64,000 nt of DNA from Spartobacteria bacterium (GTDB lineage Bacteria; Verrucomicrobiota; Verrucomicrobiia; Chthoniobacterales; UBA10450), in contig PLCN01000018.1 in assembly GCA_003134785.1 (NCBI GenBank), positions 62,001 through 126,000 of the forward strand. The letters are read 5' to 3'. Positions 1-64,000 of the stretch are shown one piece after another. Numbering within the stretch: position 1 is the stretch's first letter; the number at the start of each line of letters is the position of its first letter. Under the pieces are notes generated by a model. The model had not been told where the DNA came from. It worked only from the letters and a program-made list of their open reading frames with translations, and ran no database searches. The translations under genes were made by a program, and so were the position numbers.

Positions 1-2
1 CT

Positions 3-50
3 GGCCGCACGACCGGCGTGGGATTAGTCGAAGTCTACAACATTCCGTAG
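3..50 (+). CDS. C-terminal end of an ALGPSL-repeat secreted protein (partial)
   Basis: The first bases read in frame as GRTTGVGLVEVYNIP followed by TAG at 48-50. This matches the closing strand of the ALGPSL repeat unit seen intact at about 1290-1331 and in the genes at 40191-43043 and 43210-44397. The rest of the gene lies upstream of the window, so its N-terminal domain is unknown. Position and reading direction suggest it belongs to the same run of secreted repeat proteins as the next two genes. Confidence 0.7.
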   Translation, partial: GRTTGVGLVEVYNIP

Positions 51-177
51 CCGATTGTTGCTGCCGTCGAGGTTCGGACTTCCGCGTCTGTCCCTCCGGG
101 CTAATTCAGTGTTCGCGCTTTGTTCTTGCGTATTCGGGTGAGCCTGATGAAATGCGGACTTGAAGGGAAACTCATCT

Positions 178-579
178 ATGAAAGCGCGCGCTTTCTTGTG
201 CACGTTTGCCGCGGCCGGCTTCTTATTACTGGCTGCGAATGCCCAGGCAGCCACCATCACCGTGACCGGCACGGGCGATACTATCGCCGTTGATGGCGTG
301 GTGACACTGCGTGAGGCAATCACTTCAGCCAATACCAACGCCAGCGTCAACGCCGATGTGTCCGCGCAGTCGCCGGGCGCCTATGGCAACGACACGATCA
401 ACTTCAACATTGCCGGCGCGGGCGTGCATACTATCTCGCTAACTGCCGCTCTGCCGTCGATCACCGGTCCGATAACTATTAATGGTTACTCGCCGCACCG
501 CTCACCGACCAGCGTAATTATGTTCGCCCCGACCCGGCTGACATCGGCGCCTTTGAATACAATGCCACAATTCCTGTGA
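178..579 (+). pseudogene. CSLREA-type secreted protein, N-terminal fragment
   Basis: The ATG at 178 follows an AAGGGA ribosome-binding sequence; a TTG at 160 is also in frame but less likely. Residues 1-24 form a signal peptide ending ANAQA. A TLREAITSANTN segment follows, the hallmark of CSLREA/beta-helix proteins, and then INFNIAG and LPSITGPITINGYS. The intact relative at 40191-43043 has the same order (LRQAIVGANA, LPPITDPVIIDGWTQPG) and then some 500 residues of beta-helix. Here that core is absent: after about position 490 this frame is meaningless, while the frame of the next ORF reads LTDQRNYV and ADIGAFEY, the usual end of such a core. I infer an internal deletion that also shifted the frame. 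Confidence 0.7.
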
Positions 580-1331
580 CCCTGGCTAACATCTCGACCA
601 GGACGTTGGCCGGCACTGGTGACAATGTCTTGATCGGTGGATTTATTATCACCGGCACCGACGCCAAGAAGATCCTCCTGCGCGCACTAGGCCCCTCGAC
701 CGGCGTCCCGGGAGCGATGGCCAACCCGACCCTGGAGCTGCACGCGTCTGATGGACATATCATCACCTCGAATGACAACTGGCAGGACGCCCTCAACAAA
801 CAGGAGATAATCGACAGCGGTATTGCGCCGACGAACGATCTCGAGTCCGCCATTTCGGTCATCCTCCAACCGGGCAACTACACTGCTATCATGCAGGGAG
901 CGGATAATACGACCGGGATCGGCGTGGTGGAGGCCTACGATCTCGATCGCACCGGCAACTCCATCCTGGCGAACATCTCCACTCGCGCCCTTGTCCAGAC
1001 CGGCGACAACGTTCTCATCGGAGGGTTTATCGTGCTGGGAAGCGCCTCGCAACAGGTCATTGTGCGCGCGCTCGGTCCGTCCACTGGTGTGGCGGGAGCG
1101 ATGGCCGACCCCATGCTGGAGTTACACGATAGTAACGGAAGCGTGATCGGATCGAATGACAATTGGCGCACCGACCAGGAGGGAACCATCATCGGCATTG
1201 GTATTCCACCTTCCGACGACGCAGAGTCAGCCCTCGTGCAGGTGCTCGCCGCGGGTAACTACACGGCGATCGTGCGCGGCGTGAACGACACTACCGGAGT
1301 GGCCGTGGTGGAAGTGTATGCCCTTGATTAG
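576..1331 (+). CDS. Two tandem ALGPSL repeats, C-terminal part of the broken CSLREA protein
   Basis: Two repeat units of about 125 residues each lie at roughly 576-945 and 955-1331. Each has LANISTR, TGDNVLIGGFI, a RALGPSTG variant of ALGPSL, LELH, NDNW, and a closing TTGIGVVEAYDLD or TTGVAVVEVYALD. The GTG at 576 is only the first start-like codon. The frame is open upstream to about 483 and encodes the ADIGAFEY stretch, so this is probably the tail of the gene that starts at 178 rather than an independent gene. The function of the repeat is unknown; it is likely a beta-rich extracellular module. No signal peptide of its own is present. Confidence 0.75.
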   Translation: MTLANISTRTLAGTGDNVLIGGFIITGTDAKKILLRALGPSTGVPGAMANPTLELHASDGHIITSNDNWQDALNKQEIIDSGIAPTNDLESAISVILQPGNYTAIMQGADNTTGIGVVEAYDLDRTGNSILANISTRALVQTGDNVLIGGFIVLGSASQQVIVRALGPSTGVAGAMADPMLELHDSNGSVIGSNDNWRTDQEGTIIGIGIPPSDDAESALVQVLAAGNYTAIVRGVNDTTGVAVVEVYALD

Positions 1332-1378
1332 TCAGCCACCGGGACTGAAAGCCATAACCTCGATATAACACATAACCT

Positions 1379-3418
1379 ATGACCTCACGCAGATCACTTA
1401 CCTTCCACTTCTCGGCAGCCGCCGTCATTTTGTTCGTTATTCTTGCAGCCGCTGTTCTGGTGCAGCCCTCAAGCGCCGCGGATCCGCTGGTTGTCACAGT
1501 GGATGTAACGCAGGAGCGGCAGCCGATCTCGCCGCTGATCTACGGTATTAACTATGAAGGCCAGGGTAGTTATGCCGAAGTCCTTGGCCAGCCGGCTGAA
1601 GTATCCAGCTCGGTGGTCAGTGATCTGAACGCTTCTCTCGTTCGCAACGGTGGCAATCTCGCCAGCCGTTATAACTGGCAGCTCAATTGCACTAATCATG
1701 ACCAGGACTTCTTTTACGAAAGCATCGGCGCCGACGGTCAGGCCGTGGACGATCAGCGCGATTCGGATGTATTTGTTCGGGTGGCGCGGGGTGGAGGTGC
1801 GGAGCCATCCGTAACGATTCCGATGATCGACTGGCTCTCAAAGCTTGGCCCCGACGAAGGCATCCTGCCTAGCTTCTCTATTGCCAAGTATGGACCGCAG
1901 GATGATTCCGATATGTTTTTACCCGATGCCGGCAACGGACTCCAGAATGGTATTCCGATTATAGTTAACGATAAGAACGATGCCAGCGTGCCTAACTCTA
2001 CCGCGTTCGAACAGAGTTTTGTGGACTACCTCCAGGCACATCCTTCCGAGCATCCACCGTTGAAATATTTCACACTCGATAATGAGCCAGACCTATGGTC
2101 GAACACGCACGCCGATGTGGTCCATCCGCATGCCGGATTCGCGGCGGGTAAGTTTGATCCAAATAATGAAGGCGATAAGTCCACGGCCTACGCGAACCGC
2201 TTTGTCCAGTTTGCGCGAATGATCAAGCAGCGCGTGCCTGACGCGTTGATCCTGGGGCCGGAGACTTCGAGTTACTTTGGTTATGCCGTTAGTCCATTCG
2301 ATCGCCAGTACGCCAACAATCGGGCCGCCAACGGGGATCCCGGCGCCTATTTTTCCTACCCGCTGGATGGTGACCTTGCCGGCCACTATCGGACTGTTAC
2401 CCAGGCCAATCCCGACGGAGAGTATATGCCGTGGTTGCTCGGGCAGTTGCGCTCGGCCCAGGGCAATGACTCGCGCCTCCTGGATTATTTCACCTTACAT
2501 TATTATCCCGACGATGTGTCAGTAAGCCTCGATGTTACTCCGGCTCTGCAGGCGGAACGCAGCCATTCGACGCGAGCGCTCTGGGATCCAAGCTTCACCT
2601 TCACAGCCGATGGTGTGCCGGTCGCTTTACAGTTGATCCGGCGGATGCATACCTGGGTTGACGCGAATTATCCCGGCACAAAGGTCGGTATCACCGAATA
2701 TGATTGGGGCGCCGAAAACCATGTCAACGGCGCGACTGCCCTGGCCGATGTTCTCGGGATTTTTGGCCGCGAAGGACTGGATCTTGCCACAGCATTTCCT
2801 TATCCGCCCCCACCGGATCCGAACGATCTGGCCCATACTGGCTTCACTTACTCGGCCTTTAAGATGTATCGGAACTATGATGGCAAAAAATCGACTTTTG
2901 GCGACATGAACGTGCAGCTATCGCCGATACCCGATCCAGACAACTTTGGCTTCTACGCCGCTCAACGCACTTCCGACAACAAGCTCACCGTTATGTTAAT
3001 CAACAAAGGTGGATCGGCCCAGGATGTGCAGATTAATTTCGCTAACTTTAGTGCCGGGACGACGCCGCAGCTCTGGCGGATAACCGGAGCTACAAGCGCG
3101 ATTCAATCGCTCCCCGCCGATTCTGCCACTCTGACCGCCAGCCAACTTAGCCTCACCCTTCCGCCGCAGAGCGTCACGCTTGCAGTTGTCCCTTCCGCTA
3201 ACTCCGCTGCGACCACTCTGGGTAACATCGCGACGCGCAATCGCGTCGAGACCGGGGATAACGCACTCATAGCCGGCTTCATTGTTACCGGCAACCAATC
3301 GAAGAGAGTGATTATTTGCGCCATTGGACCCTCCTTGAACGCGATTGGCCTTCAGGACGTGCTAGCCAATCCGACTTTGGAACTGCACGGCCCCGATGGG
3401 AGCCTCCGATTCAAATGA
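1379..3418 (+). CDS. Secreted GH44-family glycoside hydrolase (frameshifted at the 3' end)
   Basis: A signal peptide (about residues 1-34, ending PSSA) is followed by a glycoside hydrolase family 44 domain to about residue 600. Family marks are ISPLIYGINYEG, RNGGNLASRYNWQLN, LDNEP and GITEYDWGAEN. By comparison with characterised GH44 endoglucanases/xyloglucanases, Glu236 of DNEP is the expected acid/base and Glu440 of TEYDWG the nucleophile. The likely role is extracellular cleavage of beta-1,4-glucan or xyloglucan. After residue 610 an ALGPSL unit begins (LGNIATRNRVETGDN) but the frame ends early at DGSLRFK. The unit continues in another frame (next entry), so one indel near 3408 breaks the gene. 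The catalytic domain itself is complete. Confidence 0.85.
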   Translation: MTSRRSLTFHFSAAAVILFVILAAAVLVQPSSAADPLVVTVDVTQERQPISPLIYGINYEGQGSYAEVLGQPAEVSSSVVSDLNASLVRNGGNLASRYNWQLNCTNHDQDFFYESIGADGQAVDDQRDSDVFVRVARGGGAEPSVTIPMIDWLSKLGPDEGILPSFSIAKYGPQDDSDMFLPDAGNGLQNGIPIIVNDKNDASVPNSTAFEQSFVDYLQAHPSEHPPLKYFTLDNEPDLWSNTHADVVHPHAGFAAGKFDPNNEGDKSTAYANRFVQFARMIKQRVPDALILGPETSSYFGYAVSPFDRQYANNRAANGDPGAYFSYPLDGDLAGHYRTVTQANPDGEYMPWLLGQLRSAQGNDSRLLDYFTLHYYPDDVSVSLDVTPALQAERSHSTRALWDPSFTFTADGVPVALQLIRRMHTWVDANYPGTKVGITEYDWGAENHVNGATALADVLGIFGREGLDLATAFPYPPPPDPNDLAHTGFTYSAFKMYRNYDGKKSTFGDMNVQLSPIPDPDNFGFYAAQRTSDNKLTVMLINKGGSAQDVQINFANFSAGTTPQLWRITGATSAIQSLPADSATLTASQLSLTLPPQSVTLAVVPSANSAATTLGNIATRNRVETGDNALIAGFIVTGNQSKRVIICAIGPSLNAIGLQDVLANPTLELHGPDGSLRFK

Positions 3419-3998
3419 TAACTGGCAGGACTCGCCTAACAAACAAGCTATCATCGATACGGGGGTCGCGCCGACGAACGACTTGGAATCGGCGATCGTA
3501 GCGACGTTACCGGCCAGTCCTGGCGGCACGAATTACACCGCGATTGTGCGCGGAGCGAATAACGGGACCGGTATAGGAGTCGTGCAAGTGTTCGACCTGG
3601 ATCGGACGGTAGATTCGAAGCTGGCGAATATTTCCACGCGCTCACTTGTGCAAACAGGTGACAACGTTTTGTTCGCCGGAACGATTGTGTTAGGCGACAC
3701 AGCGCAGAAAGTGATCGTGCGCGCAATAGGTCCATCGCTGGCATCCTTTGTCTCGGGAGCCATGGCTGATCCAACTCTGGAATTACATGACGGCAACGGC
3801 GGGGTGCTCGCATCGAATGACAACTGGCGGAGCGATCAGCAAGACGAGATCATAGCGACAGGAGTAGCACCAACAGATGATTTGGAATCGGCGATAGTAA
3901 CAACGTTACCCGCCAACGGTGCGCAGTATACGGCCATCGTCCGCGGCGCGGGCAACACCACGGGCATCGCGGTGGTGGAGGTCTTCGCGCTGCAATAG
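3396..3998 (+). CDS. ALGPSL repeats: out-of-frame C-terminal continuation of the GH44 protein
   Basis: From about 3410 this frame reads DSNDNWQDSPNKQAII and closes the repeat unit begun in the GH44 frame, then encodes one complete further unit ending VVEVFALQ. The ATG at 3396 is a chance codon spanning the junction. Deleting one base or adding two between 3400 and 3412 would join the two frames into a single protein of about 870 residues with GH44 plus two ALGPSL units. Whether the indel is a real mutation or a sequence error cannot be decided here. Confidence 0.75.
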   Translation: MGASDSNDNWQDSPNKQAIIDTGVAPTNDLESAIVATLPASPGGTNYTAIVRGANNGTGIGVVQVFDLDRTVDSKLANISTRSLVQTGDNVLFAGTIVLGDTAQKVIVRAIGPSLASFVSGAMADPTLELHDGNGGVLASNDNWRSDQQDEIIATGVAPTDDLESAIVTTLPANGAQYTAIVRGAGNTTGIAVVEVFALQ

Positions 3999-4037
3999 CT
4001 ATCGCTGGTTTCTGGCAGGCATCCGCACAAACAGGCT

Positions 4038-4122
4038 TTGTCCACTCTCCAGCCCGGGCAATACAGCGCCCAAGCCGGAGACGACCGGGATAGGCGTCGT
4101 CCAGGTTTATTTTCTCCAGTAA
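4038..4122 (+). pseudogene. ALGPSL repeat tail remnant 1
   Basis: STLQPGQYSAQ is readable from 4038, and TTGIGVVQVYFLQ with a stop is readable in another frame at 4081-4122. Together they resemble the last 30 residues of a repeat unit with a few residues lost at the junction. No start, signal peptide or upstream domain accompanies it. Confidence 0.55.
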
Positions 4123-4140
4123 CGGAGTCCCGCCGCGCCA

Positions 4141-4328
4141 TGAATAATAACTGGGTCGATAGCCCGAACAAGCAGGCCATCATCGGCAGCACTATCCCGC
4201 CGAGCAAAGACTTCGAACCGGCTATCATCGCGACCTTGCCGGCCGGTGGTGCGCAGTATACCGCCATCGTCCGCGGCGTGAATGGAACGACCGGCGTAGC
4301 TGTCGTAGAAGTCTTCGCGCTGAATTAG
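4141..4328 (+). pseudogene. ALGPSL repeat tail remnant 2
   Basis: The frame reads NNNWVDSPNKQAIIGS and then ESA-like, QYTAIVRG and VAVVEVFALN with a stop, the second half of a repeat unit. It is closely similar to the end of the GH44-linked tail at 3400-3600 and 3900-3998. The first half (TGDN...GPSL...LELHD) is missing, so this is an orphan piece left by recombination or misassembly. Confidence 0.6.
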
Positions 4329-4587
4329 CCGGCGGGGCGACTAGGGCTTTGTCATCCCTCGACTTCGCTCGGGAGGACTTTGCTCGCGGTGATTCAACGC
4401 AATTACCCGGACGCGTCTCGCGACGCCGATCCGATGCGCCCGCCGATTAGAACGCGTTTCTTCGGAATGCCGCCGCCTGGACTGCCGACGGAGTCAACAC
4501 GGCCAACGGGAGCGGAGCCGGCGGCGGCATTTTTCACGGCACGGAGTAACGACGCCGTTGTTGGACGTCTGCTTAAACAAATTTGTC

Positions 4588-4787
4588 AGGACGGCAATAT
4601 CGTTTTGGAAAACGACGACTGGCAAACAACCCAGAAGCAGGAATTGGAAGACACGGGTCTTCAGCCAACTAACGATCTGGAGGCGGCAATTGTCATTACG
4701 CTTCAACCAGGTCAATACACCGCGCAAGTGCGCGGCAAAGGCGACGCGAGCGGCATTGGCGTTGTCCAGGTCTACTTCCTCCAATAG
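4588..4787 (+). pseudogene. ALGPSL repeat tail remnant 3
   Basis: The frame reads NDDW-like, LEDTGLQPTNDLEAAI, LQPGQYTAQVRG and SGIGVVQVYFLQ with a stop at 4785-4787. The open frame extends upstream to 4380, but residues encoded there resemble nothing I recognise, and the GPSL half is missing. Its closing VQVYFLQ is the same as in remnant 1, suggesting a shared parent gene. Confidence 0.6.
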
Positions 4788-4886
4788 ATCAACCTGCCGC
4801 TTCGACTCCGCATCGTAGGCGACCCGGGATCCCTCCGTTCAGGGAGTCGCGGGACTCAGGATGACCGATCTTTTGCGCTCCAATAA

Positions 4887-4949
4887 TGTAGAGGCGCTTG
4901 TGCCAAGCGCCTATTGTTCGGTCAGGCGCTTGGCACAAGCGGCTCTACA
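4887..4949. repeat. Palindromic repeat, family C (TGTAGAGGCGCTTG)
   Basis: The arms read TGTAGAGGCGCTTGTGCCAA and, 20 bases after the first arm ends, its near-complement ending CTCTACA. A second copy lies at 11820-11882 with the same arms and a different loop. Both are intergenic, which fits a REP-like mobile palindrome. Confidence 0.8.
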
Positions 4950-4955
4950 GCGGCC

Positions 4956-5013
4956 CGCGGCGTGAATGACACTACAGGTGTAGCCGTGGTGGAAGCCCTA
5001 CGCACTGAACTGA
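4956..5013 (+). pseudogene. ALGPSL repeat tail remnant 4, cut by a palindromic repeat
   Basis: RGVNDTTGVAVVE is readable from 4956. One extra C near 4997 shifts the frame; removing it gives EAYALN and a TGA at 5011-5013, a normal repeat ending. The palindrome at 4887-4949 ends only six bases upstream, so the insertion of that repeat or a deletion next to it probably removed the rest. Confidence 0.5.
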
Positions 5014-5040
5014 GTGATCCTGCACGAGCCTGACTCGTTG

Positions 5041-5583
5041 TTATTTCTCAGGATACTTGGCCGCAAGCCGGGCGACAGTGTTTACGTTTCGCCACGTCGC
5101 CCGAGTGTTAAGCGCTTTCTCAAAACGAGCGTTGGAAAACTTCGAGTCGCTCTGCTTCGCCTTGCACAGCCAGAAGACCTCACGGCCACGCACGTGGAAC
5201 TCGTCCATCTCACTCTTCATTCCCACTACCGCCTTCTTTGCCTTGTCGGTTACCGGTTCGGAGAGGAAGCCTACGTTCAGCGCCAAGGCGGACTTTAGCT
5301 GCGATGCTTTAAATGGCTTATACCGAGCCAGGGCTGCAAGCTCCGCTTCCGTCCGGATAAATGCTTTAACTTCGTAACCCAATGCCTTATGTAACTGGCC
5401 TTCAATCCTCCGCTCGAGCGCGGCAATATTTTCCGAAGACGAGTTGAAGATAACATTGCCGCTGGCAATGAAGGTCTCGACTTCCTGGCAGCCAAGAGCT
5501 TCGAACTGCTGACGCAGTTTCTCCATGGTCACGTTATGACCCCCCACATTGATGGCTCGGAGAAAGGCTATGAGTTTTGGCAT
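5041..5583 (-). CDS. DUF1697 family protein
   Basis: The 180-residue product begins MPKLIAFLRAINVGG and has the family block ALGCQEVETFIASGNVIF, typical of DUF1697 proteins, which are usually about 180 residues, so it is full length. The function of the family is not established. It is soluble with no signal peptide. The ATG at 5583 is the only sensible start. It stands alone between the repeat remnants and a palindrome-rich gap. Confidence 0.85.
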   Translation of the reverse strand: MPKLIAFLRAINVGGHNVTMEKLRQQFEALGCQEVETFIASGNVIFNSSSENIAALERRIEGQLHKALGYEVKAFIRTEAELAALARYKPFKASQLKSALALNVGFLSEPVTDKAKKAVVGMKSEMDEFHVRGREVFWLCKAKQSDSKFSNARFEKALNTRATWRNVNTVARLAAKYPEK

Positions 5584-5971
5584 ACGAGCTTACTCTGCTG
5601 TAGCCGCTTCGCTATGCGACGCGCCTACGATGGAATTTGTGACCGCTCCAATTATTAACGCTTAGGGGAAGAGAACCAGATAAGGGGCAAGATGAAAGAC
5701 TTTATTTCCGTCTGCGATGGCTGCTCTGCAAACCCTGCTGAAATCGTCTCGCTTCGCTCCGCGCCGCCCATAGGGCGGCGGCTACAGAAGAATGAGCGGC
5801 GTTCGCCCTTTTGATAAGGGCCGGCTATCGAGCATCCCTGTAGCCGCTTCGCTTTGCGAAGCGCGAGCGATGCGTGGGCTCTGATTGAGACAATGCCCCT
5901 TAGCATTCCCCTCAACCATCGCGCCGCCCACAGGGCGGCGGCTACAGATAGGTCGTTACAGACGACGGCTC
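5584..5971. repeat. Intergenic stretch with four family-B palindrome copies
   Basis: This gap holds no convincing gene. It contains CTGTAGCCGCTTCGC-type units at about 5598-5625 and 5838-5866 and GCCGCCCA(T/C)AGGGCGGCGGCTACAG-type units at about 5761-5787 and 5922-5947. Each is a short hairpin with a CTGTAGC or GCTACAG end. Open frames across it (for example 5655-6194 minus) encode only the translated repeats. Confidence 0.7.
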
Positions 5972-6418
5972 TTAGGGTTTTCGATGGAAACCAAAGCGCG
6001 CGCCCAAGAGGATGCCCGCGGCGCCTATGACAGGATTGAGCACATGCATCCATGTGGGAACTACCGCGAGGTCCACCGCCTCCCATTTGGTAACTTCCCC
6101 CGCGCGGATATGCAAACCGCCGACATCGCGCCTCATCGCTTTGATGCAAAGGAATATGGCGATAAGGAAGACAACGAAAGCCAGGACCTGGCAAGCCCGG
6201 TTACTTCTGCTTATGCACGCGCAGAGATAACCGCCTGCCATCGCTCCGAAGAAAGTGATAATGCCGGTCAACCCCAACCAAACGGTTGAGACTTCGTAAC
6301 TGTCGGGTTGAAAGACCCGCTCGGGCCCAAGCAGGGCATAAGCACCGAAAAACAGAGCCGACCAAAGGAAAAAGAGTGCGGCATAACTTACGATGACTCC
6401 AAGAACAGGTCTCAGCAT
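5972..6418 (-). CDS. Small integral membrane protein of unknown function
   Basis: The 148-residue product has four hydrophobic stretches at roughly residues 5-30, 46-68, 76-95 and 125-143, consistent with four membrane helices. The glycine-rich TGIITFFGAMAGGYL stretch resembles small DUF-type membrane proteins, but I recognise no named family. The start is ATG at 6418. No partner gene is adjacent, and the 3' end runs straight into the palindrome-rich gap. Confidence 0.55.
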   Translation of the reverse strand: MLRPVLGVIVSYAALFFLWSALFFGAYALLGPERVFQPDSYEVSTVWLGLTGIITFFGAMAGGYLCACISRSNRACQVLAFVVFLIAIFLCIKAMRRDVGGLHIRAGEVTKWEAVDLAVVPTWMHVLNPVIGAAGILLGARFGFHRKP

Positions 6419-6771
6419 TGGTCTCCAGGGTTAAGGAAGCGAACAGATAGTCAAGCGCGACGGTCAGGCAGGAATCACAGCCACGGATCAGGGTTATGGC
6501 TTCCGATGGAAATCGCAACGCGCCACAGTTCCCTGATCTTTCTTCAGATGGGTCCACTCTTCGGCGTGATGGTTCGGAGCATCGATCATTAAAGCGACCT
6601 GAGTTTTCCGCGAACAGGCTGAGTTAACCAAGCAGAAGCAAAAACTAGAAGCATCTTTCCAAGCCGCATAATCAGAGGCTACAGAAGTTTCTCCAGATGA
6701 GTCGAGAGGTTTTGAGGCCGCGCAACTCGGCCTTCGCTAAATCGCTAAACCATCAGATCGTTAAATGAAGA
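6419..6771. other. Gene-free stretch
   Basis: About 350 bases with no ORF that resembles a protein. The overlapping ORFs at 6201-6557 (minus) and 6308-6592 (plus) lack family motifs or a sensible start context. No clear hairpin was seen. Confidence 0.5.
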
Positions 6772-7017
6772 ATGAATCCCTACGCCAAACCTAGTGAGAA
6801 GAAAGTGGGCGCGCGACGGCCAAAGATTTCTCACTGGCCCAGCGCAGTCGAGACCCGGACTCGCCACGAACGGCAGGCGGAGAAAGAGGCTGTCGCGGCC
6901 GAGCGGCGAGCGATTAAGAAATCAGCGCGCCGGCATCTGAAGCGGGAGCTTCTCGCCGAGATGGAAGGAGAAATCGAAGAAAGCTCGAATATCGAAGCTC
7001 GAAATCCGAAACACTGA
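6772..7017 (+). CDS. Small highly charged hypothetical protein
   Basis: 81 residues, rich in Arg, Lys, Glu and Ala, with a predicted helical middle (RHERQAEKEAVAAERRAIKK). A weak GAAGA lies just before the ATG. The last ten codons overlap the inverted repeat at 6988-7109 and read NIEARNPKH, a peptide encoded by that repeat, so the C-terminus may be repeat-derived. No family recognised. Confidence 0.4.
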   Translation: MNPYAKPSEKKVGARRPKISHWPSAVETRTRHERQAEKEAVAAERRAIKKSARRHLKRELLAEMEGEIEESSNIEARNPKH

Positions 7018-7109
7018 CCGAATCGACGAAAGCACGAATGATCGTTTCGGATTTGTCCCTTCGTTCATTCTGATTTGTTTCGAACTTCGAGCTTCGGATT
7101 TCGAATTTG
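6988..7109. repeat. Inverted repeat, GAATATCGAAGCTCGAAATCC type
   Basis: The arm AAGCTCGAAATCCGAAAC at about 6995-7012 is matched in reverse by GTTTCGAACTTCGAGCTTCG at about 7077-7096 with imperfect pairing, and ACGAAAGCACGAATGATCG/CGTTCATTC-like segments lie inside. It overlaps the end of the small gene at 6772-7017. Confidence 0.6.
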
Positions 7110-7177
7110 AGAACGCCATAGTCCCGGTACGTAGTTACCTGTGACCTCGGGGCGCAATTCCTGCTTTTTTAGATATC

Positions 7178-7462
7178 ATGAGTGCACTCCTTGAGACCCA
7201 TGACAGCTCAGAACACATCATCGATAATCGCCGCTTGATCCGCGGGCTGAAACACGCGCTGGACATGAATTACGCCCGCGTGATGGAAATCGCCAGGAAT
7301 CAATGGGCATGCAGTTATGCCGGCAAAGACCCGAGCGATGCCTGCGTGAGCGTGCGCATTAGTTCCGGCGACCCGGAAAAGAGCGCGCTCCCTTGTGGCG
7401 GAATCCTAAGAAAGCCTCGCAAATCGTTGCTGAGCGGTAACCGACGCGGGTTGATCGCGTAA
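7178..7462 (+). CDS. Hypothetical protein, doubtful
   Basis: 94 residues starting MSALLETHDSSEHIIDNRR. The first 65 residues look protein-like (RGLKHALDMNYARVMEIARNQWAC), while the last 30 are basic and low in information. No family, signal peptide or membrane segment was seen. It ends 21 bases before the convergent peptidase gene. Confidence 0.3.
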   Translation: MSALLETHDSSEHIIDNRRLIRGLKHALDMNYARVMEIARNQWACSYAGKDPSDACVSVRISSGDPEKSALPCGGILRKPRKSLLSGNRRGLIA

Positions 7463-7483
7463 GCAGCGGCGCTGACTGGGCGC

Positions 7484-8674
7484 TCAGAGAGCGCGATTGT
7501 ACTTCTTGAGCAGCTCACGTATCCGCTCGTGGGGTAGGGCTTCGACTTTGTGATTGTCGCGGCCGGTCATGCTTTGATTATCGACTAGAGCATTTACGAC
7601 TGCTTCCTCGGTCGCTTGCACAACTGCTTCGAAGATCGGATCGAGCCGATCGTTCGGCAGGGTCTCCACTGAACGCGTGAGTTTATCGGGGTTGGACGCC
7701 TCCGGATTCGCGTTCGAGAACGCGATGAACAAATCGCCGGAGCCGTTGCCAGAGACCGTTCCGGTCCGGGCCAGCCCGAGCGCGACACGCCGTGCAAGCC
7801 GTTTCAATTGATGAGGCAAGAGCGGCGCGTCAGTCGCGACGACCGCGATGCACGAACCATTTTCTCTCGGATAAACCTGGCCCGGTATTTCCTTGCCGAC
7901 CGGCATGCCCGCGATCACGAGTTGAGGGCGCCGTCCGAAGTTTGCCTGAAGCAGGACGCCAATCGTGTAGGTGCGCGGCGCGGCGTCTTTCTTTTCCCTC
8001 AAGTCGATCTTCCGGGACGCTGTTCCCGTTCCTCCTTTGAATTCGTAGCAAACCATTCCCGTTCCGCCGCCGACGCTTCCCTCTTCGATCGCGCCCCCGT
8101 GCGCTGTGTCCAACGCGTTGAACACATCCTGCGGCTTGACGTGAAAACCATTTACGTCGTTGAGCCAGCCGTCCCAGGTTTCCGCCACGACCGGCAAGCT
8201 CCAGTAAAAACCGCCGGGATCCGCCCCGCCGCGTTTTACGCGCCACGCGATGAGCGCGTCACGCACGACACCAACACTGTGCGTGTTAGTGAGAGCGATG
8301 GGGCCTTCTAAAAAGCCACCTTCCTCCACCCACGCGGTGCCGGTCATCTCGCCGTTGCCGTTGAGACTGAACACGCCCGCATAAACTGGATCGTCCTTTT
8401 TTCCACGCGGGAGAATTGCGGTTACGCCGGTGCGCACGGGACCTTTGCCGACTTCGAGTTTTCCTTCGCCGCTGATGAGCGTGGTGTAGCCGACCTCTAC
8501 GCCGGCGACATCGGTGATGGCGTTCAGCGCGCCGGGTGTGCCGTCGAAGGGAATGCCGAGACCGCGGGCGCGGATGGCTGGGGAGTCCGACGGCGCGGTT
8601 TGCGGTTCGCGGGCGTCCAGAGGCGGAAGGACAAGGAGAAGCGAGAGAACGATGAGACGCGGTGAAGCATTCAT
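7484..8674 (-). CDS. P1 family (S58/DmpA-like) peptidase, secreted
   Basis: The start is placed at ATG 8674 (MNASPRLIVL); the open frame runs 16 codons further into a TCCAACGT repeat and that part is not real coding. A signal peptide of about 20 residues precedes ARGLGIPFDGTPGALNAITDVAGVEVG, the conserved opening of DmpA/BapA-type aminopeptidases. VGGGTGMVCYEFKGGTGTAS is the region where the family cuts itself to expose its N-terminal nucleophile; Ser of GTAS is the expected nucleophile. Length (396 residues) fits. The likely role is release of N-terminal D- or beta-amino acids from peptides in the periplasm. It is divergent from dnaX, with 172 bases between. Confidence 0.85.
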   Translation of the reverse strand: MNASPRLIVLSLLLVLPPLDAREPQTAPSDSPAIRARGLGIPFDGTPGALNAITDVAGVEVGYTTLISGEGKLEVGKGPVRTGVTAILPRGKKDDPVYAGVFSLNGNGEMTGTAWVEEGGFLEGPIALTNTHSVGVVRDALIAWRVKRGGADPGGFYWSLPVVAETWDGWLNDVNGFHVKPQDVFNALDTAHGGAIEEGSVGGGTGMVCYEFKGGTGTASRKIDLREKKDAAPRTYTIGVLLQANFGRRPQLVIAGMPVGKEIPGQVYPRENGSCIAVVATDAPLLPHQLKRLARRVALGLARTGTVSGNGSGDLFIAFSNANPEASNPDKLTRSVETLPNDRLDPIFEAVVQATEEAVVNALVDNQSMTGRDNHKVEALPHERIRELLKKYNRAL

Positions 8675-8686
8675 GGCGGCAAAGAA

Positions 8687-8724
8687 ACGTCCAACGTCCA
8701 ACGTCCAACGTCCAACGCTCAATG
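8687..8724. repeat. TCCAACG tandem repeat block
   Basis: About four direct copies of ACGTCCA separated so that ACGTCCAACGTCC recurs. A longer two-sided version lies at 30199-30305. It sits between the divergent peptidase and dnaX genes, followed by an AATCCGGAAAATCCTGC-type motif at 8763-8795. Confidence 0.75.
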
Positions 8725-8846
8725 GAAGAGGATGAAAAGCGAGATCGACAGCAACGGGATCTCTCCAATCCGGAAAATCCTGCTAATCCTGTCCCATTTT
8801 TCTGATTTCTGTTTTCGCAGACGATGGGGCGGATTAGATTCGAGGC

Positions 8847-10574
8847 GTGAGCTACCAGGTCTTTGCCCGAAAATATCGTCCACAGACTTTCGACGATCTG
8901 GTCGGGCAGGCACATGTCACGCGCACCCTCAAGAACGCGGTGCAGCAGAACCGGCTGGCGCATGCTTACCTGTTTGTTGGGCCGCGCGGGATCGGGAAAA
9001 CGTCGACGGCGCGCATTCTGGCCAAAGCGCTAAATTGCGTTAACGGACCAACGATCACGCCGTGCGGCGTGTGCGATAGTTGCAAGGAAATCACCGCGGG
9101 AAACAGCCTCGATGTGCTCGAGATCGATGGCGCGAGTAACAACGGCGTCGAGCAAGTGCGGGAGTTACGCGATAACGTGCGGTACGCGCCGAGCAAAGGG
9201 CATTTCAAGATCTACATCATCGACGAAGTGCACATGCTCACGTCGGCTGCGTTCAACGCGCTTCTCAAGACGCTCGAGGAACCGCCGCCGCACGTGAAGT
9301 TCATCTTCGCGACGACTGAGCCGCAAAAAGTTTTGCCGACAATTCTGAGCCGTTGCCAGCGCTTCGATCTCCACCGCATCCCGGCGAACCTGATCGCGCA
9401 ACATCTGCAATTCATCGCGGGCAAAGAGAAGATCACGCTCGATCCGGCAGCGGCGCACGCGATCGCGAAAGGCGCGGACGGCGGACTGCGCGACGCGGAA
9501 TCGATGCTCGATCAACTGGTGGCCTTTTGCGGAGAGAAAATCGCGGAGCCGGATGTCTTGAACGTGTTCGGATTCACGAGCGAACAAACGGTGGCCAATT
9601 TCACGGACAAGATTCTGCGCGGTTTAACTTCGGACGCGCTCGAGCTGCTCCATGCCGAAGCGGAGAACGGCAAGGACATGATGAAATTGATGTCCGATCT
9701 GATCGCCTATCTGCGCGATGTGCTCGTGGGCAAAGTGAAACCGGACGCGCTGGCGGACGATTTGAATCCGGAGCTGCAAAAATCGCTGGAGGCGCAGGCG
9801 GCGCTGGTCGACACCGACCGGCTCCTGGAATTGATCGATCAATTCGCCGCGGCCGAGGGCCGAATGAAATGGGCGCCGAACAAGCGGCTGCACTTCGAGG
9901 TCGCGGTGATCAAGGCAATCCAAACGTTGAGCCAGGTAACGCTCAATGAGGTGATCGAAAATCTGGCGGCGTTGCGCGATGGAAAATCGCCGAAGGAGGA
10001 AGGCGCTTCCGCGCGTTCACGACCTCCCGAAGCAGGTCCCTCCGCGAAGAGCAACGCGAAGTTTCAGGACAGGACAGTTGCCGTCGAAACTCCTCGGGTG
10101 GCGGAGAAAACGCCGGCAAAAGAATCAAAGACGACAACGGCAGATCTTTCGCCCGTGCTGGAAGCCAAAGCGATCGATCATGAAGCGGTCTGGCAAAAAG
10201 CAGTCGAACAAATTCGGACGCGACGTCCCTTGATCAGGGGCTGGGTGGAATCGGCAAGGGCCTTGGGAATTGAAGGGCGTTTTTTTGTCCTGGGATTTCC
10301 ACCGGAGCAAAAAACGGCAATGGAATCTGTAGCCAGTCCCCGCACGCGCGACTTTCTCGAAGCGCTGATCAAGGAAATCAGCGGGCAGGATTGGAAGATC
10401 AACTTCATTCTCAAGGAGGGTCTGCCGGTAGCCGCTGCCTCTGAATTGCCGCTGGCATCGGATTCCCAAGCGCCGAAGAAAAAGGGGGACTCGCAAGCAA
10501 CCTTCAAAGATGATCCGCTCATCCGCGAAGCCTTGGAGATTTTTAAAGGCGAAATCAAAACGGTGAGCGATTGA
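8847..10574 (+). CDS. dnaX: DNA polymerase III subunit gamma/tau
   Basis: The clamp-loader ATPase of the replisome. GTG at 8847 gives MSYQVFARKYRPQTFDDLVGQ, the exact family opening. Walker A is GPRGIGKTS at residues 45-53. The zinc site uses Cys64, Cys73, Cys76 and Cys79. Walker B is IYIIDEVHML, and the sensor/arginine-finger motif is ILSRCQRFDL. Domain III follows to about residue 370, then a low-complexity linker and a shorter C-terminal domain, 575 residues in total. ybaB follows after 51 bases, the usual dnaX-ybaB pairing. A programmed frameshift to make gamma could not be identified with confidence. Confidence 0.97.
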   Translation: MSYQVFARKYRPQTFDDLVGQAHVTRTLKNAVQQNRLAHAYLFVGPRGIGKTSTARILAKALNCVNGPTITPCGVCDSCKEITAGNSLDVLEIDGASNNGVEQVRELRDNVRYAPSKGHFKIYIIDEVHMLTSAAFNALLKTLEEPPPHVKFIFATTEPQKVLPTILSRCQRFDLHRIPANLIAQHLQFIAGKEKITLDPAAAHAIAKGADGGLRDAESMLDQLVAFCGEKIAEPDVLNVFGFTSEQTVANFTDKILRGLTSDALELLHAEAENGKDMMKLMSDLIAYLRDVLVGKVKPDALADDLNPELQKSLEAQAALVDTDRLLELIDQFAAAEGRMKWAPNKRLHFEVAVIKAIQTLSQVTLNEVIENLAALRDGKSPKEEGASARSRPPEAGPSAKSNAKFQDRTVAVETPRVAEKTPAKESKTTTADLSPVLEAKAIDHEAVWQKAVEQIRTRRPLIRGWVESARALGIEGRFFVLGFPPEQKTAMESVASPRTRDFLEALIKEISGQDWKINFILKEGLPVAAASELPLASDSQAPKKKGDSQATFKDDPLIREALEIFKGEIKTVSD

Positions 10575-10616
10575 CTACGAAAGCTTTCGCGAGTTGACTC
10601 CGAAAGTTTTCGCGAG
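10571..10616. repeat. 23-bp tandem duplication between dnaX and ybaB
   Basis: Two consecutive 23-base units, TTGACTACGAAAGCTTTCGC+GAG and TTGACTCCGAAAGTTTTCGC+GAG, differ at two positions and are followed by another TTGA. The dnaX stop codon (10572-10574) lies in the first unit. The inner CGAAAGCTTTCG of unit 1 is a palindrome. Confidence 0.9.
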
Positions 10617-10625
10617 TTGACCATT

Positions 10626-10937
10626 ATGAATCTGAACAAGTTGATGAAGCAGGCGCAGAAGATGCAGGAGCAAATGGCGAAGACCCAGGCCGAACTCGAA
10701 GACAAAACGGTCGAGGTGCAAGCGGCCGGCGGAAAGGTCACGGTGGTCGCGAATGGCTCCGGCGATGTGATTTCGATCAAGATCGCGAAAGAGATCGTCG
10801 ATCCCGAAGACGTGGAATTTCTCGAAGAAGCCGTTCTCAGCGGCGTGAAGCAGGCGATCGCTCAGGGCAAAGAGCTGGCGCAATCCGAGATGACGAAGAT
10901 CACGGGCGGGCTGGGAGTGACCGGGCTGGGGTTGTAG
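10626..10937 (+). CDS. ybaB: YbaB/EbfC family nucleoid-associated protein
   Basis: MNLNKLMKQAQKMQEQMAKTQ is the family's N-terminal coiled helix; ANGSGDVISIKIAKEIVDPED forms the central sheet. The length of 103 residues is normal. The start is ATG at 10626; the in-frame TTG at 10617 lies in the tandem repeat and is less likely. The family forms small DNA-binding dimers and is commonly encoded with dnaX and recR; recR is not next here, since a palindrome and a convergent gene follow. Confidence 0.93.
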   Translation: MNLNKLMKQAQKMQEQMAKTQAELEDKTVEVQAAGGKVTVVANGSGDVISIKIAKEIVDPEDVEFLEEAVLSGVKQAIAQGKELAQSEMTKITGGLGVTGLGL

Positions 10938-10962
10938 ATTTCGCGCAGCAAACATTTTCTTC

Positions 10963-11033
10963 CTGTAGCGGCGGTCGATGACCGCCGAACGAGGAAAGAG
11001 AAACCGGTCGGCGGTCATAGACCGCCGCTACAG
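10963..11033. repeat. Palindromic repeat, family A (CTGTAGCGGCGGTC...)
   Basis: CTGTAGCGGCGGTCGATGACC at the left is mirrored by GGTCATAGACCGCCGCTACAG at the right. It lies between two converging genes and its right end overlaps the stop codon of the PHP gene at 11028. Relatives lie at 35313-35341, 47778-47899 and 50221-50356. Confidence 0.85.
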
Positions 11034-11810
11034 TTGCCGGATTTCCGCTTTGTGCCGCTCGAAGACGCACACCTTCCCTACCCCGAGCTGCGCCATTTTC
11101 TCGGCGAGCCGGTCGTAGTTCTCGCCGAGTTGCCCATGTGAGTGCGCATCGGAAGCGATAGTGAAGCGAATGCCTTTCGCGAGCGCGAGCTGAATGATTT
11201 CATCGGAGGGATAAAGTTCGTTCACCGGTTTACGCCAGCCGGCAGTCGACAGCTCCATGCACAAACCCCGCGCCGCAATGAAATCGAGCGCCGCTCCGAC
11301 CAGAGTTTCGATCTTCGCCTTCGGGCGATGGCCGTGAATCTTGATCAGATCGATATGCGAGAGGCAATCGACCAGACCGGTCGCGGCGATTTCGCGGACC
11401 CGCTGAAAATAATCCGCGTAAATCTCATCGATGTCGCGACCAGCGAACTGCGCGGCACCGGCTGGCACGCTGTCGAACATCTGCTCCGGCTGCTCGAGAA
11501 AATGAACTGAGCCGAGGACGAAATCGAGCCGGTCCCAATTCTTCTCGACCCAACGCCTGCCCGCGCTCGAGCGAACGGGATCGTTATCCAGTTCCACCCC
11601 GGCGCGAATCTTCACGTCGGGATTGGCCACGCGCAGCTTGTCGATTTCATCGAAATCGATTCCTTCGTGATACCGGTCGTGATCGGTGAAGGCGATGTCG
11701 GTCAGCCCGATTTTTCGACCGTGATTGACCCACGGCTGGAGAAGCTCCTGGCTGTAGGGCTGAATCCGATGGCCTTGCGGATGCGAATGGTAATCGGAAA
11801 AGAGCTTCAC
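11028..11810 (-). CDS. PHP-domain phosphoesterase, histidinol-phosphatase-like
   Basis: The GTG start at 11810 gives MKLFSDYHSHPQGH, whose DYHSH is PHP motif I. FTDHDRYHEG (motif II), GVELD (motif III), GSVHF, LSHIDLIKIHG and TIASDAHSHGQLGE complete the metal-binding set. It is 260 residues, like HisK-type histidinol phosphatases. Substrate is not certain, as many PHP enzymes of this size act on other phosphates. The stop codon TAG is part of the palindromic repeat at 10963-11033. Confidence 0.85.
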   Translation of the reverse strand: MKLFSDYHSHPQGHRIQPYSQELLQPWVNHGRKIGLTDIAFTDHDRYHEGIDFDEIDKLRVANPDVKIRAGVELDNDPVRSSAGRRWVEKNWDRLDFVLGSVHFLEQPEQMFDSVPAGAAQFAGRDIDEIYADYFQRVREIAATGLVDCLSHIDLIKIHGHRPKAKIETLVGAALDFIAARGLCMELSTAGWRKPVNELYPSDEIIQLALAKGIRFTIASDAHSHGQLGENYDRLAEKMAQLGVGKVCVFERHKAEIRQL

Positions 11811-11819
11811 GTTTCAGGA

Positions 11820-11882
11820 TGTAGAGGCGCTTGTGCCAAGCGCCTAACCAATAAGACAGGCCTTGGCACAAGCGCCTCTACA
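11820..11882. repeat. Palindromic repeat, family C, second copy
   Basis: TGTAGAGGCGCTTGTGCCAA at the left and TTGGCACAAGCGCCTCTACA at the right frame a loop of about 20 bases. It lies between two leftward genes and matches the copy at 4887-4949. Confidence 0.85.
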
Positions 11883-11892
11883 TTTCCCTTCC

Positions 11893-12420
11893 CTACGGCG
11901 CGGTCAGGAATTTTTGCCGGACGCGCAACTCGAGATATTGCGGAAAGAAAACTTCGACGACGAAAACTTTGTTGGGCGTGAGATCCCGCGTGGCGATCGT
12001 TTCCGCATAATAAACATGCTCCTGCGGATTGATCAGGATGTTACCGGGCTTGGGATCGAAGGCATGGTTGTCCGACCATGTGGTCAGGATCGCGTCGGAC
12101 GAATTCTTGAGGTAAATCTCGACGCGCTGGTCGGAGGGGAAATCGAGCGTGACGGCGCGTTTCGAAACGTTGGTGAGCGTGATCTTGACCTCGAGCTGCC
12201 GGACTTCGGAAAGTTTCACCGGTTGGGGTGAGAGCTTCAAATCGAGAGCCAGGCCGCGGAGCCGCGGATCCTTGTAGGTGGGCGCGGGAGCGGACTGGAA
12301 GGGATGGAGCATGCGAGTGAACCAGCCGCCGCGTTTCTCGGGCGTGGACGTGGGATCCTGCGCGAAAAGGCGAGATGCCACCGCGCAAGAAAGAAAAGCC
12401 AGGGCGAGAGAGCGGCTCAT
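11893..12420 (-). CDS. Secreted BsuPI-like beta-sandwich protein
   Basis: Residues 1-20 form a signal peptide ending LFAQ. The region from about residue 75 (LEVKITLTNVSKRAVTLDFPS and later QRVEIYLKNSSDAILTTWSD) resembles the BsuPI intracellular proteinase inhibitor domain (Pfam BsuPI), an immunoglobulin-like fold. No enzymatic motif is present. It probably sits in the periplasm. The next gene is divergent, starting 55 bases away. Confidence 0.6.
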   Translation of the reverse strand: MSRSLALAFLSCAVASRLFAQDPTSTPEKRGGWFTRMLHPFQSAPAPTYKDPRLRGLALDLKLSPQPVKLSEVRQLEVKITLTNVSKRAVTLDFPSDQRVEIYLKNSSDAILTTWSDNHAFDPKPGNILINPQEHVYYAETIATRDLTPNKVFVVEVFFPQYLELRVRQKFLTAP

Positions 12421-12475
12421 GAGCGGCTAATCAGCAAACGTTGCAAATCCTGTCAAACCCTTTATCAATCCCGCC

Positions 12476-12943
12476 ATGAGAACCGCCGTCGCTTCCGCGC
12501 TCATCGGACTAGTGACGGTGTCGGTCGGCGAAGGGAAACAGCGGCATTGCACGCTTCGTTTGCATACCGAGGCGAACGCCAATGACAGCGCCGTTTTCTC
12601 GACGACGATCCGGTCGCAGTCCTCGGGCAAAACCTCGGTCATCCAAAAAATTCCCGCCATCTCCGAGAATGACGTGGTCGCGTTTCAAGTCTATGCCGCG
12701 GCGGGCGGGACTTACGGCGCTTTGTTTGAGTTGAACGATCATGGCAGACTGGCGCTTGACAGTTTGAGCATCGAGCGGAGAGGAACGTTGCTTTTCATTT
12801 TTGTAAACGGGCGCCCAATCGCCGAGCTGCAAATCGACCGGCGCGTTTCGGACGGCAGAATCTACATCGCGTCCGGGCTCACCTCCAATGACATCGAACT
12901 GATGAAGAAAGATTGGCGGCTGATCGCGCTGCGGAAAAAATAA
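12476..12943 (+). CDS. Exported hypothetical protein
   Basis: 155 residues beginning with a short hydrophobic segment (TAVASALIGLVTVSVG), then beta-rich sequence. The end (FVNGRPIAELQIDRRVSDGR, then YIASGLTSNDIELM) is reminiscent of the SecD head-type fold, but this is a weak impression. The ATG at 12476 follows a run of AATCC-like repeats (CAAATCCTGTC). The M23 gene begins 5 bases downstream, so the two are probably cotranscribed. Confidence 0.6.
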   Translation: MRTAVASALIGLVTVSVGEGKQRHCTLRLHTEANANDSAVFSTTIRSQSSGKTSVIQKIPAISENDVVAFQVYAAAGGTYGALFELNDHGRLALDSLSIERRGTLLFIFVNGRPIAELQIDRRVSDGRIYIASGLTSNDIELMKKDWRLIALRKK

Positions 12944-12948
12944 ACGTA

Positions 12949-13989
12949 ATGCGACCTTTTCTTTCGCGCTGCGCCATAGCTTTCATCGTCACCGTTCCAG
13001 TCATGGGGCTTAGCCAAACCGATCCGCTGAACCTGGCGCTTCCGACGGAGAACGACGCGATTTTCCGCGGCGACGGCGCGGCGTTCTACCAATACATCGA
13101 GCGCGATTATCAAGGTGAGAAATCGACGCCGTGGGAAGGTGGCCGCTATGGCTTTGTGCGGAACCCAGTCGAGACGCCGTCTGGAATTGTTTACACGCGC
13201 TTCCATGAAGGCATCGACATCAAGCCGCTCCAACGGGATGCAAGCGGAGAGCCGCTCGACCCGGTGCGCGCCATCGCGGCGGGCACGGTCGTGCATACGA
13301 ACCTGGTGGCGGGATTTTCCAACTACGGAAAGTATGTGGTGGTGGAGCATCGCTGGGACGGCTGCAATTACTACAGCCTCTACGCGCACCTGAGCGCGAT
13401 CACCGCGCACGTGGGACAACGCGTGCAGCAGCGCGATCAACTCGGCGTGATGGGACACACCGGCGAAGGCTTGAATCAGGCGCGCGCCCATGTGCATCTC
13501 GAACTGAACCTGATGTTGAGCCGGAAATTCGAGGCGTGGTACGATTTCTTTTCCCGGAACGATCCAAATCACCATGGCCTTTACAACGGGATCAACTTGA
13601 TGGGAATCGACATCGCGCGGCTCTATCTCGAATTGCGCAAGCGACCTTCGCTCACGATTCCGGAGTTTCTCTCCGAGGAAGAAACGTTTTATCGTGTGCT
13701 CGTTCCGGCTTCTAAGAACTTCGATCTCGTCCGATTTTATCCCTGGATGCTCGCGCGGAAAACGGAGGGACAACCGGCCTCGTGGGAGATTTCGTTCAAC
13801 CAGGTTGGCGTCCCGCTCAAGATCGAGCCGAGTGGGAAACATGTCGGCGGGCCCGAACTTTCGTATCTCAAGAAGAGTGGAGCCGATCCCAGTTATCTGA
13901 CGCGCGGGCAGGTTGCGGGACGGGGCGAAGGCGCGCATCTCACCGAGAAAGGGAAGCAATTAATGCGGCTTCTCATTTATCCGGATTAA
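12949..13989 (+). CDS. Secreted M23-family metallopeptidase
   Basis: A signal peptide (about residues 1-22, MRPFLSRCAIAFIVTVPVMG) precedes a LytM/M23 domain. The zinc ligands are His86 and Asp90 of FHEGIDIK and His183 of the HVH motif (His181-Val-His183), with SLYAHLS in between. The family cuts peptidoglycan cross-bridges. Residues 200-346 form a C-terminal extension not typical of the family. The ATG at 12949 is preferred over the ORF start at 12913, which lies inside the previous gene. Confidence 0.85.
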   Translation: MRPFLSRCAIAFIVTVPVMGLSQTDPLNLALPTENDAIFRGDGAAFYQYIERDYQGEKSTPWEGGRYGFVRNPVETPSGIVYTRFHEGIDIKPLQRDASGEPLDPVRAIAAGTVVHTNLVAGFSNYGKYVVVEHRWDGCNYYSLYAHLSAITAHVGQRVQQRDQLGVMGHTGEGLNQARAHVHLELNLMLSRKFEAWYDFFSRNDPNHHGLYNGINLMGIDIARLYLELRKRPSLTIPEFLSEEETFYRVLVPASKNFDLVRFYPWMLARKTEGQPASWEISFNQVGVPLKIEPSGKHVGGPELSYLKKSGADPSYLTRGQVAGRGEGAHLTEKGKQLMRLLIYPD

Positions 13990-14272
13990 TGGTGACTTAG
14001 CCAAACCACGTGACCCTCACCCAACCCTCTCCCTCAGAGAGGGAGTTCTTTCTCCAGCCTTGGATAGGGAGACAGCTGGAAGTGCGGGTTGAGCATTCGC
14101 GGCGGGGCCTGACCAACTCAACTCGGAGGGACGGGCTTCCGCACGTCCCATTCATTGCTTTTGGGTGCGACGCAATTTGGAGATGCCCGCTAAAATTGGG
14201 GACTGCGGAAGCACGGCCCTCCGAGCTGGGATCAGGCGGCAAGAATGCTATATGCTTCTTTACCGCACCGGC

Positions 14273-15037
14273 ATGACGAAGATCACACGGCGACAATTTC
14301 TTGGGCTAACCGCGCTGGCCTTGCCGGCGGCCCTCGGGGCCGATGCGCGCTTCATCGAACCGACTTCACTGCGCGTGACAAAATTCAGTCCGGGCGGCGG
14401 GGGCGATTGCCGGTTTGTTCATTTCAGCGACTTCCATCACAAGGGCGATGTGCGTTACGCGACTGAAGTGGTCCGCACCATCAATGAGCTTGCGCCTGAG
14501 TTCGTTTGTTTCACCGGCGATCTGGTGGAAGACGCGCGTTTCGCGACGGAAGCGCTCGGTTTCATTCATCAAATCCAGGCGCCGGTTTATGGCTCGCCCG
14601 GGAACCACGATTACTGGAGTCACGTTTCCTTTCCCGAATTCGAGCGAGCGTTCGCGGCGACTGGCGGTGCCTGGCTGGTGGATCGGTCGATCGTTCTCGA
14701 GAAACATGATCTCGAGCTGGTGGGGATGGCCCGGCGAGGCATTCACGCTTTCGCCGCACCAAACGCAAGCCGGCAAGTGTTGCTGATGCATTATCCGGGA
14801 ATGGCGAATTCGCTGCAGGGCCGTCGATTCGATCTCATTCTGGCGGGGCACTCGCATGGGGGACAGGTTCGGTTGCCCTTCTATGGCGCGCTGATCGTCC
14901 CGCACGGCGTGGGACCTTATGAACTGGGCTACTACGAAACACCCGGTGGTCCCCTTTATGTGAATGCCGGCATTGGCACCTATCGCGTTCCGTTGCGGTT
15001 GAATTGTCGGCCTGAAATTACGGTCGTGACGATGTGA
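14273..15037 (+). CDS. Metallophosphoesterase with Tat signal
   Basis: ATG 14273 gives MTKITRRQFLGLTALALPAA, a twin-arginine-type signal; the frame is open further upstream but that sequence is not protein-like. Metal motifs are HFSDFHH (motif I), CFTGDLVED (II), GSPGNHDYW (III) and LAGHSHGGQVRLP (V). This layout matches the YkuE/YaeI-like calcineurin-type phosphoesterases that act at the outer face of the membrane on lipid-linked phosphates, such as UDP-diacylglucosamine hydrolase relatives. Substrate is unproven. It ends just before a family-B palindrome. Confidence 0.88.
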   Translation: MTKITRRQFLGLTALALPAALGADARFIEPTSLRVTKFSPGGGGDCRFVHFSDFHHKGDVRYATEVVRTINELAPEFVCFTGDLVEDARFATEALGFIHQIQAPVYGSPGNHDYWSHVSFPEFERAFAATGGAWLVDRSIVLEKHDLELVGMARRGIHAFAAPNASRQVLLMHYPGMANSLQGRRFDLILAGHSHGGQVRLPFYGALIVPHGVGPYELGYYETPGGPLYVNAGIGTYRVPLRLNCRPEITVVTM

Positions 15038-15044
15038 CCTCGTG

Positions 15045-15119
15045 TAACCGCCGCCTATGGGCGGCGCGGGGGGATCATCGAACGCAACGCCTGCGCTTCG
15101 CATAGCGAAGCGGCTACAG
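15045..15119. repeat. Palindromic repeat, family B
   Basis: TAACCGCCGCCTATGGGCGG at the left and CGCTTCGCATAGCGAAGCGG followed by CTACAGC at the right are two hairpins, sitting between the converging phosphoesterase and mogA genes. Confidence 0.75.
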
Positions 15120-15602
15120 CTAACACGATGTCGGCACGCTTTGCGCGAGGGCCACTGCGTGCGGGATGGCGCCGGCGACAAAGCCGAGGCATTCCACAGC
15201 GCCGGATGGTTTTCCGGGCAGCGCTAGAACCAGCGAGCGCTCCACTACTGCCGCCAAGCTTCGGGAAAGAATCGCATTCGGCGTGATCTTCATGGATTCG
15301 CGCCGCATCGTTTCTCCAAACCCCGGCAGCTCAACGCGCATCATCGCGCGAATCGCTTCCGGCGTCACATCTCGCGCGGCGATGCCAGTGCCCCCAGTCG
15401 CGAGAATAAGGCCGCAGCCTTGATCGGAAAAGGAGCGCAGCGTTTCCTGGATGCGCGAGATTTCGTCGGAGACAACGGCTTCGGCGAGAACCTGCCAGCC
15501 GTACTTTTGCGCGGCGTCTTTCAAAGCTGGTCCGCCGAGATCGTCATATTCGCCCGCCGCGGCGCGGTCCGAAATAGTGATAATGCCTACTGTGATCCGC
15601 AT
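15120..15602 (-). CDS. mogA: Molybdopterin adenylyltransferase (MogA/MoaB family)
   Basis: 160 residues with VGIITISDRAAAGEYDD at the N-terminus and LILATGGTGIAARDVTPEA, the MoaB/Mog nucleotide-binding signature, followed by the PGFGETMR stretch. The protein activates molybdopterin with ATP ahead of molybdenum insertion. The gene lies 187 bases downstream of moaC in the same direction; a 162-bp palindromic repeat fills that gap. The ATG at 15602 is clear. Confidence 0.9.
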   Translation of the reverse strand: MRITVGIITISDRAAAGEYDDLGGPALKDAAQKYGWQVLAEAVVSDEISRIQETLRSFSDQGCGLILATGGTGIAARDVTPEAIRAMMRVELPGFGETMRRESMKITPNAILSRSLAAVVERSLVLALPGKPSGAVECLGFVAGAIPHAVALAQSVPTSC

Positions 15603-15615
15603 GTGCGCAACATGG

Positions 15616-15777
15616 CAGTGTCATCCCGAGCCGGGCAGACGGCGAGGGACCTCACAATTGCAAATGGGGTCCCCCAACAAAAAGCGCGCGTAGCTTGACG
15701 TTAACGCGTGATGTAGCGCGAAAGCGTGAGAGCGCTTGCGAGGTCCCTCGCCGTCTGCGCGGCTCGGGATGACACTG
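15616..15777. repeat. 162-bp inverted-repeat element, family D, copy 1
   Basis: Ends are CAGTGTCATCCCGAGCC and GGCTCGGGATGACACTG, followed inward by CAGACGGCGAGGGACCTC and its complement. The middle has GTTAACGCGTGATGTAGCGCG. Copy 2 at 51645-51805 shares ends and core, so this is a non-coding mobile element of MITE type. Confidence 0.85.
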
Positions 15778-15789
15778 CATTCCCCCTCT

Positions 15790-16242
15790 TCAGACATCGC
15801 GCTTGGTCTTCTTCAGCAAACGAATGTCTGTGATCTGCATTTCCTTATCCACGGCTTTGCACATGTCGTAGATGGTGAGCAACGCGACCGCCACACCGGT
15901 CAACGCTTCCATTTCCACGCCCGTTTGCGCAACCGTGCGCGCGGTGCATTTCACATCGAGCCCTGACCCATCAACAGCGATCTCGATTTCCACGTGGCTC
16001 AAGTTGAGATTGTGACAGAGCGGGATCAATTGCGGTGTTTGCTTGGCGGCTTGAATCCCGGCAATGCGCGCCGTCGCGTAAACATTCCCCTTCCCAATCT
16101 GATTCCTGGCAATGAGATCGAGCGTTTCCGGCCGGAGGTGAATTTTGCCAGCCGCGATGGCCTCCCGTGCGCTGCGTTCTTTCGCGGAGACATCCACCAT
16201 TTGCGCAGATCCATCCTCCGCCAGATGCGTCAATCGATTCAT
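15790..16242 (-). CDS. moaC: Cyclic pyranopterin monophosphate synthase
   Basis: Second step of molybdenum cofactor synthesis. LTHLAEDGSAQMVDVSAKERSAR is not shown in full but the motifs MVDVS, LIPLCHNLNLSHVEIE, CTARTVAQTGVEMEALTGV and LLTIYDMCKAVDK are all present, including the catalytic Lys and Asp near the end. About 150 residues, normal. ATG at 16242 begins two bases after the moaA stop; an alternative TTG at 16248 overlaps that stop by a TTGA junction, so translation is likely coupled. Confidence 0.95.
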   Translation of the reverse strand: MNRLTHLAEDGSAQMVDVSAKERSAREAIAAGKIHLRPETLDLIARNQIGKGNVYATARIAGIQAAKQTPQLIPLCHNLNLSHVEIEIAVDGSGLDVKCTARTVAQTGVEMEALTGVAVALLTIYDMCKAVDKEMQITDIRLLKKTKRDV

Positions 16243-16244
16243 CT

Positions 16245-17246
16245 TCAACCGCCGATCGCCACCATCATGCGCCCCGGCTCGTAGTTCTGCCGGAAATCAT
16301 GCTGCTCTGGTTTGCGCTCCACCACATCCAGGAAAAACTGTCGCAGCTCCGCATCGTCCGCGCCGGCGCGCATGACCTTCATGATGTCGAACTCCAGATA
16401 ACTTCCGAGACACGGACGGAGCTTGCCGTCACACGTCAGCCGCAATTTGTTGCAGCTCTCGCAGAAATGCAGATTGGTCATCGCTCCGATGAATCCGATG
16501 CGCTGGCCGCGTCCCGGAATTTTGTAATAACTCGACGGGCCATTGGTGCGAAAGGTGGGCTCGGGAATCAACGGGCCATAGTTCGCTTCGAGTCCGCGGC
16601 GCACTTCGGCTACCGGAAGAAAATTGTCTTCATGCAGCACGTCGCCTGTGCTGACCGGCATCAACTCGATGAACCGCAGCATCAGATTTCGCGCGGCCGC
16701 GTATTCCACCAAGGGAATGAACTGGCCCTCGTTCCGTCCGCGCATGAGGACACAGTTCAGTTTGATCTGCGGAAATCCCGCGGCGATCGCCGCTTCGATG
16801 CCGGCGAGCGCTTGCGGCAAATAATCGCGCCCGGTTGTTTGCGCATAGACTTCCGGGTCCAGTGTATCGAGCGAGACGTTGACCGATTGCACACCCGCCG
16901 CGCGCAACGCTGCCGCCATCGTTAGGCCGTCTGTTGTCGGACGCGGAAGTAAAGTTCCGTTCGTGGAAATGCCGATATCATCGAGGCCGGCGATCGAGGG
17001 CAAGGCCCGGAACAAGGAAAGGACATCACGGCGCGTAAGCGGTTCGCCGCCGGTGATCCGCACTTTCGAAACGCCTAGCTCCGTCGCGATGCGAATGAGC
17101 CGGAGCGTTTCTTCGTAGGTCAGAACGTCCTCGCGCGGGAGCCATTCCTGCAACTCGCGCGGCATGCAATAGGTGCAGCGCTCATTGCAGCGGTCCGTGA
17201 TCGAAACCCGGAGATAGGAAATGCGATGGTGATATCGATCTTCCAC
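16245..17246 (-). CDS. moaA: GTP 3',8-cyclase, radical SAM
   Basis: First step of molybdenum cofactor synthesis. The GTG start at 17246 gives a 333-residue protein. The radical SAM cluster is Cys20, Cys24 and Cys27 (DRCNERCTYCMP); GGEPLTRRD and GISTNGTLL follow. The second cluster is CESCNKLRLTCDGKLRPCLG. The C-terminus is a Gly-Gly pair, as needed for the catalytic tail of MoaA. It leads the leftward moaA-moaC unit. moaE and moaD are not in the window. Confidence 0.96.
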   Translation of the reverse strand: MEDRYHHRISYLRVSITDRCNERCTYCMPRELQEWLPREDVLTYEETLRLIRIATELGVSKVRITGGEPLTRRDVLSLFRALPSIAGLDDIGISTNGTLLPRPTTDGLTMAAALRAAGVQSVNVSLDTLDPEVYAQTTGRDYLPQALAGIEAAIAAGFPQIKLNCVLMRGRNEGQFIPLVEYAAARNLMLRFIELMPVSTGDVLHEDNFLPVAEVRRGLEANYGPLIPEPTFRTNGPSSYYKIPGRGQRIGFIGAMTNLHFCESCNKLRLTCDGKLRPCLGSYLEFDIMKVMRAGADDAELRQFFLDVVERKPEQHDFRQNYEPGRMMVAIGG

Positions 17247-17320
17247 TTGTGCGAAACCTTACGGTCGCGGCGCGGTTGAATCAAGAAAGCGGGTCGATTG
17301 ACTCGATCCAAGGGGGGCGT

Positions 17321-17842
17321 ATGATTTTTAACATGAAGCGTCAAATTTTTTTTCGGGCGCTGACTTTCGGCATTGCCGCCAGCGCATTAATCCTCACGAG
17401 TTGCTCGACGACCGAAACGCGAATCTCCGAGCATCCGGAAATTTTTCAAAACCTCTCTCCGAGAGATCAAGCTTTGGTTCGCGAAGGAAAGATTCGTGAA
17501 GGCATGTCGCAGGACGCGGTGTGGGTGGCGTGGGGTGCGCCCGATCAAAAGGCCACGGGCACCGCGCGCGGACGGCCGGTGGAGACTTGGATTTACAACG
17601 AATACACCTACGCGAATGCGCCTTATCCTTATCCGTTTGGCCCGTATGGGTACGGCGGATACTACGGCGGCGCGGTGGTGTTCCATCATCATCGTAACCA
17701 TCGCTTCGCCATTATCGGAGATCCGTTCTACGATCCGTTTTTCTACTCGTACCTCCCGCCGCGTGTCGCTTACCCATCCAAGACGGTCTCTTTCGTTAAT
17801 GGTCGCGTGGTTTCGATTCAGGTTCTGACGCCGCCGCGATAA
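17321..17842 (+). CDS. Lipoprotein with a BamE/SmpA-like fold
   Basis: ATG 17321 follows AGGGGGG at 3-4 bases; ATG 17333 is an alternative. The signal ends in the lipobox LTSC, so the mature protein is lipid-anchored. Residues REGKIREGMSQDAVWVAWGAP resemble the helix-turn pattern of SmpA/BamE-type domains. A Tyr/Pro/Gly-rich stretch (YPYPFGPYGYGGYYGG) and a His run (FHHHRNH) follow, then a beta-rich end. Similar to many short envelope lipoproteins; role unknown. It is divergent from moaA and 57 bases ahead of the UbiD-family gene. Confidence 0.75.
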   Translation: MIFNMKRQIFFRALTFGIAASALILTSCSTTETRISEHPEIFQNLSPRDQALVREGKIREGMSQDAVWVAWGAPDQKATGTARGRPVETWIYNEYTYANAPYPYPFGPYGYGGYYGGAVVFHHHRNHRFAIIGDPFYDPFFYSYLPPRVAYPSKTVSFVNGRVVSIQVLTPPR

Positions 17843-17899
17843 TCGCCCCAAGCCGACGACGGTCTTGTCGTTCGACTGCGGAAGCGCGATGATTCGCCG

Positions 17900-19384
17900 A
17901 TGGCGTACGGCTCATTTCGGCAATTTCTCGACGCGCTCGAAAAGGCGGGGGAACTGACGCGCGTTTCGGTCCCCGTCGAGACCGATTTGCTGATTGCGGA
18001 ATGGGCAAACCGCGAGATGAAATCGCCGGGGGGCGGGAAGGCGTTGCTGTTCGAAAATCCCACCGTCGACGGCAAACCATCGAAGTTTCCGCTCGCGATC
18101 AACACCATGGGATCGCGGCGCCGCATGGCGCTCGCGTTGCAGGTGGAGAGCGTGGAAGATCTCGCGCAGCAAATCCAACTCATCCTCAAGGCGAAACCGC
18201 CGACCGATCTGCGCGAGGGCTGGAGTCTGCTCAAGCAAGGGCTTCATTTGCTGCATGCGCGGCCGAAGCACTCGAAGGAGGGCGCGTGCCAGGAAGTGGT
18301 GCACCGCTTCGCGGAACGTCCAATGTCCAACTCCGAGGGGTTAACGCTGGCAGATCTTCCTATCCTGAAATGCTGGCCGAAAGATGGCGGGCGTTTCATC
18401 ACGCTGCCGAATGTGCACACGCGCGATCCCGATACCGGCGCGCGCAATCTCGGCATGTATCGGATGCAAATTTATGACGAGCGCACGACCGGAATGCATT
18501 GGCAGGTGCACAAGGTCGGCGCGCGCCATGGCCAGCGTTATTATGAACGCGGCGAACGCATGCCGGTAGCCGTGTGTCTCGGGGGCGATCCGGCTTACAC
18601 GTTTGCCGCGACCGCACCGCTGCCCGACGGGCTGGACGAAATTCTTTTCGCCGGGTTCATCCGCAAGAAATCAGTGGATCTCGTTCCGTGCAAAACGGTG
18701 GAGCTGGAAGTTCCGAGCGACGTCGATTTTGTGCTCGAGGGTTACGTGCAGCCCGGCGAGACGCATCCGGAAGGACCGTTTGGCGATCACACCGGCTTTT
18801 ATACCGCCGTCGAGGATTACCCGGTCTTCCATTTAACGGCGATCACGCACCGCCGCGACGCGATTTACCCGACGACGATCGTCGGCATTCCGCCGATGGA
18901 AGATTTCTACATGGGCGACGCCAGCGTCCGGATTTTCCTGCCTGTCTTCAAAATGAATTTTCCGGAGCTGGTGGACATGACGCTCCCGCCCGAAGGCGTT
19001 TTCCATAATCTGGTTTTCGTCAGCATCCGGAAGCAATACCCCTATCAGGCGTTCAAGGTGATGCACGGGCTTTGGGGAATGGGGCAGATGATGTTCAGCA
19101 AATATATCGTGGTCGTGGATGAAGACTGCGATGTCCACAACACAAGCGAAGTGCTCTTCCGTCTTTGTGCGAATACCGATCCGGAGCGTGATAGCACCAT
19201 CATCCGCAACCCGAGCGATTCGCTCGATCACGCGCCGAGTTCGCAGAACATCGGATCGCACATGGGATTTGACGCAACTCGCAAACTGCCCGGGGAGAAT
19301 TATCACCGCTCCTGGCCGGAGCTGTTGAAGATGACCGATGAAGCGCAGAAGCTCGTCGATGCGCTGCAAAAAAAGGCGGGCTGA
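17900..19384 (+). CDS. UbiD family decarboxylase
   Basis: 494 residues beginning MAYGSFRQFLDALEKAGELTRV, typical of UbiD/MqnP-type prenylated-FMN decarboxylases. The catalytic region EGPFGDHTGFY with the upstream VLEGYVQPGETHPEG is intact, as are the metal- and cofactor-side motifs NLGMYRMQ and MHWQVHK. The likely role is decarboxylation of 4-hydroxy-3-polyprenylbenzoate or of the futalosine-route naphthoate in quinone synthesis; the exact substrate cannot be told, and no ubiX flavin prenyltransferase is nearby. It ends one base before a strong hairpin. Confidence 0.9.
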   Translation: MAYGSFRQFLDALEKAGELTRVSVPVETDLLIAEWANREMKSPGGGKALLFENPTVDGKPSKFPLAINTMGSRRRMALALQVESVEDLAQQIQLILKAKPPTDLREGWSLLKQGLHLLHARPKHSKEGACQEVVHRFAERPMSNSEGLTLADLPILKCWPKDGGRFITLPNVHTRDPDTGARNLGMYRMQIYDERTTGMHWQVHKVGARHGQRYYERGERMPVAVCLGGDPAYTFAATAPLPDGLDEILFAGFIRKKSVDLVPCKTVELEVPSDVDFVLEGYVQPGETHPEGPFGDHTGFYTAVEDYPVFHLTAITHRRDAIYPTTIVGIPPMEDFYMGDASVRIFLPVFKMNFPELVDMTLPPEGVFHNLVFVSIRKQYPYQAFKVMHGLWGMGQMMFSKYIVVVDEDCDVHNTSEVLFRLCANTDPERDSTIIRNPSDSLDHAPSSQNIGSHMGFDATRKLPGENYHRSWPELLKMTDEAQKLVDALQKKAG

Positions 19385-19459
19385 TTGGTAGGGCGAGACT
19401 CTGTCGAGCCGAAGATCGCATCCAATCCGGCTTGGCTCGACAGAGTCTCGCCCTACCAA
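19385..19459. terminator. Perfect 26-bp hairpin between converging genes
   Basis: Bases 19385-19410 pair perfectly with 19434-19459, leaving a loop of 23 bases. Its position between the UbiD-type gene and the leftward glycine-zipper gene suits a bidirectional terminator. There is no clear T-run, so it may equally be an intergenic palindrome of the repeat type. Confidence 0.6.
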
Positions 19460-19475
19460 GAAATGCGGACACGTC

Positions 19476-19868
19476 TTAAGGCTTCCGAAAGTATCCGCCG
19501 CCCACGCTATCTTCTACGACAGCGCCGTGCGGAACCCGGCGCAGATTGTAAATCTGATATGGCGGATAGGGGCTCTGATAAAATCCGGGCGTGTCTGTTC
19601 TGCTCCCAAATGGAAAACCACCGCGCGGCCTCGGCCCGTAACGCACGGCCTCAGCTTCATCGATCGATGACCCGATGAGCGCGCCCGTGTTGGCACCGAC
19701 CACCGCGCCGACGGCTGCTCCGCGCACATTACCGGTGGCGACGGCGCCGAGAATCGCACCTGTGGCAGCGCCCCAGCCGGCGCCTTGCCCAGTCGCGGTA
19801 TCGCAGGAAGTGAAGGCGAATGAGGTCAGCAACAAACCCGAAACGATCAGAAAAATATTCTTCTTCAT
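19476..19868 (-). CDS. Glycine-zipper lipoprotein
   Basis: 130 residues. A lipoprotein signal ends in the lipobox FTSC (residue 22). The GAGWGAATGAILGAVATG and AAVGAVVGANTGALIGS stretches form a glycine zipper, a membrane-inserting pattern known from outer-membrane lipoproteins. A proline- and tyrosine-rich tail follows. Last gene of the leftward lepA run; the preceding gene ends 43 bases upstream. Confidence 0.75.
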   Translation of the reverse strand: MKKNIFLIVSGLLLTSFAFTSCDTATGQGAGWGAATGAILGAVATGNVRGAAVGAVVGANTGALIGSSIDEAEAVRYGPRPRGGFPFGSRTDTPGFYQSPYPPYQIYNLRRVPHGAVVEDSVGGGYFRKP

Positions 19869-19911
19869 AATGTGGTCACAAAAATGAATCGAGAGGAAGT
19901 CAGACGGGAAA

Positions 19912-20748
19912 TCAGTGTCTCCTGTTCAAACAAACTCGGAAAAGTTGCGCGGCGACGTGGCCGCCCTTCTCCAGCCGACTCAACCGGTATTCCTTTTCGA
20001 AAACGCGAAAGCCGTCCGATTTCATTCGCCGGAGCAGGGCCTGATAGATCGAACGCATTATTTCCGCCGCCACCATCGAGCGGCGATCCTCCCTCGGCAG
20101 CAGACTGGCGGCCTCCGCAAAAAATGCTTCGGCCCGCGCTGCTTCGAATTCCATCAAACGGAGAAACGGCTCGTTGTATTTTTTGAGGCGAAGATCCTCC
20201 TCGGAGTAATCGAAACGGGCGAGGTCCCGTTGCGGCAAATAGATTCGCCCGTTGCTCAGATCCTTGCCGACATCGCGAATGATGTTGGTCATCTGCAGTG
20301 CGAGACCGAGCTGGATCGCGTACTGACGGCAGGCCGGATTGCGATAGCCAAAAATCTCAATGCTGACGAGGCCGACGGCGCTAGCCACGCGGTAGCAATA
20401 CAAACGCAGCTCGTCGAACGAATCGTAGCGCACGTTGTGCAAATCCATCTCCACGCCATCGATGATTTCCTCGAGCATAGCCGGCGTGAGAGAATATTTC
20501 GCGATTAGATCACGCAGGTCACGCGCGAGCGTGGGTTCATCGGGCGTGCCTTCACGGAGCCATTGCCGCCACGCCGTCAGGTCGCGCGCTTTTTCGTGAG
20601 GCGTGAGTTCAGTCGAATCGGCGATATCGTCGATCACCCGGCAGAACGCATAAAAAACGGTGATGTCCTGTCGGCGTTCGCGGCCAAGCGAAACGAAGGC
20701 GAGAGCGAGATTCGATTTGCTCTCGCGAGTGATTTTCGCTGCGTTCAC
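19912..20748 (-). CDS. Squalene/phytoene synthase family enzyme (HpnD/CrtB-like)
   Basis: 278 residues. The two aspartate motifs that bind prenyl diphosphates are DDIAD (Asp40 to Asp44) and DVGKD (Asp159 to Asp163), the latter with NGRIYLP, as in phytoene/presqualene synthases. GTG at 20748 is the start, three bases after the membrane-protein gene's stop. The likely product is presqualene diphosphate or phytoene, feeding hopanoid or carotenoid synthesis. No HpnC/HpnE or carotene desaturase is in the window, so which pathway is not known. Confidence 0.9.
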   Translation of the reverse strand: MNAAKITRESKSNLALAFVSLGRERRQDITVFYAFCRVIDDIADSTELTPHEKARDLTAWRQWLREGTPDEPTLARDLRDLIAKYSLTPAMLEEIIDGVEMDLHNVRYDSFDELRLYCYRVASAVGLVSIEIFGYRNPACRQYAIQLGLALQMTNIIRDVGKDLSNGRIYLPQRDLARFDYSEEDLRLKKYNEPFLRLMEFEAARAEAFFAEAASLLPREDRRSMVAAEIMRSIYQALLRRMKSDGFRVFEKEYRLSRLEKGGHVAAQLFRVCLNRRH

Positions 20749-20751
20749 TTT

Positions 20752-21930
20752 CTAATAACGAATCCACGTTTCCTGATTCGCGCGCGCGGTTTCGCACTGG
20801 CGGAACAAGCAGACCCATGAGGCCAAAAGCCAGCCCGTGATCAGTCCGCGCACACAAACGTAAATGATTTTCCACACGATAATGGCCACCACGCGATCCG
20901 CCACGGCGCCGCGGACGATGGCATCGCAGGCCATGAGAAAGAAAAAATGCTGGGCGGCGATGAGGAAAAACCAGCCGAAGCGGGACGCGTTCCGGCGAAT
21001 GAATTCCCAATGAGCGCGCACCGCCGCGCCCAGACTTTCGTTGTGCAACACGAGCGAAATTTGGACTGAGCAAAATAGGATGATCAATCCGCTCATGATC
21101 AGGCGCTCGAGCGGCAAGTAATCGAGCACACCGGGAATGTTCATGAAGTAGGCCAGCAAAAGCGGGACTCGCACGATCAAAGTGCTCACGATGACTACGA
21201 TGCCGGCCCATTCCAGCACATAGCTGAAACGGCGCATCGCGAACCGAAACAAATCTTGTTCACCGAAACTCAACCCTTTGATCCAGGCCAGGCAAACGGT
21301 GATCAGATAAACCTGAATGTAGACGCCGAAGAGGTATTCGAAGATGAACGCAACCGCGTCGACGGTCGCGGAGATTTGCAGAAGCCGCACGGCCGGGATC
21401 ACGCCCCCCCACTCCGGCAGCCGCCAGAAAGCGATCGGTTTCAAGAGTGCCGCGAGGGCGCTGATGAGCAAAATCAGATAGATGAGGTAACCCCAAAATC
21501 GATAGCGTTTCCGCAGCGCGCGAAATAGCGCCGCGTGCAGTCCGCGCCAGTTGATGATCAAGAGGACTGCCGCGAGGACCGATAACGGATACGTCGTGGT
21601 CGCGTTGTCGAAAATCCCGGCGACACCTTCCAGCGCGGGCAACGGCACTTCGCGCCAGATTTCGACAAAGCTCGGCCATTCCCAAGTTCCCGGCGCGAGA
21701 AACTGGCTGAAGTCGAGATCGGACGGACCCTGGAGCGGAGTGAAGGTCGCGAATTGGAAAACCGAATAAGCGAACCCGAGCAGGACGAAGGCGAGCCAGA
21801 TGCGCTTGAAGCGCGTGATGCACCGGAAGCCGTCCCGCAGTGCGAGCCGGATCGGGTTGAAGAGCATGACGATGGCGTAACCACCGCAAAGTCCCAGCCA
21901 CGGATAGAGTCGCGGAACGTTATTCCACAT
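20752..21930 (-). CDS. Polytopic membrane protein of unknown function
   Basis: 392 residues with about seven to eight hydrophobic helices (for example residues 12-26, 44-62, 112-127, 145-166, 194-218, 235-262 and 280-297). Charged amphipathic stretches link them. I recognise no family. It sits in the leftward run between lepB (33 bases upstream) and the squalene synthase family gene (3 bases downstream), so it may work in prenyl lipid or envelope biogenesis, but that is only context. Confidence 0.65.
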   Translation of the reverse strand: MWNNVPRLYPWLGLCGGYAIVMLFNPIRLALRDGFRCITRFKRIWLAFVLLGFAYSVFQFATFTPLQGPSDLDFSQFLAPGTWEWPSFVEIWREVPLPALEGVAGIFDNATTTYPLSVLAAVLLIINWRGLHAALFRALRKRYRFWGYLIYLILLISALAALLKPIAFWRLPEWGGVIPAVRLLQISATVDAVAFIFEYLFGVYIQVYLITVCLAWIKGLSFGEQDLFRFAMRRFSYVLEWAGIVVIVSTLIVRVPLLLAYFMNIPGVLDYLPLERLIMSGLIILFCSVQISLVLHNESLGAAVRAHWEFIRRNASRFGWFFLIAAQHFFFLMACDAIVRGAVADRVVAIIVWKIIYVCVRGLITGWLLASWVCLFRQCETARANQETWIRY

Positions 21931-21963
21931 GCCGCTTACTACTCCATCACGCCACTTCTACTC

Positions 21964-23061
21964 CTAACGAATGAGCCCCCAGTGGCGAGTGAAGGGCCAG
22001 TAAACGAACAGCCCGCGCCCGACCAGATTTTCCTCCGGGACGGGGCCCCAGTAGCGGCTGTCGGAGCTATTGTAACTGTTGTCGCCCATCGCAAAGTAGT
22101 TGTGCTCCGGCAAACGAAACGTGGCCTCGGGAGTGTTCAGATAAGCAGCGCTGCTCGGATTGCTGTAACCCCGATAGCCATCTTTTGCGTCCATCACGCG
22201 CTTGAATCCAAAACCTTCCGCCACTTTTCCGTTCACATACAGAAGTGGCGGATTTACCCGCAAGGTGTCGCCCGGAACGGCCGCGAGTCGCTTGATGAAA
22301 AAAGGCGCGCCCGTTTCCGGATCGCTGCGGATGCCGAAAATGTTGTCGGTCCGGAAAACAAAGACGTCGCCGCGATGCGGCTTGACGAAGTTGTAACTGA
22401 ATTTATCGACGAAGACCTGATCGCCGGTGTCCACGGCTCCCCGCGCGATCGTTTCTCCTTTTCGGTAGTGCCGGCTAACCTGGACCTTGAAATCCTGGGC
22501 GAGCGTCTCGGGTGACGCGTAGACCAGGAAGGTTTGCCGCTCACAGCGGACTTGAGAAAAGGTGAAGAAGAACCCGAATTTTTTCTGCACGATCTCCCTG
22601 ATGGTATCGTCCTCGGCTGAAACGACGTCGATGTAGTTGCGTCCCAGGACAAAGAATTCGGCGATTCGCCGAAGCGTGTTCGGCGCCGGTTCCGCGCTGG
22701 GATGTCCGATGATTCCATTGAGCGTCGGCTGCATTGAGCCGGTTGGGATTTTGAACGGCTGGAGAAAATAGGAACGAATGCCGATGGCCACGACGATCGC
22801 GACCAGAATCACTTCTACATTTTCACGCCAGGCCGCGTCCTTTGGCGTAGGCATGTGCTTCGTGTAAAGCGCGTGCAACTGTTCGGACTCGGTCTCGACC
22901 GCTTTCTTATCCCGATCGCGCAGCGTCTTCCGAACTTTCTCGATGTGCAATTTCAATTCCGAGATCGTGGCCTCGCTCAAAACGTCTTTGCGATAGCGGA
23001 GCAATTTCTCCGCATGACGAACGAGCAGACGGCCGTGTTTGATATAGCTGGGTGTGAACAT
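21964..23061 (-). CDS. lepB: Signal peptidase I, enlarged
   Basis: Membrane-bound serine/lysine protease that removes signal peptides. A cytoplasmic coiled region of about 80 residues precedes a membrane helix (residues 82-97). The nucleophile is Ser109 in PTGSMQPTL; the general base is Lys257 in FFIKRLAAVPGD; the closing motif is FAMGDNSYNSSDSRYWG. The two catalytic residues are 148 apart against 55 in E. coli LepB, so an extra segment of about 90 residues lies between them. Follows lepA by 43 bases, the usual lepA-lepB order. Confidence 0.95.
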   Translation of the reverse strand: MFTPSYIKHGRLLVRHAEKLLRYRKDVLSEATISELKLHIEKVRKTLRDRDKKAVETESEQLHALYTKHMPTPKDAAWRENVEVILVAIVVAIGIRSYFLQPFKIPTGSMQPTLNGIIGHPSAEPAPNTLRRIAEFFVLGRNYIDVVSAEDDTIREIVQKKFGFFFTFSQVRCERQTFLVYASPETLAQDFKVQVSRHYRKGETIARGAVDTGDQVFVDKFSYNFVKPHRGDVFVFRTDNIFGIRSDPETGAPFFIKRLAAVPGDTLRVNPPLLYVNGKVAEGFGFKRVMDAKDGYRGYSNPSSAAYLNTPEATFRLPEHNYFAMGDNSYNSSDSRYWGPVPEENLVGRGLFVYWPFTRHWGLIR

Positions 23062-23104
23062 GAAAATTACGAGCCGATTGATTTGGCCAAGGTAAAGCGA
23101 GTTG

Positions 23105-24901
23105 TCATTGCGCGCGCAGCACCTGGATGAATGCTTCTTGTGGAATATTGATTTTGCCGATGCTTTTCATGCGCTTCTTTCCCTCTTTCTGCTTTTCGAG
23201 CAACTTCCGTTTTCGCGTGATGTCGCCGCCGTAGCACTTCGCCGTCACGTTTTTCCGCAGCGCGGAGACACTTTCCCGCGCAATGATCTTTCCGCCAATC
23301 GCCGCCTGGATCGCGACCTGATAGAGTTGGCGCGGGATCACTTCCTTCAGCTTCGCCGCCAGCATTCGTCCACGGCTATCGGCGCGATCGCGATGCACGA
23401 TGGTGGAAAAGGCATCGACCGGCTCCCCGTTGACCAGCAGATCGAGCTTCACCAGCTTCGCGGCGCGATAACCGGAATGCTCGTAATCCATCGAGCCGTA
23501 ACCGCGCGTGATGCTCTTAATCTTGTCGTTGAAATCGACCAGGATTTCGTTGAGCGGCAGTTCGCAATGCAACATGACGCGGCGTGTATCGAGCGTCTCC
23601 GTGTGGTCCGTCAAGCCGCGCTTTTCGAGAATGAGCTGGAGGATGTCGCCGATGTTTTCGTTCGGGCAAAGCACGTAGGCTTTCACGATCGGCTCACGAA
23701 TTTCCTCGATCACGCTTGGATCGGGCAGGTGCGCGGGATTATCGACCAGCAACGTTTCGCCGCGCGTGGTGAGGATTTCGTAAATCACGCTTGGCGACGT
23801 GGCGATGATATCCATGTCGTATTCGCGCCGGAGCCGTTCCTGGATGATCTCCATGTGGAGCAGGCCGAGAAAGCCGCAGCGGAATCCGAAGCCGAGCGCG
23901 ACGGAACTTTCCGGCTGATAAACAAACGCGGAATCGTTCAGCCGCAGTTTTCCGATCGCCGTCTTCAAATGCTCGAAGTCGCCGGTGTTGATCGGGTAGA
24001 TCCCGCTGAAAACCATCGGGTGGATTTCCTGGAAGCCGGGTAGCGGTTCGCGCGCCGGGTTGCGCAAGTCGGTCACGGTGTCGCCGATCTTGATGTCGGC
24101 CGTGCTTTTGATGTTGGCGATGAAATAACCCACGTCGCCGGCCTGGAGCCTTTTCTGCGGAAACATCTTTGGCGTGAAGACTCCGACTTCCTTCACCTCG
24201 TAGCGCCCGTCATTGTTGATCAGCTTGATCGCCTGATTGGCTTCGAGCTTTCCAGAAAAAACACGGACGTAAGCAACCACGCCGCGATAGACATCGAAGA
24301 CACAATCGAAAACGAGCCCGCGCAAAGTTTCGTCGGCGGGTTTCGGCGGCGGCGGGATCCGATGCACGATGGCCTCTAGAATTTCTTCGATGCCGATTCC
24401 CATTTTCGCGCTGGCGTCGATCGCTTCTTCAGCCGGAATGGCAAGAATTTCCTCGAGCTGTTTGTGGACCGCGGGAATGTCGGCGTTCGGCAGATCGATC
24501 TTGTTAATCACCGGGATGATGGTGAGGCCCTGTTTGTGCGCGAGATGCACATTCGCGACCGTCTGCGCCTCGACCCCTTGCGCGGCATCGACGATGAGCA
24601 ACGCGCCTTCGCACGCCGCCAGGGACCGCGAAACTTCATAGGCGAAATCGACGTGGCCCGGCGTATCGAGCAGGTTGAGGCGGTATTTTTCTCCCGACCG
24701 CGCGGTGTAGCGCATCGCGACCGGATGCGCCTTGATCGTGATCCCACGCTCGCGTTCGAGGTCCATCGAATCGAGCAATTGATCCTGCTTGTCGCGCTCG
24801 TGGATCGTGCCGGTGCGGTCGAGCAATCGATCCGAGAGTGTGGTCTTCCCGTGATCGATATGCGCGATGATGCAAAAATTCCGGGTCAGCTCGATCGACA
24901 T
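23105..24901 (-). CDS. lepA: Elongation factor 4 (LepA GTPase)
   Basis: Ribosome-bound GTPase that moves tRNAs backward or frees stalled ribosomes. The ATG at 24901 gives MSIELTRNFCIIAHIDHGKTT; G1 is AHIDHGKTT, the switch I region has RERGITIK, G3 is DTPGHVDFAYE, and G4 is NKID. The C-terminal LepA domain is intact, with RGYGSMDYEHSGYR. 598 residues, normal. The 13 codons upstream of this ATG look like intergenic sequence. Confidence 0.97.
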   Translation of the reverse strand: MSIELTRNFCIIAHIDHGKTTLSDRLLDRTGTIHERDKQDQLLDSMDLERERGITIKAHPVAMRYTARSGEKYRLNLLDTPGHVDFAYEVSRSLAACEGALLIVDAAQGVEAQTVANVHLAHKQGLTIIPVINKIDLPNADIPAVHKQLEEILAIPAEEAIDASAKMGIGIEEILEAIVHRIPPPPKPADETLRGLVFDCVFDVYRGVVAYVRVFSGKLEANQAIKLINNDGRYEVKEVGVFTPKMFPQKRLQAGDVGYFIANIKSTADIKIGDTVTDLRNPAREPLPGFQEIHPMVFSGIYPINTGDFEHLKTAIGKLRLNDSAFVYQPESSVALGFGFRCGFLGLLHMEIIQERLRREYDMDIIATSPSVIYEILTTRGETLLVDNPAHLPDPSVIEEIREPIVKAYVLCPNENIGDILQLILEKRGLTDHTETLDTRRVMLHCELPLNEILVDFNDKIKSITRGYGSMDYEHSGYRAAKLVKLDLLVNGEPVDAFSTIVHRDRADSRGRMLAAKLKEVIPRQLYQVAIQAAIGGKIIARESVSALRKNVTAKCYGGDITRKRKLLEKQKEGKKRMKSIGKINIPQEAFIQVLRAQ

Positions 24902-24956
24902 AAAGCGCAGCACTATGCGGGCGCGTCCAATGTGGGTCAATCAAGGTGGACTTGAG

Positions 24957-25106
24957 CTGTAGCCGCCGCGCTGCCTGCCACGCCGAAGCAAGCGAAGGAG
25001 GGTGGGCGGCGCGAGGGCGATCTCGGCAAGAGAAGCAAGCCCCCACGCTTCGCACGCGCCGCCGCCGAAGCGCTTTGGCGCGCAGGAGGTAGCGAAGCGG
25101 CTACAG
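24957..25106. repeat. Compound palindromic repeat, family B
   Basis: Starts CTGTAGCCGCCGCGCTGCC and ends GAAGCGGCTACAG, with inner hairpins around GCCACGCCGAAGC and CGCGCCGCCGCCGAAGC. It separates the divergent lepA and FHA genes. A similar unit lies at 49243-49348. Confidence 0.75.
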
Positions 25107-25152
25107 ACCGAACAACGTTGCCATTCTCTCTCCCCTGCTGTCACATTGCTTC

Positions 25153-25641
25153 ATGCCGAAGCTGATCATCCGTTCCGATTCTGGCGAACAGACTTCGCAT
25201 GATCTGGTGGATGAGACGGTGACGATTGGGCGTTCGCCGGAGAACTCCATTCGCCTGGAAGACGTTTCCGTATCGGGCCGGCACGCGGAGTTAATGCTGG
25301 CGGGCGAGATCTGTTATCTCAAGGACCTCAATTCCACCAATGGCACGCTGGTCAACGGAGCGCCGGTCACGAGCGTGCAATTGCGCGCGGGCGATCGCAT
25401 CCGATTTGGGAAAGTCGAAGCACGCTATGGGCGCGATGTTGCGGCCGCCGCTCAGCCTTTGCCGCGGGCCGTGGAGTTATGCGCGAAGCCGGCGGACTTT
25501 GCGAATGCGTCGCCTTTTCGGAATCGAAAAAAAGAGAAGGATTCGACCCGAACGACGATTCTCGCTTCGGTCGCCGTCGCGGTGCTTGCTTTTCTCGGCA
25601 GCGTGATCGCCATCTTCTTGATGCGGGCGCCGATGCTTTAG
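25153..25641 (+). CDS. FHA-domain protein with a C-terminal membrane helix
   Basis: 162 residues. The forkhead-associated domain spans residues 5-95 with TIGRSPENS, SVSGRHAEL and DLNSTNGTLVNG, the phosphothreonine-binding loops. A linker follows and then a hydrophobic helix (about residues 138-160). It probably recruits phosphorylated partners to the inner face of the membrane, but no kinase or phosphatase gene lies adjacent. ATG 25153 is well placed. Confidence 0.88.
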   Translation: MPKLIIRSDSGEQTSHDLVDETVTIGRSPENSIRLEDVSVSGRHAELMLAGEICYLKDLNSTNGTLVNGAPVTSVQLRAGDRIRFGKVEARYGRDVAAAAQPLPRAVELCAKPADFANASPFRNRKKEKDSTRTTILASVAVAVLAFLGSVIAIFLMRAPML

Positions 25642-25662
25642 CGGCGAGAACTGCTCTGCTGC

Positions 25663-25793
25663 GGGGAGCGCAGGCTGCCAGCCTGCCCTTTTCGGCAGCT
25701 TGCCGAAAAGCAAAGCGAAACGCCAAAAGGAGCGACGCTATCCAGAACGCCGGCAAGCTGCCGGCTAGTGCAGGCAGGTTGCCTGCGCTCCCC
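25663..25793. repeat. Inverted repeat, GCAGGCTGCCAGCCTGCC type
   Basis: GGGAGCGCAGGCTGCCAGCC at the left is mirrored by CAGGTTGCCTGCGCTCCC at the right, with further pairs GCAGCTTGCCG/CGGCAAGCTGC inside. It lies between the converging FHA and gluQ genes. Confidence 0.75.
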
Positions 25794-25795
25794 TC

Positions 25796-26653
25796 TCACG
25801 GTCCGCGCGCGATCCAAAGCGTTCTCAATTCTTCCGGATCGGCGCCAGAATTGCGCAGCTCTCGCAAACTCATCGACGCATCCCGTTTCGCGAGCCGCTT
25901 GCCAGACGAGTCGGTGACTAATTCGGTGTGATAGAACTGCGGCGTGCTCAAACCCAGCGCGCGATAAAGCAGCAGCTGCCGAAAAGTCGAGAGCAGCAAA
26001 TCGGCGCCGCGCACTGCTTCCGTGATTTCCATCGCCGCGTCATCGGCGACGACGGCAAGTTGATACGCAGGCACGTCGTCTTTTCTCCAGACGATAAAAT
26101 CGCCAAAATCCACGCCGGCGATCGCGCGTTGCGGTCCTACACGATTGTCAATGAACTGCAACGCCTCGCCATCGGTCACGTGAAAACGCCAGTTATGTCC
26201 CGCAGGCGAATCGAGTTCGCTCTTCGTTTCGCCCTTCGATCGGCATGTCCCCGGATAAACCGGCTCCTCGTTTTCATGGTGTGGCGCACCGGCGGATTGA
26301 AGAACATCGCGCCGCGAACAGGTACAGGGATAAATCAACGCCGCGTCCCGCAATTTCCTCCACGCGGCAAGATAGATTTCGCGCCGCTCGCTCTGGACGT
26401 AAGGCGCAAACGCTCCGCCCAAATCCGGCCCTTCATCCCAACGCAATCCGAACCAGCGCAGATCTTCGATGACGGCGTCTCGAAATTCTTTCGCGCACCG
26501 ATCGCGATCGAGATCTTCGATGCGGAGGACCAGTTGTCCGTCGCTTTGTTCAGCGCGTTCCTGCGCGCGCCAGAAAGTGCCGGCGTGACCGAGATGAAGA
26601 TATCCCGTCGGGGAAGGTGCGATGCGGCCGCGGTAGGGAATTTCAGATTTCAG
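25796..26653 (-). CDS. gluQ: Glutamyl-Q tRNA(Asp) synthetase with no normal start codon
   Basis: The enzyme loads glutamate on queuosine of tRNA-Asp. The frame upstream of the first ATG (26446) is real: it encodes YRGRIAPSPTGYLHLGHAG, holding the HIGH motif, then LVLRIEDLDRDRCAKEFRD. The zinc motif is YPCTCSRRD with a distal YPGTC, and KRLAKRD stands for KMSKS. The frame is open to a stop at 26669-26671 and contains no ATG, GTG or TTG before YRGR, only CTG (26653) or ATT (26641), inside an AATCTGAAATC repeat. The start given is the CTG; translation would begin at a rare codon or the repeat has replaced the original start. Confidence 0.85.
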   Translation of the reverse strand: MKSEIPYRGRIAPSPTGYLHLGHAGTFWRAQERAEQSDGQLVLRIEDLDRDRCAKEFRDAVIEDLRWFGLRWDEGPDLGGAFAPYVQSERREIYLAAWRKLRDAALIYPCTCSRRDVLQSAGAPHHENEEPVYPGTCRSKGETKSELDSPAGHNWRFHVTDGEALQFIDNRVGPQRAIAGVDFGDFIVWRKDDVPAYQLAVVADDAAMEITEAVRGADLLLSTFRQLLLYRALGLSTPQFYHTELVTDSSGKRLAKRDASMSLRELRNSGADPEELRTLWIARGP

Positions 26654-26733
26654 ATTGCCGATTTCAGATTAGCGTGAGCGCTCGGCCGACTTGGAGACCA
26701 TTTCACTTTGCAATCTTCAATCTGAAATCATCA
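26641..26733. repeat. AATCTGAAATC repeat between gluQ and the HAD gene
   Basis: Three copies of GATTTCAG or TTTCAGATT lie at 26641-26671 and an inverted copy (CAATCTGAAATCATCA with a shorter CAATCTTC) at 26711-26733. The block forms the whole gap of two divergent genes and reaches both their starts. Confidence 0.75.
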
Positions 26734-27411
26734 ATGAAAAAGCGTCTTCTGCTTTGGGACATCGACGGCACCCTCATCAGTACGGGCGCAGCAGGACAGC
26801 GGGCCATTGCGCTCGCGACGACTCAACGATTCGGAGGCGACTTAGAGGGCGTTGAGATCGCGGGGCGGACGGATACCGGCATCGCGCATCAGATCCTGGC
26901 CAAACATGGAGAGCCAATCACTGACGAAAGCGTGGCCGCACTTCTCGATCTTTATCTGGAATTGCTCGCGCTCGAGTTGCCGCGGAGCCAAGGACAGGTG
27001 CTGCCAGGCGTGTTGCCCTTGTTGCAGAAATTGCAACGGCAGCCTGGCACGTCGCTCGGCCTTCTCACTGGCAACTTGAAACGCGGCGCTCAATTGAAGC
27101 TCGAGCATTACCACTTATGGCAATTCTTCGCGTTCGGCGCTTTCGCGGACGATCATCACGATCGCAACCAACTCGGCGATTTTGCCCTGACGCGCGCGGA
27201 AAAGGGCACTGGCATAAAATTCGAATCCGCCCGCGTCGACGTCATCGGCGACACCGGACACGATATCGCGTGCGGAAAAGCGTTTGGCGCACGCACGATT
27301 GCGATCGCGACTGGCTCATGGCCGCGGGAAAAATTGAGCGAATACGCTCCCGACTTTCTCTTCGATGATCTCGCGGCGGTGGACGACGTGATCGCGGCGC
27401 TCGATTGGTGA
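26734..27411 (+). CDS. HAD-superfamily phosphatase
   Basis: The ATG at 26734 begins MKKRLLLWDIDGTLISTG. Asp9 and Asp11 of DIDGT are the nucleophile and acid. Motif II is LLTGN and motif IV is GDTGHDIACGKAFG. With the cap domain between, it resembles phosphoglycolate phosphatase-type enzymes. 225 residues. Substrate unknown. The upstream repeat ends at its first base. Confidence 0.85.
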   Translation: MKKRLLLWDIDGTLISTGAAGQRAIALATTQRFGGDLEGVEIAGRTDTGIAHQILAKHGEPITDESVAALLDLYLELLALELPRSQGQVLPGVLPLLQKLQRQPGTSLGLLTGNLKRGAQLKLEHYHLWQFFAFGAFADDHHDRNQLGDFALTRAEKGTGIKFESARVDVIGDTGHDIACGKAFGARTIAIATGSWPREKLSEYAPDFLFDDLAAVDDVIAALDW

Positions 27412-27459
27412 GCAATTGACGAGCGCTCGGAGAGTGACATCTTCCCACCTTCAATCGCT

Positions 27460-27780
27460 ATGACTTTACCCGATGCTTCCAATGTGCTGCCGCTCGAAGG
27501 CGAAATCGACCTGCACATCGCGCCGCGGGTGGCCGCTTTGCTCGACGCAATCATCGGCCAAAAACCTGAGCGCGTGGTGGTGGATCTTTCCGGGGTTAGC
27601 TACATCGACAGCTCCGGACTCGCGGTCCTGATTGAAGGAATGCAGAAGGTCGAAACGTATGGCGGAAAATTTCTCCTGGCCGGTTTGCAGGATAACGTGC
27701 GGCCGATTTTCGAAATCGCGCGCCTCGACCAGGTCTTCATGATTTTCCCTCACGTGGACGCGGCACTTGCCGCCGTCTGA
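27460..27780 (+). CDS. STAS-domain anti-sigma factor antagonist
   Basis: 106 residues matching SpoIIAA/RsbV-type STAS proteins: LEGEIDLHIAPR at the start and VVVDLSGVSYIDSSGLAVLIEG, whose serine (SS of DSSGL) is phosphorylated by the cognate anti-sigma kinase. It may regulate a sigma factor by partner switching; no kinase or sigma gene is adjacent. Its 3' end overlaps the converging glycosyltransferase gene by 31 bases. Confidence 0.9.
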   Translation: MTLPDASNVLPLEGEIDLHIAPRVAALLDAIIGQKPERVVVDLSGVSYIDSSGLAVLIEGMQKVETYGGKFLLAGLQDNVRPIFEIARLDQVFMIFPHVDAALAAV

Positions 27781-28859
27781 AGCAAGATCTCGAGGGTCCG
27801 CTCGACGTTCCCGGAGATATCGAAGCGCTGCGCGAGTTCGAGAATGCTGGGGCGCGCGTGTTCGCGACGGGTCTGGTCGGACCAAAACAAAAGCGCTTCG
27901 CCGATCTCCCCGATATTCCGCGGATCGTCGATGATGCCGCCGTGGACGCCGTTCTCGATGATCTCGGAGAAACCATTGGCGCGCGTGGTGATCACAGGAA
28001 GGCCGGCTGCCGATGCTTCGAGACAGGCGTTGGAGAACGGATCGTAAATTGTGGGAAGCAGAAAAATATCGGCTGCTCCATAAAGCGCCGGCATGTCCTG
28101 AACCACCCCGAGAAACTCGACTTGTGCCGACCTGAATTTTCTGCGGTCGCCGCGTCCCGCCACAAAGAGGCGTATCGTTTGGCCACTCTGTTCCACCGCT
28201 TCGATCGCGAAACGCAGCCCTTTGCGTTCCCATCCGGAGCCGGCGAAAAGCACGGCGATGTCTTTCCTCTTTAAACCCAGCGTTTCGCGAATTTTCGCGC
28301 GGCTTTCCTCATCCCGCCGAAAAGCATCCAACGGCACGCCGTTGTGAACGATCTCGATTTTCTCGCTCGGAAATCCATAGAAGCGGACGATTTCATCCTT
28401 CACCATCCGCGAGTTCGCGATGACGCGACTGGCGCCGCCTTCGAAAAGCGATTTCTCGAGCGCGAGCGTGACTGAATGCTTGCGGTTCAGGATGCGGCTG
28501 AGCTTGTGCCACGGACCCGCCACTTGCGCGCGCCGCTCCAGCCACGCGCGATGCACGCCGTCACCGGCGCGATAAACATCGCATCGCCAGATGCGCTCCA
28601 GGCTCATCAACACATCACAGTCCGAGCGCGATGCGAGTCTCTTCATTTCATCCGCAAACGCTGCGGCCGAGCCGGCGGCGATGCGGGTGATCGGCCCGAA
28701 GCTCCACTCGTTAGGCGTCCACTCTTCCGAAGCATAAAGCCGGGCTTGATGCCCCCGTTCCACCACGCCGGCGGCCAGCCGTTTCAGATACGCCTCCGCG
28801 CCGCCGCTGGAAGAATATCCGCGCCGGACAAATCCAATGGTAAGATGATTCGAACGCAT
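27750..28859 (-). CDS. Glycosyltransferase family 4
   Basis: ATG 28859 gives MRSNHLTIGFVRRGYSSSGGAE, the glycine-rich N-terminus of a GT-B enzyme. The donor-side domain has FAGSGWERKGLRFAIEA, LLPTIYDPFSNACLEASAAGLP and NGFSEIIENGVHGG, the EX7E-type motif of GT4. The open frame runs 540 bases further upstream, but that part overlaps the divergent GT4 gene and is not coding. 369 residues. Probably adds a sugar to lipopolysaccharide or an envelope polysaccharide. Head-to-head with the next gene. Confidence 0.9.
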   Translation of the reverse strand: MRSNHLTIGFVRRGYSSSGGAEAYLKRLAAGVVERGHQARLYASEEWTPNEWSFGPITRIAAGSAAAFADEMKRLASRSDCDVLMSLERIWRCDVYRAGDGVHRAWLERRAQVAGPWHKLSRILNRKHSVTLALEKSLFEGGASRVIANSRMVKDEIVRFYGFPSEKIEIVHNGVPLDAFRRDEESRAKIRETLGLKRKDIAVLFAGSGWERKGLRFAIEAVEQSGQTIRLFVAGRGDRRKFRSAQVEFLGVVQDMPALYGAADIFLLPTIYDPFSNACLEASAAGLPVITTRANGFSEIIENGVHGGIIDDPRNIGEIGEALLFWSDQTRREHARPSILELAQRFDISGNVERTLEILLQTAASAAST

Positions 28860-28918
28860 TACCTCAGCACCGAATGGGGACTTTACTTGGCTGCAATCGC
28901 CACAATAGTTGTTAGCCG

Positions 28919-30139
28919 ATGGCGGGTGAAACTCTAAACGTCGCTCCGCCGTCGCCTCCTGCGACTCGCGAATCGGCGGCGCTTCCGAAGAATTTGCTCT
29001 ATTCGATCTTCGCGCGAATCGGAGGATCGGGTCTCGACACGGACGCCTTCGAAACGTTGCGCGCTTCGTATCGCGGCGGATTTCTGGGACAAGCCATTGC
29101 GTACGATAATCGGCAAAAGGAAATCCCAGCCCGGTTGATTTACTCGCTTCGCTGGCACCCGGTTCGCCTGATTTCATTTCTCGATCGCCCTTATTATTAT
29201 GGGGCGAAAAAAAAATATCTGGACTGGATCGCCTCGAAGCAACTGGCGACGGGACGCTTCGATCTCTTTCACAGCTGGTCGGGCGACTGCCTGCAATCGC
29301 TGCGAGTGGCGCACAAGCTGCGCATTCCGTCGATCGTGGAGATTCCCACCTGGCACCGCGACCGCGGAAAGGTCGCCGGCGTTCGTGCCACCTCACCACC
29401 CGCGCCCGAACTTTCCTGGCGTCGGCGTTGGAAAGAGAATCTCCTCCAAACGCGCAAACGTTTCCTGGAAGAATACGATCTCGCCAGTCTTCTCGTGGTG
29501 CTCTCCGGGAAGGCGGCCGAGACTTTCCGCATCCAGGGTTTTCCCGAGGAGAAATTGTTTTACCTCCCGCGCGGAGTCGACGTGGAACGCTTCAAACCGG
29601 GCGTTCGTCCGCCGATTTTCCGCGTGGTTTTTTCGGGCGCATTGATCGAGCGCAAAGGGATCCATCATCTGCTCGAGGCGTGGCATCGGCTCGATCTGAA
29701 AGATGCGGAACTGTGGCTAGTCGGCTCGGTTCATGACGAAGCGAAGCCGCATCTAAAAAAATACCGGCGGGATAACATCAAAGTCGTCGGCTTCGTCCGC
29801 GACGTGGAAAACTACTTAAGCCAGGGAACGATCCATGTTTTCCCGTCGCAATGCGAAGGCAGCGCCAAGGTCGTTTACGAGGCGGCGGCCTGCGGTCTGC
29901 CGCAAATCACGACGCGGGAAGCGGGCGATGTGGTGAACGATGGCGTGGAAGGGATCTTGGTCCGGCCGGGAGACGTGGGTGAATTAGCGACGGCGATCCT
30001 GGAGCTTTACCGGCATCCGGAAATAGTCGAGCGGATGAGCGTGGCCGCGCGCCGCCGCGTAGTGGAAAATTTTACCTGGGACCATTTTCGCACAAGGCTC
30101 CTCGGCGCTTACGAACTCGCGATGCGAATGGGACGCTGA
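28919..30139 (+). CDS. Glycosyltransferase family 4
   Basis: 406 residues. The N-terminal domain has FDLFHSWSG and IPSIVEIPTWH; the donor domain has VVFSGALIERKGIHHLLEAW, HVFPSQCEGSAKVVYEAAACGLP and VNDGVEGILV. The ATG at 28919 leaves 59 bases to the divergent GT4 gene, so the two share a promoter region. Position ahead of the GT9 and ABC exporter genes suggests lipopolysaccharide assembly; sugar specificity unknown. Confidence 0.88.
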   Translation: MAGETLNVAPPSPPATRESAALPKNLLYSIFARIGGSGLDTDAFETLRASYRGGFLGQAIAYDNRQKEIPARLIYSLRWHPVRLISFLDRPYYYGAKKKYLDWIASKQLATGRFDLFHSWSGDCLQSLRVAHKLRIPSIVEIPTWHRDRGKVAGVRATSPPAPELSWRRRWKENLLQTRKRFLEEYDLASLLVVLSGKAAETFRIQGFPEEKLFYLPRGVDVERFKPGVRPPIFRVVFSGALIERKGIHHLLEAWHRLDLKDAELWLVGSVHDEAKPHLKKYRRDNIKVVGFVRDVENYLSQGTIHVFPSQCEGSAKVVYEAAACGLPQITTREAGDVVNDGVEGILVRPGDVGELATAILELYRHPEIVERMSVAARRRVVENFTWDHFRTRLLGAYELAMRMGR

Positions 30140-30198
30140 TGAGGTGCGTTCGATCTCAAAATCTTGGCGGCGAGGCGTGAGAGCTGCGATTGTCAGAA

Positions 30199-30305
30199 AC
30201 GTTCAACGTCCAACGTTCAACGTCCAACGTTCAACTCCAGAGAATTTCAAACCCGCGCCCTCCCCCGTTGGATGTTGGACGTTGGACGTTGGACGTTGGA
30301 CGTTC
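30199..30305. repeat. Two-sided TCCAACGT/ACGTTGGA palindromic block
   Basis: Left side: five copies of AACGT(T/C)CAACG around 30199-30237. Right side: four to five copies of GTTGGACGTTGGA at 30266-30305. The two sides are complementary and could form a long hairpin. It sits between the GT4 gene and the GT9 gene and is read through by the frame of the latter. Confidence 0.85.
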
Positions 30306-30319
30306 GCTTTCCCCTCCCC

Positions 30320-31339
30320 GTGAATATTCTCCTCCTTCAACTGAAGCGAATCGGCGACCTGATCCTGACGACGCCTTCCATCGCCGCTCTGCGCGCAAAA
30401 TTTCCGGAAGCGACTCTTTCCCTCGTCGTCTCTCCCGCAGTCGAGGAGTTGCTCCCAGCAATTTCGGGAATCGACAAAGTTTTCGTGGTCAGAGGAAAAG
30501 CGGACGACGCCATGGATTGGCTCGCGCTCACCTGGGGCAAATTCGATTATTGCCTCGATTTCACCCGCAACGATCGCTCGTCCTTTCTCACTCTGCTTTC
30601 CGGGGCGGGAAAGCGCATCACTTCGGATCATCCCAATCTGCGCACGAAAATCCGGGCGCGCAGCTATAACGAGTTCGTGGAAGCGCCGGTGCGTTTATTG
30701 CACACAGTCGATTACCATCTCGCCCTGCTGAAACCTTTGGGGATCGAGAACGCTTCCCGCGCCATCCGGCTCGACCTGCCTAAGAGAGCGATGGAAAACG
30801 CGGAGCGACTCTTGCACGCATCCGGCGCCCGGAGCGACTTCGTCATGCTTCACCCAGGCTCGGCTCGGGCCGAGAAATTTTGGGAAACCGAGCGCTGGGC
30901 GGAGTTGATCGATCATTGCGTGCGCGAACGCGGAATGAAATGCATCCTCACCGGCGGGCGTTCTCCGATGGAGCAAACGCAGATCGCAGCCATAAAAAAT
31001 TCGACGCTCTCGAACGTGATCGATCTTTCCGGAAAAACCGATCTGCTCACCTTGGCTGCGCTCGTGCGCCAAGCCCGCCTCCTCGTCACGGTGGATTCCG
31101 CGCCGATGCATTTCGCCGCGGCGTGGGACAGACCGCAGGTGGTCCTTTTTGGTCCCACCAACCCATTTCACTGGCACCCCCGATCCGAATCCGCAGTCGT
31201 CCTCGTGGGTGAATCCGAGGCAGGCGTAACCGAATTCAACCCCAAACAGCGAGCCCTCCCGATGAACCAAATCTCGACGAAATCGGTGATCGGTGCTATG
31301 GAATCGCTGCTGTCGGCTCCGGCGGCGCCCGCCATATGA
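30320..31339 (+). CDS. Glycosyltransferase family 9, heptosyltransferase-like
   Basis: GTG 30320 gives MNILLLQLKRIGDLILTTPS, the standard N-terminus of the WaaF/WaaC family, with FPEATLSLVVS and LHPGSARAEKFW, the nucleotide-sugar site, and VTVDSAPMHFAAA. The frame is open 52 codons further upstream through the repeat block, giving WMLDVGRWTLDV, so that part is rejected. No Shine-Dalgarno sequence is evident. It ends with an ATGA overlap with the next gene, a translation-coupled pair. Confidence 0.9.
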   Translation: MNILLLQLKRIGDLILTTPSIAALRAKFPEATLSLVVSPAVEELLPAISGIDKVFVVRGKADDAMDWLALTWGKFDYCLDFTRNDRSSFLTLLSGAGKRITSDHPNLRTKIRARSYNEFVEAPVRLLHTVDYHLALLKPLGIENASRAIRLDLPKRAMENAERLLHASGARSDFVMLHPGSARAEKFWETERWAELIDHCVRERGMKCILTGGRSPMEQTQIAAIKNSTLSNVIDLSGKTDLLTLAALVRQARLLVTVDSAPMHFAAAWDRPQVVLFGPTNPFHWHPRSESAVVLVGESEAGVTEFNPKQRALPMNQISTKSVIGAMESLLSAPAAPAI

Positions 31340-33219
31340 GTGAACCACAAGCCACACCAGCCAAACCCTCCTTTTGGCAAACCCTCCGAACCGGCTGGGG
31401 TCCCTATAAGCGGCTCTATGGCTATGTGAAGCCGTATCGCGCGCGTTTCGTGCTAGGACTGGCTCTCGGCTTCGCCTTCGGCGTCATCAGCAATGGGATG
31501 ATGCCTCTGGTCATCGCCAAGGTGACTGGCGCCGTGTTTCAGGGGGGGACTCCGACGGCTCAGCAATTCATGTCCGACAGCGGGATGCTAAACCGCGGCC
31601 CCAAGATTAATTCGATCCTCCTCACCTGTCTGCTCATCCCCTTGGTGATGGGGGCCCGCAGTTTGTGCGCCTACGGCAACGCCGTCTGCATGCAATGGGT
31701 GAGCAACAGAGTAGTGACCGACGTTCGCAATGAGTTGTTTAACAAAATGGTGCGTCACTCGATGGATTTTTTTAACAAGATGCGCTCGGGCTTTTTGATG
31801 TCCCGCATCACTAACGATACCCGGGGAATGCAGATGGCGCTCTCTACCATTAGCAGCGATCTGTTTAAGCAACCAGTCGCGATCGTCAGTGGCATTGCCG
31901 TCCTGCTCTATATGGATTGGAAGTTTACCCTGGTGACCCTCGTGCTTTTCCCCTTCTGCCTAGTGCCGATCATTCTCTACGGCCGGCGCGCACGCAAAGC
32001 GGTGCAGCATCAATTTGAAGACATGGGACAGATGTTGATGACGATGCAGGAGACGTTCGCCGGGATTCGCGTAATCAAATCCTTCGCGCGCGAAAAGCAC
32101 CAGGAGGATTCCTTCCTCCGGAGCAACCAACTGCAATTTGAAAACATGATGCGCATGATCAAGGCCATGGAGGCGACTGGTCCGCTGGTAGAACTCATCG
32201 CTGCCTGTGGGGTGGGCCTGGCCCTGCTTTATATTTATTCAGCTAACCTGAGCGCGGCCCGTTTTATCGCCCTCAATGCCGGAATTTTCCTTCTCTACGA
32301 TCCGATCAAAACTTTAAGCCGCATGCACATCATCATGCAGCAATCGATCCAGGCCACGACGGAAGTTTTTGCGATCCTCGACACAGAGCCGAGCGTGAAG
32401 GACGCACCGGACGCGATGGTCCTGACGCATTCCAAAGGCTTGATCGAATTCGACGATGTGACCTTCCGCTATGCGGGCGGTGTGACGAATGCGGTCTCCA
32501 ACCTGAACCTGACGATCGAACAGGGAAAGAGTTACGCGCTCGTCGGTGCAAGCGGCGCGGGTAAGAGCACCATCCTCTCGCTCATTCTGCGCCTTTACGA
32601 TCCCATCAGCGGCAATGTGCGCGTGGATGGGCAAGACCTCCGCACGCTCACCCAGAAATCGTTGCGCGAACAAATTGGTCTCGTCACCCAGGAAACATTT
32701 TTGTTTCACGATACGATCTTCAAGAACATCCAGTTTGGCCGGCTCGACGCGACCGCCGAGGAAGTCTATGCCGCGGCGCAGACGGCGTTCGCGCACGATT
32801 TCATCATCGCCCAACCGCATGGCTACGAAACGACCATCGGAGACAAGGGCTGCCTGCTTTCAGGCGGTCAGCAACAGCGGCTGGCCATCGCCCGCGCGCT
32901 CTTGAAGAACGCACCGATTCTCCTGCTCGACGAAGCCACCTCTGCGCTTGATTCGGAATCAGAGAAGCAAATTCAGCTCGCACTCGAAACACTCGCCGCC
33001 GGAAGGACCGTGATCGCGATCGCGCATCGCCTCTCGACGATTTTGTCCGCCGATCAGATCGTGGTGATGGACCAGGGGCACATCAAGGAAATCGGTACGC
33101 ACCGTGAGCTGCTCGAGAAGTCTGGCTACTATCGGCGGCTTTACGACATGCAATTCAATCGAGACGGCGAAATAGAGGGTTTGGCAGAAACAGGAATCCT
33201 GGTCGAAGCGATTGGTTAA
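31336..33219 (+). CDS. ABC exporter, MsbA-type lipid flippase
   Basis: 627 residues: an ABC transmembrane domain of six helices (residues about 25-330), then an ATPase domain. Walker A is GASGAGKST, the signature is LSGGQQQR, Walker B is ILLLDEATSALD, and the switch His is AIAHRLST. This half-transporter layout fits MsbA, which flips lipid A-core. The 4-base overlap with the GT9 gene supports a lipopolysaccharide role. A generic multidrug exporter is the alternative. Confidence 0.9.
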   Translation: MSEPQATPAKPSFWQTLRTGWGPYKRLYGYVKPYRARFVLGLALGFAFGVISNGMMPLVIAKVTGAVFQGGTPTAQQFMSDSGMLNRGPKINSILLTCLLIPLVMGARSLCAYGNAVCMQWVSNRVVTDVRNELFNKMVRHSMDFFNKMRSGFLMSRITNDTRGMQMALSTISSDLFKQPVAIVSGIAVLLYMDWKFTLVTLVLFPFCLVPIILYGRRARKAVQHQFEDMGQMLMTMQETFAGIRVIKSFAREKHQEDSFLRSNQLQFENMMRMIKAMEATGPLVELIAACGVGLALLYIYSANLSAARFIALNAGIFLLYDPIKTLSRMHIIMQQSIQATTEVFAILDTEPSVKDAPDAMVLTHSKGLIEFDDVTFRYAGGVTNAVSNLNLTIEQGKSYALVGASGAGKSTILSLILRLYDPISGNVRVDGQDLRTLTQKSLREQIGLVTQETFLFHDTIFKNIQFGRLDATAEEVYAAAQTAFAHDFIIAQPHGYETTIGDKGCLLSGGQQQRLAIARALLKNAPILLLDEATSALDSESEKQIQLALETLAAGRTVIAIAHRLSTILSADQIVVMDQGHIKEIGTHRELLEKSGYYRRLYDMQFNRDGEIEGLAETGILVEAIG

Positions 33220-33398
33220 CCGGAGGCCTCGCCGAGGCGAACTCTATCGGCGGGCCCCATTTACACATCAGGCCGCCTACCACAAGACGAATCAAAGAGA
33301 GGCGTGCTCTCTGTTTCCAGCAGGTGACCCGAAATCTCTCGACCGGCTCCCCTAAACCGGCGCTTTTCATTTCGAGCCTCGCAAACTAGCCTCCCGCA

Positions 33399-34133
33399 AT
33401 GCCGTTCAACATCGACCTGCATACGCACACGTTCTTTTCGGGCGATGGCGTGTCGAGCCCCGAGGAGAACATCGCCGCGGCGCGCGAGAAAGGGTTGCAT
33501 GGCATTGCCGTAACCGATCACAACACTTCCGACGCGGTCACTTATCTTCTCGAAAAGGGGTTGATGCGCGAGGACGGCCAGCCGGTCGATAATTTCCTGA
33601 TCATTCCGGGCGTGGAAGTCACCACGAACGAAGGTCACCTGCTCTGCGTGGGCGCGACGCTGCCTTATTTGAAGGGCAAGCCGGCCCGCGAAGTCTGCGA
33701 GATCATTCACGAACGCGGCGGCCTCGCGATTCCGCCGCACCCCTACGATCTTTTTCGCGCCGGCATTCGCTTCCCGGTCCTGGAGACTTTGCCGATCGAC
33801 GCGCTGGAAGTCTTCAATGCGGCCACCACGCTGCGCCGCTACAATCGATACGCGTTCAAATACGCGCAGTTGCGCGGCCTTCCGATGACCGCGGCGAGCG
33901 ATGCGCACCATTCCGAGGCGATCGGCACCGCCTACACCATTCTAAATACGGAGGATTTTTCGGTGCAGGGAATTCTCGCGCAGCTGATCAAGAGCAACGA
34001 GTTGAATCAGCACTATCTCACTCCCCGCGACAGCATGCGCAAAACCTGGAACAACTGGCTTCGATTGCGCCGCCGGAAAAAATTGCCGATGACGACGGCG
34101 AAATTCGAAAACGGCGGCGAGAAACCGGAGTAG
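33399..34133 (+). CDS. PHP-domain metal-dependent phosphoesterase
   Basis: 244 residues with DLHTHTFFSGDG (motif I), AVTDHNTSDAV (II), GVEVTTNEGHLLCVG (III), ERGGLAIPPHPYDLF and AASDAHHSEAIG (IV). This is the 5'-3' exonuclease/nucleoside phosphatase type of PHP protein (YciV/RnaseAM-like), but with no proof of substrate. Starts 179 bases after the ABC gene; ends back-to-back (1 base) with the convergent YyaL gene. Confidence 0.85.
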   Translation: MPFNIDLHTHTFFSGDGVSSPEENIAAAREKGLHGIAVTDHNTSDAVTYLLEKGLMREDGQPVDNFLIIPGVEVTTNEGHLLCVGATLPYLKGKPAREVCEIIHERGGLAIPPHPYDLFRAGIRFPVLETLPIDALEVFNAATTLRRYNRYAFKYAQLRGLPMTAASDAHHSEAIGTAYTILNTEDFSVQGILAQLIKSNELNQHYLTPRDSMRKTWNNWLRLRRRKKLPMTTAKFENGGEKPE

Positions 34134-36329
34134 CTACTTCGCGAGTAGCTTCCCCAAGGCGGCCGCCTCATTCAACGGCGCCTGACAGGCGAAGTTTTCG
34201 CAAACATACGCGGTGGGCTTGTTCTCCACCGGCTTCATACCGCGAAGTGTCTCGAGCTTCTCCTCCAGGAATCTCTGGCCGTCGCCCCCATCAGCCAGGA
34301 GAAGAATCTTGTTCGGCAAAAAGTGCCGATGAACCTCCGAGAGTAGCGCGCGCGTGTCTTTTGAATCACGCTTCCCCGCGATGACGATCTGGCGCGGTTT
34401 GCTCAAGCTGAAATCGAGCGCGACCAGCAGTTGGGGCATCGCGCTGGGAAAATGGCCGATTTGCGGACTGAAGGCGGCGATTGTTTTTTCTACTCGTTCG
34501 CGCCAGCGCTGCTCATTGCGAGATTGCGCGAGTCGCAAGAGATTGAGCGCGGCGACGGAACTCGCCGCCGGTTCCGCGCTGTCGTTATCTTCCTTCATGC
34601 GCAGAAGGATGCTCGCGTCCTCGCCAGTGCCACTGAAGTAACCGCCGCGCTCCTGATCGAAGAAGAGGCGGTCCTGCGTTTCCTGCAACTCGATCGCGAA
34701 TTGAAGCCAGCGCACGTCGAAAGAGGCTTCGTACAGGTCGAGCAAGCCTTGAATGACAAACGCATAGTCATCGGCGAAACCTTCCACTTCGCTCCGGCCT
34801 TCACGATAATTTCGCACGAGAATTTTCCGCGACTCGTCATAGAGCTGCGTGCGAACGAACGTCGCGGCTCGCGTCGCCGCGTCGAGGTAAGCCGGATCGT
34901 CCAGCACTTGGGCGCCGCGGGCATAAGCGGAAATCATCAAACCGTTCCAGGCCGTGATGATCTTGTCGTCGAGGTGCGGCCGGGGCCGTTTCGCGCGGAG
35001 CGCCAGAAGTGTGGCACGCGATTTGGCCAGGAGTTTCTGCACTCCCGTTTCCTCCTTTTTGAAATGCTTCGCGGTCTCCGCCACCGTCTGCAATTCGATC
35101 AAAATGTTTTTCCCGGCGAATTCGGCGTGAGGATCGGCCGCGGAAGGGACGTTGCCGTCCGGCTGGACACCATAATGAAAATTGAAAATCTCCGCGGACG
35201 ATCCGAGCGCTGCGTCGAGCTCCTTCTTGCTCCAGATGTAAAAAGCGCCTTCGCTCTTCTGGACCGGCGTTCGATGAGCGCCGGGAGATTCCCGTCCGGT
35301 CTCGGGGTCATTCGGTCGGCGGTCATAGACCGCCGCTACAGGGGGAATACTGTCCGCATCCTCGGCGGAGAAAAATCCGCCGTCTTTCGCGGTCATGTCG
35401 CGCCGGACGTAATCGAGAATATCCCGCGCGACTTCGTCGAAGCGCGGCTCGCGTGTGATTTGAAACGCCTCGAGATAAGCGACCGCCAGTTGCGCCTGGT
35501 CATAAAGCATTTTTTCGAAATGCGGCACGTGCCAGTAAGCGTCGACGGAGTAACGGTGGAAGCCGCCGCCAAGGTGATCGTGCATTCCGCCCGCGGCCAT
35601 TTTGCGAAGCGTGAAGAGGTGCATCTCGAGCGCGTGCTTGCCGCTCGCGGATTCAGGCGCTCGCGCGTGGACGCGGGCCAGAAAATTGAGCGTGACGGGA
35701 CGCGGGAATTTCGGCGCGCCACCGAAACCGCCTTCGTGCGCATCGTAGCTCCGCGCGATTTGTTGATAGGCCGCTTCCAAGGTCGCCGCGCCGAGCTCCG
35801 TCGCTTCTCCACCGCCGGCCGCAGCTTCCACCAGTGCGGTGATGATTTGCGTCCCCTGCTCCGCGATCTTTTTGTGATCCTGTTTCCACGCCGCCGCGAT
35901 TCGTTCGAGCACTTTGCTGAACCCCGGTTGGCCGTACCGATCCTCCGGCGGGAAATACGTTCCGCCGACGAACGGTTTTAACTCCGGCGTCAGCCACACG
36001 CTCATGGGCCAGCCGCCGCCGCCGGTCGTGGCCTGGACGAAAGTCATGTAGACGCGATCGACATCGGGCCGCTCTTCGCGATCGACTTTGATGTTCACGA
36101 AGTCGCGATTCATGATCGCGGCCACATCCGCGCTCTCGAAAGACTCGTGCGCCATGACGTGGCACCAGTGGCAGGTCGAATAACCGATGGAGAGGAAGAT
36201 CGGTTTGTTTTCGCGCCGTGCTTTGGCGAAAGCTTCCTCGCCCCATGGAAGCCAGTCGACTGGGTTATGCGCGTGCTGGAGGAGGTAAGGAGATTTCTCG
36301 CCACTCAGCCGATTCGTGTGTTCAGACAT
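34134..36329 (-). CDS. Thioredoxin-domain protein of the YyaL/DUF255 family, with a repeat-derived insert
   Basis: 731 residues. The N-terminal thioredoxin-like domain has [16 protein letters not shown] and [22 protein letters not shown]; the rest is an (alpha/alpha)6 barrel with [25 protein letters not shown] and EDADS. Family members are often annotated as spermatogenesis-associated protein 20-like; the role is uncertain. The ends match the family. At about residue 325-355 the sequence [11 protein letters not shown] is the in-frame translation of a family-A palindrome (35313-35341), where relatives continue EDADS directly to KFYVW-like sequence. Confidence 0.92.
35313..35341. repeat. Family-A palindrome inside the YyaL gene
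   Basis: CGGTCGGCGGTCATAGACCG followed by CCGCTACAG, a near-exact copy of the right half of 10963-11033. It is read in frame without a stop, as VAAVYDRR on the coding strand. Confidence 0.9.
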
Positions 36330-36456
36330 TGGGTCAAAGTATCGGGTTGCTCGTCAAAGCCAAGAAGGGCGCTTTCCAAACCGTCCGGCGAAGACGGCGG
36401 ACGCGACGAGACCGCCGCTCCTTGTCAAGAAACGCCCTCATCCCTAATACAAGTCC

Positions 36457-37200
36457 GTGAACGTGGATAATGCGCATCTGATTCTGCTCCTCGCCGGGAT
36501 CACGATTGTTGCTTTCCTTTATTCGTCTGTTGGTCACGCGGGCGCTTCCGGTTACATCGCGGTGATGACGCTCTGCGGTCTCTCCGCGACTTTCATCCGG
36601 CCCACAGCGCTGGTTCTCAACATCCTGGTCGCGTGCATTGGCGCGTTCCAATTCTGGCGGGCCGGATATTTTTCGTGGCGGCTCTTCTGGCCTTTTGCGC
36701 TGCTTTCTGTGCCCGCGGCGTACCTCGGAGGTTATCTTCCTTTGCCGGCTGCCCTTCTCAAAATGCTGATCGGCGCTGTGCTTCTGTTTTCCGCCGTACG
36801 GTTATTTTTTCGCCAGGGCGATCCGCCAAACATCGAGCCCCCGTCGGTGCCCGCTTCGATCGGTGTGGGAGCCGGCATCGGATTTCTCTCCGGTTTGACG
36901 GGAACCGGAGGCGGCATTTTCCTGACACCACTGCTCCTGTTTTGCCGTTGGGCATCGATCCGACAGGCCGCTGCGATCTCGGCCTTGTTCATCCTGGTCA
37001 ATTCGATCGCAGGTTTGGTGGGTTATATTTCCAGCGGCCGTCCGGTTCCAAATTTCGCCTGGATCCTCGCGGTCGCTGCGGTGATCGCGGGAACGCTTGG
37101 GTCCTATCTCGGCAGCCGGCGCTTTCCGGTGCGGACGATTTCGGTGATACTCGCGACGGTCCTGATCCTTGCCGGCTGCAAATTAATTTTTACCCGCTGA
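36457..37200 (+). CDS. TauE/SafE-family membrane transporter
   Basis: 247 residues. GTG 36457 is the start. Seven to eight hydrophobic helices; the family repeats are SSVGHAGASGYIAVMTL near the N-terminus and LTGTGGGIFLTPLLL in the second half. TauE/SafE proteins export sulfite, sulfoacetate or other organic anions. The substrate here is unknown. Upstream there is a 127-base gap to the divergent YyaL gene. Confidence 0.85.
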   Translation: MNVDNAHLILLLAGITIVAFLYSSVGHAGASGYIAVMTLCGLSATFIRPTALVLNILVACIGAFQFWRAGYFSWRLFWPFALLSVPAAYLGGYLPLPAALLKMLIGAVLLFSAVRLFFRQGDPPNIEPPSVPASIGVGAGIGFLSGLTGTGGGIFLTPLLLFCRWASIRQAAAISALFILVNSIAGLVGYISSGRPVPNFAWILAVAAVIAGTLGSYLGSRRFPVRTISVILATVLILAGCKLIFTR

Positions 37201-37218
37201 GTTCCGCGCAGCGCGCTC

Positions 37219-37325
37219 CTGTAGCCGCCGCCCTGTGGGCGGCGTGAGAGTTGATGCGGCTAACAGGACTCGCTACCAATGAATCGGACGCCGATCTCAC
37301 GCTTCGCACAGCGAAGCGGCTACAG
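37219..37325. repeat. Palindromic repeat, family B
   Basis: CTGTAGCCGCCGCCCTGTGG at the left, CGCTTCGCACAGCGAAGCGG with CTACAG at the right. The final CTACAG includes the stop codon (read as CTGTAG on the minus strand) of the DUF309 gene. Confidence 0.8.
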
Positions 37326-37793
37326 CGAAACGCACGGCGCGGTTTCGGGCGTCCATGGATTGATCCTGTGACCGGATTCCACAATCGCGCGTTCATAACG
37401 CCCAAGTATTTCCCGGAACTTCATCAGATCGAACGCGTGCCGCTGCGCGCCCATCGGCGCCAGATTTTTTTCCGCCAGCCGAAACAACCGGACCGCCGGA
37501 GCCAGGCGCCGCCCATGTTTCGGATGCGTCGGATGTTCGAATTGTTTTTGCAAATGAACGAAAGCGCCGGCGGCCTGGATCAGCCCTTTGAAATATTGCG
37601 CATCTTCGGCTGTCGTCGTCCGTTGGAGCCAGACCTGCTCGAGAACATCGTGCGCCTCATAATAACGCTGCTCGTTCCAGCAACGAAAAAACGCGCGATA
37701 ATACGGATGATCGGCGATCGCTCCGCTGCCGGCTTTCGCCTCGCCGCCTTCCAGCGCTTGCACGAATTGGGAAATTCTCTCGCCTTTGCTCAT
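37320..37793 (-). CDS. DUF309 family protein
   Basis: 157 residues. The family signature is FFRCWNEQRYYEAHDVLEQVWL, with KGLIQAAGAFVHLQK, the conserved helix pair of DUF309, a probable alpha-helical binding protein of unknown function. ATG 37793 gives MSKGERISQF; the frame is open 25 codons upstream without protein-like sequence. The stop codon TAG is in the palindromic repeat at 37219-37325. Confidence 0.88.
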   Translation of the reverse strand: MSKGERISQFVQALEGGEAKAGSGAIADHPYYRAFFRCWNEQRYYEAHDVLEQVWLQRTTTAEDAQYFKGLIQAAGAFVHLQKQFEHPTHPKHGRRLAPAVRLFRLAEKNLAPMGAQRHAFDLMKFREILGRYERAIVESGHRINPWTPETAPCVSL

Positions 37794-37860
37794 GGAGGCC
37801 GTAACTTGGTGGCGCCTGCGATAATGGGCAAACGAGCACGCTGCAGTCTTCGGGAGGACA

Positions 37861-37914
37861 CGTGGCACAGGCTTCCAGCCTGTGGATCCTCACAGCCAAG
37901 ATGGCTGTGCCACG
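37861..37914. repeat. Hairpin between divergent genes
   Basis: CGTGGCACAGGCTTCCAGCC at the left and GGCTGTGCCACG at the right, with the inner CCTGTGGATCCTCACAG, form a hairpin between the divergent DUF309 and CNNM/CorC genes. The last ten bases before the next ATG follow directly. Confidence 0.7.
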
Positions 37915-37922
37915 ACTGAAAA

Positions 37923-39215
37923 ATGACGCTGGCGGCTCTCACCTTTCTCCTTTTTTCCATCGCGATCCTGATCTTCTGGTCCGGCCTTTTCTCCGGACTC
38001 GAGACCGCGCTCTTCTCCCTCAAGCCCCATCAACTCCGGCGGCTCGAGGAAAAACATCCGTCGCTCAAACAATTCATCCAGGTCTTTCGCGAGAATCCGA
38101 GGCGCGTCCTCAATGTCCTCCTGCTGGGCGACGCGCTGGTCAATATTCCGGTCGTCGTCCTCTGTCTCCTCCTCATCTGGGAAGGCCAGCTCGCCGCGCG
38201 CGTTCCGCAATGGGTCGCGGCCACCGTCATCTTCGCCATCGTCGTTTTGCTGTGTGACCTGATCCCGAAACTGCTCGCGCTCTCTGCTCCCTATCGGCTT
38301 TCCGCACTCGGTGTTTTCACTCTCAAAGCCTTAATGCCTCTGCTCGACCGGGTCGGGCGTCTCCTCGAACACATCAGCACGGCGGTGGTCGAGCGCCTTA
38401 CGCCGCGTCACCTGCAAAAACGGACGCGTTTGAGCGATGAAGAACTCGAGACGCTGGTCGAGATGGGGGAAGAGCAAGGCACGCTGCACGAGGCCGAAGG
38501 CGAGATGATCCAGGAGATCATCAAGCTCGGAGACAAAACGGCGAAAGATTGTATGACGCCTCGGGTGGATACTTTCGCGCTGCCGGACGACCTAACGAAT
38601 GAAGAAGCCATCGTGCAATTGAAGCAGCGGCGCCATCGTCGCGTCCCCGTTTACGCCGACACGCCCGACCAGATCGTCGGTGTGATTGATGTGAAACGCT
38701 TCCTCCTGGATCCGAGCGAGCATTACACGGAAATGCTGGTCGCCCCCTCTTACGTGCCAGAGACGATGAAGGCGATGGATCTGCTCCGAAGTTTCCTCAC
38801 CCACTCGCAGGGTCTTGCCATCGTGGTGGATGAGTTCGGCGGCACGGAAGGGATCATCACCCTCTCCGATATCATCGAGGAAATCATCAGCGACGCCGCA
38901 CCGTTGGGCGACGCCAGTCTTTACATCGAGCCGCTCGAGGATGGGCGCTTCCTCGTGAGCGGGAATGCCCGGCTCGACGACGTGAGCGAGCATCTCGGAT
39001 TCGAACTGGAGGCGGACGGAATCGACACCATCGGCGGTTACATTTTCAATCGGCTCGGCTATCTTCCGCCCTCGGGGACGCGGTTTGAAATGCCGCGTCT
39101 GGCCGTAACGGTTCGTCGCGTCGGACGCAAGCGCATCGAAGAAATCCTGCTCGAGAAAACTGCCTGCTTTGCGGACTGCGATGAAAACGCCGGCAACGGC
39201 GCCAACGAATCATGA
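37923..39215 (+). CDS. CNNM/CorC family protein (DUF21-CBS-CorC)
   Basis: 430 residues. A DUF21 membrane domain (helices at about 5-30, 60-85, 95-115 and 120-140) starts with LFSGLETALFSLKPH. A CBS pair follows (MTPRVDTFALPDD to ADTPDQIVGVIDVK and VDEFGGTEGIITLSD) and the CorC_HlyC domain with RLDDVSEHLGFEL and FNRLGYLPPSGTRFE. The family is implicated in magnesium/cobalt efflux or haemolysin-type functions. Overlaps the next gene by 4 bases. Confidence 0.9.
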   Translation: MTLAALTFLLFSIAILIFWSGLFSGLETALFSLKPHQLRRLEEKHPSLKQFIQVFRENPRRVLNVLLLGDALVNIPVVVLCLLLIWEGQLAARVPQWVAATVIFAIVVLLCDLIPKLLALSAPYRLSALGVFTLKALMPLLDRVGRLLEHISTAVVERLTPRHLQKRTRLSDEELETLVEMGEEQGTLHEAEGEMIQEIIKLGDKTAKDCMTPRVDTFALPDDLTNEEAIVQLKQRRHRRVPVYADTPDQIVGVIDVKRFLLDPSEHYTEMLVAPSYVPETMKAMDLLRSFLTHSQGLAIVVDEFGGTEGIITLSDIIEEIISDAAPLGDASLYIEPLEDGRFLVSGNARLDDVSEHLGFELEADGIDTIGGYIFNRLGYLPPSGTRFEMPRLAVTVRRVGRKRIEEILLEKTACFADCDENAGNGANES

Positions 39216-40159
39216 CCTACGCCTTTCTCATTCTTTGCTGTTGGACGGTGTCGTTCTTCTTCGCCGGGATCGAAGCCGGCTTGCTCTCGGTCGATCCCGT
39301 GCGGCTCCGTCACCACGTCAAACAACGGAAGGTGTCGGCCCTCCGTCTGGAGCGGCTAACGAAGCGGCCGGAGCGCCTGCTCATCACCGTCCTGCTGGTT
39401 ACGAACATGGCCGACATCTGCGGATTACTTCTGCTCACAAAGTTGCTCGTTTCGTTTTTCGGTTACGCCGGATTTTTCTGGACCATCGTCATCGCGCTTC
39501 CGATCTATCTTTTCGTGCTCTCGGTCTTGCCGAAATCTCTCTTTCGCCGATTTCCGTTCCGCGCCTTGGCGGCGCTGGCCGGCGTTCTCGACATCATCTC
39601 CATCGTTCTCTGGCCGATCCTGGAACTTGGCGAACGTGCCGGCCGTCTTCTCATTCCGCGCCGAGCCAGCAAGAGCGCTCGTCTTTTCATCGCGCGCGAA
39701 GATCTGAAACAAATTGCCGTGCAAGGCGAACGCGAAGGCTCCCTCACCTCGACTGAACGCGCGATGATCCATAACGTCGTCGACTTCCGAAACGTCAAAG
39801 CCTCCGACGTGATGGTGCCCATCGAGAAAGCCGTGACCGTGCGACCCGACACTTCCGTCGATGAAACGCTAAAGCTGAGCGCGGTGACCGGCGTCGATCG
39901 GTTACCGGTCATTTCGCAAGGCCAGGCCGTCGGGATCGTGAATATTTTCGATATTCTCTTCGACGAAACGCGGCGCGAATCTCTGGCCAGCTACACTCGA
40001 CGGATCGTCACCGCGAACGACGACGAGCCCGCTTATCGCATCATCCAGCGCTTGCGCGCGGCGCGTCTTGGATTGGCCGCTGTTGTCGATTCGCAAAGAA
40101 GGCTGATCGGCATCGTCACCGGCGAAGACACGATCCAGCGTCTGGTGCAAAGTGTTTGA
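39212..40159 (+). CDS. DUF21-CBS protein, shortened paralogue of the previous gene
   Basis: 315 residues. It has the DUF21 domain (FFAGIEAGLLSVDPVRLRHH) and a CBS pair (SDVMVPIEKAVTVRPD, VTGVDRLPVISQGQAVGIVN, GIVTGEDTIQRL) but stops before the CorC_HlyC domain of its neighbour. Overlap of ATGA with the upstream gene argues for joint translation. The pair may form a mixed complex. Confidence 0.88.
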   Translation: MTYAFLILCCWTVSFFFAGIEAGLLSVDPVRLRHHVKQRKVSALRLERLTKRPERLLITVLLVTNMADICGLLLLTKLLVSFFGYAGFFWTIVIALPIYLFVLSVLPKSLFRRFPFRALAALAGVLDIISIVLWPILELGERAGRLLIPRRASKSARLFIAREDLKQIAVQGEREGSLTSTERAMIHNVVDFRNVKASDVMVPIEKAVTVRPDTSVDETLKLSAVTGVDRLPVISQGQAVGIVNIFDILFDETRRESLASYTRRIVTANDDEPAYRIIQRLRAARLGLAAVVDSQRRLIGIVTGEDTIQRLVQSV

Positions 40160-40190
40160 CGGTCGAGGCAACGCCTCCGAGCAGACGCGT

Positions 40191-43043
40191 TTATTGGGGA
40201 CCAAGATCGTAAACTTCCACCAACGCGACGCCCACCGAATTCTTCTGGCCGCGAACGATCGCAGTGTAGTTGCCGGGCTGCAGAACCTTGTAGAGCGCTG
40301 ATTCACGGTCGTCCGAGGGAGCGAGATGCGAGGCTCTGATGTTGTCGGCTCCGAAAGCGCTAACCCAGTTGTCATTGAAGTCGACGAGACTGCCGTTGGC
40401 ATCGCGCAGTTCGAGGAAAGGATCGGTCATCGCATCCGCTATTCCGGCGGCGGCAAGCGATGGCCCGAGCGCGCGCACCACGACAGTCGTTCCTCCGCCG
40501 TTATCTGCGACAATGAAGCCTCCGATCATCACATTGTCGCCCGTGCTTACGAATCCGCGCGTGCTAACGTTGGCGAGGTGCGACTTACTGCCCTGCGCGA
40601 GATCGTACGCGTCCACCAAGCCGACACCGGTCGCGTCGCCCTTACCCCGCAGAATAACCGTGTAGTTCCCTGGCGAAAGAGTCGCGACAATGGCCGATTC
40701 TAAATCGTTCGTCGGCGCCACCCCGCTGTTCTGGATTTCCGACTGTTGACTGCTTTTCCAATTGTCGTTGCTGGCGAGGAGTTGGCCAGACGCGTCGTGT
40801 AACTCCAGGATTGGATCGCCCAACGTCCCGGGCACATTCGAACTGAGTGATGGGCCAATGCCGCGAACGATCACTTTTTTTGGCTCGCTGCCGCTCACGA
40901 TCAATCCGGCGATGAGTGCATGGTCGCCGGTCTCGACGCGCAACCGGGTTGCGACATTCAGCAGGTGGAGCGAATGCGTGGGCGGAAAAACCGTGGTGGG
41001 GTTGGTCGGCGGCGGACTGGGCGCAGCAGGCGAAACGTTTCCCCCTGCCGAAAACTCGGAGGTGTTGCCATTCGGATCAATCGCGATCGCGCTTGCGGCT
41101 GCGACATTGGGCGGGAGTGGAAATGTCACGTTGAAATTCACATCTCCGGAATTGGCCGTCGTTACTTTGGCTTGCCCGAGAAAAATCTGCCCTTCGCCGA
41201 ATCCGGAACTGTCCGCGCTTTCGTTGGCAAAGAATTCGAGGACAAAATTCGTCGAGGGCGTGCTGCTCAGGCCGCCGTAGATCGTGAGATTGCCATTGAA
41301 CCCAAACGCAGCCGTGATGACGGGAAAATTCTGCAAGCCGTTCGCACCAGAATCGGAGTCGCCCGGATCGTTGGCCGTCACGCCATCGTCGCCAAGGTCG
41401 ATTCCCAGCAGCCCGTTATCGTGAATGGAATTGGCGGAAATCCGCTGGGGTACGGTTGGGGTTTTCGAAATCTTGATGTCGATTCCGTTGCCCGAATTGA
41501 ATGCAATTGTATTTCCCGGGTCCGCGTCCGCGCCGGAGACCGATCCAATGACACAACCGCCGGCATCCACCATGGCAATTCCGTTGCCCTTGTTGCCGAG
41601 CGGCTTGGAGCCATCGATCTGCGTCCCAATGAGATTGCCTTGAATCCTCAGCGTGGAATCGCCGGACGCGACGGAAATTCCGTTGCCGCCGTTTCCCGAA
41701 ATCACGTTGCGCGCGCCCGGAGTGATGCCGCCAATTCGATTGCGATATGCTGGAATAGAAATGCCGTCGCCGCCGTTCGATAATGCGGCTGTGGCGGTCA
41801 CGTCCGTGCCGATCAGGTTGCCCTGAACGAGATTGTCAAGGGGCGGAACCTGAGTACCAAAAGTGCCTAACGACGTATAGAAAAATAGCCCGACGCCGGT
41901 GTTGCCCGAAATCAAATTACCCGCGCCCGCAGCATCGCCGCCGATCACGTTAGTAAATCCGCTAATCCCCATGCCGCTGCCATTGGAAAGAGCGATTTCT
42001 CCAGTCGTATCCGTGCCGATAAAATTACCCTGGATTAGCCCATTGCTCGACGCGACCTGCACACCTGGGCCAGCGTTGCCCGACACAAGATTGCGGGCGC
42101 CTGTCGCATTACCGCCAATCGTTCCGCCCAAGGATGCCATGAATATTCCCGTGCCATTGTTCGCCAGCGCCACCGAACCGGAAATGTCAGTTCCGACAAA
42201 GTTTCCCAGGATCAAGGTACTGGAGCCGGTGAGCGAAATTCCGCCACCCGCGTTCCCCGAAACCAGGTTGCCGGCGCCGACTTCGGATCCTCCGATTTTC
42301 GCGCCATTGGAAATAACGTAGATGCCGCTGAGGCCGGCGGCACCGTTGGCTGTCGCGGTGCAGTTCGGCAACGCCACTGTTCCCGTAAGATCAGTTCCGA
42401 CGTAGTTGCCTTGGATCGTGTTGCCGTGCGTCTGAATAGACCGAGCATCCGGTTCCAGAAAATAGATGCCGCGAGAGCGATTGCCGGAAATGATGTTTCG
42501 GTCTTCCTCGGCCGTGCCACCAATCAGATTATTGGAAGTGCTCGACGAAAAAATACCATCATCATTCGGGGCGGGCTGTTGTCCCGTCTTGTCAGTTCCC
42601 AGATAGCATCCTTGGACAATATTGTTTCCGTTCTGGCTGATGTTGATCGCGGCTTGGAAGCCATTCATCACCAAACCGCGAATCGTTGTTGCTCCGCCGG
42701 TGATAGTCAAACCATCCATCGTGACACCTGCCTGTGCGGTCAGCTCGATAAGTGGTGCACCATTCCAACCTGGCTGCGTCCAGCCATCAATGATCACCGG
42801 GTCAGTAATCGGGGGCAGCGCCGACAAAAGAACGATCATCCGAACATCGGTGCCCGGGATCGCAAAATAAATTTGATCAGGCCCCTTGTCATTCGGATGC
42901 GCATTTGCCCCTACGATGGCCTGACGCAGTGAGTCGACGCCATCGTCGTTTGTGTTGCGCACAACGAAGAGTGCTGTGGCCCCATCAACCACCGAAAGTC
43001 CCAGAGCGATGAAAGAAACAAGCGAGGTGAGGAGGGACTTCAT
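40191..43043 (-). CDS. Secreted parallel beta-helix protein with two ALGPSL units (intact)
   Basis: 950 residues. Signal peptide (about 1-24), a CSLREA-like head (VVRNTNDDGVDSLRQAIVGANA), LPPITDPVIIDGWTQPG, then a long right-handed beta-helix with repeated turns such as GNLISGNTGVGLF, GARNLVSGNAGPG and QGNLIGTQIDG, roughly residues 110-560. A spacer follows and two ALGPSL units begin at about residues 690 and 830 (LANVSTRGFVSTGDNVMIGG, VRALGPSLAAAG), ending VALVEVYDLG. Similar to NosD-type beta-helix proteins, probably surface-exposed carbohydrate binding or cleaving. It is the only fully intact ALGPSL gene in the window. A 31-base gap separates it from the converging gene. Confidence 0.9.
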   Translation of the reverse strand: MKSLLTSLVSFIALGLSVVDGATALFVVRNTNDDGVDSLRQAIVGANAHPNDKGPDQIYFAIPGTDVRMIVLLSALPPITDPVIIDGWTQPGWNGAPLIELTAQAGVTMDGLTITGGATTIRGLVMNGFQAAINISQNGNNIVQGCYLGTDKTGQQPAPNDDGIFSSSTSNNLIGGTAEEDRNIISGNRSRGIYFLEPDARSIQTHGNTIQGNYVGTDLTGTVALPNCTATANGAAGLSGIYVISNGAKIGGSEVGAGNLVSGNAGGGISLTGSSTLILGNFVGTDISGSVALANNGTGIFMASLGGTIGGNATGARNLVSGNAGPGVQVASSNGLIQGNFIGTDTTGEIALSNGSGMGISGFTNVIGGDAAGAGNLISGNTGVGLFFYTSLGTFGTQVPPLDNLVQGNLIGTDVTATAALSNGGDGISIPAYRNRIGGITPGARNVISGNGGNGISVASGDSTLRIQGNLIGTQIDGSKPLGNKGNGIAMVDAGGCVIGSVSGADADPGNTIAFNSGNGIDIKISKTPTVPQRISANSIHDNGLLGIDLGDDGVTANDPGDSDSGANGLQNFPVITAAFGFNGNLTIYGGLSSTPSTNFVLEFFANESADSSGFGEGQIFLGQAKVTTANSGDVNFNVTFPLPPNVAAASAIAIDPNGNTSEFSAGGNVSPAAPSPPPTNPTTVFPPTHSLHLLNVATRLRVETGDHALIAGLIVSGSEPKKVIVRGIGPSLSSNVPGTLGDPILELHDASGQLLASNDNWKSSQQSEIQNSGVAPTNDLESAIVATLSPGNYTVILRGKGDATGVGLVDAYDLAQGSKSHLANVSTRGFVSTGDNVMIGGFIVADNGGGTTVVVRALGPSLAAAGIADAMTDPFLELRDANGSLVDFNDNWVSAFGADNIRASHLAPSDDRESALYKVLQPGNYTAIVRGQKNSVGVALVEVYDLGPQ

Positions 43044-43139
43044 CGGTTCACCGTAACCGGCTATTCTTTCGTGACAAACGCAACAATTGCATTGTCACCG
43101 GGGAAGATATGATCAAGCGCCTGGTGCAGATTGGCGGTT

Positions 43140-43206
43140 TTTAAAGGCGGGCGGCAGCAGCCGCGCTGTGGACGCCGATCGTCTTGCTTAATAACGAAGC
43201 GGCTAC
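43140..43206. repeat. Degenerate family-B palindrome
   Basis: AGGCGGGCGGCAGCAGCCGC and a right end GAAGCGGCTACAG flank poorly matched sequence. It sits just after the stop of the gene that ends at 43210. Confidence 0.5.
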
Positions 43207-43209
43207 AGA

Positions 43210-44397
43210 TCAGCGACGCAGGTCGTAGAATTCCACCAGGGCCACGCCACTCCCGTTTCCTTTGGCGCGGACAATGGCGGTGTAGTTTCCGCGCGGCAGC
43301 GAAAGCAGCATGGCGGATTCAGTATTATTGAAGGGAGCGAGTCCTGAGGAACTCACCTGATCGTAATTGGTCGACCAATCGTCATTGAAAGAGATGAGAT
43401 TGCCGTTGGAATCTCGCAATTCCAATGTGGGATCGCCCAGCGCGTTGAAGAAGCCATTCTGCTGCAATTGCGGACCGATCGCGCGCACAACAATCTCAGC
43501 ATTGGCCTGCCCGCCGCCGATGATGATTCCACCAATAAGCACGTTGCTCGAGTCGGTGTAGCCGCGGGTGCTGATGTTCGCCAATTTCGAGGTGTCGTTT
43601 TGGGAAAGATCATAAACCTCGATGAGGCCATTTCCGGCCAGCCCGCTTTTCTCTTTCAAAACGACTGTGTAAGCGGCCGGAGCCAGGGTGGTGATAATGA
43701 CCGATTCACGATCATCTCCGGGCGCCAGCTGGCTCTGCATGATCTCGGCAGCCTGCGTGTCCTTCCAATCGTCGTTCGCGAGGATCACCCCTCCGTTCGC
43801 GCCATGCAGTTCCAGGACGGGATTATCTAGCGCCGGAACGACCCCCGAGGTCGCCAGCGACGGGCCCATTCCGCGCAGCGCCACTTTCTTCGGCACCGTG
43901 CCGGTGACGATGAATCCACCGATGAGCACGGCCTGATTATGATAGGGATCATCGTTGCCAGCAGACAGGAAGGCCCGCGAGGAGATGTTAAGCAGTTGCG
44001 CTGGCGGCGGGTTGGCCTGGAATTGAGTGAGCTGAATAGCGTTCGCCTCGTAGACAATCACAAATGAGCCTTTGCCATCGACAGTCGGCACCCGCGCGCC
44101 ATTCGGTGCGTTAACGAAAGAGCCAGTCATCGGTCCGTCACTTTGGAGAAGCGTGACTACAGCGTCGCTGGCGAGGAAAGTCTGATTGCTGATCTCCACA
44201 TCCAAACTTCCGCCCAGGGCGATTTTGCCGGTGATGGAATACCAGGTCTCGACCTCGTTGCGGATTCCGATCGTCAAATCGAGATGAGATCCGGAATTAA
44301 GAGCCAGATCTCCGTCAAGGACCGCCCCTTGCGCCGGGGCCACGACGGCGTTGGAAACTGTGAGGTTGCCCTTGATCGATCCGCTACCCGAAAGCAC
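43210..44397 (-). CDS. C-terminal half of a beta-solenoid secreted protein, two ALGPSL units
   Basis: The first ATG is at 44397, but the frame is open from 44505 (GKGTFAVNPGFAYTQTAG) and is the same frame as the next ORF, separated only by the TAA at 44506-44508. The protein continues with a solenoid (GSGSIKGNLTVSNAVV), then two repeats beginning at about residues 130 and 270, with LRGMGPSLAT and VRAIGPQLQQ, LELH, NDDW and a final VALVEFYDL. There is no signal peptide at 44397. I take it as the downstream part of the gene starting at 45810. Confidence 0.85.
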   Translation of the reverse strand: MLSGSGSIKGNLTVSNAVVAPAQGAVLDGDLALNSGSHLDLTIGIRNEVETWYSITGKIALGGSLDVEISNQTFLASDAVVTLLQSDGPMTGSFVNAPNGARVPTVDGKGSFVIVYEANAIQLTQFQANPPPAQLLNISSRAFLSAGNDDPYHNQAVLIGGFIVTGTVPKKVALRGMGPSLATSGVVPALDNPVLELHGANGGVILANDDWKDTQAAEIMQSQLAPGDDRESVIITTLAPAAYTVVLKEKSGLAGNGLIEVYDLSQNDTSKLANISTRGYTDSSNVLIGGIIIGGGQANAEIVVRAIGPQLQQNGFFNALGDPTLELRDSNGNLISFNDDWSTNYDQVSSSGLAPFNNTESAMLLSLPRGNYTAIVRAKGNGSGVALVEFYDLRR

Positions 44398-44505
44398 TCC
44401 CCCAAAAATGTTAATGCTATCCCCGTTGAGTGCGCTGTTGTTTACCGTCGTCCCGGCAGTCTGCGTGTAAGCGAAGCCGGGGTTTACGGCGAATGTTCCC
44501 TTGCC

Positions 44506-45810
44506 TTAGGGGAACTCCGGGATCCCGCCAAGATTCTCCATCGTTTCGATCTTGCCCTGGTTCGTGAAGTTCCCCGAGGGGCTGAAATCTTGAATCGGTC
44601 CCAGAATGAACGTTCCCGTGGCGAGGTTTTCACTGAAGTTCCGCAACCCATTGCCGCCAGATGAGTCGGCAATGCCGCTGTTTCCAATCAAGGTCAGCGA
44701 AGAGCCATTACGAACAATATCGGCCCCGCCAAAGCGGAGCACCGCTTCATCAATCAGCTCGAAGACACCGCCGCTGAGGGTGCGAGTGCCCGGATCGAAA
44801 TTAGCGAATGATCCCGTCACGCTGAAAGTGGATCGTTGCGAGGAGAGTAATCCATCATTCTGGAAGGAGCCGAGGGTCGTGAAATTGCGCGCGTAAAGAT
44901 AAAAGCTCGCGCCCGACAGATTGTGCGCGAAATTTCTCAACCCATCGTTTCCGGCCAGGTCGGCAATCCTCGACGCGGCACCGCCCAGCGAGATAAAGCT
45001 ACCGTTGTTTACGATGTCGGCGCCGTTGAAACGTATCTCCTGCAGCGGTCCCGGATCCGTAACGCTGTAGGGGATCAAGAACTTCCCGCCGCGGAGAGTT
45101 CGATCGGCGGGATCAAAATTTGTGAGGGCCACAGTCGCAGTGAATACGGTAGACGCACTTGCGTCTCCAACGCTAAGCGTCCCGTCGTTGGTAAACGGGC
45201 GAGCGATGGTCAGACTGTTGGCGAAGAGAGCAAGTTCTCCGCTACTGTCGATTCGCGCGAGGTTTCGAAGTCCGTCATTTCCGAGTTCATCTTTTACCGT
45301 GCTGAGCGGGCCGAGAAACAGTGCTCCCTCACTCAGCGTGATGACATCGGCGCCGTTGAACTGAAGAGTAGCATGACCGCCCCCATCGTTACCGATGCTG
45401 TATCTCCCGCGCAGAGTCTTTCCGGAGAAGGTCGAGAGCGTTCCAGCGTTGAACAAGCTGGGAGCGGTGCCGTCGGAGGTGATGATCACGTGAAAGAAGT
45501 CGTCGACCGGAATCGCTGTTGTGCCGGTAACCGTAAACGTCCTGTTCGGAAAGTAAGCGTATCCGGTTAAGTTGAGGTTCGAGACCGTGGCGCTTACATC
45601 AACTACGATGGTCGCCTGGTCGGGAATCGTAACGTTGTATTGCTTGCCTGCGATATTGGCTGGGACCTCGGCCGGCATCCAGCAATTCGGGTCGCTGTAG
45701 GTCTGCTGGCAACCCCCATCGTAAGTGGAATTCACCACGGTTTGGGCAGCAGCAAATTCGCCCAATACGAGCAGCGTGAAAAGCGGAGCGAGGTTGCGGA
45801 GGGAAAGCAC
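44506..45810 (-). CDS. N-terminal half of the same beta-solenoid protein, cut by an in-frame TAA
   Basis: GTG 45810 gives MLSLRNLAPLFTLLVLGEFAAAQ, a signal peptide, then an autotransporter-like beta-solenoid of repeating NGADIV, NDGLRNLA and GNDGLRNFA segments. It ends GGIPEFP* at 44508-44506. The next codons in this very frame (GKGTF...) join the downstream ORF, so the two would form one 866-codon gene but for this stop. Solenoid type resembles passenger domains of Verrucomicrobia adhesins. No enzyme motif seen. Confidence 0.85.
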   Translation of the reverse strand: MLSLRNLAPLFTLLVLGEFAAAQTVVNSTYDGGCQQTYSDPNCWMPAEVPANIAGKQYNVTIPDQATIVVDVSATVSNLNLTGYAYFPNRTFTVTGTTAIPVDDFFHVIITSDGTAPSLFNAGTLSTFSGKTLRGRYSIGNDGGGHATLQFNGADVITLSEGALFLGPLSTVKDELGNDGLRNLARIDSSGELALFANSLTIARPFTNDGTLSVGDASASTVFTATVALTNFDPADRTLRGGKFLIPYSVTDPGPLQEIRFNGADIVNNGSFISLGGAASRIADLAGNDGLRNFAHNLSGASFYLYARNFTTLGSFQNDGLLSSQRSTFSVTGSFANFDPGTRTLSGGVFELIDEAVLRFGGADIVRNGSSLTLIGNSGIADSSGGNGLRNFSENLATGTFILGPIQDFSPSGNFTNQGKIETMENLGGIPEFP

Positions 45811-45895
45811 GGCCGAGCGTTACATGCCCCACTTTTTCTGTAAAGCACTAACTATGTCCCAGCCAGCAGCGCGCCTTTCGTTTCCAGTCCGAGAC

Positions 45896-47737
45896 TTAAT
45901 CCGGCGTCTCGTTTCTTCGACCGAAGCGCGCGTCCGAGGGGATTCGGAAGGGCGGCGTCTCTCCGCCCAAAATTCGAGCGGCGGTAACGAGCGCCAGATG
46001 CGAGAAGGCCTGCGGAAAATTCCCGAGCTGGCGTTTCGCGCGCGGATCGTATTCTTCGGCGAGAAGACCGAGGTCGTTGCGCAGGGCGAGCAAGCGTTCG
46101 AACAATTCGCGCGCTTCTTTTTCCCGGCCAAGCATATGCAAAGAACCGGCCAGCCAAAAAGAGCAGGCCAGAAAAGCACCTTCCCCGCCCGGCAATCCAT
46201 CGACGTCCTCTTCCTGCGGTCGATAGCGCAACACGAGACCGTCCTGCATAAGCTCGCGTTCAATCGCCTCGATCGTGCCTCGCACCCGTTCGTCAGTAAT
46301 GGGAAGAAATCCGGTGAGCGGCATCAAAAGGAGACTCGCGTCCAGCGCATCGGACCCGAAGTACTGGGTAAATGCTTTCTTCTCGACGTTGTAGCCGCGC
46401 TCGCAAACCTCCGCGTGAACTTGATCGCGAATTCTTTGCCAGCGCTCGCGGTGTTCCTCGCCCTCGCAGCCACATTCCTCCACCAGTTTAACAGCACGAT
46501 CGAATGCCACCCAAGCCATCACCTTTGAATGCGTAAACTGTTTGCGGCCGCCGCGCACTTCCCACATTCCCTCGTCCGGGTTTTGCCAGTTTGCTTCCAA
46601 AAATTTCATCAACTCGACCAGCAACGCCCAGTCCGGCTCTTCCATTTTGATTCCGGCCTGATCGGCCTGAAACATCGCGCCCAATATTTCGCCATAGACA
46701 TCGAGTTGAAATTGGTTTGATGCGCCATTGCCGATGCGGACTGGCTTCGAGTTTTCGTAGCCGGCCAGCCAGGGGATTTCGTACTCGTCGAGCCGGCGTT
46801 CGCCCCCGATGCCATAGATGGCTTGCATTTGCGCCGGGCTCCCGGCGATGGCGCGCAGGAGCCATTGACGCCACGATCTTGCCTCCTCGCGATAGCCGGC
46901 GCCCACCAGGGTGATCAGGATAAATACGGCATCCCTTAGCCAGCAGAAGCGGTAATCCCAGTTGCGGACGCCTCCTACTTCCTCCGGCAACGAGGTCGTG
47001 AGCGCGGCGACCATGCCGCCGGTCGGCGCGTAGGTTAATCCCTTAAGCGTGATGAGTGAGCGTACGATCGCGTCACGCCATTCTCCTTTGATCTCACTTT
47101 GTCCCGACCATTCCAGCCAATATTTCTCCGTGTCGCGCAGGGCGTGCTCGGCATTTACTTCTTTGGGCGGCTCTGTGTGAGACGCGAACCAGGTCAAGAC
47201 AAACGGGACGCGATCCCCTTCGGCCACGGTAAACTCGGCAACCGTGGTCAGATCTTTGCCGGACGTTTCAATCGGAGTTCGCAAGACCAAAGCGTCAGGT
47301 CCCGCAATCCCCTCGAGTCCGCCGTTACGCTTCCGGACCCAGGGAACGATCTGCCCGTAGTCGAAACGGATGATCAACTCCATCTGCATCCGCACTTCGC
47401 CCCTGATTCCTTCAACGATCCGAATGATGTCGGGATTCTCCCCGCGCGGCGGCATGAAATCGATCAGGCGCACGGCGCCGCTTTTCGTTTCAATTTCTGT
47501 CTCCAGGATGAGCGTGTCGTCTCGATACCGACGACGCGTCTTCTCGACCTCTTCCTCGGGGAAAAATCGCCAGTGGCCATTTTTATCCTCACCCAGCAGC
47601 GAAGCAAAGCACGCCGGTGAATCGAACCGCGGGAAGCAAAGCCAATCAACGCAGCCGTCGCGGCTGACGAGCGCGCCCGTCTGCGTGTCGCTCAGGAATG
47701 CGTAATCTTCGATCCTCGCCATCTGCTGTTTGATCAT
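45896..47737 (-). CDS. Glycoside hydrolase family 15 (glucoamylase/trehalase-like)
   Basis: 613 residues beginning near MARIEDYAFLSDTQTGALVSRDGCVDWLC, the family opening; ATG at 47737 or 47722 are both possible starts (MIKQQM is the longer one). The N-terminal beta domain has WRFFPEEE and VRLIDFMPP; the (alpha/alpha)6 barrel carries GVRNWDYRFCWLRDAVF and EVRGGRKQFTHSKVMAWVAFDRA. GH15 enzymes of this layout hydrolyse starch-type glucans or trehalose in the cytoplasm; no signal peptide is present. It runs against the solenoid gene. Confidence 0.9.
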   Translation of the reverse strand: MIKQQMARIEDYAFLSDTQTGALVSRDGCVDWLCFPRFDSPACFASLLGEDKNGHWRFFPEEEVEKTRRRYRDDTLILETEIETKSGAVRLIDFMPPRGENPDIIRIVEGIRGEVRMQMELIIRFDYGQIVPWVRKRNGGLEGIAGPDALVLRTPIETSGKDLTTVAEFTVAEGDRVPFVLTWFASHTEPPKEVNAEHALRDTEKYWLEWSGQSEIKGEWRDAIVRSLITLKGLTYAPTGGMVAALTTSLPEEVGGVRNWDYRFCWLRDAVFILITLVGAGYREEARSWRQWLLRAIAGSPAQMQAIYGIGGERRLDEYEIPWLAGYENSKPVRIGNGASNQFQLDVYGEILGAMFQADQAGIKMEEPDWALLVELMKFLEANWQNPDEGMWEVRGGRKQFTHSKVMAWVAFDRAVKLVEECGCEGEEHRERWQRIRDQVHAEVCERGYNVEKKAFTQYFGSDALDASLLLMPLTGFLPITDERVRGTIEAIERELMQDGLVLRYRPQEEDVDGLPGGEGAFLACSFWLAGSLHMLGREKEARELFERLLALRNDLGLLAEEYDPRAKRQLGNFPQAFSHLALVTAARILGGETPPFRIPSDARFGRRNETPD

Positions 47738-47777
47738 ACCAACCCGCGACTAGTGCAAGGTAGATCGCGCGTGCTTT

Positions 47778-47899
47778 CTGTAGCGAGGGTCTAGTCTCTC
47801 CGCCGTAGTCGGCGAAGGAGGATGACCGCCGAACGGAACCGTGCCAAGCAAACCACCTAATTTCGCCGCGCGTCCGGCGGTCATAGACCGCCGCTACAG
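47778..47899. repeat. Palindromic repeat, family A, with a decayed left arm
   Basis: Left CTGTAGCGAGGGTCTAGTCTC and right GGCGGTCATAGACCGCCGCTACAG-type end with an inner GATGACCGCCGAACGG. Fills the gap between divergent genes. Confidence 0.75.
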
Positions 47900-47942
47900 G
47901 ATGTTGATTGGCGAGCCGTGTTTGCAAATGCCACGTTGCCGC

Positions 47943-48620
47943 ATGTCCGACTCGTTCGTTGAAGCCACCCACCTCATCGACCTCAGCCACACCGTCGAGC
48001 ACGGCATGGTCACCTACAAAGGCCTGCCCGCGCCGATCATCTGCGATTATCTGAGTCGCGAAGCATCTCGCGCGCGTTACGCCGAGGGGACCGAATTCCA
48101 GATCGGCCAAATCGAGATGGTCGCGAATACGGGAACGTATATCGACAGTCCGTTTCACCGCTATGCTCATGGCAAGGATTTATCCGAACTCACGCTGGAA
48201 TCGCTGGCGGATCTCGATTGCGTCGTGGTCCGCGCGACCGAGCGGAGTGGGCGCCCGATCGATCAGCTCCCGATCGATCTCGCGACCTTGAAGGGAAAAG
48301 CGCTCCTCGTCCACACGGGATGGGACGCGCACTGGCGCACCGATCGCTATTTCGAAGGTCACCCGTATTTGACGGGCGATCTCGCGTGCCGGCTCGTCGA
48401 TGCCGGCGTCACGCTTGTCGGCATCGACTCCTTCAACATCGACTGCACCGACGATGGAAATCGCCCGGTGCATTCCGCGCTGCTCGGCGCCGGGATTCCG
48501 ATCGTGGAGCATCTCTGCGGGCTCGCCGCGCTTCCTGATCGCGGCGCGCGTTTTTTTGCCGTGCCGGTGAAGGTCAAGGGAATGGGCACGTTCCCCGTTC
48601 GCGCCTTCGCGCGCGTGTAA
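47943..48620 (+). CDS. Cyclase-family hydrolase (kynurenine formamidase-like)
   Basis: 225 residues from ATG 47943 (MSDSFVEATHLIDLSHTVEHG); the longer open frame begins in the repeat and is rejected. LIDLSHTVEHGMVTYKG and LLVHTGWDAHWRTDRYFEGHPYLTGD match the cyclase family, as does VGIDSFNID. The usual metal-site HxGTHxDxPxH motif reads ANTGTYIDSPFHRY here, so two of the usual histidines are replaced; catalysis may differ. Likely cytoplasmic. A 21-bp hairpin follows. Confidence 0.85.
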   Translation: MSDSFVEATHLIDLSHTVEHGMVTYKGLPAPIICDYLSREASRARYAEGTEFQIGQIEMVANTGTYIDSPFHRYAHGKDLSELTLESLADLDCVVVRATERSGRPIDQLPIDLATLKGKALLVHTGWDAHWRTDRYFEGHPYLTGDLACRLVDAGVTLVGIDSFNIDCTDDGNRPVHSALLGAGIPIVEHLCGLAALPDRGARFFAVPVKVKGMGTFPVRAFARV

Positions 48621-48630
48621 GATCGCTTTT

Positions 48631-48698
48631 CCTACTCGTGCTCGTGATCGCTATCTTTGATCGAAAGAAACTGCCATGCGATCACGAGCACGAGTAGG
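48631..48698. terminator. Perfect 21-bp hairpin between converging genes
   Basis: Bases 48631-48651 are fully complementary to 48678-48698. It lies 10 bases after the cyclase gene and 28 bases before the 3' end of the GNAT gene on the other strand, so it can terminate both. The arms have the composition of the other intergenic palindromes. Confidence 0.7.
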
Positions 48699-48726
48699 AG
48701 AAAGGAATTCCGAGAGCAATCTTGCA

Positions 48727-49218
48727 CTAGGCTGCTCCTGACGCAGCGAGTTTTGCGATGCCCTCCTGCGTGAGACGAAACACGGTCCACTCCGTCATCG
48801 GTTCTGCACCAAGCTTCTTGTAGAACTGGATCGCGGGATCATTCCAATCGAGCACCGCCCATTCCATTCGTCCGCATCCGCGCTCTTGCGCGATCTGGGC
48901 CAGCCGCTCCAGCAGCGCGCGACCGTAACCCTTCCCCCGCACAGATGGTCGAACAAAAAGATCTTCGAGATAGAGTCCCGGCCGGCCGAGCCAGGTCGAA
49001 AAATTGTAAAAGTAAACGGCGAACCCGACCGGCTCTCCTTCTTCGAGCGCCAGCAAAACTTCCGCGGAACGTCTGGGTCCAAAAAGCACTTCGCGCAATC
49101 CCGCTTCGTTCGCCACGACCGCATCCGGCGCCCGCTCGTAGTCCGCCAGCTCGCGGATCAAGCTCAGGATGATCGGCACATCCGCTTCCGTGGTTGTTCG
49201 TATTTCAAAATTTGTCAT
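48727..49218 (-). CDS. GNAT-family acetyltransferase
   Basis: 163 residues from ATG 49218 (MTNFEIRTTTEADVPIILSLI). The acetyl-CoA loop is LFVRPSVRGKGYGRALLERL and the later GRMEWAVLDWNDPAIQFYKKLGA is the family's motif B. The substrate is unknown. The frame is open another 27 codons upstream in repeat-like sequence. Confidence 0.88.
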   Translation of the reverse strand: MTNFEIRTTTEADVPIILSLIRELADYERAPDAVVANEAGLREVLFGPRRSAEVLLALEEGEPVGFAVYFYNFSTWLGRPGLYLEDLFVRPSVRGKGYGRALLERLAQIAQERGCGRMEWAVLDWNDPAIQFYKKLGAEPMTEWTVFRLTQEGIAKLAASGAA

Positions 49219-49242
49219 AAAGAAAATTTCTGAGGTGCGCCC

Positions 49243-49348
49243 GGTAGCCGCCGCCTGCCTGCCACGCCGAAGCAAAGCGAAGGAGGGTGGGCCGCGCAAT
49301 CTCGGCTAACAATCTCGATCTCACGCTTCGCACAGCGAAGCGGCTACA
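49243..49348. repeat. Palindromic repeat, family B
   Basis: GGTAGCCGCCGCCTGCCTGCC at the left, GCTTCGCACAGCGAAGCGG and CTACA at the right. It ends immediately at the 3' end of the GT39 gene (stop at 49350). Confidence 0.8.
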
Positions 49349-49349
49349 T

Positions 49350-50948
49350 TCACCGCGCCGCCGGTTCAAGTTTATAGATTGTAAGCTCCGGCGTCGCCTC
49401 GACAAGTGTTGCGCTCGCCGCCAAACGTTCTGCAAACTCGCGATAATATTTCGGCCACCAATCCGTTCCCCGATAAAAAACCAGATGAGTCGCGCCGCGG
49501 TTCCGCAGCTTCTCGAGATCCGCGATGATCTGCGCGCTATCGAACGGATTTCCCTGGTAAATTCCTTCCTCGAGAAAATGCCATCCCTTTCGGTGCGCGT
49601 AATAAAACACGGTCGGATCGCCATCGTCCGCGGCAATGATCAACGCGCTTGGTGTCGTCGCCTCCTTCAACTCGAGACCGAGATTTCGCAGTCCTGCCCC
49701 AGAGGGACGGTAAAGTGGACGCGCACAATGAAACGAAGAAATTCCAAACGCGGCCGCCAGGAGAATAGAGCCCATCGCCGAAATAACGCGGGGAGCTCCG
49801 AGCCGCGACGACGCCCATTGGCAGGCGCACCCGGCAAAGGCCGCGGCGATCGGAACCAGCGGAAGCTGATACCATTGATGGCGATTCCCCCACCCGACGA
49901 AAAAAATAAACGCGACCATCGCGGCGAACCACCAATGGAAAATCCCGGTGAATTTTCCGCGCGGTGCAACGAACACGCCGGCCACGGCCAGCGCGAACAG
50001 CAACGGAGTGAGACTCGAGCGGACCGTCTCCTCTGCGATTTTCCAATACCACGCCGGATTCATGATCCGAAAACCGCCGCCGCCGAAAAAGTGATACGGA
50101 TAAAAAGTTTCCGCGATCCGATGGGCGTGCCAATACCAGATCGCGGAAGGCACCAGTGCGATCAGGGCGAAGAGCCAAAGTTCCCAATTCGCGAGAAGAC
50201 GCTTCAGCAAATCCCTCCACGGAGCGGCGGTCTCCAGACCGCCGTCTTCGTTTTCGCAAAGACCCACGCTCGCCAGACCCCGGTTGTCAGAGGGCGGTTT
50301 GGAAAGCGCCCCTCCTTGAGGCGAAAATTTCGGGCGGTCATAGACCGCCGCTACAGCCAGACAGAACAACGGCGCACCAATCACCGCGGTCGGCAATTTA
50401 ATCAGCAATGAAAGCGAAATGAGCAGAGCAGACGCGATCAGCGCCCTCCGATCATTTCGCTCGACCCACTCGAGAAAAAAATACATTCCCGCAATCGCCA
50501 GACTTAACGACGGAATGTCCGGCATAAACACGCGGCTCGCGACGATGCTGAGCGGCGCGAACGCGTAGAAAAACGTCGCCCAGATCGCCGCGACTTCTCC
50601 GAAAATCCTGCGCACGAGCAGAAAGAAAAACGGCAGCGCAGCCGCAAAAAAAATTACTCCCTGGATCCGCCCGACCCATTCCTGCACACCCGTGACCTGG
50701 TAACAAAGCGCCGCCGCGAAAGGCAGAATCGGAAATTCGGTGCCCACATATCCCTTGGCATTTCCCGCCCAATCGATTTGCGGCCGGGTGAAATGAAAAC
50801 CGTTTTCGAAATAATTCCGCGCAATCGCCGCCACGTCGCTTTGCCGCCAGCTCCAGCGATCGACGAACGGTTGTTCGATCTGGATCAACCGCACCACCAC
50901 CGCGGCCAGCACGATTAAGCCGACGATCCATTTCGACCGACTAGACAT
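49350..50948 (-). CDS. Glycosyltransferase family 39 (ArnT/PMT-like) membrane enzyme with a repeat-derived insert
   Basis: 532 residues from ATG 50948 (MSSRSKWIVGLIVLAAVVVRL). The first loop has SWRQSDVAAIARNYFENG, typical of the GT-C family, with about ten membrane helices after it. The family moves sugars from polyprenyl phosphate to lipids or proteins in the periplasm. Between two helices the sequence LAVAAVYDRPKF, followed by GGALSKPPSDNRG and GGLETAAPW, is repeat-derived (see 50221-50356). No partner gene is adjacent. Confidence 0.88.
   Translation of the reverse strand: MSSRSKWIVGLIVLAAVVVRLIQIEQPFVDRWSWRQSDVAAIARNYFENGFHFTRPQIDWAGNAKGYVGTEFPILPFAAALCYQVTGVQEWVGRIQGVIFFAAALPFFFLLVRRIFGEVAAIWATFFYAFAPLSIVASRVFMPDIPSLSLAIAGMYFFLEWVERNDRRALIASALLISLSLLIKLPTAVIGAPLFCLAVAAVYDRPKFSPQGGALSKPPSDNRGLASVGLCENEDGGLETAAPWRDLLKRLLANWELWLFALIALVPSAIWYWHAHRIAETFYPYHFFGGGGFRIMNPAWYWKIAEETVRSSLTPLLFALAVAGVFVAPRGKFTGIFHWWFAAMVAFIFFVGWGNRHQWYQLPLVPIAAAFAGCACQWASSRLGAPRVISAMGSILLAAAFGISSFHCARPLYRPSGAGLRNLGLELKEATTPSALIIAADDGDPTVFYYAHRKGWHFLEEGIYQGNPFDSAQIIADLEKLRNRGATHLVFYRGTDWWPKYYREFAERLAASATLVEATPELTIYKLEPAAR
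50221..50356. repeat. Family-A palindrome inside the GT39 gene
   Basis: GGAGCGGCGGTCTCCAGACCG at the left (with GCCGTC), GGCGGTCATAGACCGCCGCT and ACAG at the right, and GGCGGTTTGGAAAGCGCC in between. All is in frame, with no stop. A related fragment GGAGCGGCGGCTTCCAAACC lies at 50983-51027. Confidence 0.8.
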
Positions 50949-50982
50949 GACTTGGTAGTAACGGCGTCGGGAAAGATTACAA

Positions 50983-51027
50983 GGAGCGGCGGCTTCCAAA
51001 CCGCCGAGCGCACATTGGGAAAGCGCC
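50983..51027. repeat. Partial palindrome of the GGAGCGGCGG type
   Basis: GGAGCGGCGGCTTCCAAACCG, followed by CCGAGCG and GGGAAAGCGCC. Same unit as inside the GT39 gene (50221-50330) and, reversed, at 36366-36420. Confidence 0.65.
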
Positions 51028-51099
51028 TACCTAGACGGATCGCGTCTTGACAAACGGCGTCGTTAAAGTCAATCGAGTACAGGCGCTCCGCCGAACGGA

Positions 51100-51633
51100 A
51101 TGAAAACCGCTGTCGTTATTGCCGCTCTCTCGTTCGCGCTCATGGGCGCGTCTCGTGTTCGCGCTCAGGAGGAACCCAAGCTCGTGCCCGACGTGGTGGA
51201 TTTTTCCAAACTTCTGCCGATGCTGCCTGAGGCACCCGCGGGTTGGACCGCGGACAGACCGGATGGCTCCACTGTCGATGCCGGCGGATTCAAAATCACG
51301 AATGTCCATCGCGATTACAAAAAAGGCACAGCCGACAATGCGCCCACGACCGCGATCAGCATCCTCGATTCGGCGGCCAACCCGGATTACGTCGCGGCCA
51401 CCACCGCGGCCTGGACCATGACTACTTCAACTCCCGAAGGTTACACCAAGGCGCTCACGATCGATGAAATCCCAGGCTTCGAAACTTTCGAAAACGAAGG
51501 AAAGCACGGCACGCTTTGGCTGATGGTGGCCAAGCGTTACGTCCTGCAAATCGAGACCCAGGGCCAGGACGCGAAAGATCTCCAGGACTGGCTCAAGCGC
51601 GTCGACCTGAAGAAACTGGCGGGAGTAAAGTAG
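51100..51633 (+). CDS. Secreted hypothetical protein
   Basis: 177 residues. A signal peptide ends RVRAQ (residue 23). The rest has one compact domain with TAWTMTTSTPEGYTKAL-like stretches and a final LQDWLKRVDLKKL helix; I recognise no family. Comparable in size and pattern to the 57172-57753 product (a C-terminal YVLQI/FVNEYA-like pattern), but not clearly related. It is followed by a MITE-type repeat 11 bases after the stop. Confidence 0.6.
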   Translation: MKTAVVIAALSFALMGASRVRAQEEPKLVPDVVDFSKLLPMLPEAPAGWTADRPDGSTVDAGGFKITNVHRDYKKGTADNAPTTAISILDSAANPDYVAATTAAWTMTTSTPEGYTKALTIDEIPGFETFENEGKHGTLWLMVAKRYVLQIETQGQDAKDLQDWLKRVDLKKLAGVK

Positions 51634-51644
51634 CTCGAATTTGC

Positions 51645-51805
51645 GTGTCATCCCGAGCCGCGCAGACGGCGAGGGACCTCACACCTACAAGTTGCGTCAC
51701 ACAAATTAAACCGACGCGCAGCTCAACGTAAGCGCGTGATGCAACGCGGAAGCGTCCGAGCGCCTGCGAGGTCCCTCGCCGTTCTGCCGCGGCTCGGGAT
51801 GACAC
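51645..51805. repeat. 161-bp inverted-repeat element, family D, copy 2
   Basis: Ends are GTGTCATCCCGAGCC and GGCTCGGGATGACAC. The core includes CGTAAGCGCGTGATGCAACGC, which matches the GTTAACGCGTGATGTAGCGC core of copy 1. No coding potential. Confidence 0.85.
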
Positions 51806-51827
51806 ACAGTTTTCGCGCGGCACGCCG

Positions 51828-52985
51828 CTAAGGCTTCAGCACCACCTTCACGCAATCATCTTCCTTATCGCGGAAGATTTGATACGCGTGCGGCGCTTCA
51901 TCCAGCGGTAAGCGATGAGTGATGATGTCGTCCAGCTTGATCTCGCCGCGCTCGATGATGCCGATCAATTCGTCGATGTATTTCTGCACCGGCGCCTGGC
52001 CGAACGCCATCTTGATCCCCTTGTCGAAGATCTGGCCGAGCGGGAACGCATCGTACGGCAACCCGTAGACGCCCACCACGCTGACGACTCCGCCTCGTCG
52101 CACCGCGCTGATTGCCGCTTTCAGCGCATTCAAGCTCCCCATTTCCATGTGCCAGATGTTTTTCAGTTTGTCCGTCAGCTTTCGATCAGCTTCGAGCCCC
52201 ACCGCATCGACACACACGTCAGCGCCCCGCCCTGACGTCATGGCGCGAATCGCCTCGACCGCATTGCCGTCCGCGGCATTCACCGTCTCGGAATTCGCCG
52301 CGCGCCGCGCCATTTCCAGCCGGTAAGGCTGAATATCAACGCCGATCACGCGTTTCGCTCCCTTAAGCCATGCGATTTTCTGCGCCATCAAACCGACCGG
52401 TCCACAACCGAACACCGCGACGGTTTCGCCGCCTTGTAAATTCGCCCAATCGATCGCCGACCAACCCGTCGGAAAAATATCCGTGAGAAAAAGGACTTCC
52501 TCGTCCTTGAAACGATCGGAAATCTTCCGCGGCCCGAAGTTCGCATAAGGCACGCGCACGTATTCGGCCTGGCCGCCATCGTAACCACCGTAGAGATCCG
52601 TGTAGCCAAAAAGTCCGCCGCCCTTTTGATCGAGGAGACCGCCTTCCGGTCCGTAGTTTTCCGGGTTCGAGTTTTCGCAATGGCCGGGCAGTCCGTCGCC
52701 GCAAAAGAAACAACGCCCGCACGCGATCGGAAATGGAACCACCACGCGATCGCCCTTTTGCACCGCCGCGACACCCCGGCCCCGCTCTTCCACGATGCCC
52801 ATGAACTCATGCCCAAGCACCATGTCGTCCTTTTGCGGAATGAACCCGTTAAAGATGTGCAGGTCCGAGCCGCAGATCGCCGTCGAGGTCACCCGGAGAA
52901 TGATATCCTCGTCGTGTTCGATCTTCGGATCTGGAACCTGATTGACTTCAACGTGTCCTGGCCGGTGAAAAACGAGTGCCTTCAT
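51828..52985 (-). CDS. Zinc-dependent alcohol dehydrogenase family protein
   Basis: 385 residues. Catalytic zinc ligands are in ICGSDLHIFNG and GHEFMG; the structural zinc site is CGRCFFCGDGLPGHC. The NAD domain has VFGCGPVGLMAQ and ADVCVDAVG. It resembles glutathione-independent formaldehyde dehydrogenase and other long-chain members. Substrate unknown. ATG 52985 is convergent with nothing; it is divergent from thrS, 87 bases away. Confidence 0.92.
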   Translation of the reverse strand: MKALVFHRPGHVEVNQVPDPKIEHDEDIILRVTSTAICGSDLHIFNGFIPQKDDMVLGHEFMGIVEERGRGVAAVQKGDRVVVPFPIACGRCFFCGDGLPGHCENSNPENYGPEGGLLDQKGGGLFGYTDLYGGYDGGQAEYVRVPYANFGPRKISDRFKDEEVLFLTDIFPTGWSAIDWANLQGGETVAVFGCGPVGLMAQKIAWLKGAKRVIGVDIQPYRLEMARRAANSETVNAADGNAVEAIRAMTSGRGADVCVDAVGLEADRKLTDKLKNIWHMEMGSLNALKAAISAVRRGGVVSVVGVYGLPYDAFPLGQIFDKGIKMAFGQAPVQKYIDELIGIIERGEIKLDDIITHRLPLDEAPHAYQIFRDKEDDCVKVVLKP

Positions 52986-53072
52986 GTGGAGAAGAAACGA
53001 AAGTCATCCGCGACTCGGATGCGGAAAATTTCTCGCGTCGCAATCCTCACGCACTAGATTGCCCGCCGACCC

Positions 53073-55130
53073 ATGGCCGAAGAACGCAAAACTTTAGAGC
53101 AACGCGCGCAGATGACCGACATCGAGCGCTTGCGGCATTCGGCGGCCCACGTTCTGGCGACCGCCATCCTCAAAATCTGGCCGGATGCGCAGTTCGCCGC
53201 GGGTCCGCCGGTCGAGAACGGCTTCTATTACGACGTCGAACTCGACCACCGCATCTCACCCGAAGATTTCGAGAAGATCGAGGCCGAGATGAAAAAGGAA
53301 ATCAAAGCCAATCACACCTTTGAGCGCGTCGTTCTGCCGCGCGACGAAGCTTTGTCCATGGCCCAGCGTGGTGTCCTTGGTGCCCTTGGTGAGAGACCTT
53401 CTCCCAGCAAGTTCAAACTCGATATCATCCAGAACATTCCCGAGGGCGAAGAAATCTCGCTCTATCGCAACGGCGACTTCACCGATCTTTGCGCCGGCCC
53501 GCACGTCATGCGCACCGGCAACATCGGCGCGTTCAAACTCACCCATGTCGCCAGCGCCTACTACAAAGGCGACGAAAAGAACCCGCAGCTCCAGCGCATC
53601 TACGGAACCGCCTTCAAGAACAAGACCCAACTCGACGAGTACTTCGCGATGCTCGAGGAAGCGAAGAAACGCGACCATCGCAAGCTCGGCAAGGAACTCG
53701 AGCTATTCACCTTCGACGATCAGGTTGGCCCCGGCCTCCCGCTCTGGCTCCCGCGCGGAACGGCGATCATCGAGGAACTGGAGAAGCTCGCGAAGGAGAC
53801 GGAGTTTGCGGCTGGCTATGTGCGTGTGCGGACGCCTAATCTAGCGCGCGAAAGCCTCTACATAACGAGCGGCCACCTGCCCTATTACAAAGAATCCATG
53901 TTCCCGCCGATGGAGCTATTCGAAAACAGGGCAGACCATGATGCGTTCACGACAGCAAACGCAAATCTTACGAAGACAGTCAGAGAGTGGTTTCCACAGC
54001 TTTTTCCAGGCAGCCTCTTCAAAGAAGAACTGGCTAAAGGGAAAGACTATCCTCAGATCGTTAGTGATGCGCTGAGTAAACTCGATCCTGAGGAGGCGCT
54101 CACCGTTAAGAGCCACCTACTTCAATTAGGCGCAGTCAACTTGTTGAAAGGCGGGACGCCGGAGCCCGATCGCTATTACCTCAAAGCGATGAACTGCCCG
54201 CATCACCACAAACTTTATGATGCGATCCCGCGCAGTTATCGCGACTTGCCGTTACGTCTCGCCGAATACGGGACATGCCATCGCTACGAGCAGAGCGGCG
54301 AGCTCTTCGGCCTCATGCGCGTCCGTTCGCTTCAGATGAACGACGCCCACATCTACTGCACCGAAGACCAATTCGAGTCGGAGTTTCTCGCCGTGAACGA
54401 GATGTATCTGAAATACTTCAAGCTCTTCGGCATCGACAAGTACGTGATGCGTTTCTCCACTCACGATCCCGAGAAGCTGGGCCAGAAATTCGTCGATAAC
54501 TCCCCGCTCTGGCTTAAGACCGAGGACATGGTTCGCGGCGTCCTTCAGCGCAGCGGCATCAACTACGTCGAAGTGCCTAACGAAGCCGCCTTCTACGGAC
54601 CGAAGATCGATGTCCAGGTCTGGAGCGCGATCGGCCGCGAATTCACCATCGCCACCAATCAGGTCGATTTCGCCCAACCGAAAAGTTTCGGTCTCGTTTA
54701 CAAAGACCGCGACAACACCGAGAAAACGCCGCTCTGCATCCACCGCGCGCCGCTCGGCACGCACGAACGCTTCATCGGTTTCCTCATCGAACATTACGCC
54801 GGCAACTTCCCACTCTGGCTCTCGCCGGAGCAGGTCCGCATCCTACCCATCGGCGACGAAGCGCCGTTACTCGAATACGCGCGCGCCATCCAGGCAGAAT
54901 TACGCGCCCACCAAGTCCGTTGCGAGCTAGACGCCAGCAGCGACCACATCAAAGCCAAGATTGCCAACGCCGAGCAGATGAAAGTCCACACCATGCTCGT
55001 CATCGGCAGTCGCGACATGGAAGCTAATGCCGTCAGCGTGCGCATTCACGGTAAAGGCAACCTCGGCGCCAAGCCGCGCGATGAAGTCATCGCGAATCTT
55101 ATTCAAGCGATCAAAGAACGACGCGCATAA
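53073..55130 (+). CDS. thrS: Threonyl-tRNA synthetase with an inserted segment
   Basis: 685 residues. It lacks the usual N-terminal TGS domain and begins with the editing region LRHSAAHVLATAILKIWP and FTDLCAGPHVMRTG. The catalytic core has AMNCPHHHKLYD, GTCHRYEQSGELFGLMRVRSLQMNDAHIYC and PLGTHERFIGFLIEHYAG. The anticodon domain ends DMEANAVSVRIHGKGNLGAK. Between MELFE and YYLKAMNCP an extra segment of about 86 residues (53919-54173) is inserted with no match to the E. coli-type enzyme. ATG 53073 is clear. Divergent from the dehydrogenase. Confidence 0.95.
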   Translation: MAEERKTLEQRAQMTDIERLRHSAAHVLATAILKIWPDAQFAAGPPVENGFYYDVELDHRISPEDFEKIEAEMKKEIKANHTFERVVLPRDEALSMAQRGVLGALGERPSPSKFKLDIIQNIPEGEEISLYRNGDFTDLCAGPHVMRTGNIGAFKLTHVASAYYKGDEKNPQLQRIYGTAFKNKTQLDEYFAMLEEAKKRDHRKLGKELELFTFDDQVGPGLPLWLPRGTAIIEELEKLAKETEFAAGYVRVRTPNLARESLYITSGHLPYYKESMFPPMELFENRADHDAFTTANANLTKTVREWFPQLFPGSLFKEELAKGKDYPQIVSDALSKLDPEEALTVKSHLLQLGAVNLLKGGTPEPDRYYLKAMNCPHHHKLYDAIPRSYRDLPLRLAEYGTCHRYEQSGELFGLMRVRSLQMNDAHIYCTEDQFESEFLAVNEMYLKYFKLFGIDKYVMRFSTHDPEKLGQKFVDNSPLWLKTEDMVRGVLQRSGINYVEVPNEAAFYGPKIDVQVWSAIGREFTIATNQVDFAQPKSFGLVYKDRDNTEKTPLCIHRAPLGTHERFIGFLIEHYAGNFPLWLSPEQVRILPIGDEAPLLEYARAIQAELRAHQVRCELDASSDHIKAKIANAEQMKVHTMLVIGSRDMEANAVSVRIHGKGNLGAKPRDEVIANLIQAIKERRA
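53919..54173 (+). other. Extra segment inside thrS
   Basis: Codons reading NRADHDAFTTANANL, VREWFPQLFPGSLF, YPQIVSDALSKLDPEEAL and GAVNLLKGGTPEPD. It is in frame, with no stop, and looks more A/T-rich than its surroundings. Canonical enzymes go from the MFPPMEL position almost straight to YYLKAMNC. It could be a lineage-specific domain or an inserted mobile fragment. Confidence 0.6.
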
Positions 55131-55156
55131 TTGAAAGCAAAGAGTTCCTCCTGAAC

Positions 55157-56017
55157 ATGATGGTCTCGCGAAGAGTGCATTTCCTGCACGCAACGCTGAT
55201 GGCATTCATCAGCTCTTGCGGAGCTGGTGCGTTCGGGCAGGCCAATCCGTGGCCCGGAGAGATAGAGCACCACTTTCGGCGCTTACGTGCATCAATCCAG
55301 AGAGACGAAGGACCCGTCGAGGTTTACGCCCTATTGAGCACTCTCACTCAGCGGGTCATCGAGTTGAACAAGGATGGCAGAGCCATGCTGCATTACGATG
55401 ATGGCAACGGGCGCACTCGTGAGCGCGCGGTTCCGGCCGAGGAACTCGCGCAGTTGCGACGCTGGCTAAGCGCAAATAAAGTCGATGTGTTGCCGCCTTA
55501 CGACGAAGGCGTGTCAGACGGCATCCGATACGAGTACGTTCACCTCGATCGCAAAGGCGCGGAAAGTCGCGTGCCGATGAACAATCCGCCGGAAACGATT
55601 GCCGCCGCTTCTGCGGTCGTTCGAGCGGCAACACCGCAGACAAAACGGCAGGCATACGGCGCCCTCATAAGACGAATGCTCGCACTCGACGCAATCCCCA
55701 TACGAGTCTCGTACCAATCTCTTGAACATCTCCCCGGCTTCCGACTCGTTCACACCGGAGATAAGGATTACGTCAACGCGCTGTCATTGCACCACGGCCA
55801 ACTCTTGGCTGAGGTGTGGCGGGAGGGAAAGGCAAAGACGTGGCATACAGTAACTGACAGTGGTATTGCGGCTGAACGCGTAGTCGAGCCACGCAATCCG
55901 CTGGAGCGTGAGTGGTGGCCAAGGTATTCAAGAGGCGAGTATGCAGATGCCACCGAAGGACCGTATGGAGGTAAACGGCAGCGTGGCTTCTCCTCACTGG
56001 AGATATCGCAAAGGTGA
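55157..56017 (+). CDS. Exported hypothetical protein, possible lipoprotein
   Basis: 286 residues. An N-terminal hydrophobic stretch ends ISSC (residue 21), which fits a lipobox, or further on at FGQA. The rest is soluble and rich in polar residues, with no family recognised (VEVYALLSTLTQRVIELNKDG, RAATPQTKRQAYGALIRR). ATG at 55157 or 55160. It is bracketed by the thrS 3' end and a second copy of the thrS tail (56049), so it is likely acquired sequence. Confidence 0.5.
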   Translation: MMVSRRVHFLHATLMAFISSCGAGAFGQANPWPGEIEHHFRRLRASIQRDEGPVEVYALLSTLTQRVIELNKDGRAMLHYDDGNGRTRERAVPAEELAQLRRWLSANKVDVLPPYDEGVSDGIRYEYVHLDRKGAESRVPMNNPPETIAAASAVVRAATPQTKRQAYGALIRRMLALDAIPIRVSYQSLEHLPGFRLVHTGDKDYVNALSLHHGQLLAEVWREGKAKTWHTVTDSGIAAERVVEPRNPLEREWWPRYSRGEYADATEGPYGGKRQRGFSSLEISQR

Positions 56018-56048
56018 CATTACCAATTCCCCCGGCGGGACCGAAATA

Positions 56049-56177
56049 ATGTGCGATATGGAAGCAAACGCCGTCAGCCTGCGCATCGACGGCAAAGGCA
56101 ATCTCGGCGCCAAGCCGCGCGGCGAAGTGGTCGCGGATATTCTCCAAACGATTCAGAACCGACGCCCCTCAAGTTAG
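56049..56177 (+). pseudogene. Duplicated C-terminal tail of ThrS
   Basis: MCDMEANAVSLRIDGKGNLG and later GEVVADILQTIQNRR match the thrS ending DMEANAVSVRIHGKGNLGAK ... DEVIANLIQAIKERRA with several changes. There is no other synthetase sequence, so it is a displaced or duplicated gene end. The open frame upstream (from 55908) overlaps the previous gene and is not coding. Confidence 0.75.
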
Positions 56178-56220
56178 CATTAACATTGACTCGGACTCAG
56201 AAAGGCCTTTCAGTATTTCC

Positions 56221-56445
56221 ATGTCAGCACCCAACCCCCAGCTCGAGCCCGAAGAAAACCAAGTGTTCACGACCTTGCGGGAGCGGATCGCCATGCCGCT
56301 GCTCGAAGTCGCTGCCGCGACTAAGATCAACGTCGAAGAGTTACAAATCACAATTGATAAACTGGCGGAAAAGAATCTGGTCATGATCGATGATCGGGAT
56401 GATCCTTTGAGCGCAATTGTCAGTGTAAATAAGAAATTTTTGTAG
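56221..56445 (+). CDS. Small hypothetical protein with a helix-turn-helix-like fold
   Basis: 74 residues: VFTTLRERIAMPLLEVAAATKINVEELQITIDKLAEKNLVMIDD has the spacing of a winged-helix or MarR-type bihelical motif, but no family is certain. ATG 56221 is the start. It ends 16 bases before the next gene, so the two may be cotranscribed. Confidence 0.5.
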   Translation: MSAPNPQLEPEENQVFTTLRERIAMPLLEVAAATKINVEELQITIDKLAEKNLVMIDDRDDPLSAIVSVNKKFL

Positions 56446-56461
56446 AGGACGCCGCTCACCT

Positions 56462-57127
56462 ATGTCCCCCCTGGACCACGTTGTTTATTGGAGCATTTTG
56501 CTCGTTCCGTTTGGCATCGGGATTCTCTCCGGTGGCCAAAGCATATACGGCAAGATGGGCAACGATTTTACCGGCGTACTGACCAACATCTGGGGTTGGA
56601 TTTACTGGCTCTCGCGCGGAATCGTTCCGGCTGGGGCGTATCTTTTCTGGTATTTCAAGCAGGCGCCTCCGTCGCATTCGTGGCAAGCCGCGCTTGTCTG
56701 CGGTCTGGGTGCGGAAACGATTCTGCGGACCAAGTTATATGTCACAAGCAAAACCGAGGGCGGAAAATCTGAGGACGTCTTTAAAGGTTTTTTTGATCTG
56801 ATCGAATGGTGGCAGTCTCTCTGTCTGAGGCAGGCAGCTATTTCGCGAGCAGAAGGTCGCCAAAAGTACGTGAAGGACCAATTCGGCGCGGCCACCGACT
56901 TTCCCGCCCTCACGGTGAAACTCCTCACCAACGCGACGGGTTTTCCGCCTTTCGTCGAGACAGAAATCACTGACAAGATCAAGGCTTTGGTGACTCAATT
57001 CAACGCGGAGCCACCGCGGACTGCCCCCGAACAACAAGCACTCCTTCACCGCACTTATATCCTGAGGATTGGTTACGCCATGCTGGATACGGTCGGCAGA
57101 TCTGGTTTGCTGACGTTGAACGCGTAA
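56462..57127 (+). CDS. Hypothetical membrane protein
   Basis: 221 residues. Hydrophobic segments at roughly 5-25, 42-62 and 70-85 are followed by a soluble region with an amphipathic middle (FFDLIEWWQSLCLRQ, EGRQKYVKDQF). No family recognised. ATG 56462. It may form a pair with the 74-residue product. Confidence 0.5.
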   Translation: MSPLDHVVYWSILLVPFGIGILSGGQSIYGKMGNDFTGVLTNIWGWIYWLSRGIVPAGAYLFWYFKQAPPSHSWQAALVCGLGAETILRTKLYVTSKTEGGKSEDVFKGFFDLIEWWQSLCLRQAAISRAEGRQKYVKDQFGAATDFPALTVKLLTNATGFPPFVETEITDKIKALVTQFNAEPPRTAPEQQALLHRTYILRIGYAMLDTVGRSGLLTLNA

Positions 57128-57171
57128 TCTTCAACGCCAAACTGGTTCAGGCGCGCTTCGAAACGGGCTCC

Positions 57172-57753
57172 CTACCCATCGATCTTTGGTTCGAGATAGG
57201 CGAACGATTTCAAGACCTCTTTCAACGCTCCGGCATGCTTACGATAGCTCGCCCCGTCCCTGGCCGAGAGAACAATGTAAGCTACCGCGTGAGGTAGCTG
57301 CACGTAAGCAACCCGCTCGTATTGGGAGTAAGACTTGGTAGGAGCATATTCATTTACAAAGTAGGCCTGTCCATCGCCCGTCTTGCCGGATTCGATTTTT
57401 TGCTTCGGGAGGCCATGTTCCTTCTCCATCTCCTTGATCGCGGTGGCGACGAATGTCTCCACGTCGGTGTATTGCGTGCTGGCGATCCTGGCATACATGA
57501 TCGTTTTGGCGTCGGCCCAGCTCGAACCCTTCGGATAAAGCACGCAGGGCAAACCCTGTTCTGCGCCTGCGCTGTTATCCAGCACCCAACCCTTCGGCGC
57601 GCTGATCTTGAAGGCCGCTTTCGGCCCATAAACTATTCCTCCCGGATAAGTATCCTTGGCTGAAGTTGAGTCGCACCAGGATAGGACAATGACTACAAGG
57701 AGAGCTATGCGCTTCATGAGCATAAGACAAGTATTAGAGGGGCGCGGAATCAA
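57172..57753 (-). CDS. Exported hypothetical protein, third gene of an envelope operon
   Basis: 193 residues from the first ATG; MLMKRIALLVVIVLSW at residue 11 or MKRIALL at 13 (57717) is the better start, giving a signal peptide ending TSA. The mature part has APKGWVLDNSAG and YVQLPHAVAYIVLSARD, a small beta-rich domain also seen in photosystem-type PsbP-like folds, but this is only a resemblance. It overlaps the upstream gene by 4 bases. Confidence 0.6.
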   Translation of the reverse strand: MIPRPSNTCLMLMKRIALLVVIVLSWCDSTSAKDTYPGGIVYGPKAAFKISAPKGWVLDNSAGAEQGLPCVLYPKGSSWADAKTIMYARIASTQYTDVETFVATAIKEMEKEHGLPKQKIESGKTGDGQAYFVNEYAPTKSYSQYERVAYVQLPHAVAYIVLSARDGASYRKHAGALKEVLKSFAYLEPKIDG

Positions 57754-60700
57754 TTACTGGCAACGGCGTTTAACTTTAGCTGATCGCTAAGGTAACTAAC
57801 GAGATAGCGGAGAGGATGCGTACGATCGCCTGGCACCTTCGTTAGAAATAGCTTAAGCCGCAGTGCCGCCGCGGGGCGTGATCGGATCGCGGCGAGCAAC
57901 TCGGCGCGGTTCTCGGCTTTCGCGAGATCGGCGAAAATGTTCGCCAGGCGAACGGCGGCTTCCGGTTGCAGATCCAGTTTCGATTTGTCGTCCAACTGGG
58001 GCAGAGTCAGATCGAGCGCTCGCCCCCAGTCGTGCATGCGCCAAAGCGTCATCGCCCGCAGGTTGCGAACTTCGGCCGCGTAGCGCCCATTCGGAAATCC
58101 GCGATCGTAGTCGTCCAGGGCTCCCAGCACGCGCTTGGGATCGAAGGCTTCTCGCTGATAAGATTTTTGTGTGATGTCGAAAATGTTATCGTTTGGTTCC
58201 GTTCCCGGCGCGGGCATGCCGACATCGCAGAAGTAGGGACGCGAAAGCGCCTGGACCGAGCGGGCGATGACGAAAAGGGCAGCTTCCCGCTTGTGGCTGC
58301 GCGGATATTTCTTCAAAAAATCCCGAGCCATCTCTTCCATTTCGGCGTGATCCCGGGAAGTGTAGGTAGCTTTGCTGTTATCCGCTTTTGGATCTTCAAT
58401 GTCGGTCTCGACTGAAGTTCTCACGCCGGCGGTCAAGCCGATCCGGCTAAACTCGAGGTAATCCGCTACCGGCTGCATAATCGAATTTTTGAGCGCGGCG
58501 TCGATTTCGGCCAGGATGTCTTCGTCTTTCTTTGCGGGAGGATTCAACGTGCCGCTCGGTGGCTCCCAGCCATTGCTCTCCAAGACATCAAACCGGATGC
58601 CGACGTAAATCTTCAGCATCTCGTGGGTGATTTTTGGTTCGGAGAAAAATTGCGCGAGATCGTCGAGGAAGTTCACGCAAATCGCGTCGCTGATGTCGGT
58701 GATGTTTTTCTTCACTAGCGCATCGAGCTCGCGAACTTCCGCGGTCATGGTCGCCGGTTCCGCGACCACGGCCTTTTCCGGCAAGAGGGCGATGCGTTTG
58801 GTGAGATCGTCCCAGGCCGAACGGTCTTGGGAATTGTCTTCAGAGTTCCCCTTTCCGAAAGCGCCGAAGTCATCGTACGGGTAACCAAGAATATTCGCGT
58901 CGCGTCTTGAAGAGGTGTCGTAGTTCTGGTCCTCGAGCTTTGGCGCCGGGGGAAAACTCCAGTAGGCCGCCAGCCGTTTCGCCTCGACCGAATCCGGAGC
59001 TTCCTTGCGGAGCTTTTCGTAAATTTCACGAGAGACCGCTTCGCCTTTTATCTCGCGCGCCAACTGCTCGGCGTATTCCGAAGCGGCCGCGATCCTGGGC
59101 ATTGTTTCCAACGCCTTCCATCGCGCCTGCGCCCCGAGCGGGGTTCCGGGCCGCGCCCGCGCCGCGTTCAACCACCAGCGCGAGGCATGTCGCAGCTCAT
59201 CACGTTGTTCCAGTTCGGTATCGACGTCCTTGAGTCGGAGCGACCGCCCATTGTCGCGGCGCCTCGTCGCATCCAATGAAGTGTAGCGCTTCAGAAAATG
59301 CACCATGGTATCGAGCGGTACGCGCAAGAGCTTGCCACGCGCGTCGGCCCAGGCATTACCCAGGCGGACCATATCTTCCGCCTTCTCCTGCGGCGGACCA
59401 GCAGCGGCGAGCGTCAGCTTTTCGAGATTCTCGGCCACGCGTTTGAATTCTTCCGGCGGCATGAACTTCTTTGCTTCGGCAAAATTTTCCTGCGCCAGGT
59501 AGCGTTCGGCAATGACAGAGCGGATCTCCTTCTTCCCCACCTCGTCGAAGCTTGCGCTATCGACCGCGGTAGCCAGCTCGGTCAACGGCGCAAAATTCAG
59601 CAGCGTATCGATCGCCTGCTGGACCTGATCGAGATCGGCTCCGGAGAGGTTGGGATAGACCGCGCTCTCTTTCAGCTCCCAGGCTTCTTCAGTCTCGGGA
59701 TAAGTTTCCGCGGTCGTGTAGCGCGAGCCTTCAAATGAGGAAACGCTCGAGTCGTCGGGTGCGTTCTCCGTCTCCGTTTCAGTTTCGCTTTCTTCCTCGG
59801 TCTTTGAATCTTTTTCGGTTTCCGGCTTCGCGTCAGTCTTCGTCTCCGGCGGAGTGTGCTGCGCCATCAGAGCCTTCAACTCCGCCACCGCTTCGCCGGC
59901 CTGGTGATTATCCTGCAGCGCGAAGGCAAGACGAAGGCGCACACCGGGCGCCATCGGATTTTTTGGAAATTTCCCCAGAAATTTTCGATAAGTCTCGATC
60001 GCCTCCGCTGCCTTGCCCGCGCGTTGCAGCGCGACCGCGCGCACCATGAGCAGATCGTCGCTGCGCTCGAGCTCCGCCGGCGCAAGATTCGTCAACTGCA
60101 AGGCCTGCTCTTGGTTACCCGATGCGCTCGCAGCCTGCGCCAGCATGGCCAGGTAACGCGGCTGCCAGTCACCCGCTTGATAGATTTGCTTTTGCTTCAC
60201 CACCTCCGCGGCGATGCGCGGCAGTATCGTGCGCCGCCACTTTTTCACATCGGCCGGCTGATCGTATTTTCCGTCGTAGTTCTTCGCTTCCGGCGCGCTG
60301 AGGACAAGATAAGTGAAACCCATCGCAATGCGCGGATGCCGCGCGATCAAGGAAAACGCCGACGCGCTGTCGGGTTTCTCCGCGACGCGGACCAGGCATT
60401 TCTCGCACATGAAAACCGCGGACTTGATCGTCTCCGGATGTCCCGGCGTTTCCGCCTGGGCGATGTAGTATTCGAGCGCCTTGAGATAATTCTCGCCATC
60501 GAATGCCAGCGCGCCGAGCCAGCCGAGCGCGTCCGCTTCAAAGCTGCCTCCCGGATATTGCTTTCGATAACGCTCGAACATTTCCGCGGCTTTCGTGCGC
60601 GCGGGTCCACGCTTTTTGATATCGTCTTCCGTGCGATCGTCCTGCGAATCCATGCCGCGCCGAGATTCCGAAAAGGCACAGCGCGCTTGCATGAAGAGCG

Positions 60701-61364
60701 CGATCTCCGCGCGCGGATGTCTGGGAAATTCCTTCACCACGCGTTCGAACCAGGGCAGACATTCCCTGCGATCGCCACTTCGGTAGCTCGCGGCCCCCAC
60801 CAGGTAGAGCCAGTGAGGCTTGAGCGCTCCCGCCGCCTCGCGCGCCTTTCGCTCCAGCTCCTCCGTGTGAGAGATCGGCTTGGTCGACTCGCTCTCCTCC
60901 GAGCTTTCTGTTCGCGCCGGGGGGTTGAAGACGCCTTTGTTCTCGACGCGCCATTTGATGTAATCCGCGGCCGCGACCTTGTTGTCCGCCGAATGGGTCA
61001 GCACGTCGTGGACATCGTGGAGCAGATTGCACCAGTCGCCTCCACTAGAATAATGCTGCCGCGCCTGGGTTAACAGGCCATCCGCGACAAAGACCAGGGA
61101 TGCCGCGGGTTCTTTGCGCAGGCGCTCGGAAAGCGCGAGAATTTCCTTTGCGAAATCAGGCGTGTCGGTGTCCGAAGGGTGCGCGTCCGTCTCGAGAAAA
61201 ATTTCGCCGAGCGATTTGCCCGGGAGAAAATCGAGAGAATCGCCCACGGACGGCGCCGGCGCGTCGAAGCCATCACCGCCAGTGGCGTAGAGACGGCAAA
61301 GCGGCGCGGCCAGAAAGAAAGCGCCAGTCGCGGCCAGCACAATTATTCGTCGATGTTTTTCCAT
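57750..61364 (-). CDS. Very large exported TPR-type repeat protein
   Basis: 1204 residues. Signal peptide about 1-27. Tetratricopeptide-like helix pairs recur (AAGALKPHWLYLVGAASYRSG, CLPWFERVVKEFPRHPRAE, LDYFIAQAE-like, VALQRAGKAAEAIETYRKFL). An acidic low-complexity stretch (about 505-545) and several long helical blocks follow. It is probably a periplasmic or outer-membrane scaffold. It overlaps the DUF3142 gene by 22 bases and the small gene by 4. Family not identified beyond the TPR. Confidence 0.8.
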   Translation of the reverse strand: MEKHRRIIVLAATGAFFLAAPLCRLYATGGDGFDAPAPSVGDSLDFLPGKSLGEIFLETDAHPSDTDTPDFAKEILALSERLRKEPAASLVFVADGLLTQARQHYSSGGDWCNLLHDVHDVLTHSADNKVAAADYIKWRVENKGVFNPPARTESSEESESTKPISHTEELERKAREAAGALKPHWLYLVGAASYRSGDRRECLPWFERVVKEFPRHPRAEIALFMQARCAFSESRRGMDSQDDRTEDDIKKRGPARTKAAEMFERYRKQYPGGSFEADALGWLGALAFDGENYLKALEYYIAQAETPGHPETIKSAVFMCEKCLVRVAEKPDSASAFSLIARHPRIAMGFTYLVLSAPEAKNYDGKYDQPADVKKWRRTILPRIAAEVVKQKQIYQAGDWQPRYLAMLAQAASASGNQEQALQLTNLAPAELERSDDLLMVRAVALQRAGKAAEAIETYRKFLGKFPKNPMAPGVRLRLAFALQDNHQAGEAVAELKALMAQHTPPETKTDAKPETEKDSKTEEESETETETENAPDDSSVSSFEGSRYTTAETYPETEEAWELKESAVYPNLSGADLDQVQQAIDTLLNFAPLTELATAVDSASFDEVGKKEIRSVIAERYLAQENFAEAKKFMPPEEFKRVAENLEKLTLAAAGPPQEKAEDMVRLGNAWADARGKLLRVPLDTMVHFLKRYTSLDATRRRDNGRSLRLKDVDTELEQRDELRHASRWWLNAARARPGTPLGAQARWKALETMPRIAAASEYAEQLAREIKGEAVSREIYEKLRKEAPDSVEAKRLAAYWSFPPAPKLEDQNYDTSSRRDANILGYPYDDFGAFGKGNSEDNSQDRSAWDDLTKRIALLPEKAVVAEPATMTAEVRELDALVKKNITDISDAICVNFLDDLAQFFSEPKITHEMLKIYVGIRFDVLESNGWEPPSGTLNPPAKKDEDILAEIDAALKNSIMQPVADYLEFSRIGLTAGVRTSVETDIEDPKADNSKATYTSRDHAEMEEMARDFLKKYPRSHKREAALFVIARSVQALSRPYFCDVGMPAPGTEPNDNIFDITQKSYQREAFDPKRVLGALDDYDRGFPNGRYAAEVRNLRAMTLWRMHDWGRALDLTLPQLDDKSKLDLQPEAAVRLANIFADLAKAENRAELLAAIRSRPAAALRLKLFLTKVPGDRTHPLRYLVSYLSDQLKLNAVASN

Positions 61365-62791
61365 TCAAACTCTCCAGGTGCGTTGCGAACGCGGTATCGA
61401 ATCTGATCAAAACTTGCGCCGGCGGCGAGTTGAATCACGCCGGTTCGCCACGATTGCCGCGCGCGCAGGTGACTGAACCAGAAAGTGAGGCGCGTCGCCA
61501 GCGGCACGGCCACTGCCCGACCCGCGCCATCGGGATCGACATGTCCCAGCACGCGCCAAAAATCGCCGTCCTGCGCGTCGCGAAAAATCGGCGCCGGTGC
61601 ATCCAGTTCCAAGGCATAACCGCGATCGAGATCGCTTTTGTCGCTCTCGCCGGAAAGCCTCGGCTCGAGGTCGGCATCGCCGTCGTTGAACAACTCGAGC
61701 TGCTGCGCCGTTTCCGTCTTTCGAACAACAAGATGCGAAGCGGCCTCCAGATGTCCGAGTTGCCGAAGCGACCATCCGCTCGGTGCACTCGAATCCGGCA
61801 GCCGAAAAAAGACCAGTCCACGCGCGCTTGTCTTTTTGGCCTGCGCAATTACGCGAATGAGCCCGGCCCGATCGGGCCAGCGCACCGCGAGAAGCTGATC
61901 TGTTTTCACGGGCGTGTTCGTCACGCGCGTCGGGGTTCGCGCCTTGAAGACTGTTACGCCAAGCACGGTAGGTCGAAACGTGGCGAGCGATTTGTTGAAA
62001 CAGAGATCGTCCCAGTTCCACTCGCGCACATGACCGCGCGATTTTCCGGAGGGATCGAAGAGTGTCACCCGCGCAAAAGCCGGCAGCCCCGCGCGCCAGG
62101 CGATCTGGCATCGGTTCCAATCCGCGAGCGACCGCTCCAGCTTCTCCGGATCCAACAGCGGCAGCGGCGCGGCGCCTTCGACGACGGGGTCCGGCTCGAA
62201 GTCGTAAAGCATCGGCAGCAGCTCATCGACGCTCTGCTCGAGCGCGCGCAAGACCTGGCTTCGACTCCAACCTGGCAGCGCCGTGATACTGAGCCTCGGA
62301 ACGAGCGCGTGGATTTTCTTCAGCGCCGCCGCGTACTCTTCGACCAGGCGATCCGGCGCATCGTAATCAAGCTGGAGTTCATCCGCCCCTTTCGCGACCG
62401 CGGCGAGCGCGCCGAGCAACGATTCGACCGATGTTTTCGAGAACGGAGTTCTCTCGCGCGAGTCGAGCCGAACGACCGGGACGAAACGCAGATCGTCGTT
62501 GCTCTCCGGCAACGGAAAGCGCACTTTCCACCGCCACGTTTCACCGACATTCTCGAGCTCGCCCGTCTGCCAGTAGATCGTCCGCACACCTTGCTCGGAA
62601 AGTTCCGCGCGCTCGGATTCCGATAACGTTTCGCTCCGTTGCCACACCCAAAATGCCATGTCGAACGCGTTCGCCGAGGAGCAGAGCAGTGTCACCACCG
62701 CAGCTATCCCCACTCCATAGAATCCGGAGCGGAATTTCGATTTGATGGTGAGAACGCGGATATTCATTGCGACGAAAAATGGCGCGGGCAT
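61343..62791 (-). CDS. DUF3142 exported protein
   Basis: 482 residues. The N-terminal part (MAFWVWQRSETLSESER, then GVRTIYWQTGELENVG and ELQLDYDAPDRLVEEYA) corresponds to DUF3142, a TIM-barrel-like domain predicted to be glycoside-hydrolase related. The C-terminal part is beta-rich. Signal peptide is around residues 20-40 of this frame (start at 62791 or at the ATG at 62767). First gene of the three-gene leftward unit. No catalytic residue is assignable without alignment. Confidence 0.85.
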   Translation of the reverse strand: MPAPFFVAMNIRVLTIKSKFRSGFYGVGIAAVVTLLCSSANAFDMAFWVWQRSETLSESERAELSEQGVRTIYWQTGELENVGETWRWKVRFPLPESNDDLRFVPVVRLDSRERTPFSKTSVESLLGALAAVAKGADELQLDYDAPDRLVEEYAAALKKIHALVPRLSITALPGWSRSQVLRALEQSVDELLPMLYDFEPDPVVEGAAPLPLLDPEKLERSLADWNRCQIAWRAGLPAFARVTLFDPSGKSRGHVREWNWDDLCFNKSLATFRPTVLGVTVFKARTPTRVTNTPVKTDQLLAVRWPDRAGLIRVIAQAKKTSARGLVFFRLPDSSAPSGWSLRQLGHLEAASHLVVRKTETAQQLELFNDGDADLEPRLSGESDKSDLDRGYALELDAPAPIFRDAQDGDFWRVLGHVDPDGAGRAVAVPLATRLTFWFSHLRARQSWRTGVIQLAAGASFDQIRYRVRNAPGEFEWKNIDE

Positions 62792-62867
62792 GCTGACAAA
62801 CCAGCTCTATTCTCGCAATCATCGCATTCCTAAAGCGGTCGGCAGCTGGTCGATAACCGAATTGAGA

Positions 62868-63485
62868 ATGATGAAAACATTAACCGGCAAAATCCTCACT
62901 CTTTCCGCGGCGCTCTTTTGCGGCACGCTCCTTATCTCCTCCGCGCAGACGACCACGGCAGACAAGGATCTAAAGAAAAAGGAAGCAGAACTGGAGAGGC
63001 AAAAACTGGACCTCGAAAAAAAGAGTCTCGATCTCAAACGCCAGGAACTTGATCTCGAAAAGGCGAAACAGGAATTGCAGTTTCAGGAAACCGGCAAGTC
63101 GATGAGCATGAATTTGGCGGGAGACGTCCTTTTCGACTACAACAAGGCCGCCTTGAAACCGGCGGCGGAAGAGGCGCTGAAAAAGGTCGCCGTCGTTCTG
63201 TCGCTCTTTCCCGAAAGCAACGTGACGGTGGAAGGCTACACCGATTCGAAAGGAGGCAAGGGGGTCAACCTGCAACTCTCACGTGAACGCGCGACCTCGG
63301 TCAAGAACTGGCTGGTCAAGAATGGCGGCGTCGGGCCGGCGCACATTGTCGCGAAAGGATTCGGCGAGGAAAATCCAGTCGCGCCGAACACCAATCCGGA
63401 TGGCACCGATAACATCGTCGGGCGCGCCAAGAACCGCCGCGTCACCATTATCGTCGATAAGCCGGTTACCTCGCCGACGCCGTGA
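62868..63485 (+). CDS. OmpA-family outer-membrane protein
   Basis: 205 residues. Signal peptide about 1-26 (ISSAQ), a coiled-coil of charged heptads (about residues 31-72), and an OmpA C-terminal domain: LFDYNKAALKPAAEEALKKV, VEGYTDSKGG, LSRERATSVKNWLV and GRAKNRRVTIIV. It binds peptidoglycan. ATG 62868 or 62871. Divergent from the DUF3142 gene, with 76 bases between, so possibly related to the same envelope function. Confidence 0.9.
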   Translation: MMKTLTGKILTLSAALFCGTLLISSAQTTTADKDLKKKEAELERQKLDLEKKSLDLKRQELDLEKAKQELQFQETGKSMSMNLAGDVLFDYNKAALKPAAEEALKKVAVVLSLFPESNVTVEGYTDSKGGKGVNLQLSRERATSVKNWLVKNGGVGPAHIVAKGFGEENPVAPNTNPDGTDNIVGRAKNRRVTIIVDKPVTSPTP

Positions 63486-63609
63486 GACTGAGGTAGCACA
63501 GGCATTTTGCCTGTGGGGACGTCAGGCGTCTCGCCTGATGGAAACCGCGAAGGTCAACGGGCGAGACACCCATTGGCCCACACGCAAAATGCCTGTGCTA
63601 CGTCGTCTC
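63483..63609. repeat. Two-part hairpin with arms GAGACTGAGGTAGCACAGGC
   Basis: GAGGTAGCACAGGCATTTTG at 63490 is mirrored by CAAAATGCCTGTGCTACG at the right; GGCGTCTCGCCTGATGG lies inside. It overlaps the stop codons of both flanking converging genes. Confidence 0.8.
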
Positions 63610-64000
63610 AGGATTCTGGTTTATCCTTCAAGTGGATCTCTTTTCCGTCTAAACCTATGTAGACGGTCGTCAGTTTTTTCCCGAGCTCGTCGTAGGTCGC
63701 TTCCCAGCCATGGTAGCCGCCCTTCCTTAGGACCGGCTCCTGGTCCAGGCCATAATAAGTTCGCCGGATAACATTGCCGCGCGGGTCATAGGCCATCTTT
63801 ATTATGGCATAGCCGTCAGGAAAAAGAGCCGGCTTTCCATCCAGGCCGAGGCAGGTGATGGTTACTTCGTTGCCGCGCTCGTCGTACTGCGATTCCCAAC
63901 CATGGTATTTGCCTTCGTCCAGCGCCGGCTCTCCGTTCGCAAGGTGATAGGTCCTTCGGACAAGGTTGTTGTGCGCATCGAAGGTCGCCTTTGCTATGAC
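63608..64000 (-). CDS. YD/RHS-like repeat protein, partial
   Basis: The frame is open to the end of the window (64000), so the start lies outside. The visible 130 residues contain two copies of a unit with YDERGN or YDPRGN, a variable (R)TYxGLD or LxxG part, GLDGKPALF, GY(A/H)GW and YDE. It resembles YD-type repeats found in RHS-like or WG-like proteins, but the class is unsure. The C-terminus ends LKDKPES. Confidence 0.6.
   Translation of the reverse strand, partial: VIAKATFDAHNNLVRRTYHLANGEPALDEGKYHGWESQYDERGNEVTITCLGLDGKPALFPDGYAIIKMAYDPRGNVIRRTYYGLDQEPVLRKGGYHGWEATYDELGKKLTTVYIGLDGKEIHLKDKPES

Follow-up and report, generated by a model that had tools for sequence, protein, structure and literature searches.

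DUF3142 and a large TPR protein form a conserved gene pair that may process glycan in the cell envelope

Organization of the locus

The window, by which we mean the whole 64,000-nucleotide stretch of Spartobacteria bacterium contig PLCN01000018.1 that was analysed, contains three minus-strand open reading frames where the initial annotation had placed them, each with a signal peptide that looks right by eye. The first (61343 to 62791) encodes a 482-residue protein of the DUF3142 family (PF11340), read as exported and composed of a predicted GH18-type barrel and a C-terminal beta domain; the ATGs at 62791 and 62767 are equally good candidates for its start. The second (57750 to 61364) encodes the conserved neighbour of DUF3142, a 1204-residue TPR protein whose mature form, by inspection, probably starts at residue 28 (TGGDGF...). 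This frame overlaps the stop of the DUF3142 gene, and the 22-base overlap that had been described between the two is indeed present. The third (57172 to 57753) encodes a small, putatively exported protein of 193 residues if translation begins at a TTG. We judge the ATG at 57723 to be the likelier start since, on inspection of the frame, a normal-looking signal peptide follows it; in the sister genome, no in-frame ATG was seen by eye before the signal-peptide region of this gene. The 4-base overlap reported between the third gene and the TPR gene requires the TTG and disappears with the likelier ATG.

A divergent, plus-strand OmpA-family frame (62742 to 63485) probably has its true start at the ATG at 62868, and the start of this gene lies as annotated, 76 bases from the DUF3142 gene. 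Scans of the sequence returned 3 promoter sites against 1.8 in shuffles and 10 terminator sites against 9.7.

Conservation of the gene pair

The initial annotation had made its reading depend on DUF3142 and the TPR protein being found together and not being cytoplasmic, and on the first point it stood. DUF3142 is patchily distributed: among 387 genomes from the phylum it occurs in 48, all but one of which (47) also carry a TPR partner, against 8 of the 339 genomes without DUF3142 (Fisher p = 6.5e-51, relatedness uncorrected). The partner lies directly downstream at 47 of the 49 DUF3142 places in the same genomes, and one genome, G520, has DUF3142 without it. In a census of 74 loci, DUF3142 was present in all 74 and the partner in 71 (44 of a short and 27 of a long type). 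Within the 30 largest clusters, none of the remainder represents a third gene that is widely shared; by their position they were judged to be antisense shadow frames or single-lineage genes. With mechanically chosen starts, the junction in long-type relatives overlaps by 19-28 bases in 13/25, overlaps to any extent in 20/25 and is a gap in 5/25, and that in short-type relatives is a 4-base overlap in 13/41 and a gap in 8/41. Both gene orders occur in records from Pseudomonadota: DUF3142 precedes the partner in Xanthomonas, and the partner precedes DUF3142 in Novosphingobium, Burkholderia and Providencia. A DNA-level search of E. coli genomes with the Providencia pair gave no match, which shows little.

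DUF3142 and its TPR partner are thus a real and widely conserved two-gene pair, one that is apparently undescribed. The earlier statement that no system of this composition had been described agrees with the literature searched for DUF3142/PF11340, in which none was found. DUF3142 itself, however, is no longer wholly unknown, one member having solved structures. It also figures, in one paper, in a list of clusters accompanying halotolerance.

The unit consists of two genes, beside which the third is no more than a local neighbour. Of the 13 genomes that carry the pair in an order-level sample, 2 have the third gene next to it; matches to this gene occur in 27 of 147 genomes and adjoin the TPR gene only in its own genome and in the sister genome G091. 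Among 21 loci, the OmpA gene clusters solely with a gene of the sister locus L081. In the 74-locus census both genes fall outside the 30 largest clusters, and we reject the third gene as a member of the unit on these grounds, as we do the divergent OmpA gene, whose proposed link is confined to the window and one sister. What survives of the suggested complex is an envelope module of two proteins in which the TPR protein would be the scaffold, a reasonable reading of the co-occurrence and of export signals which, for both proteins, were assigned by inspection only.

The TPR partner

The 1204-residue protein passes the cut-offs of the YfiO (52.4 bits, best stretch residues 192-302), TPR_2 (29 vs 27 bits) and TPR_19 (28.7 vs 25) profiles, and its model (pLDDT 80.9, pTM 0.66) shows helices wound into a superhelix, with a small insert of four strands, so that curated profiles and a predicted helical solenoid both mark it as a TPR protein. 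It shares TPR units with BamD/YfiO and YbgF/CpoB but, at 1204 residues, scores below the NCBIfam cut-offs for both, and orthology to BamD (53.2 vs 81.4 bits, TIGR03302) and to YbgF (71.8 vs 90.1 bits) was rejected. Structural relatives of the model were, among the matches listed, generic TPR or solenoid proteins, a result that says nothing on the TPR proteins of exopolysaccharide systems.

The partner family comes in three forms: long, short and proteobacterial. Comparison by hhalign scored the short against the long form at 142.5 and the proteobacterial against the long form at 119.5, with five TPR decoy sets at 26.5-75.4, and the proteobacterial against the short form at 76.4, with decoys at 14.3-40.2; the proteobacterial profile was built from 3 sequences only. 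These profile scores, well above the TPR decoys, link the three forms to one another. An HMM of 41 short partners matched 77 of 3019 open reading frames, all on DUF3142-bearing loci, a count that takes in the sequences it was trained on and some duplicated entries. It does not reach the TPR protein of the window at E 1, and the kinship of the long and short forms therefore rests on the profile-profile comparison.

The DUF3142 protein

The 482-residue protein passes PF11340 with 34.7 bits against a Pfam gathering score of 30. Its AF2 model (mean pLDDT 88.1, pTM 0.85) places a GH18-like TIM barrel at residues 42-349 (61745 to 62668, minus strand) and matches a GH18 chitinase and SleL with a VIA Z of 19.0 over 272-274 residues; a structural search with Foldseek gave an E of 4.7e-12. 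DUF3142 is accordingly predicted, from the model, to be a chitinase-type GH18 barrel. At the level of profiles, hhalign gave an E of 5.7e-4 against GH18 but a probability of just 29.5%, aligning LQLDYDAP on VDIDWEYP, and PF00704, the GH18 profile, gave no match to the protein up to E 1, where PF11340 was the only family found.

The GH18 motif is DxxDxDxE, with the last Glu catalytic, and it is visible in the aligned GH18 rows. In its place by profile alignment, the window protein has the putative active-site motif DELQLDYDAP (62354 to 62383, minus strand; residues 137-146), which reads DxxQxDxD and lacks the catalytic Glu; the MxYD motif is also present in this alignment. Among 75 aligned DUF3142 sequences, D142 is kept in 75/75, residue 144 is acidic in 75/75 (D in 74 and E in one, L205), with Gln in 68 and Glu in 7 where the GH18 motif has its second Asp; these counts come from the alignment, as regular expressions missed many sequences. 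Because the catalytic Glu has become Asp and the second Asp has become Gln or Glu, hydrolase activity of DUF3142 is not assured.

In the PDB, the family was found to be represented by TfeC of Yersinia pseudotuberculosis alone (8y6t, 9vtv; entered as a DUF3142 domain-containing protein), which two reviews describe as a T6SS4 antifungal chitinase. Searched as a single sequence against solved structures, the window protein gave no match, and the family profile was needed to find TfeC (E 1.2e-10 over the barrel core), which has the same Q-x-D-x-D site and whose small barrel matches the window model structurally. TfeC differs in its much shorter PDB sequence of 262 residues and in being, by description, delivered by a T6SS; the window protein carries what looks on inspection like a Sec-type signal peptide and is encoded next to a TPR partner.

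Discussion

Our analysis gives an even chance to the reading that the gene pair encodes an exported module, made of DUF3142 and its TPR partner, whose role is to process a glycan in the cell envelope. The TPR superhelix would bind the glycan, DUF3142 or both, and would present the chain to the barrel, by analogy with what the TPR region of PgaA does for PgaB; the barrel would in turn cut or grip a polymer containing N-acetylhexosamine, which could be peptidoglycan or an exopolysaccharide, and translational coupling would hold the two proteins at matched levels. The module would then work much as PgaB and PgaA do, without a synthase or porin encoded beside it. In favour of this reading we count the conserved adjacency, mostly with start/stop overlap, the predicted GH18 barrel, the conserved acidic pair, the solenoid partner family with its three related forms, the description of TfeC as a chitinase and the analogy with the Pga and Pel proteins. 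Against it we count the altered GH18 site, the low hhalign probability and the lack of a PF00704 match; the fact that the neighbours widely shared across the 74 loci include no gene for a synthase, a porin or any other glycan function; and the partner genes of 8 genomes without DUF3142, the partnerless G520, the patchy distribution, the failure of the short-type HMM to reach the window TPR protein and the generic nature of the TPR structural matches.

The nearest relatives in fold bear on whether the barrel cuts at all. The window protein shares with GH18 glycosidases, including the spore cortex-lytic SleL, a TIM barrel (VIA Z ~19), a DxxDxDxE-like motif and MxYD, but it has Asp for the catalytic Glu and Gln for the second Asp. 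These substitutions, together with the several structural matches to chitinase-like proteins listed as signalling or pseudo-chitinases (e.g., SPC-40 and YKL-39), would suit DUF3142 being a GH18-fold pseudoenzyme that binds glycan uncut, the pair then being a glycan sensor, tether or adhesin. We consider this rather unlikely, as the strict conservation of D142 and of an acidic residue 144 exceeds what a pseudoenzyme would need, and the two reviews call TfeC, whose core is likewise QxDxD, a chitinase.

The systems that suggest how the two proteins might cooperate also supply an alternative. It is reported that the TPR region of PgaA raises the hydrolase activity of PgaB, PNAG binding by this region having been proposed as well (PMC9384988), and that interaction with PelB modulates PelA (PMC12022489). 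In composition, an exported hydrolase or TIM-barrel protein with a large periplasmic TPR protein, these systems resemble the pair, and its patchy distribution would suit an accessory polymer, so that it could have an accessory role in synthase-dependent export of an exopolysaccharide, of the PelA/PelB or PgaB/PgaA type, with synthase and porin encoded elsewhere in the genome. This is unlikely, given that the TPR model has no beta-barrel and hence no porin domain, and that no synthase or porin gene is found among the widely shared neighbours (30 largest clusters, 74 loci).

The description of TfeC, the sole structural representative found, would also allow DUF3142 to be an antifungal or antibacterial chitinase effector, for which the TPR protein would act as chaperone or immunity factor. 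We regard this as improbable: inspection shows a Sec-type signal peptide in each of the two window proteins, 17 of the 64 relatives that could be anchored have a lipobox (strict pattern), as would befit a protein residing in the envelope, and no secretion gene is among the widely shared neighbours in the same census. That all three genes, possibly with the divergent OmpA protein, form one envelope machine has the gene order of the window and of its sister (G091/L081) in its favour but is very improbable, as the neighbourhood census has already largely refuted it, with the small gene adjacent in 2/13 and OmpA clustering in the same two loci only.

The glycan-processing module may extend further. 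It is possible, if doubtful, that it spans at least Verrucomicrobiota and Pseudomonadota in both gene orders, as a divergent branch of the GH18 fold with an Asp acid working on a dedicated solenoid, and that TfeC is a specialised member of this module rather than a stand-alone effector; the pair also offers an independent check on the reading of TfeC. Through its conserved pairing, DUF3142, whose name still marks it as a domain of unknown function, is linked to large exported solenoid proteins that form a family without a name, and it acquires both a partner and an activity that can be tested. It also suggests that the arrangement of a hydrolase on a TPR scaffold, known from exopolysaccharide secretion, may occur where no synthase or porin genes adjoin.

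Results

A DUF3142 gene and a TPR partner form a conserved pair

The three leftward reading frames of the initial annotation are all present in the window: a DUF3142 gene at 61343-62791 (PF11340 above its cut-off), the TPR giant at 57750-61364 (YfiO and TPR models) and a third frame at 57172-57753. The best named relatives of the window are Chthoniobacterales, with 82% identity in PNAS01000042, which assigns its genome to this order ('Spartobacteria') and hence to the phylum Verrucomicrobiota. Within the order, DUF3142 occurs in 18 of 147 genomes, and a long TPR partner adjoins it in all 13 that carry a strong match (E below 1e-40). In genome G096 the DUF3142 gene lies in pieces on two contigs, with the long partner beside the piece on one of them. 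One further genome, G083, has no DUF3142; its partner, which sits at a contig end, is missing the N-terminal region.

Across 387 genomes of the phylum, PF11340 was found at 49 places in 48 genomes, 47 of which exceed the curated cut-off. A short-type partner profile matches 47 of the 387 (E up to 1e-8) and the long type is strong in nine, a count that omits three more weak matches to single TPR stretches. The partner is present in 47 of the 48 DUF3142-bearing genomes, bearing out the proposed DUF3142-TPR pairing, and lies directly downstream on the same strand at 47 of the 49 places; the exceptions are G230, where DUF3142 sits at a contig end and the partner opens another contig, and G520, which has a lone, lipoprotein-like DUF3142. 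Co-occurrence over the 387 genomes gives a Fisher p of 6.5e-51, uncorrected for relatedness. Partner homologues without DUF3142 occur in eight genomes, as C-terminal-only copies (G291, G316, G443), a partial gene at the edge of a contig (G274) and divergent proteins (G229, G255, G323, G420), and a DUF3142 profile search of the stretches around them returned no match.

The 22-base overlap between the DUF3142 gene and the TPR giant is real. With mechanically chosen starts, an overlap is seen here in 20 of the 25 long-type relatives, 13 of them within the range of 19-28 bases, and in 33 of the 41 short-type relatives, 13 of them with exactly 4 bases; the other junctions have short gaps, one of them of 401 bases. 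Very long antisense frames of 405 and 508 aa (59856-61073 and 61100-62626, + strand) sit within the TPR and DUF3142 genes, and comparable shadow frames recur in relatives. One genome, G358, holds both a long-type and a short-type pair (loci L203 and L165). A long-type pair with a 51% identical DUF3142 lies on a contig labelled Candidatus Acidiferrales (locus L142; Acidobacteriota by name), which may reflect either a wider range or a mis-binned contig.

The conserved unit comprises two genes

The initial annotation had counted the third frame as a member of the unit, joined to the TPR gene by a 4-base overlap. That overlap requires a TTG start; from the alternative ATG at 57723 there is none, and the protein begins with a normal signal peptide. 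Pfam and NCBIfam profiles gave no match to it at E up to 1. Of 147 genomes in the order, 27 contain a match to its protein; the gene sits next to the TPR gene in just two of them, the window's genome and its sister G091. In a census, all frames of at least 90 residues were clustered across 74 loci, after removal of L144 and L149, which duplicate L203 and L202; a comparison of the 70 script-located DUF3142 sequences revealed no further near-identical pair. DUF3142 occurs in 74 of 74 loci, the short partner in 44 and the long partner in 27, and the other clusters among the 30 largest reach at most 11 loci each. As read from their positions, these are antisense shadow frames of the pair or single-lineage genes, for example OPT transporters and a large gene of nSTAND type (four loci each), so that two genes, not three, make up the conserved unit. 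In a sister genome the pair has a 1384-aa nSTAND1-type NTPase gene in its vicinity (L081:12791-16945), and the window's last frame (63608-64000) clusters with it, as well as with L083 and L084.

DUF3142 is predicted to adopt a GH18-type barrel

In the predicted DUF3142 model (pLDDT 88.1, pTM 0.85), residues 42-349 form a barrel of the type found in GH18 glycosidases, with SleL as the best Foldseek match (E 4.7e-12) and VIA aligning at Z 19.0 and an rmsd of 3.9-4.4 over 272-274 residues; a beta domain, barely probed by the structure searches, follows C-terminally. An hhalign comparison with eight GH18 proteins from the order (probability 29.5%, E 5.7e-4) places the window's DELQLDYDAP on DGVDIDWEYP and MLYD on MTYD. 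Conservation was read from 75 sequences, namely the 70 script-located ones (L144 and L203 count the same gene twice), the window's own and four from plasmids, leaving out five loci whose DUF3142 frame the script missed. D142 is invariant (75/75), position 140 holds Gln in 68 sequences and Glu in seven, and position 144 holds Asp in 74, the remaining one having Glu. That lone Glu (VDYE, locus L205 of genome G221) restores the DxE spelling of GH18, which supports position 144 as the putative acid.

Partner proteins fall into three related forms and occur in both gene orders

The predicted TPR giant (pLDDT 80.9, pTM 0.66) is an extended helical superhelix that carries a small four-strand insert and, at model residues 476-531, a low-confidence linker; its structure matches are generic. 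Partners come in a long form like the window's (~1110-1200 aa), a short form (~640-800 aa) and a proteobacterial form (710-722 aa). Profile-profile scores against the long form were 142.5 for the short and 119.5 for the proteobacterial form, as compared to 26.5 to 75.4 for five decoy sets of TPR proteins taken from weak matches of the long-partner search; against the short form, the decoys stayed between 14.3 and 40.2 and the proteobacterial form reached 76.4. Directly behind the signal peptide, the majority of partners of the long and short forms carry [C/T/S]-G-[P/G/D] and then an aromatic residue, a motif absent from a few proteins; the cysteine often fits a lipobox, and Thr or Ser takes its position elsewhere.

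Seven plasmid records match the Xanthomonas DUF3142 protein, and annotated neighbours gave the gene order in four. DUF3142 precedes the partner in Xanthomonas sacchari; the order is reversed in Novosphingobium, Burkholderia pyrrocinia and Providencia rettgeri, where the partner gene overlaps or abuts a small DUF3142. That the pair is kept whichever gene leads speaks for function more than for inherited position. In X. sacchari (L206:1-5819), FecR, a TonB-dependent receptor and another TPR protein precede the pair, which may hint at glycan uptake.

Stand-alone paralogues of the solenoid (838-909 aa) occur at loci L246, L247, L249 and L250 with no DUF3142 match nearby; all except L246 start VDHGD or IDHGD, then FPNVNVDAHL, and two genomes with such paralogues (G159, G463) also carry a normal pair. 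Of the short solenoid, small lipoprotein-like proteins of 326-353 aa at L244, L245 and L248 retain no more than the C-terminal third; the next gene at L244 and L245 is presumably TatD-like.

Discussion

Literature under the names DUF3142 and PF11340 only lists the domain, and within that scope the pair is undescribed. Its components belong to familiar kinds; what appears new is the pairing itself, how widely it is spread and the family of the second gene. Searching the PDB with a profile of 25 DUF3142 relatives yielded a single member of the family, Yersinia pseudotuberculosis TfeC (E 1.2e-10), which two reviews call an antifungal T6SS effector or chitinase (PMC13162877, PMC13008689). By inspection, the window's DUF3142 has a Sec-type signal peptide, and a strict lipobox pattern occurs in 17 of 64 anchored relatives, features that suit a protein residing in the envelope better than an injected one.

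In its way of working the pair comes closest to PgaA/PgaB, in which the PgaA TPR region raises PgaB activities and is suggested to bind the polymer (PMC9384988), and to PelB/PelA, in which interaction with PelB modulates PelA (PMC12022489). Unlike these systems, the DUF3142 pair has neither a porin domain nor a synthase alongside, and the resemblance is one of function, not of membership. The best-supported mechanism is an exported module in which the solenoid would bind both a glycan and DUF3142, whose barrel would hydrolyse or grip the glycan chain.
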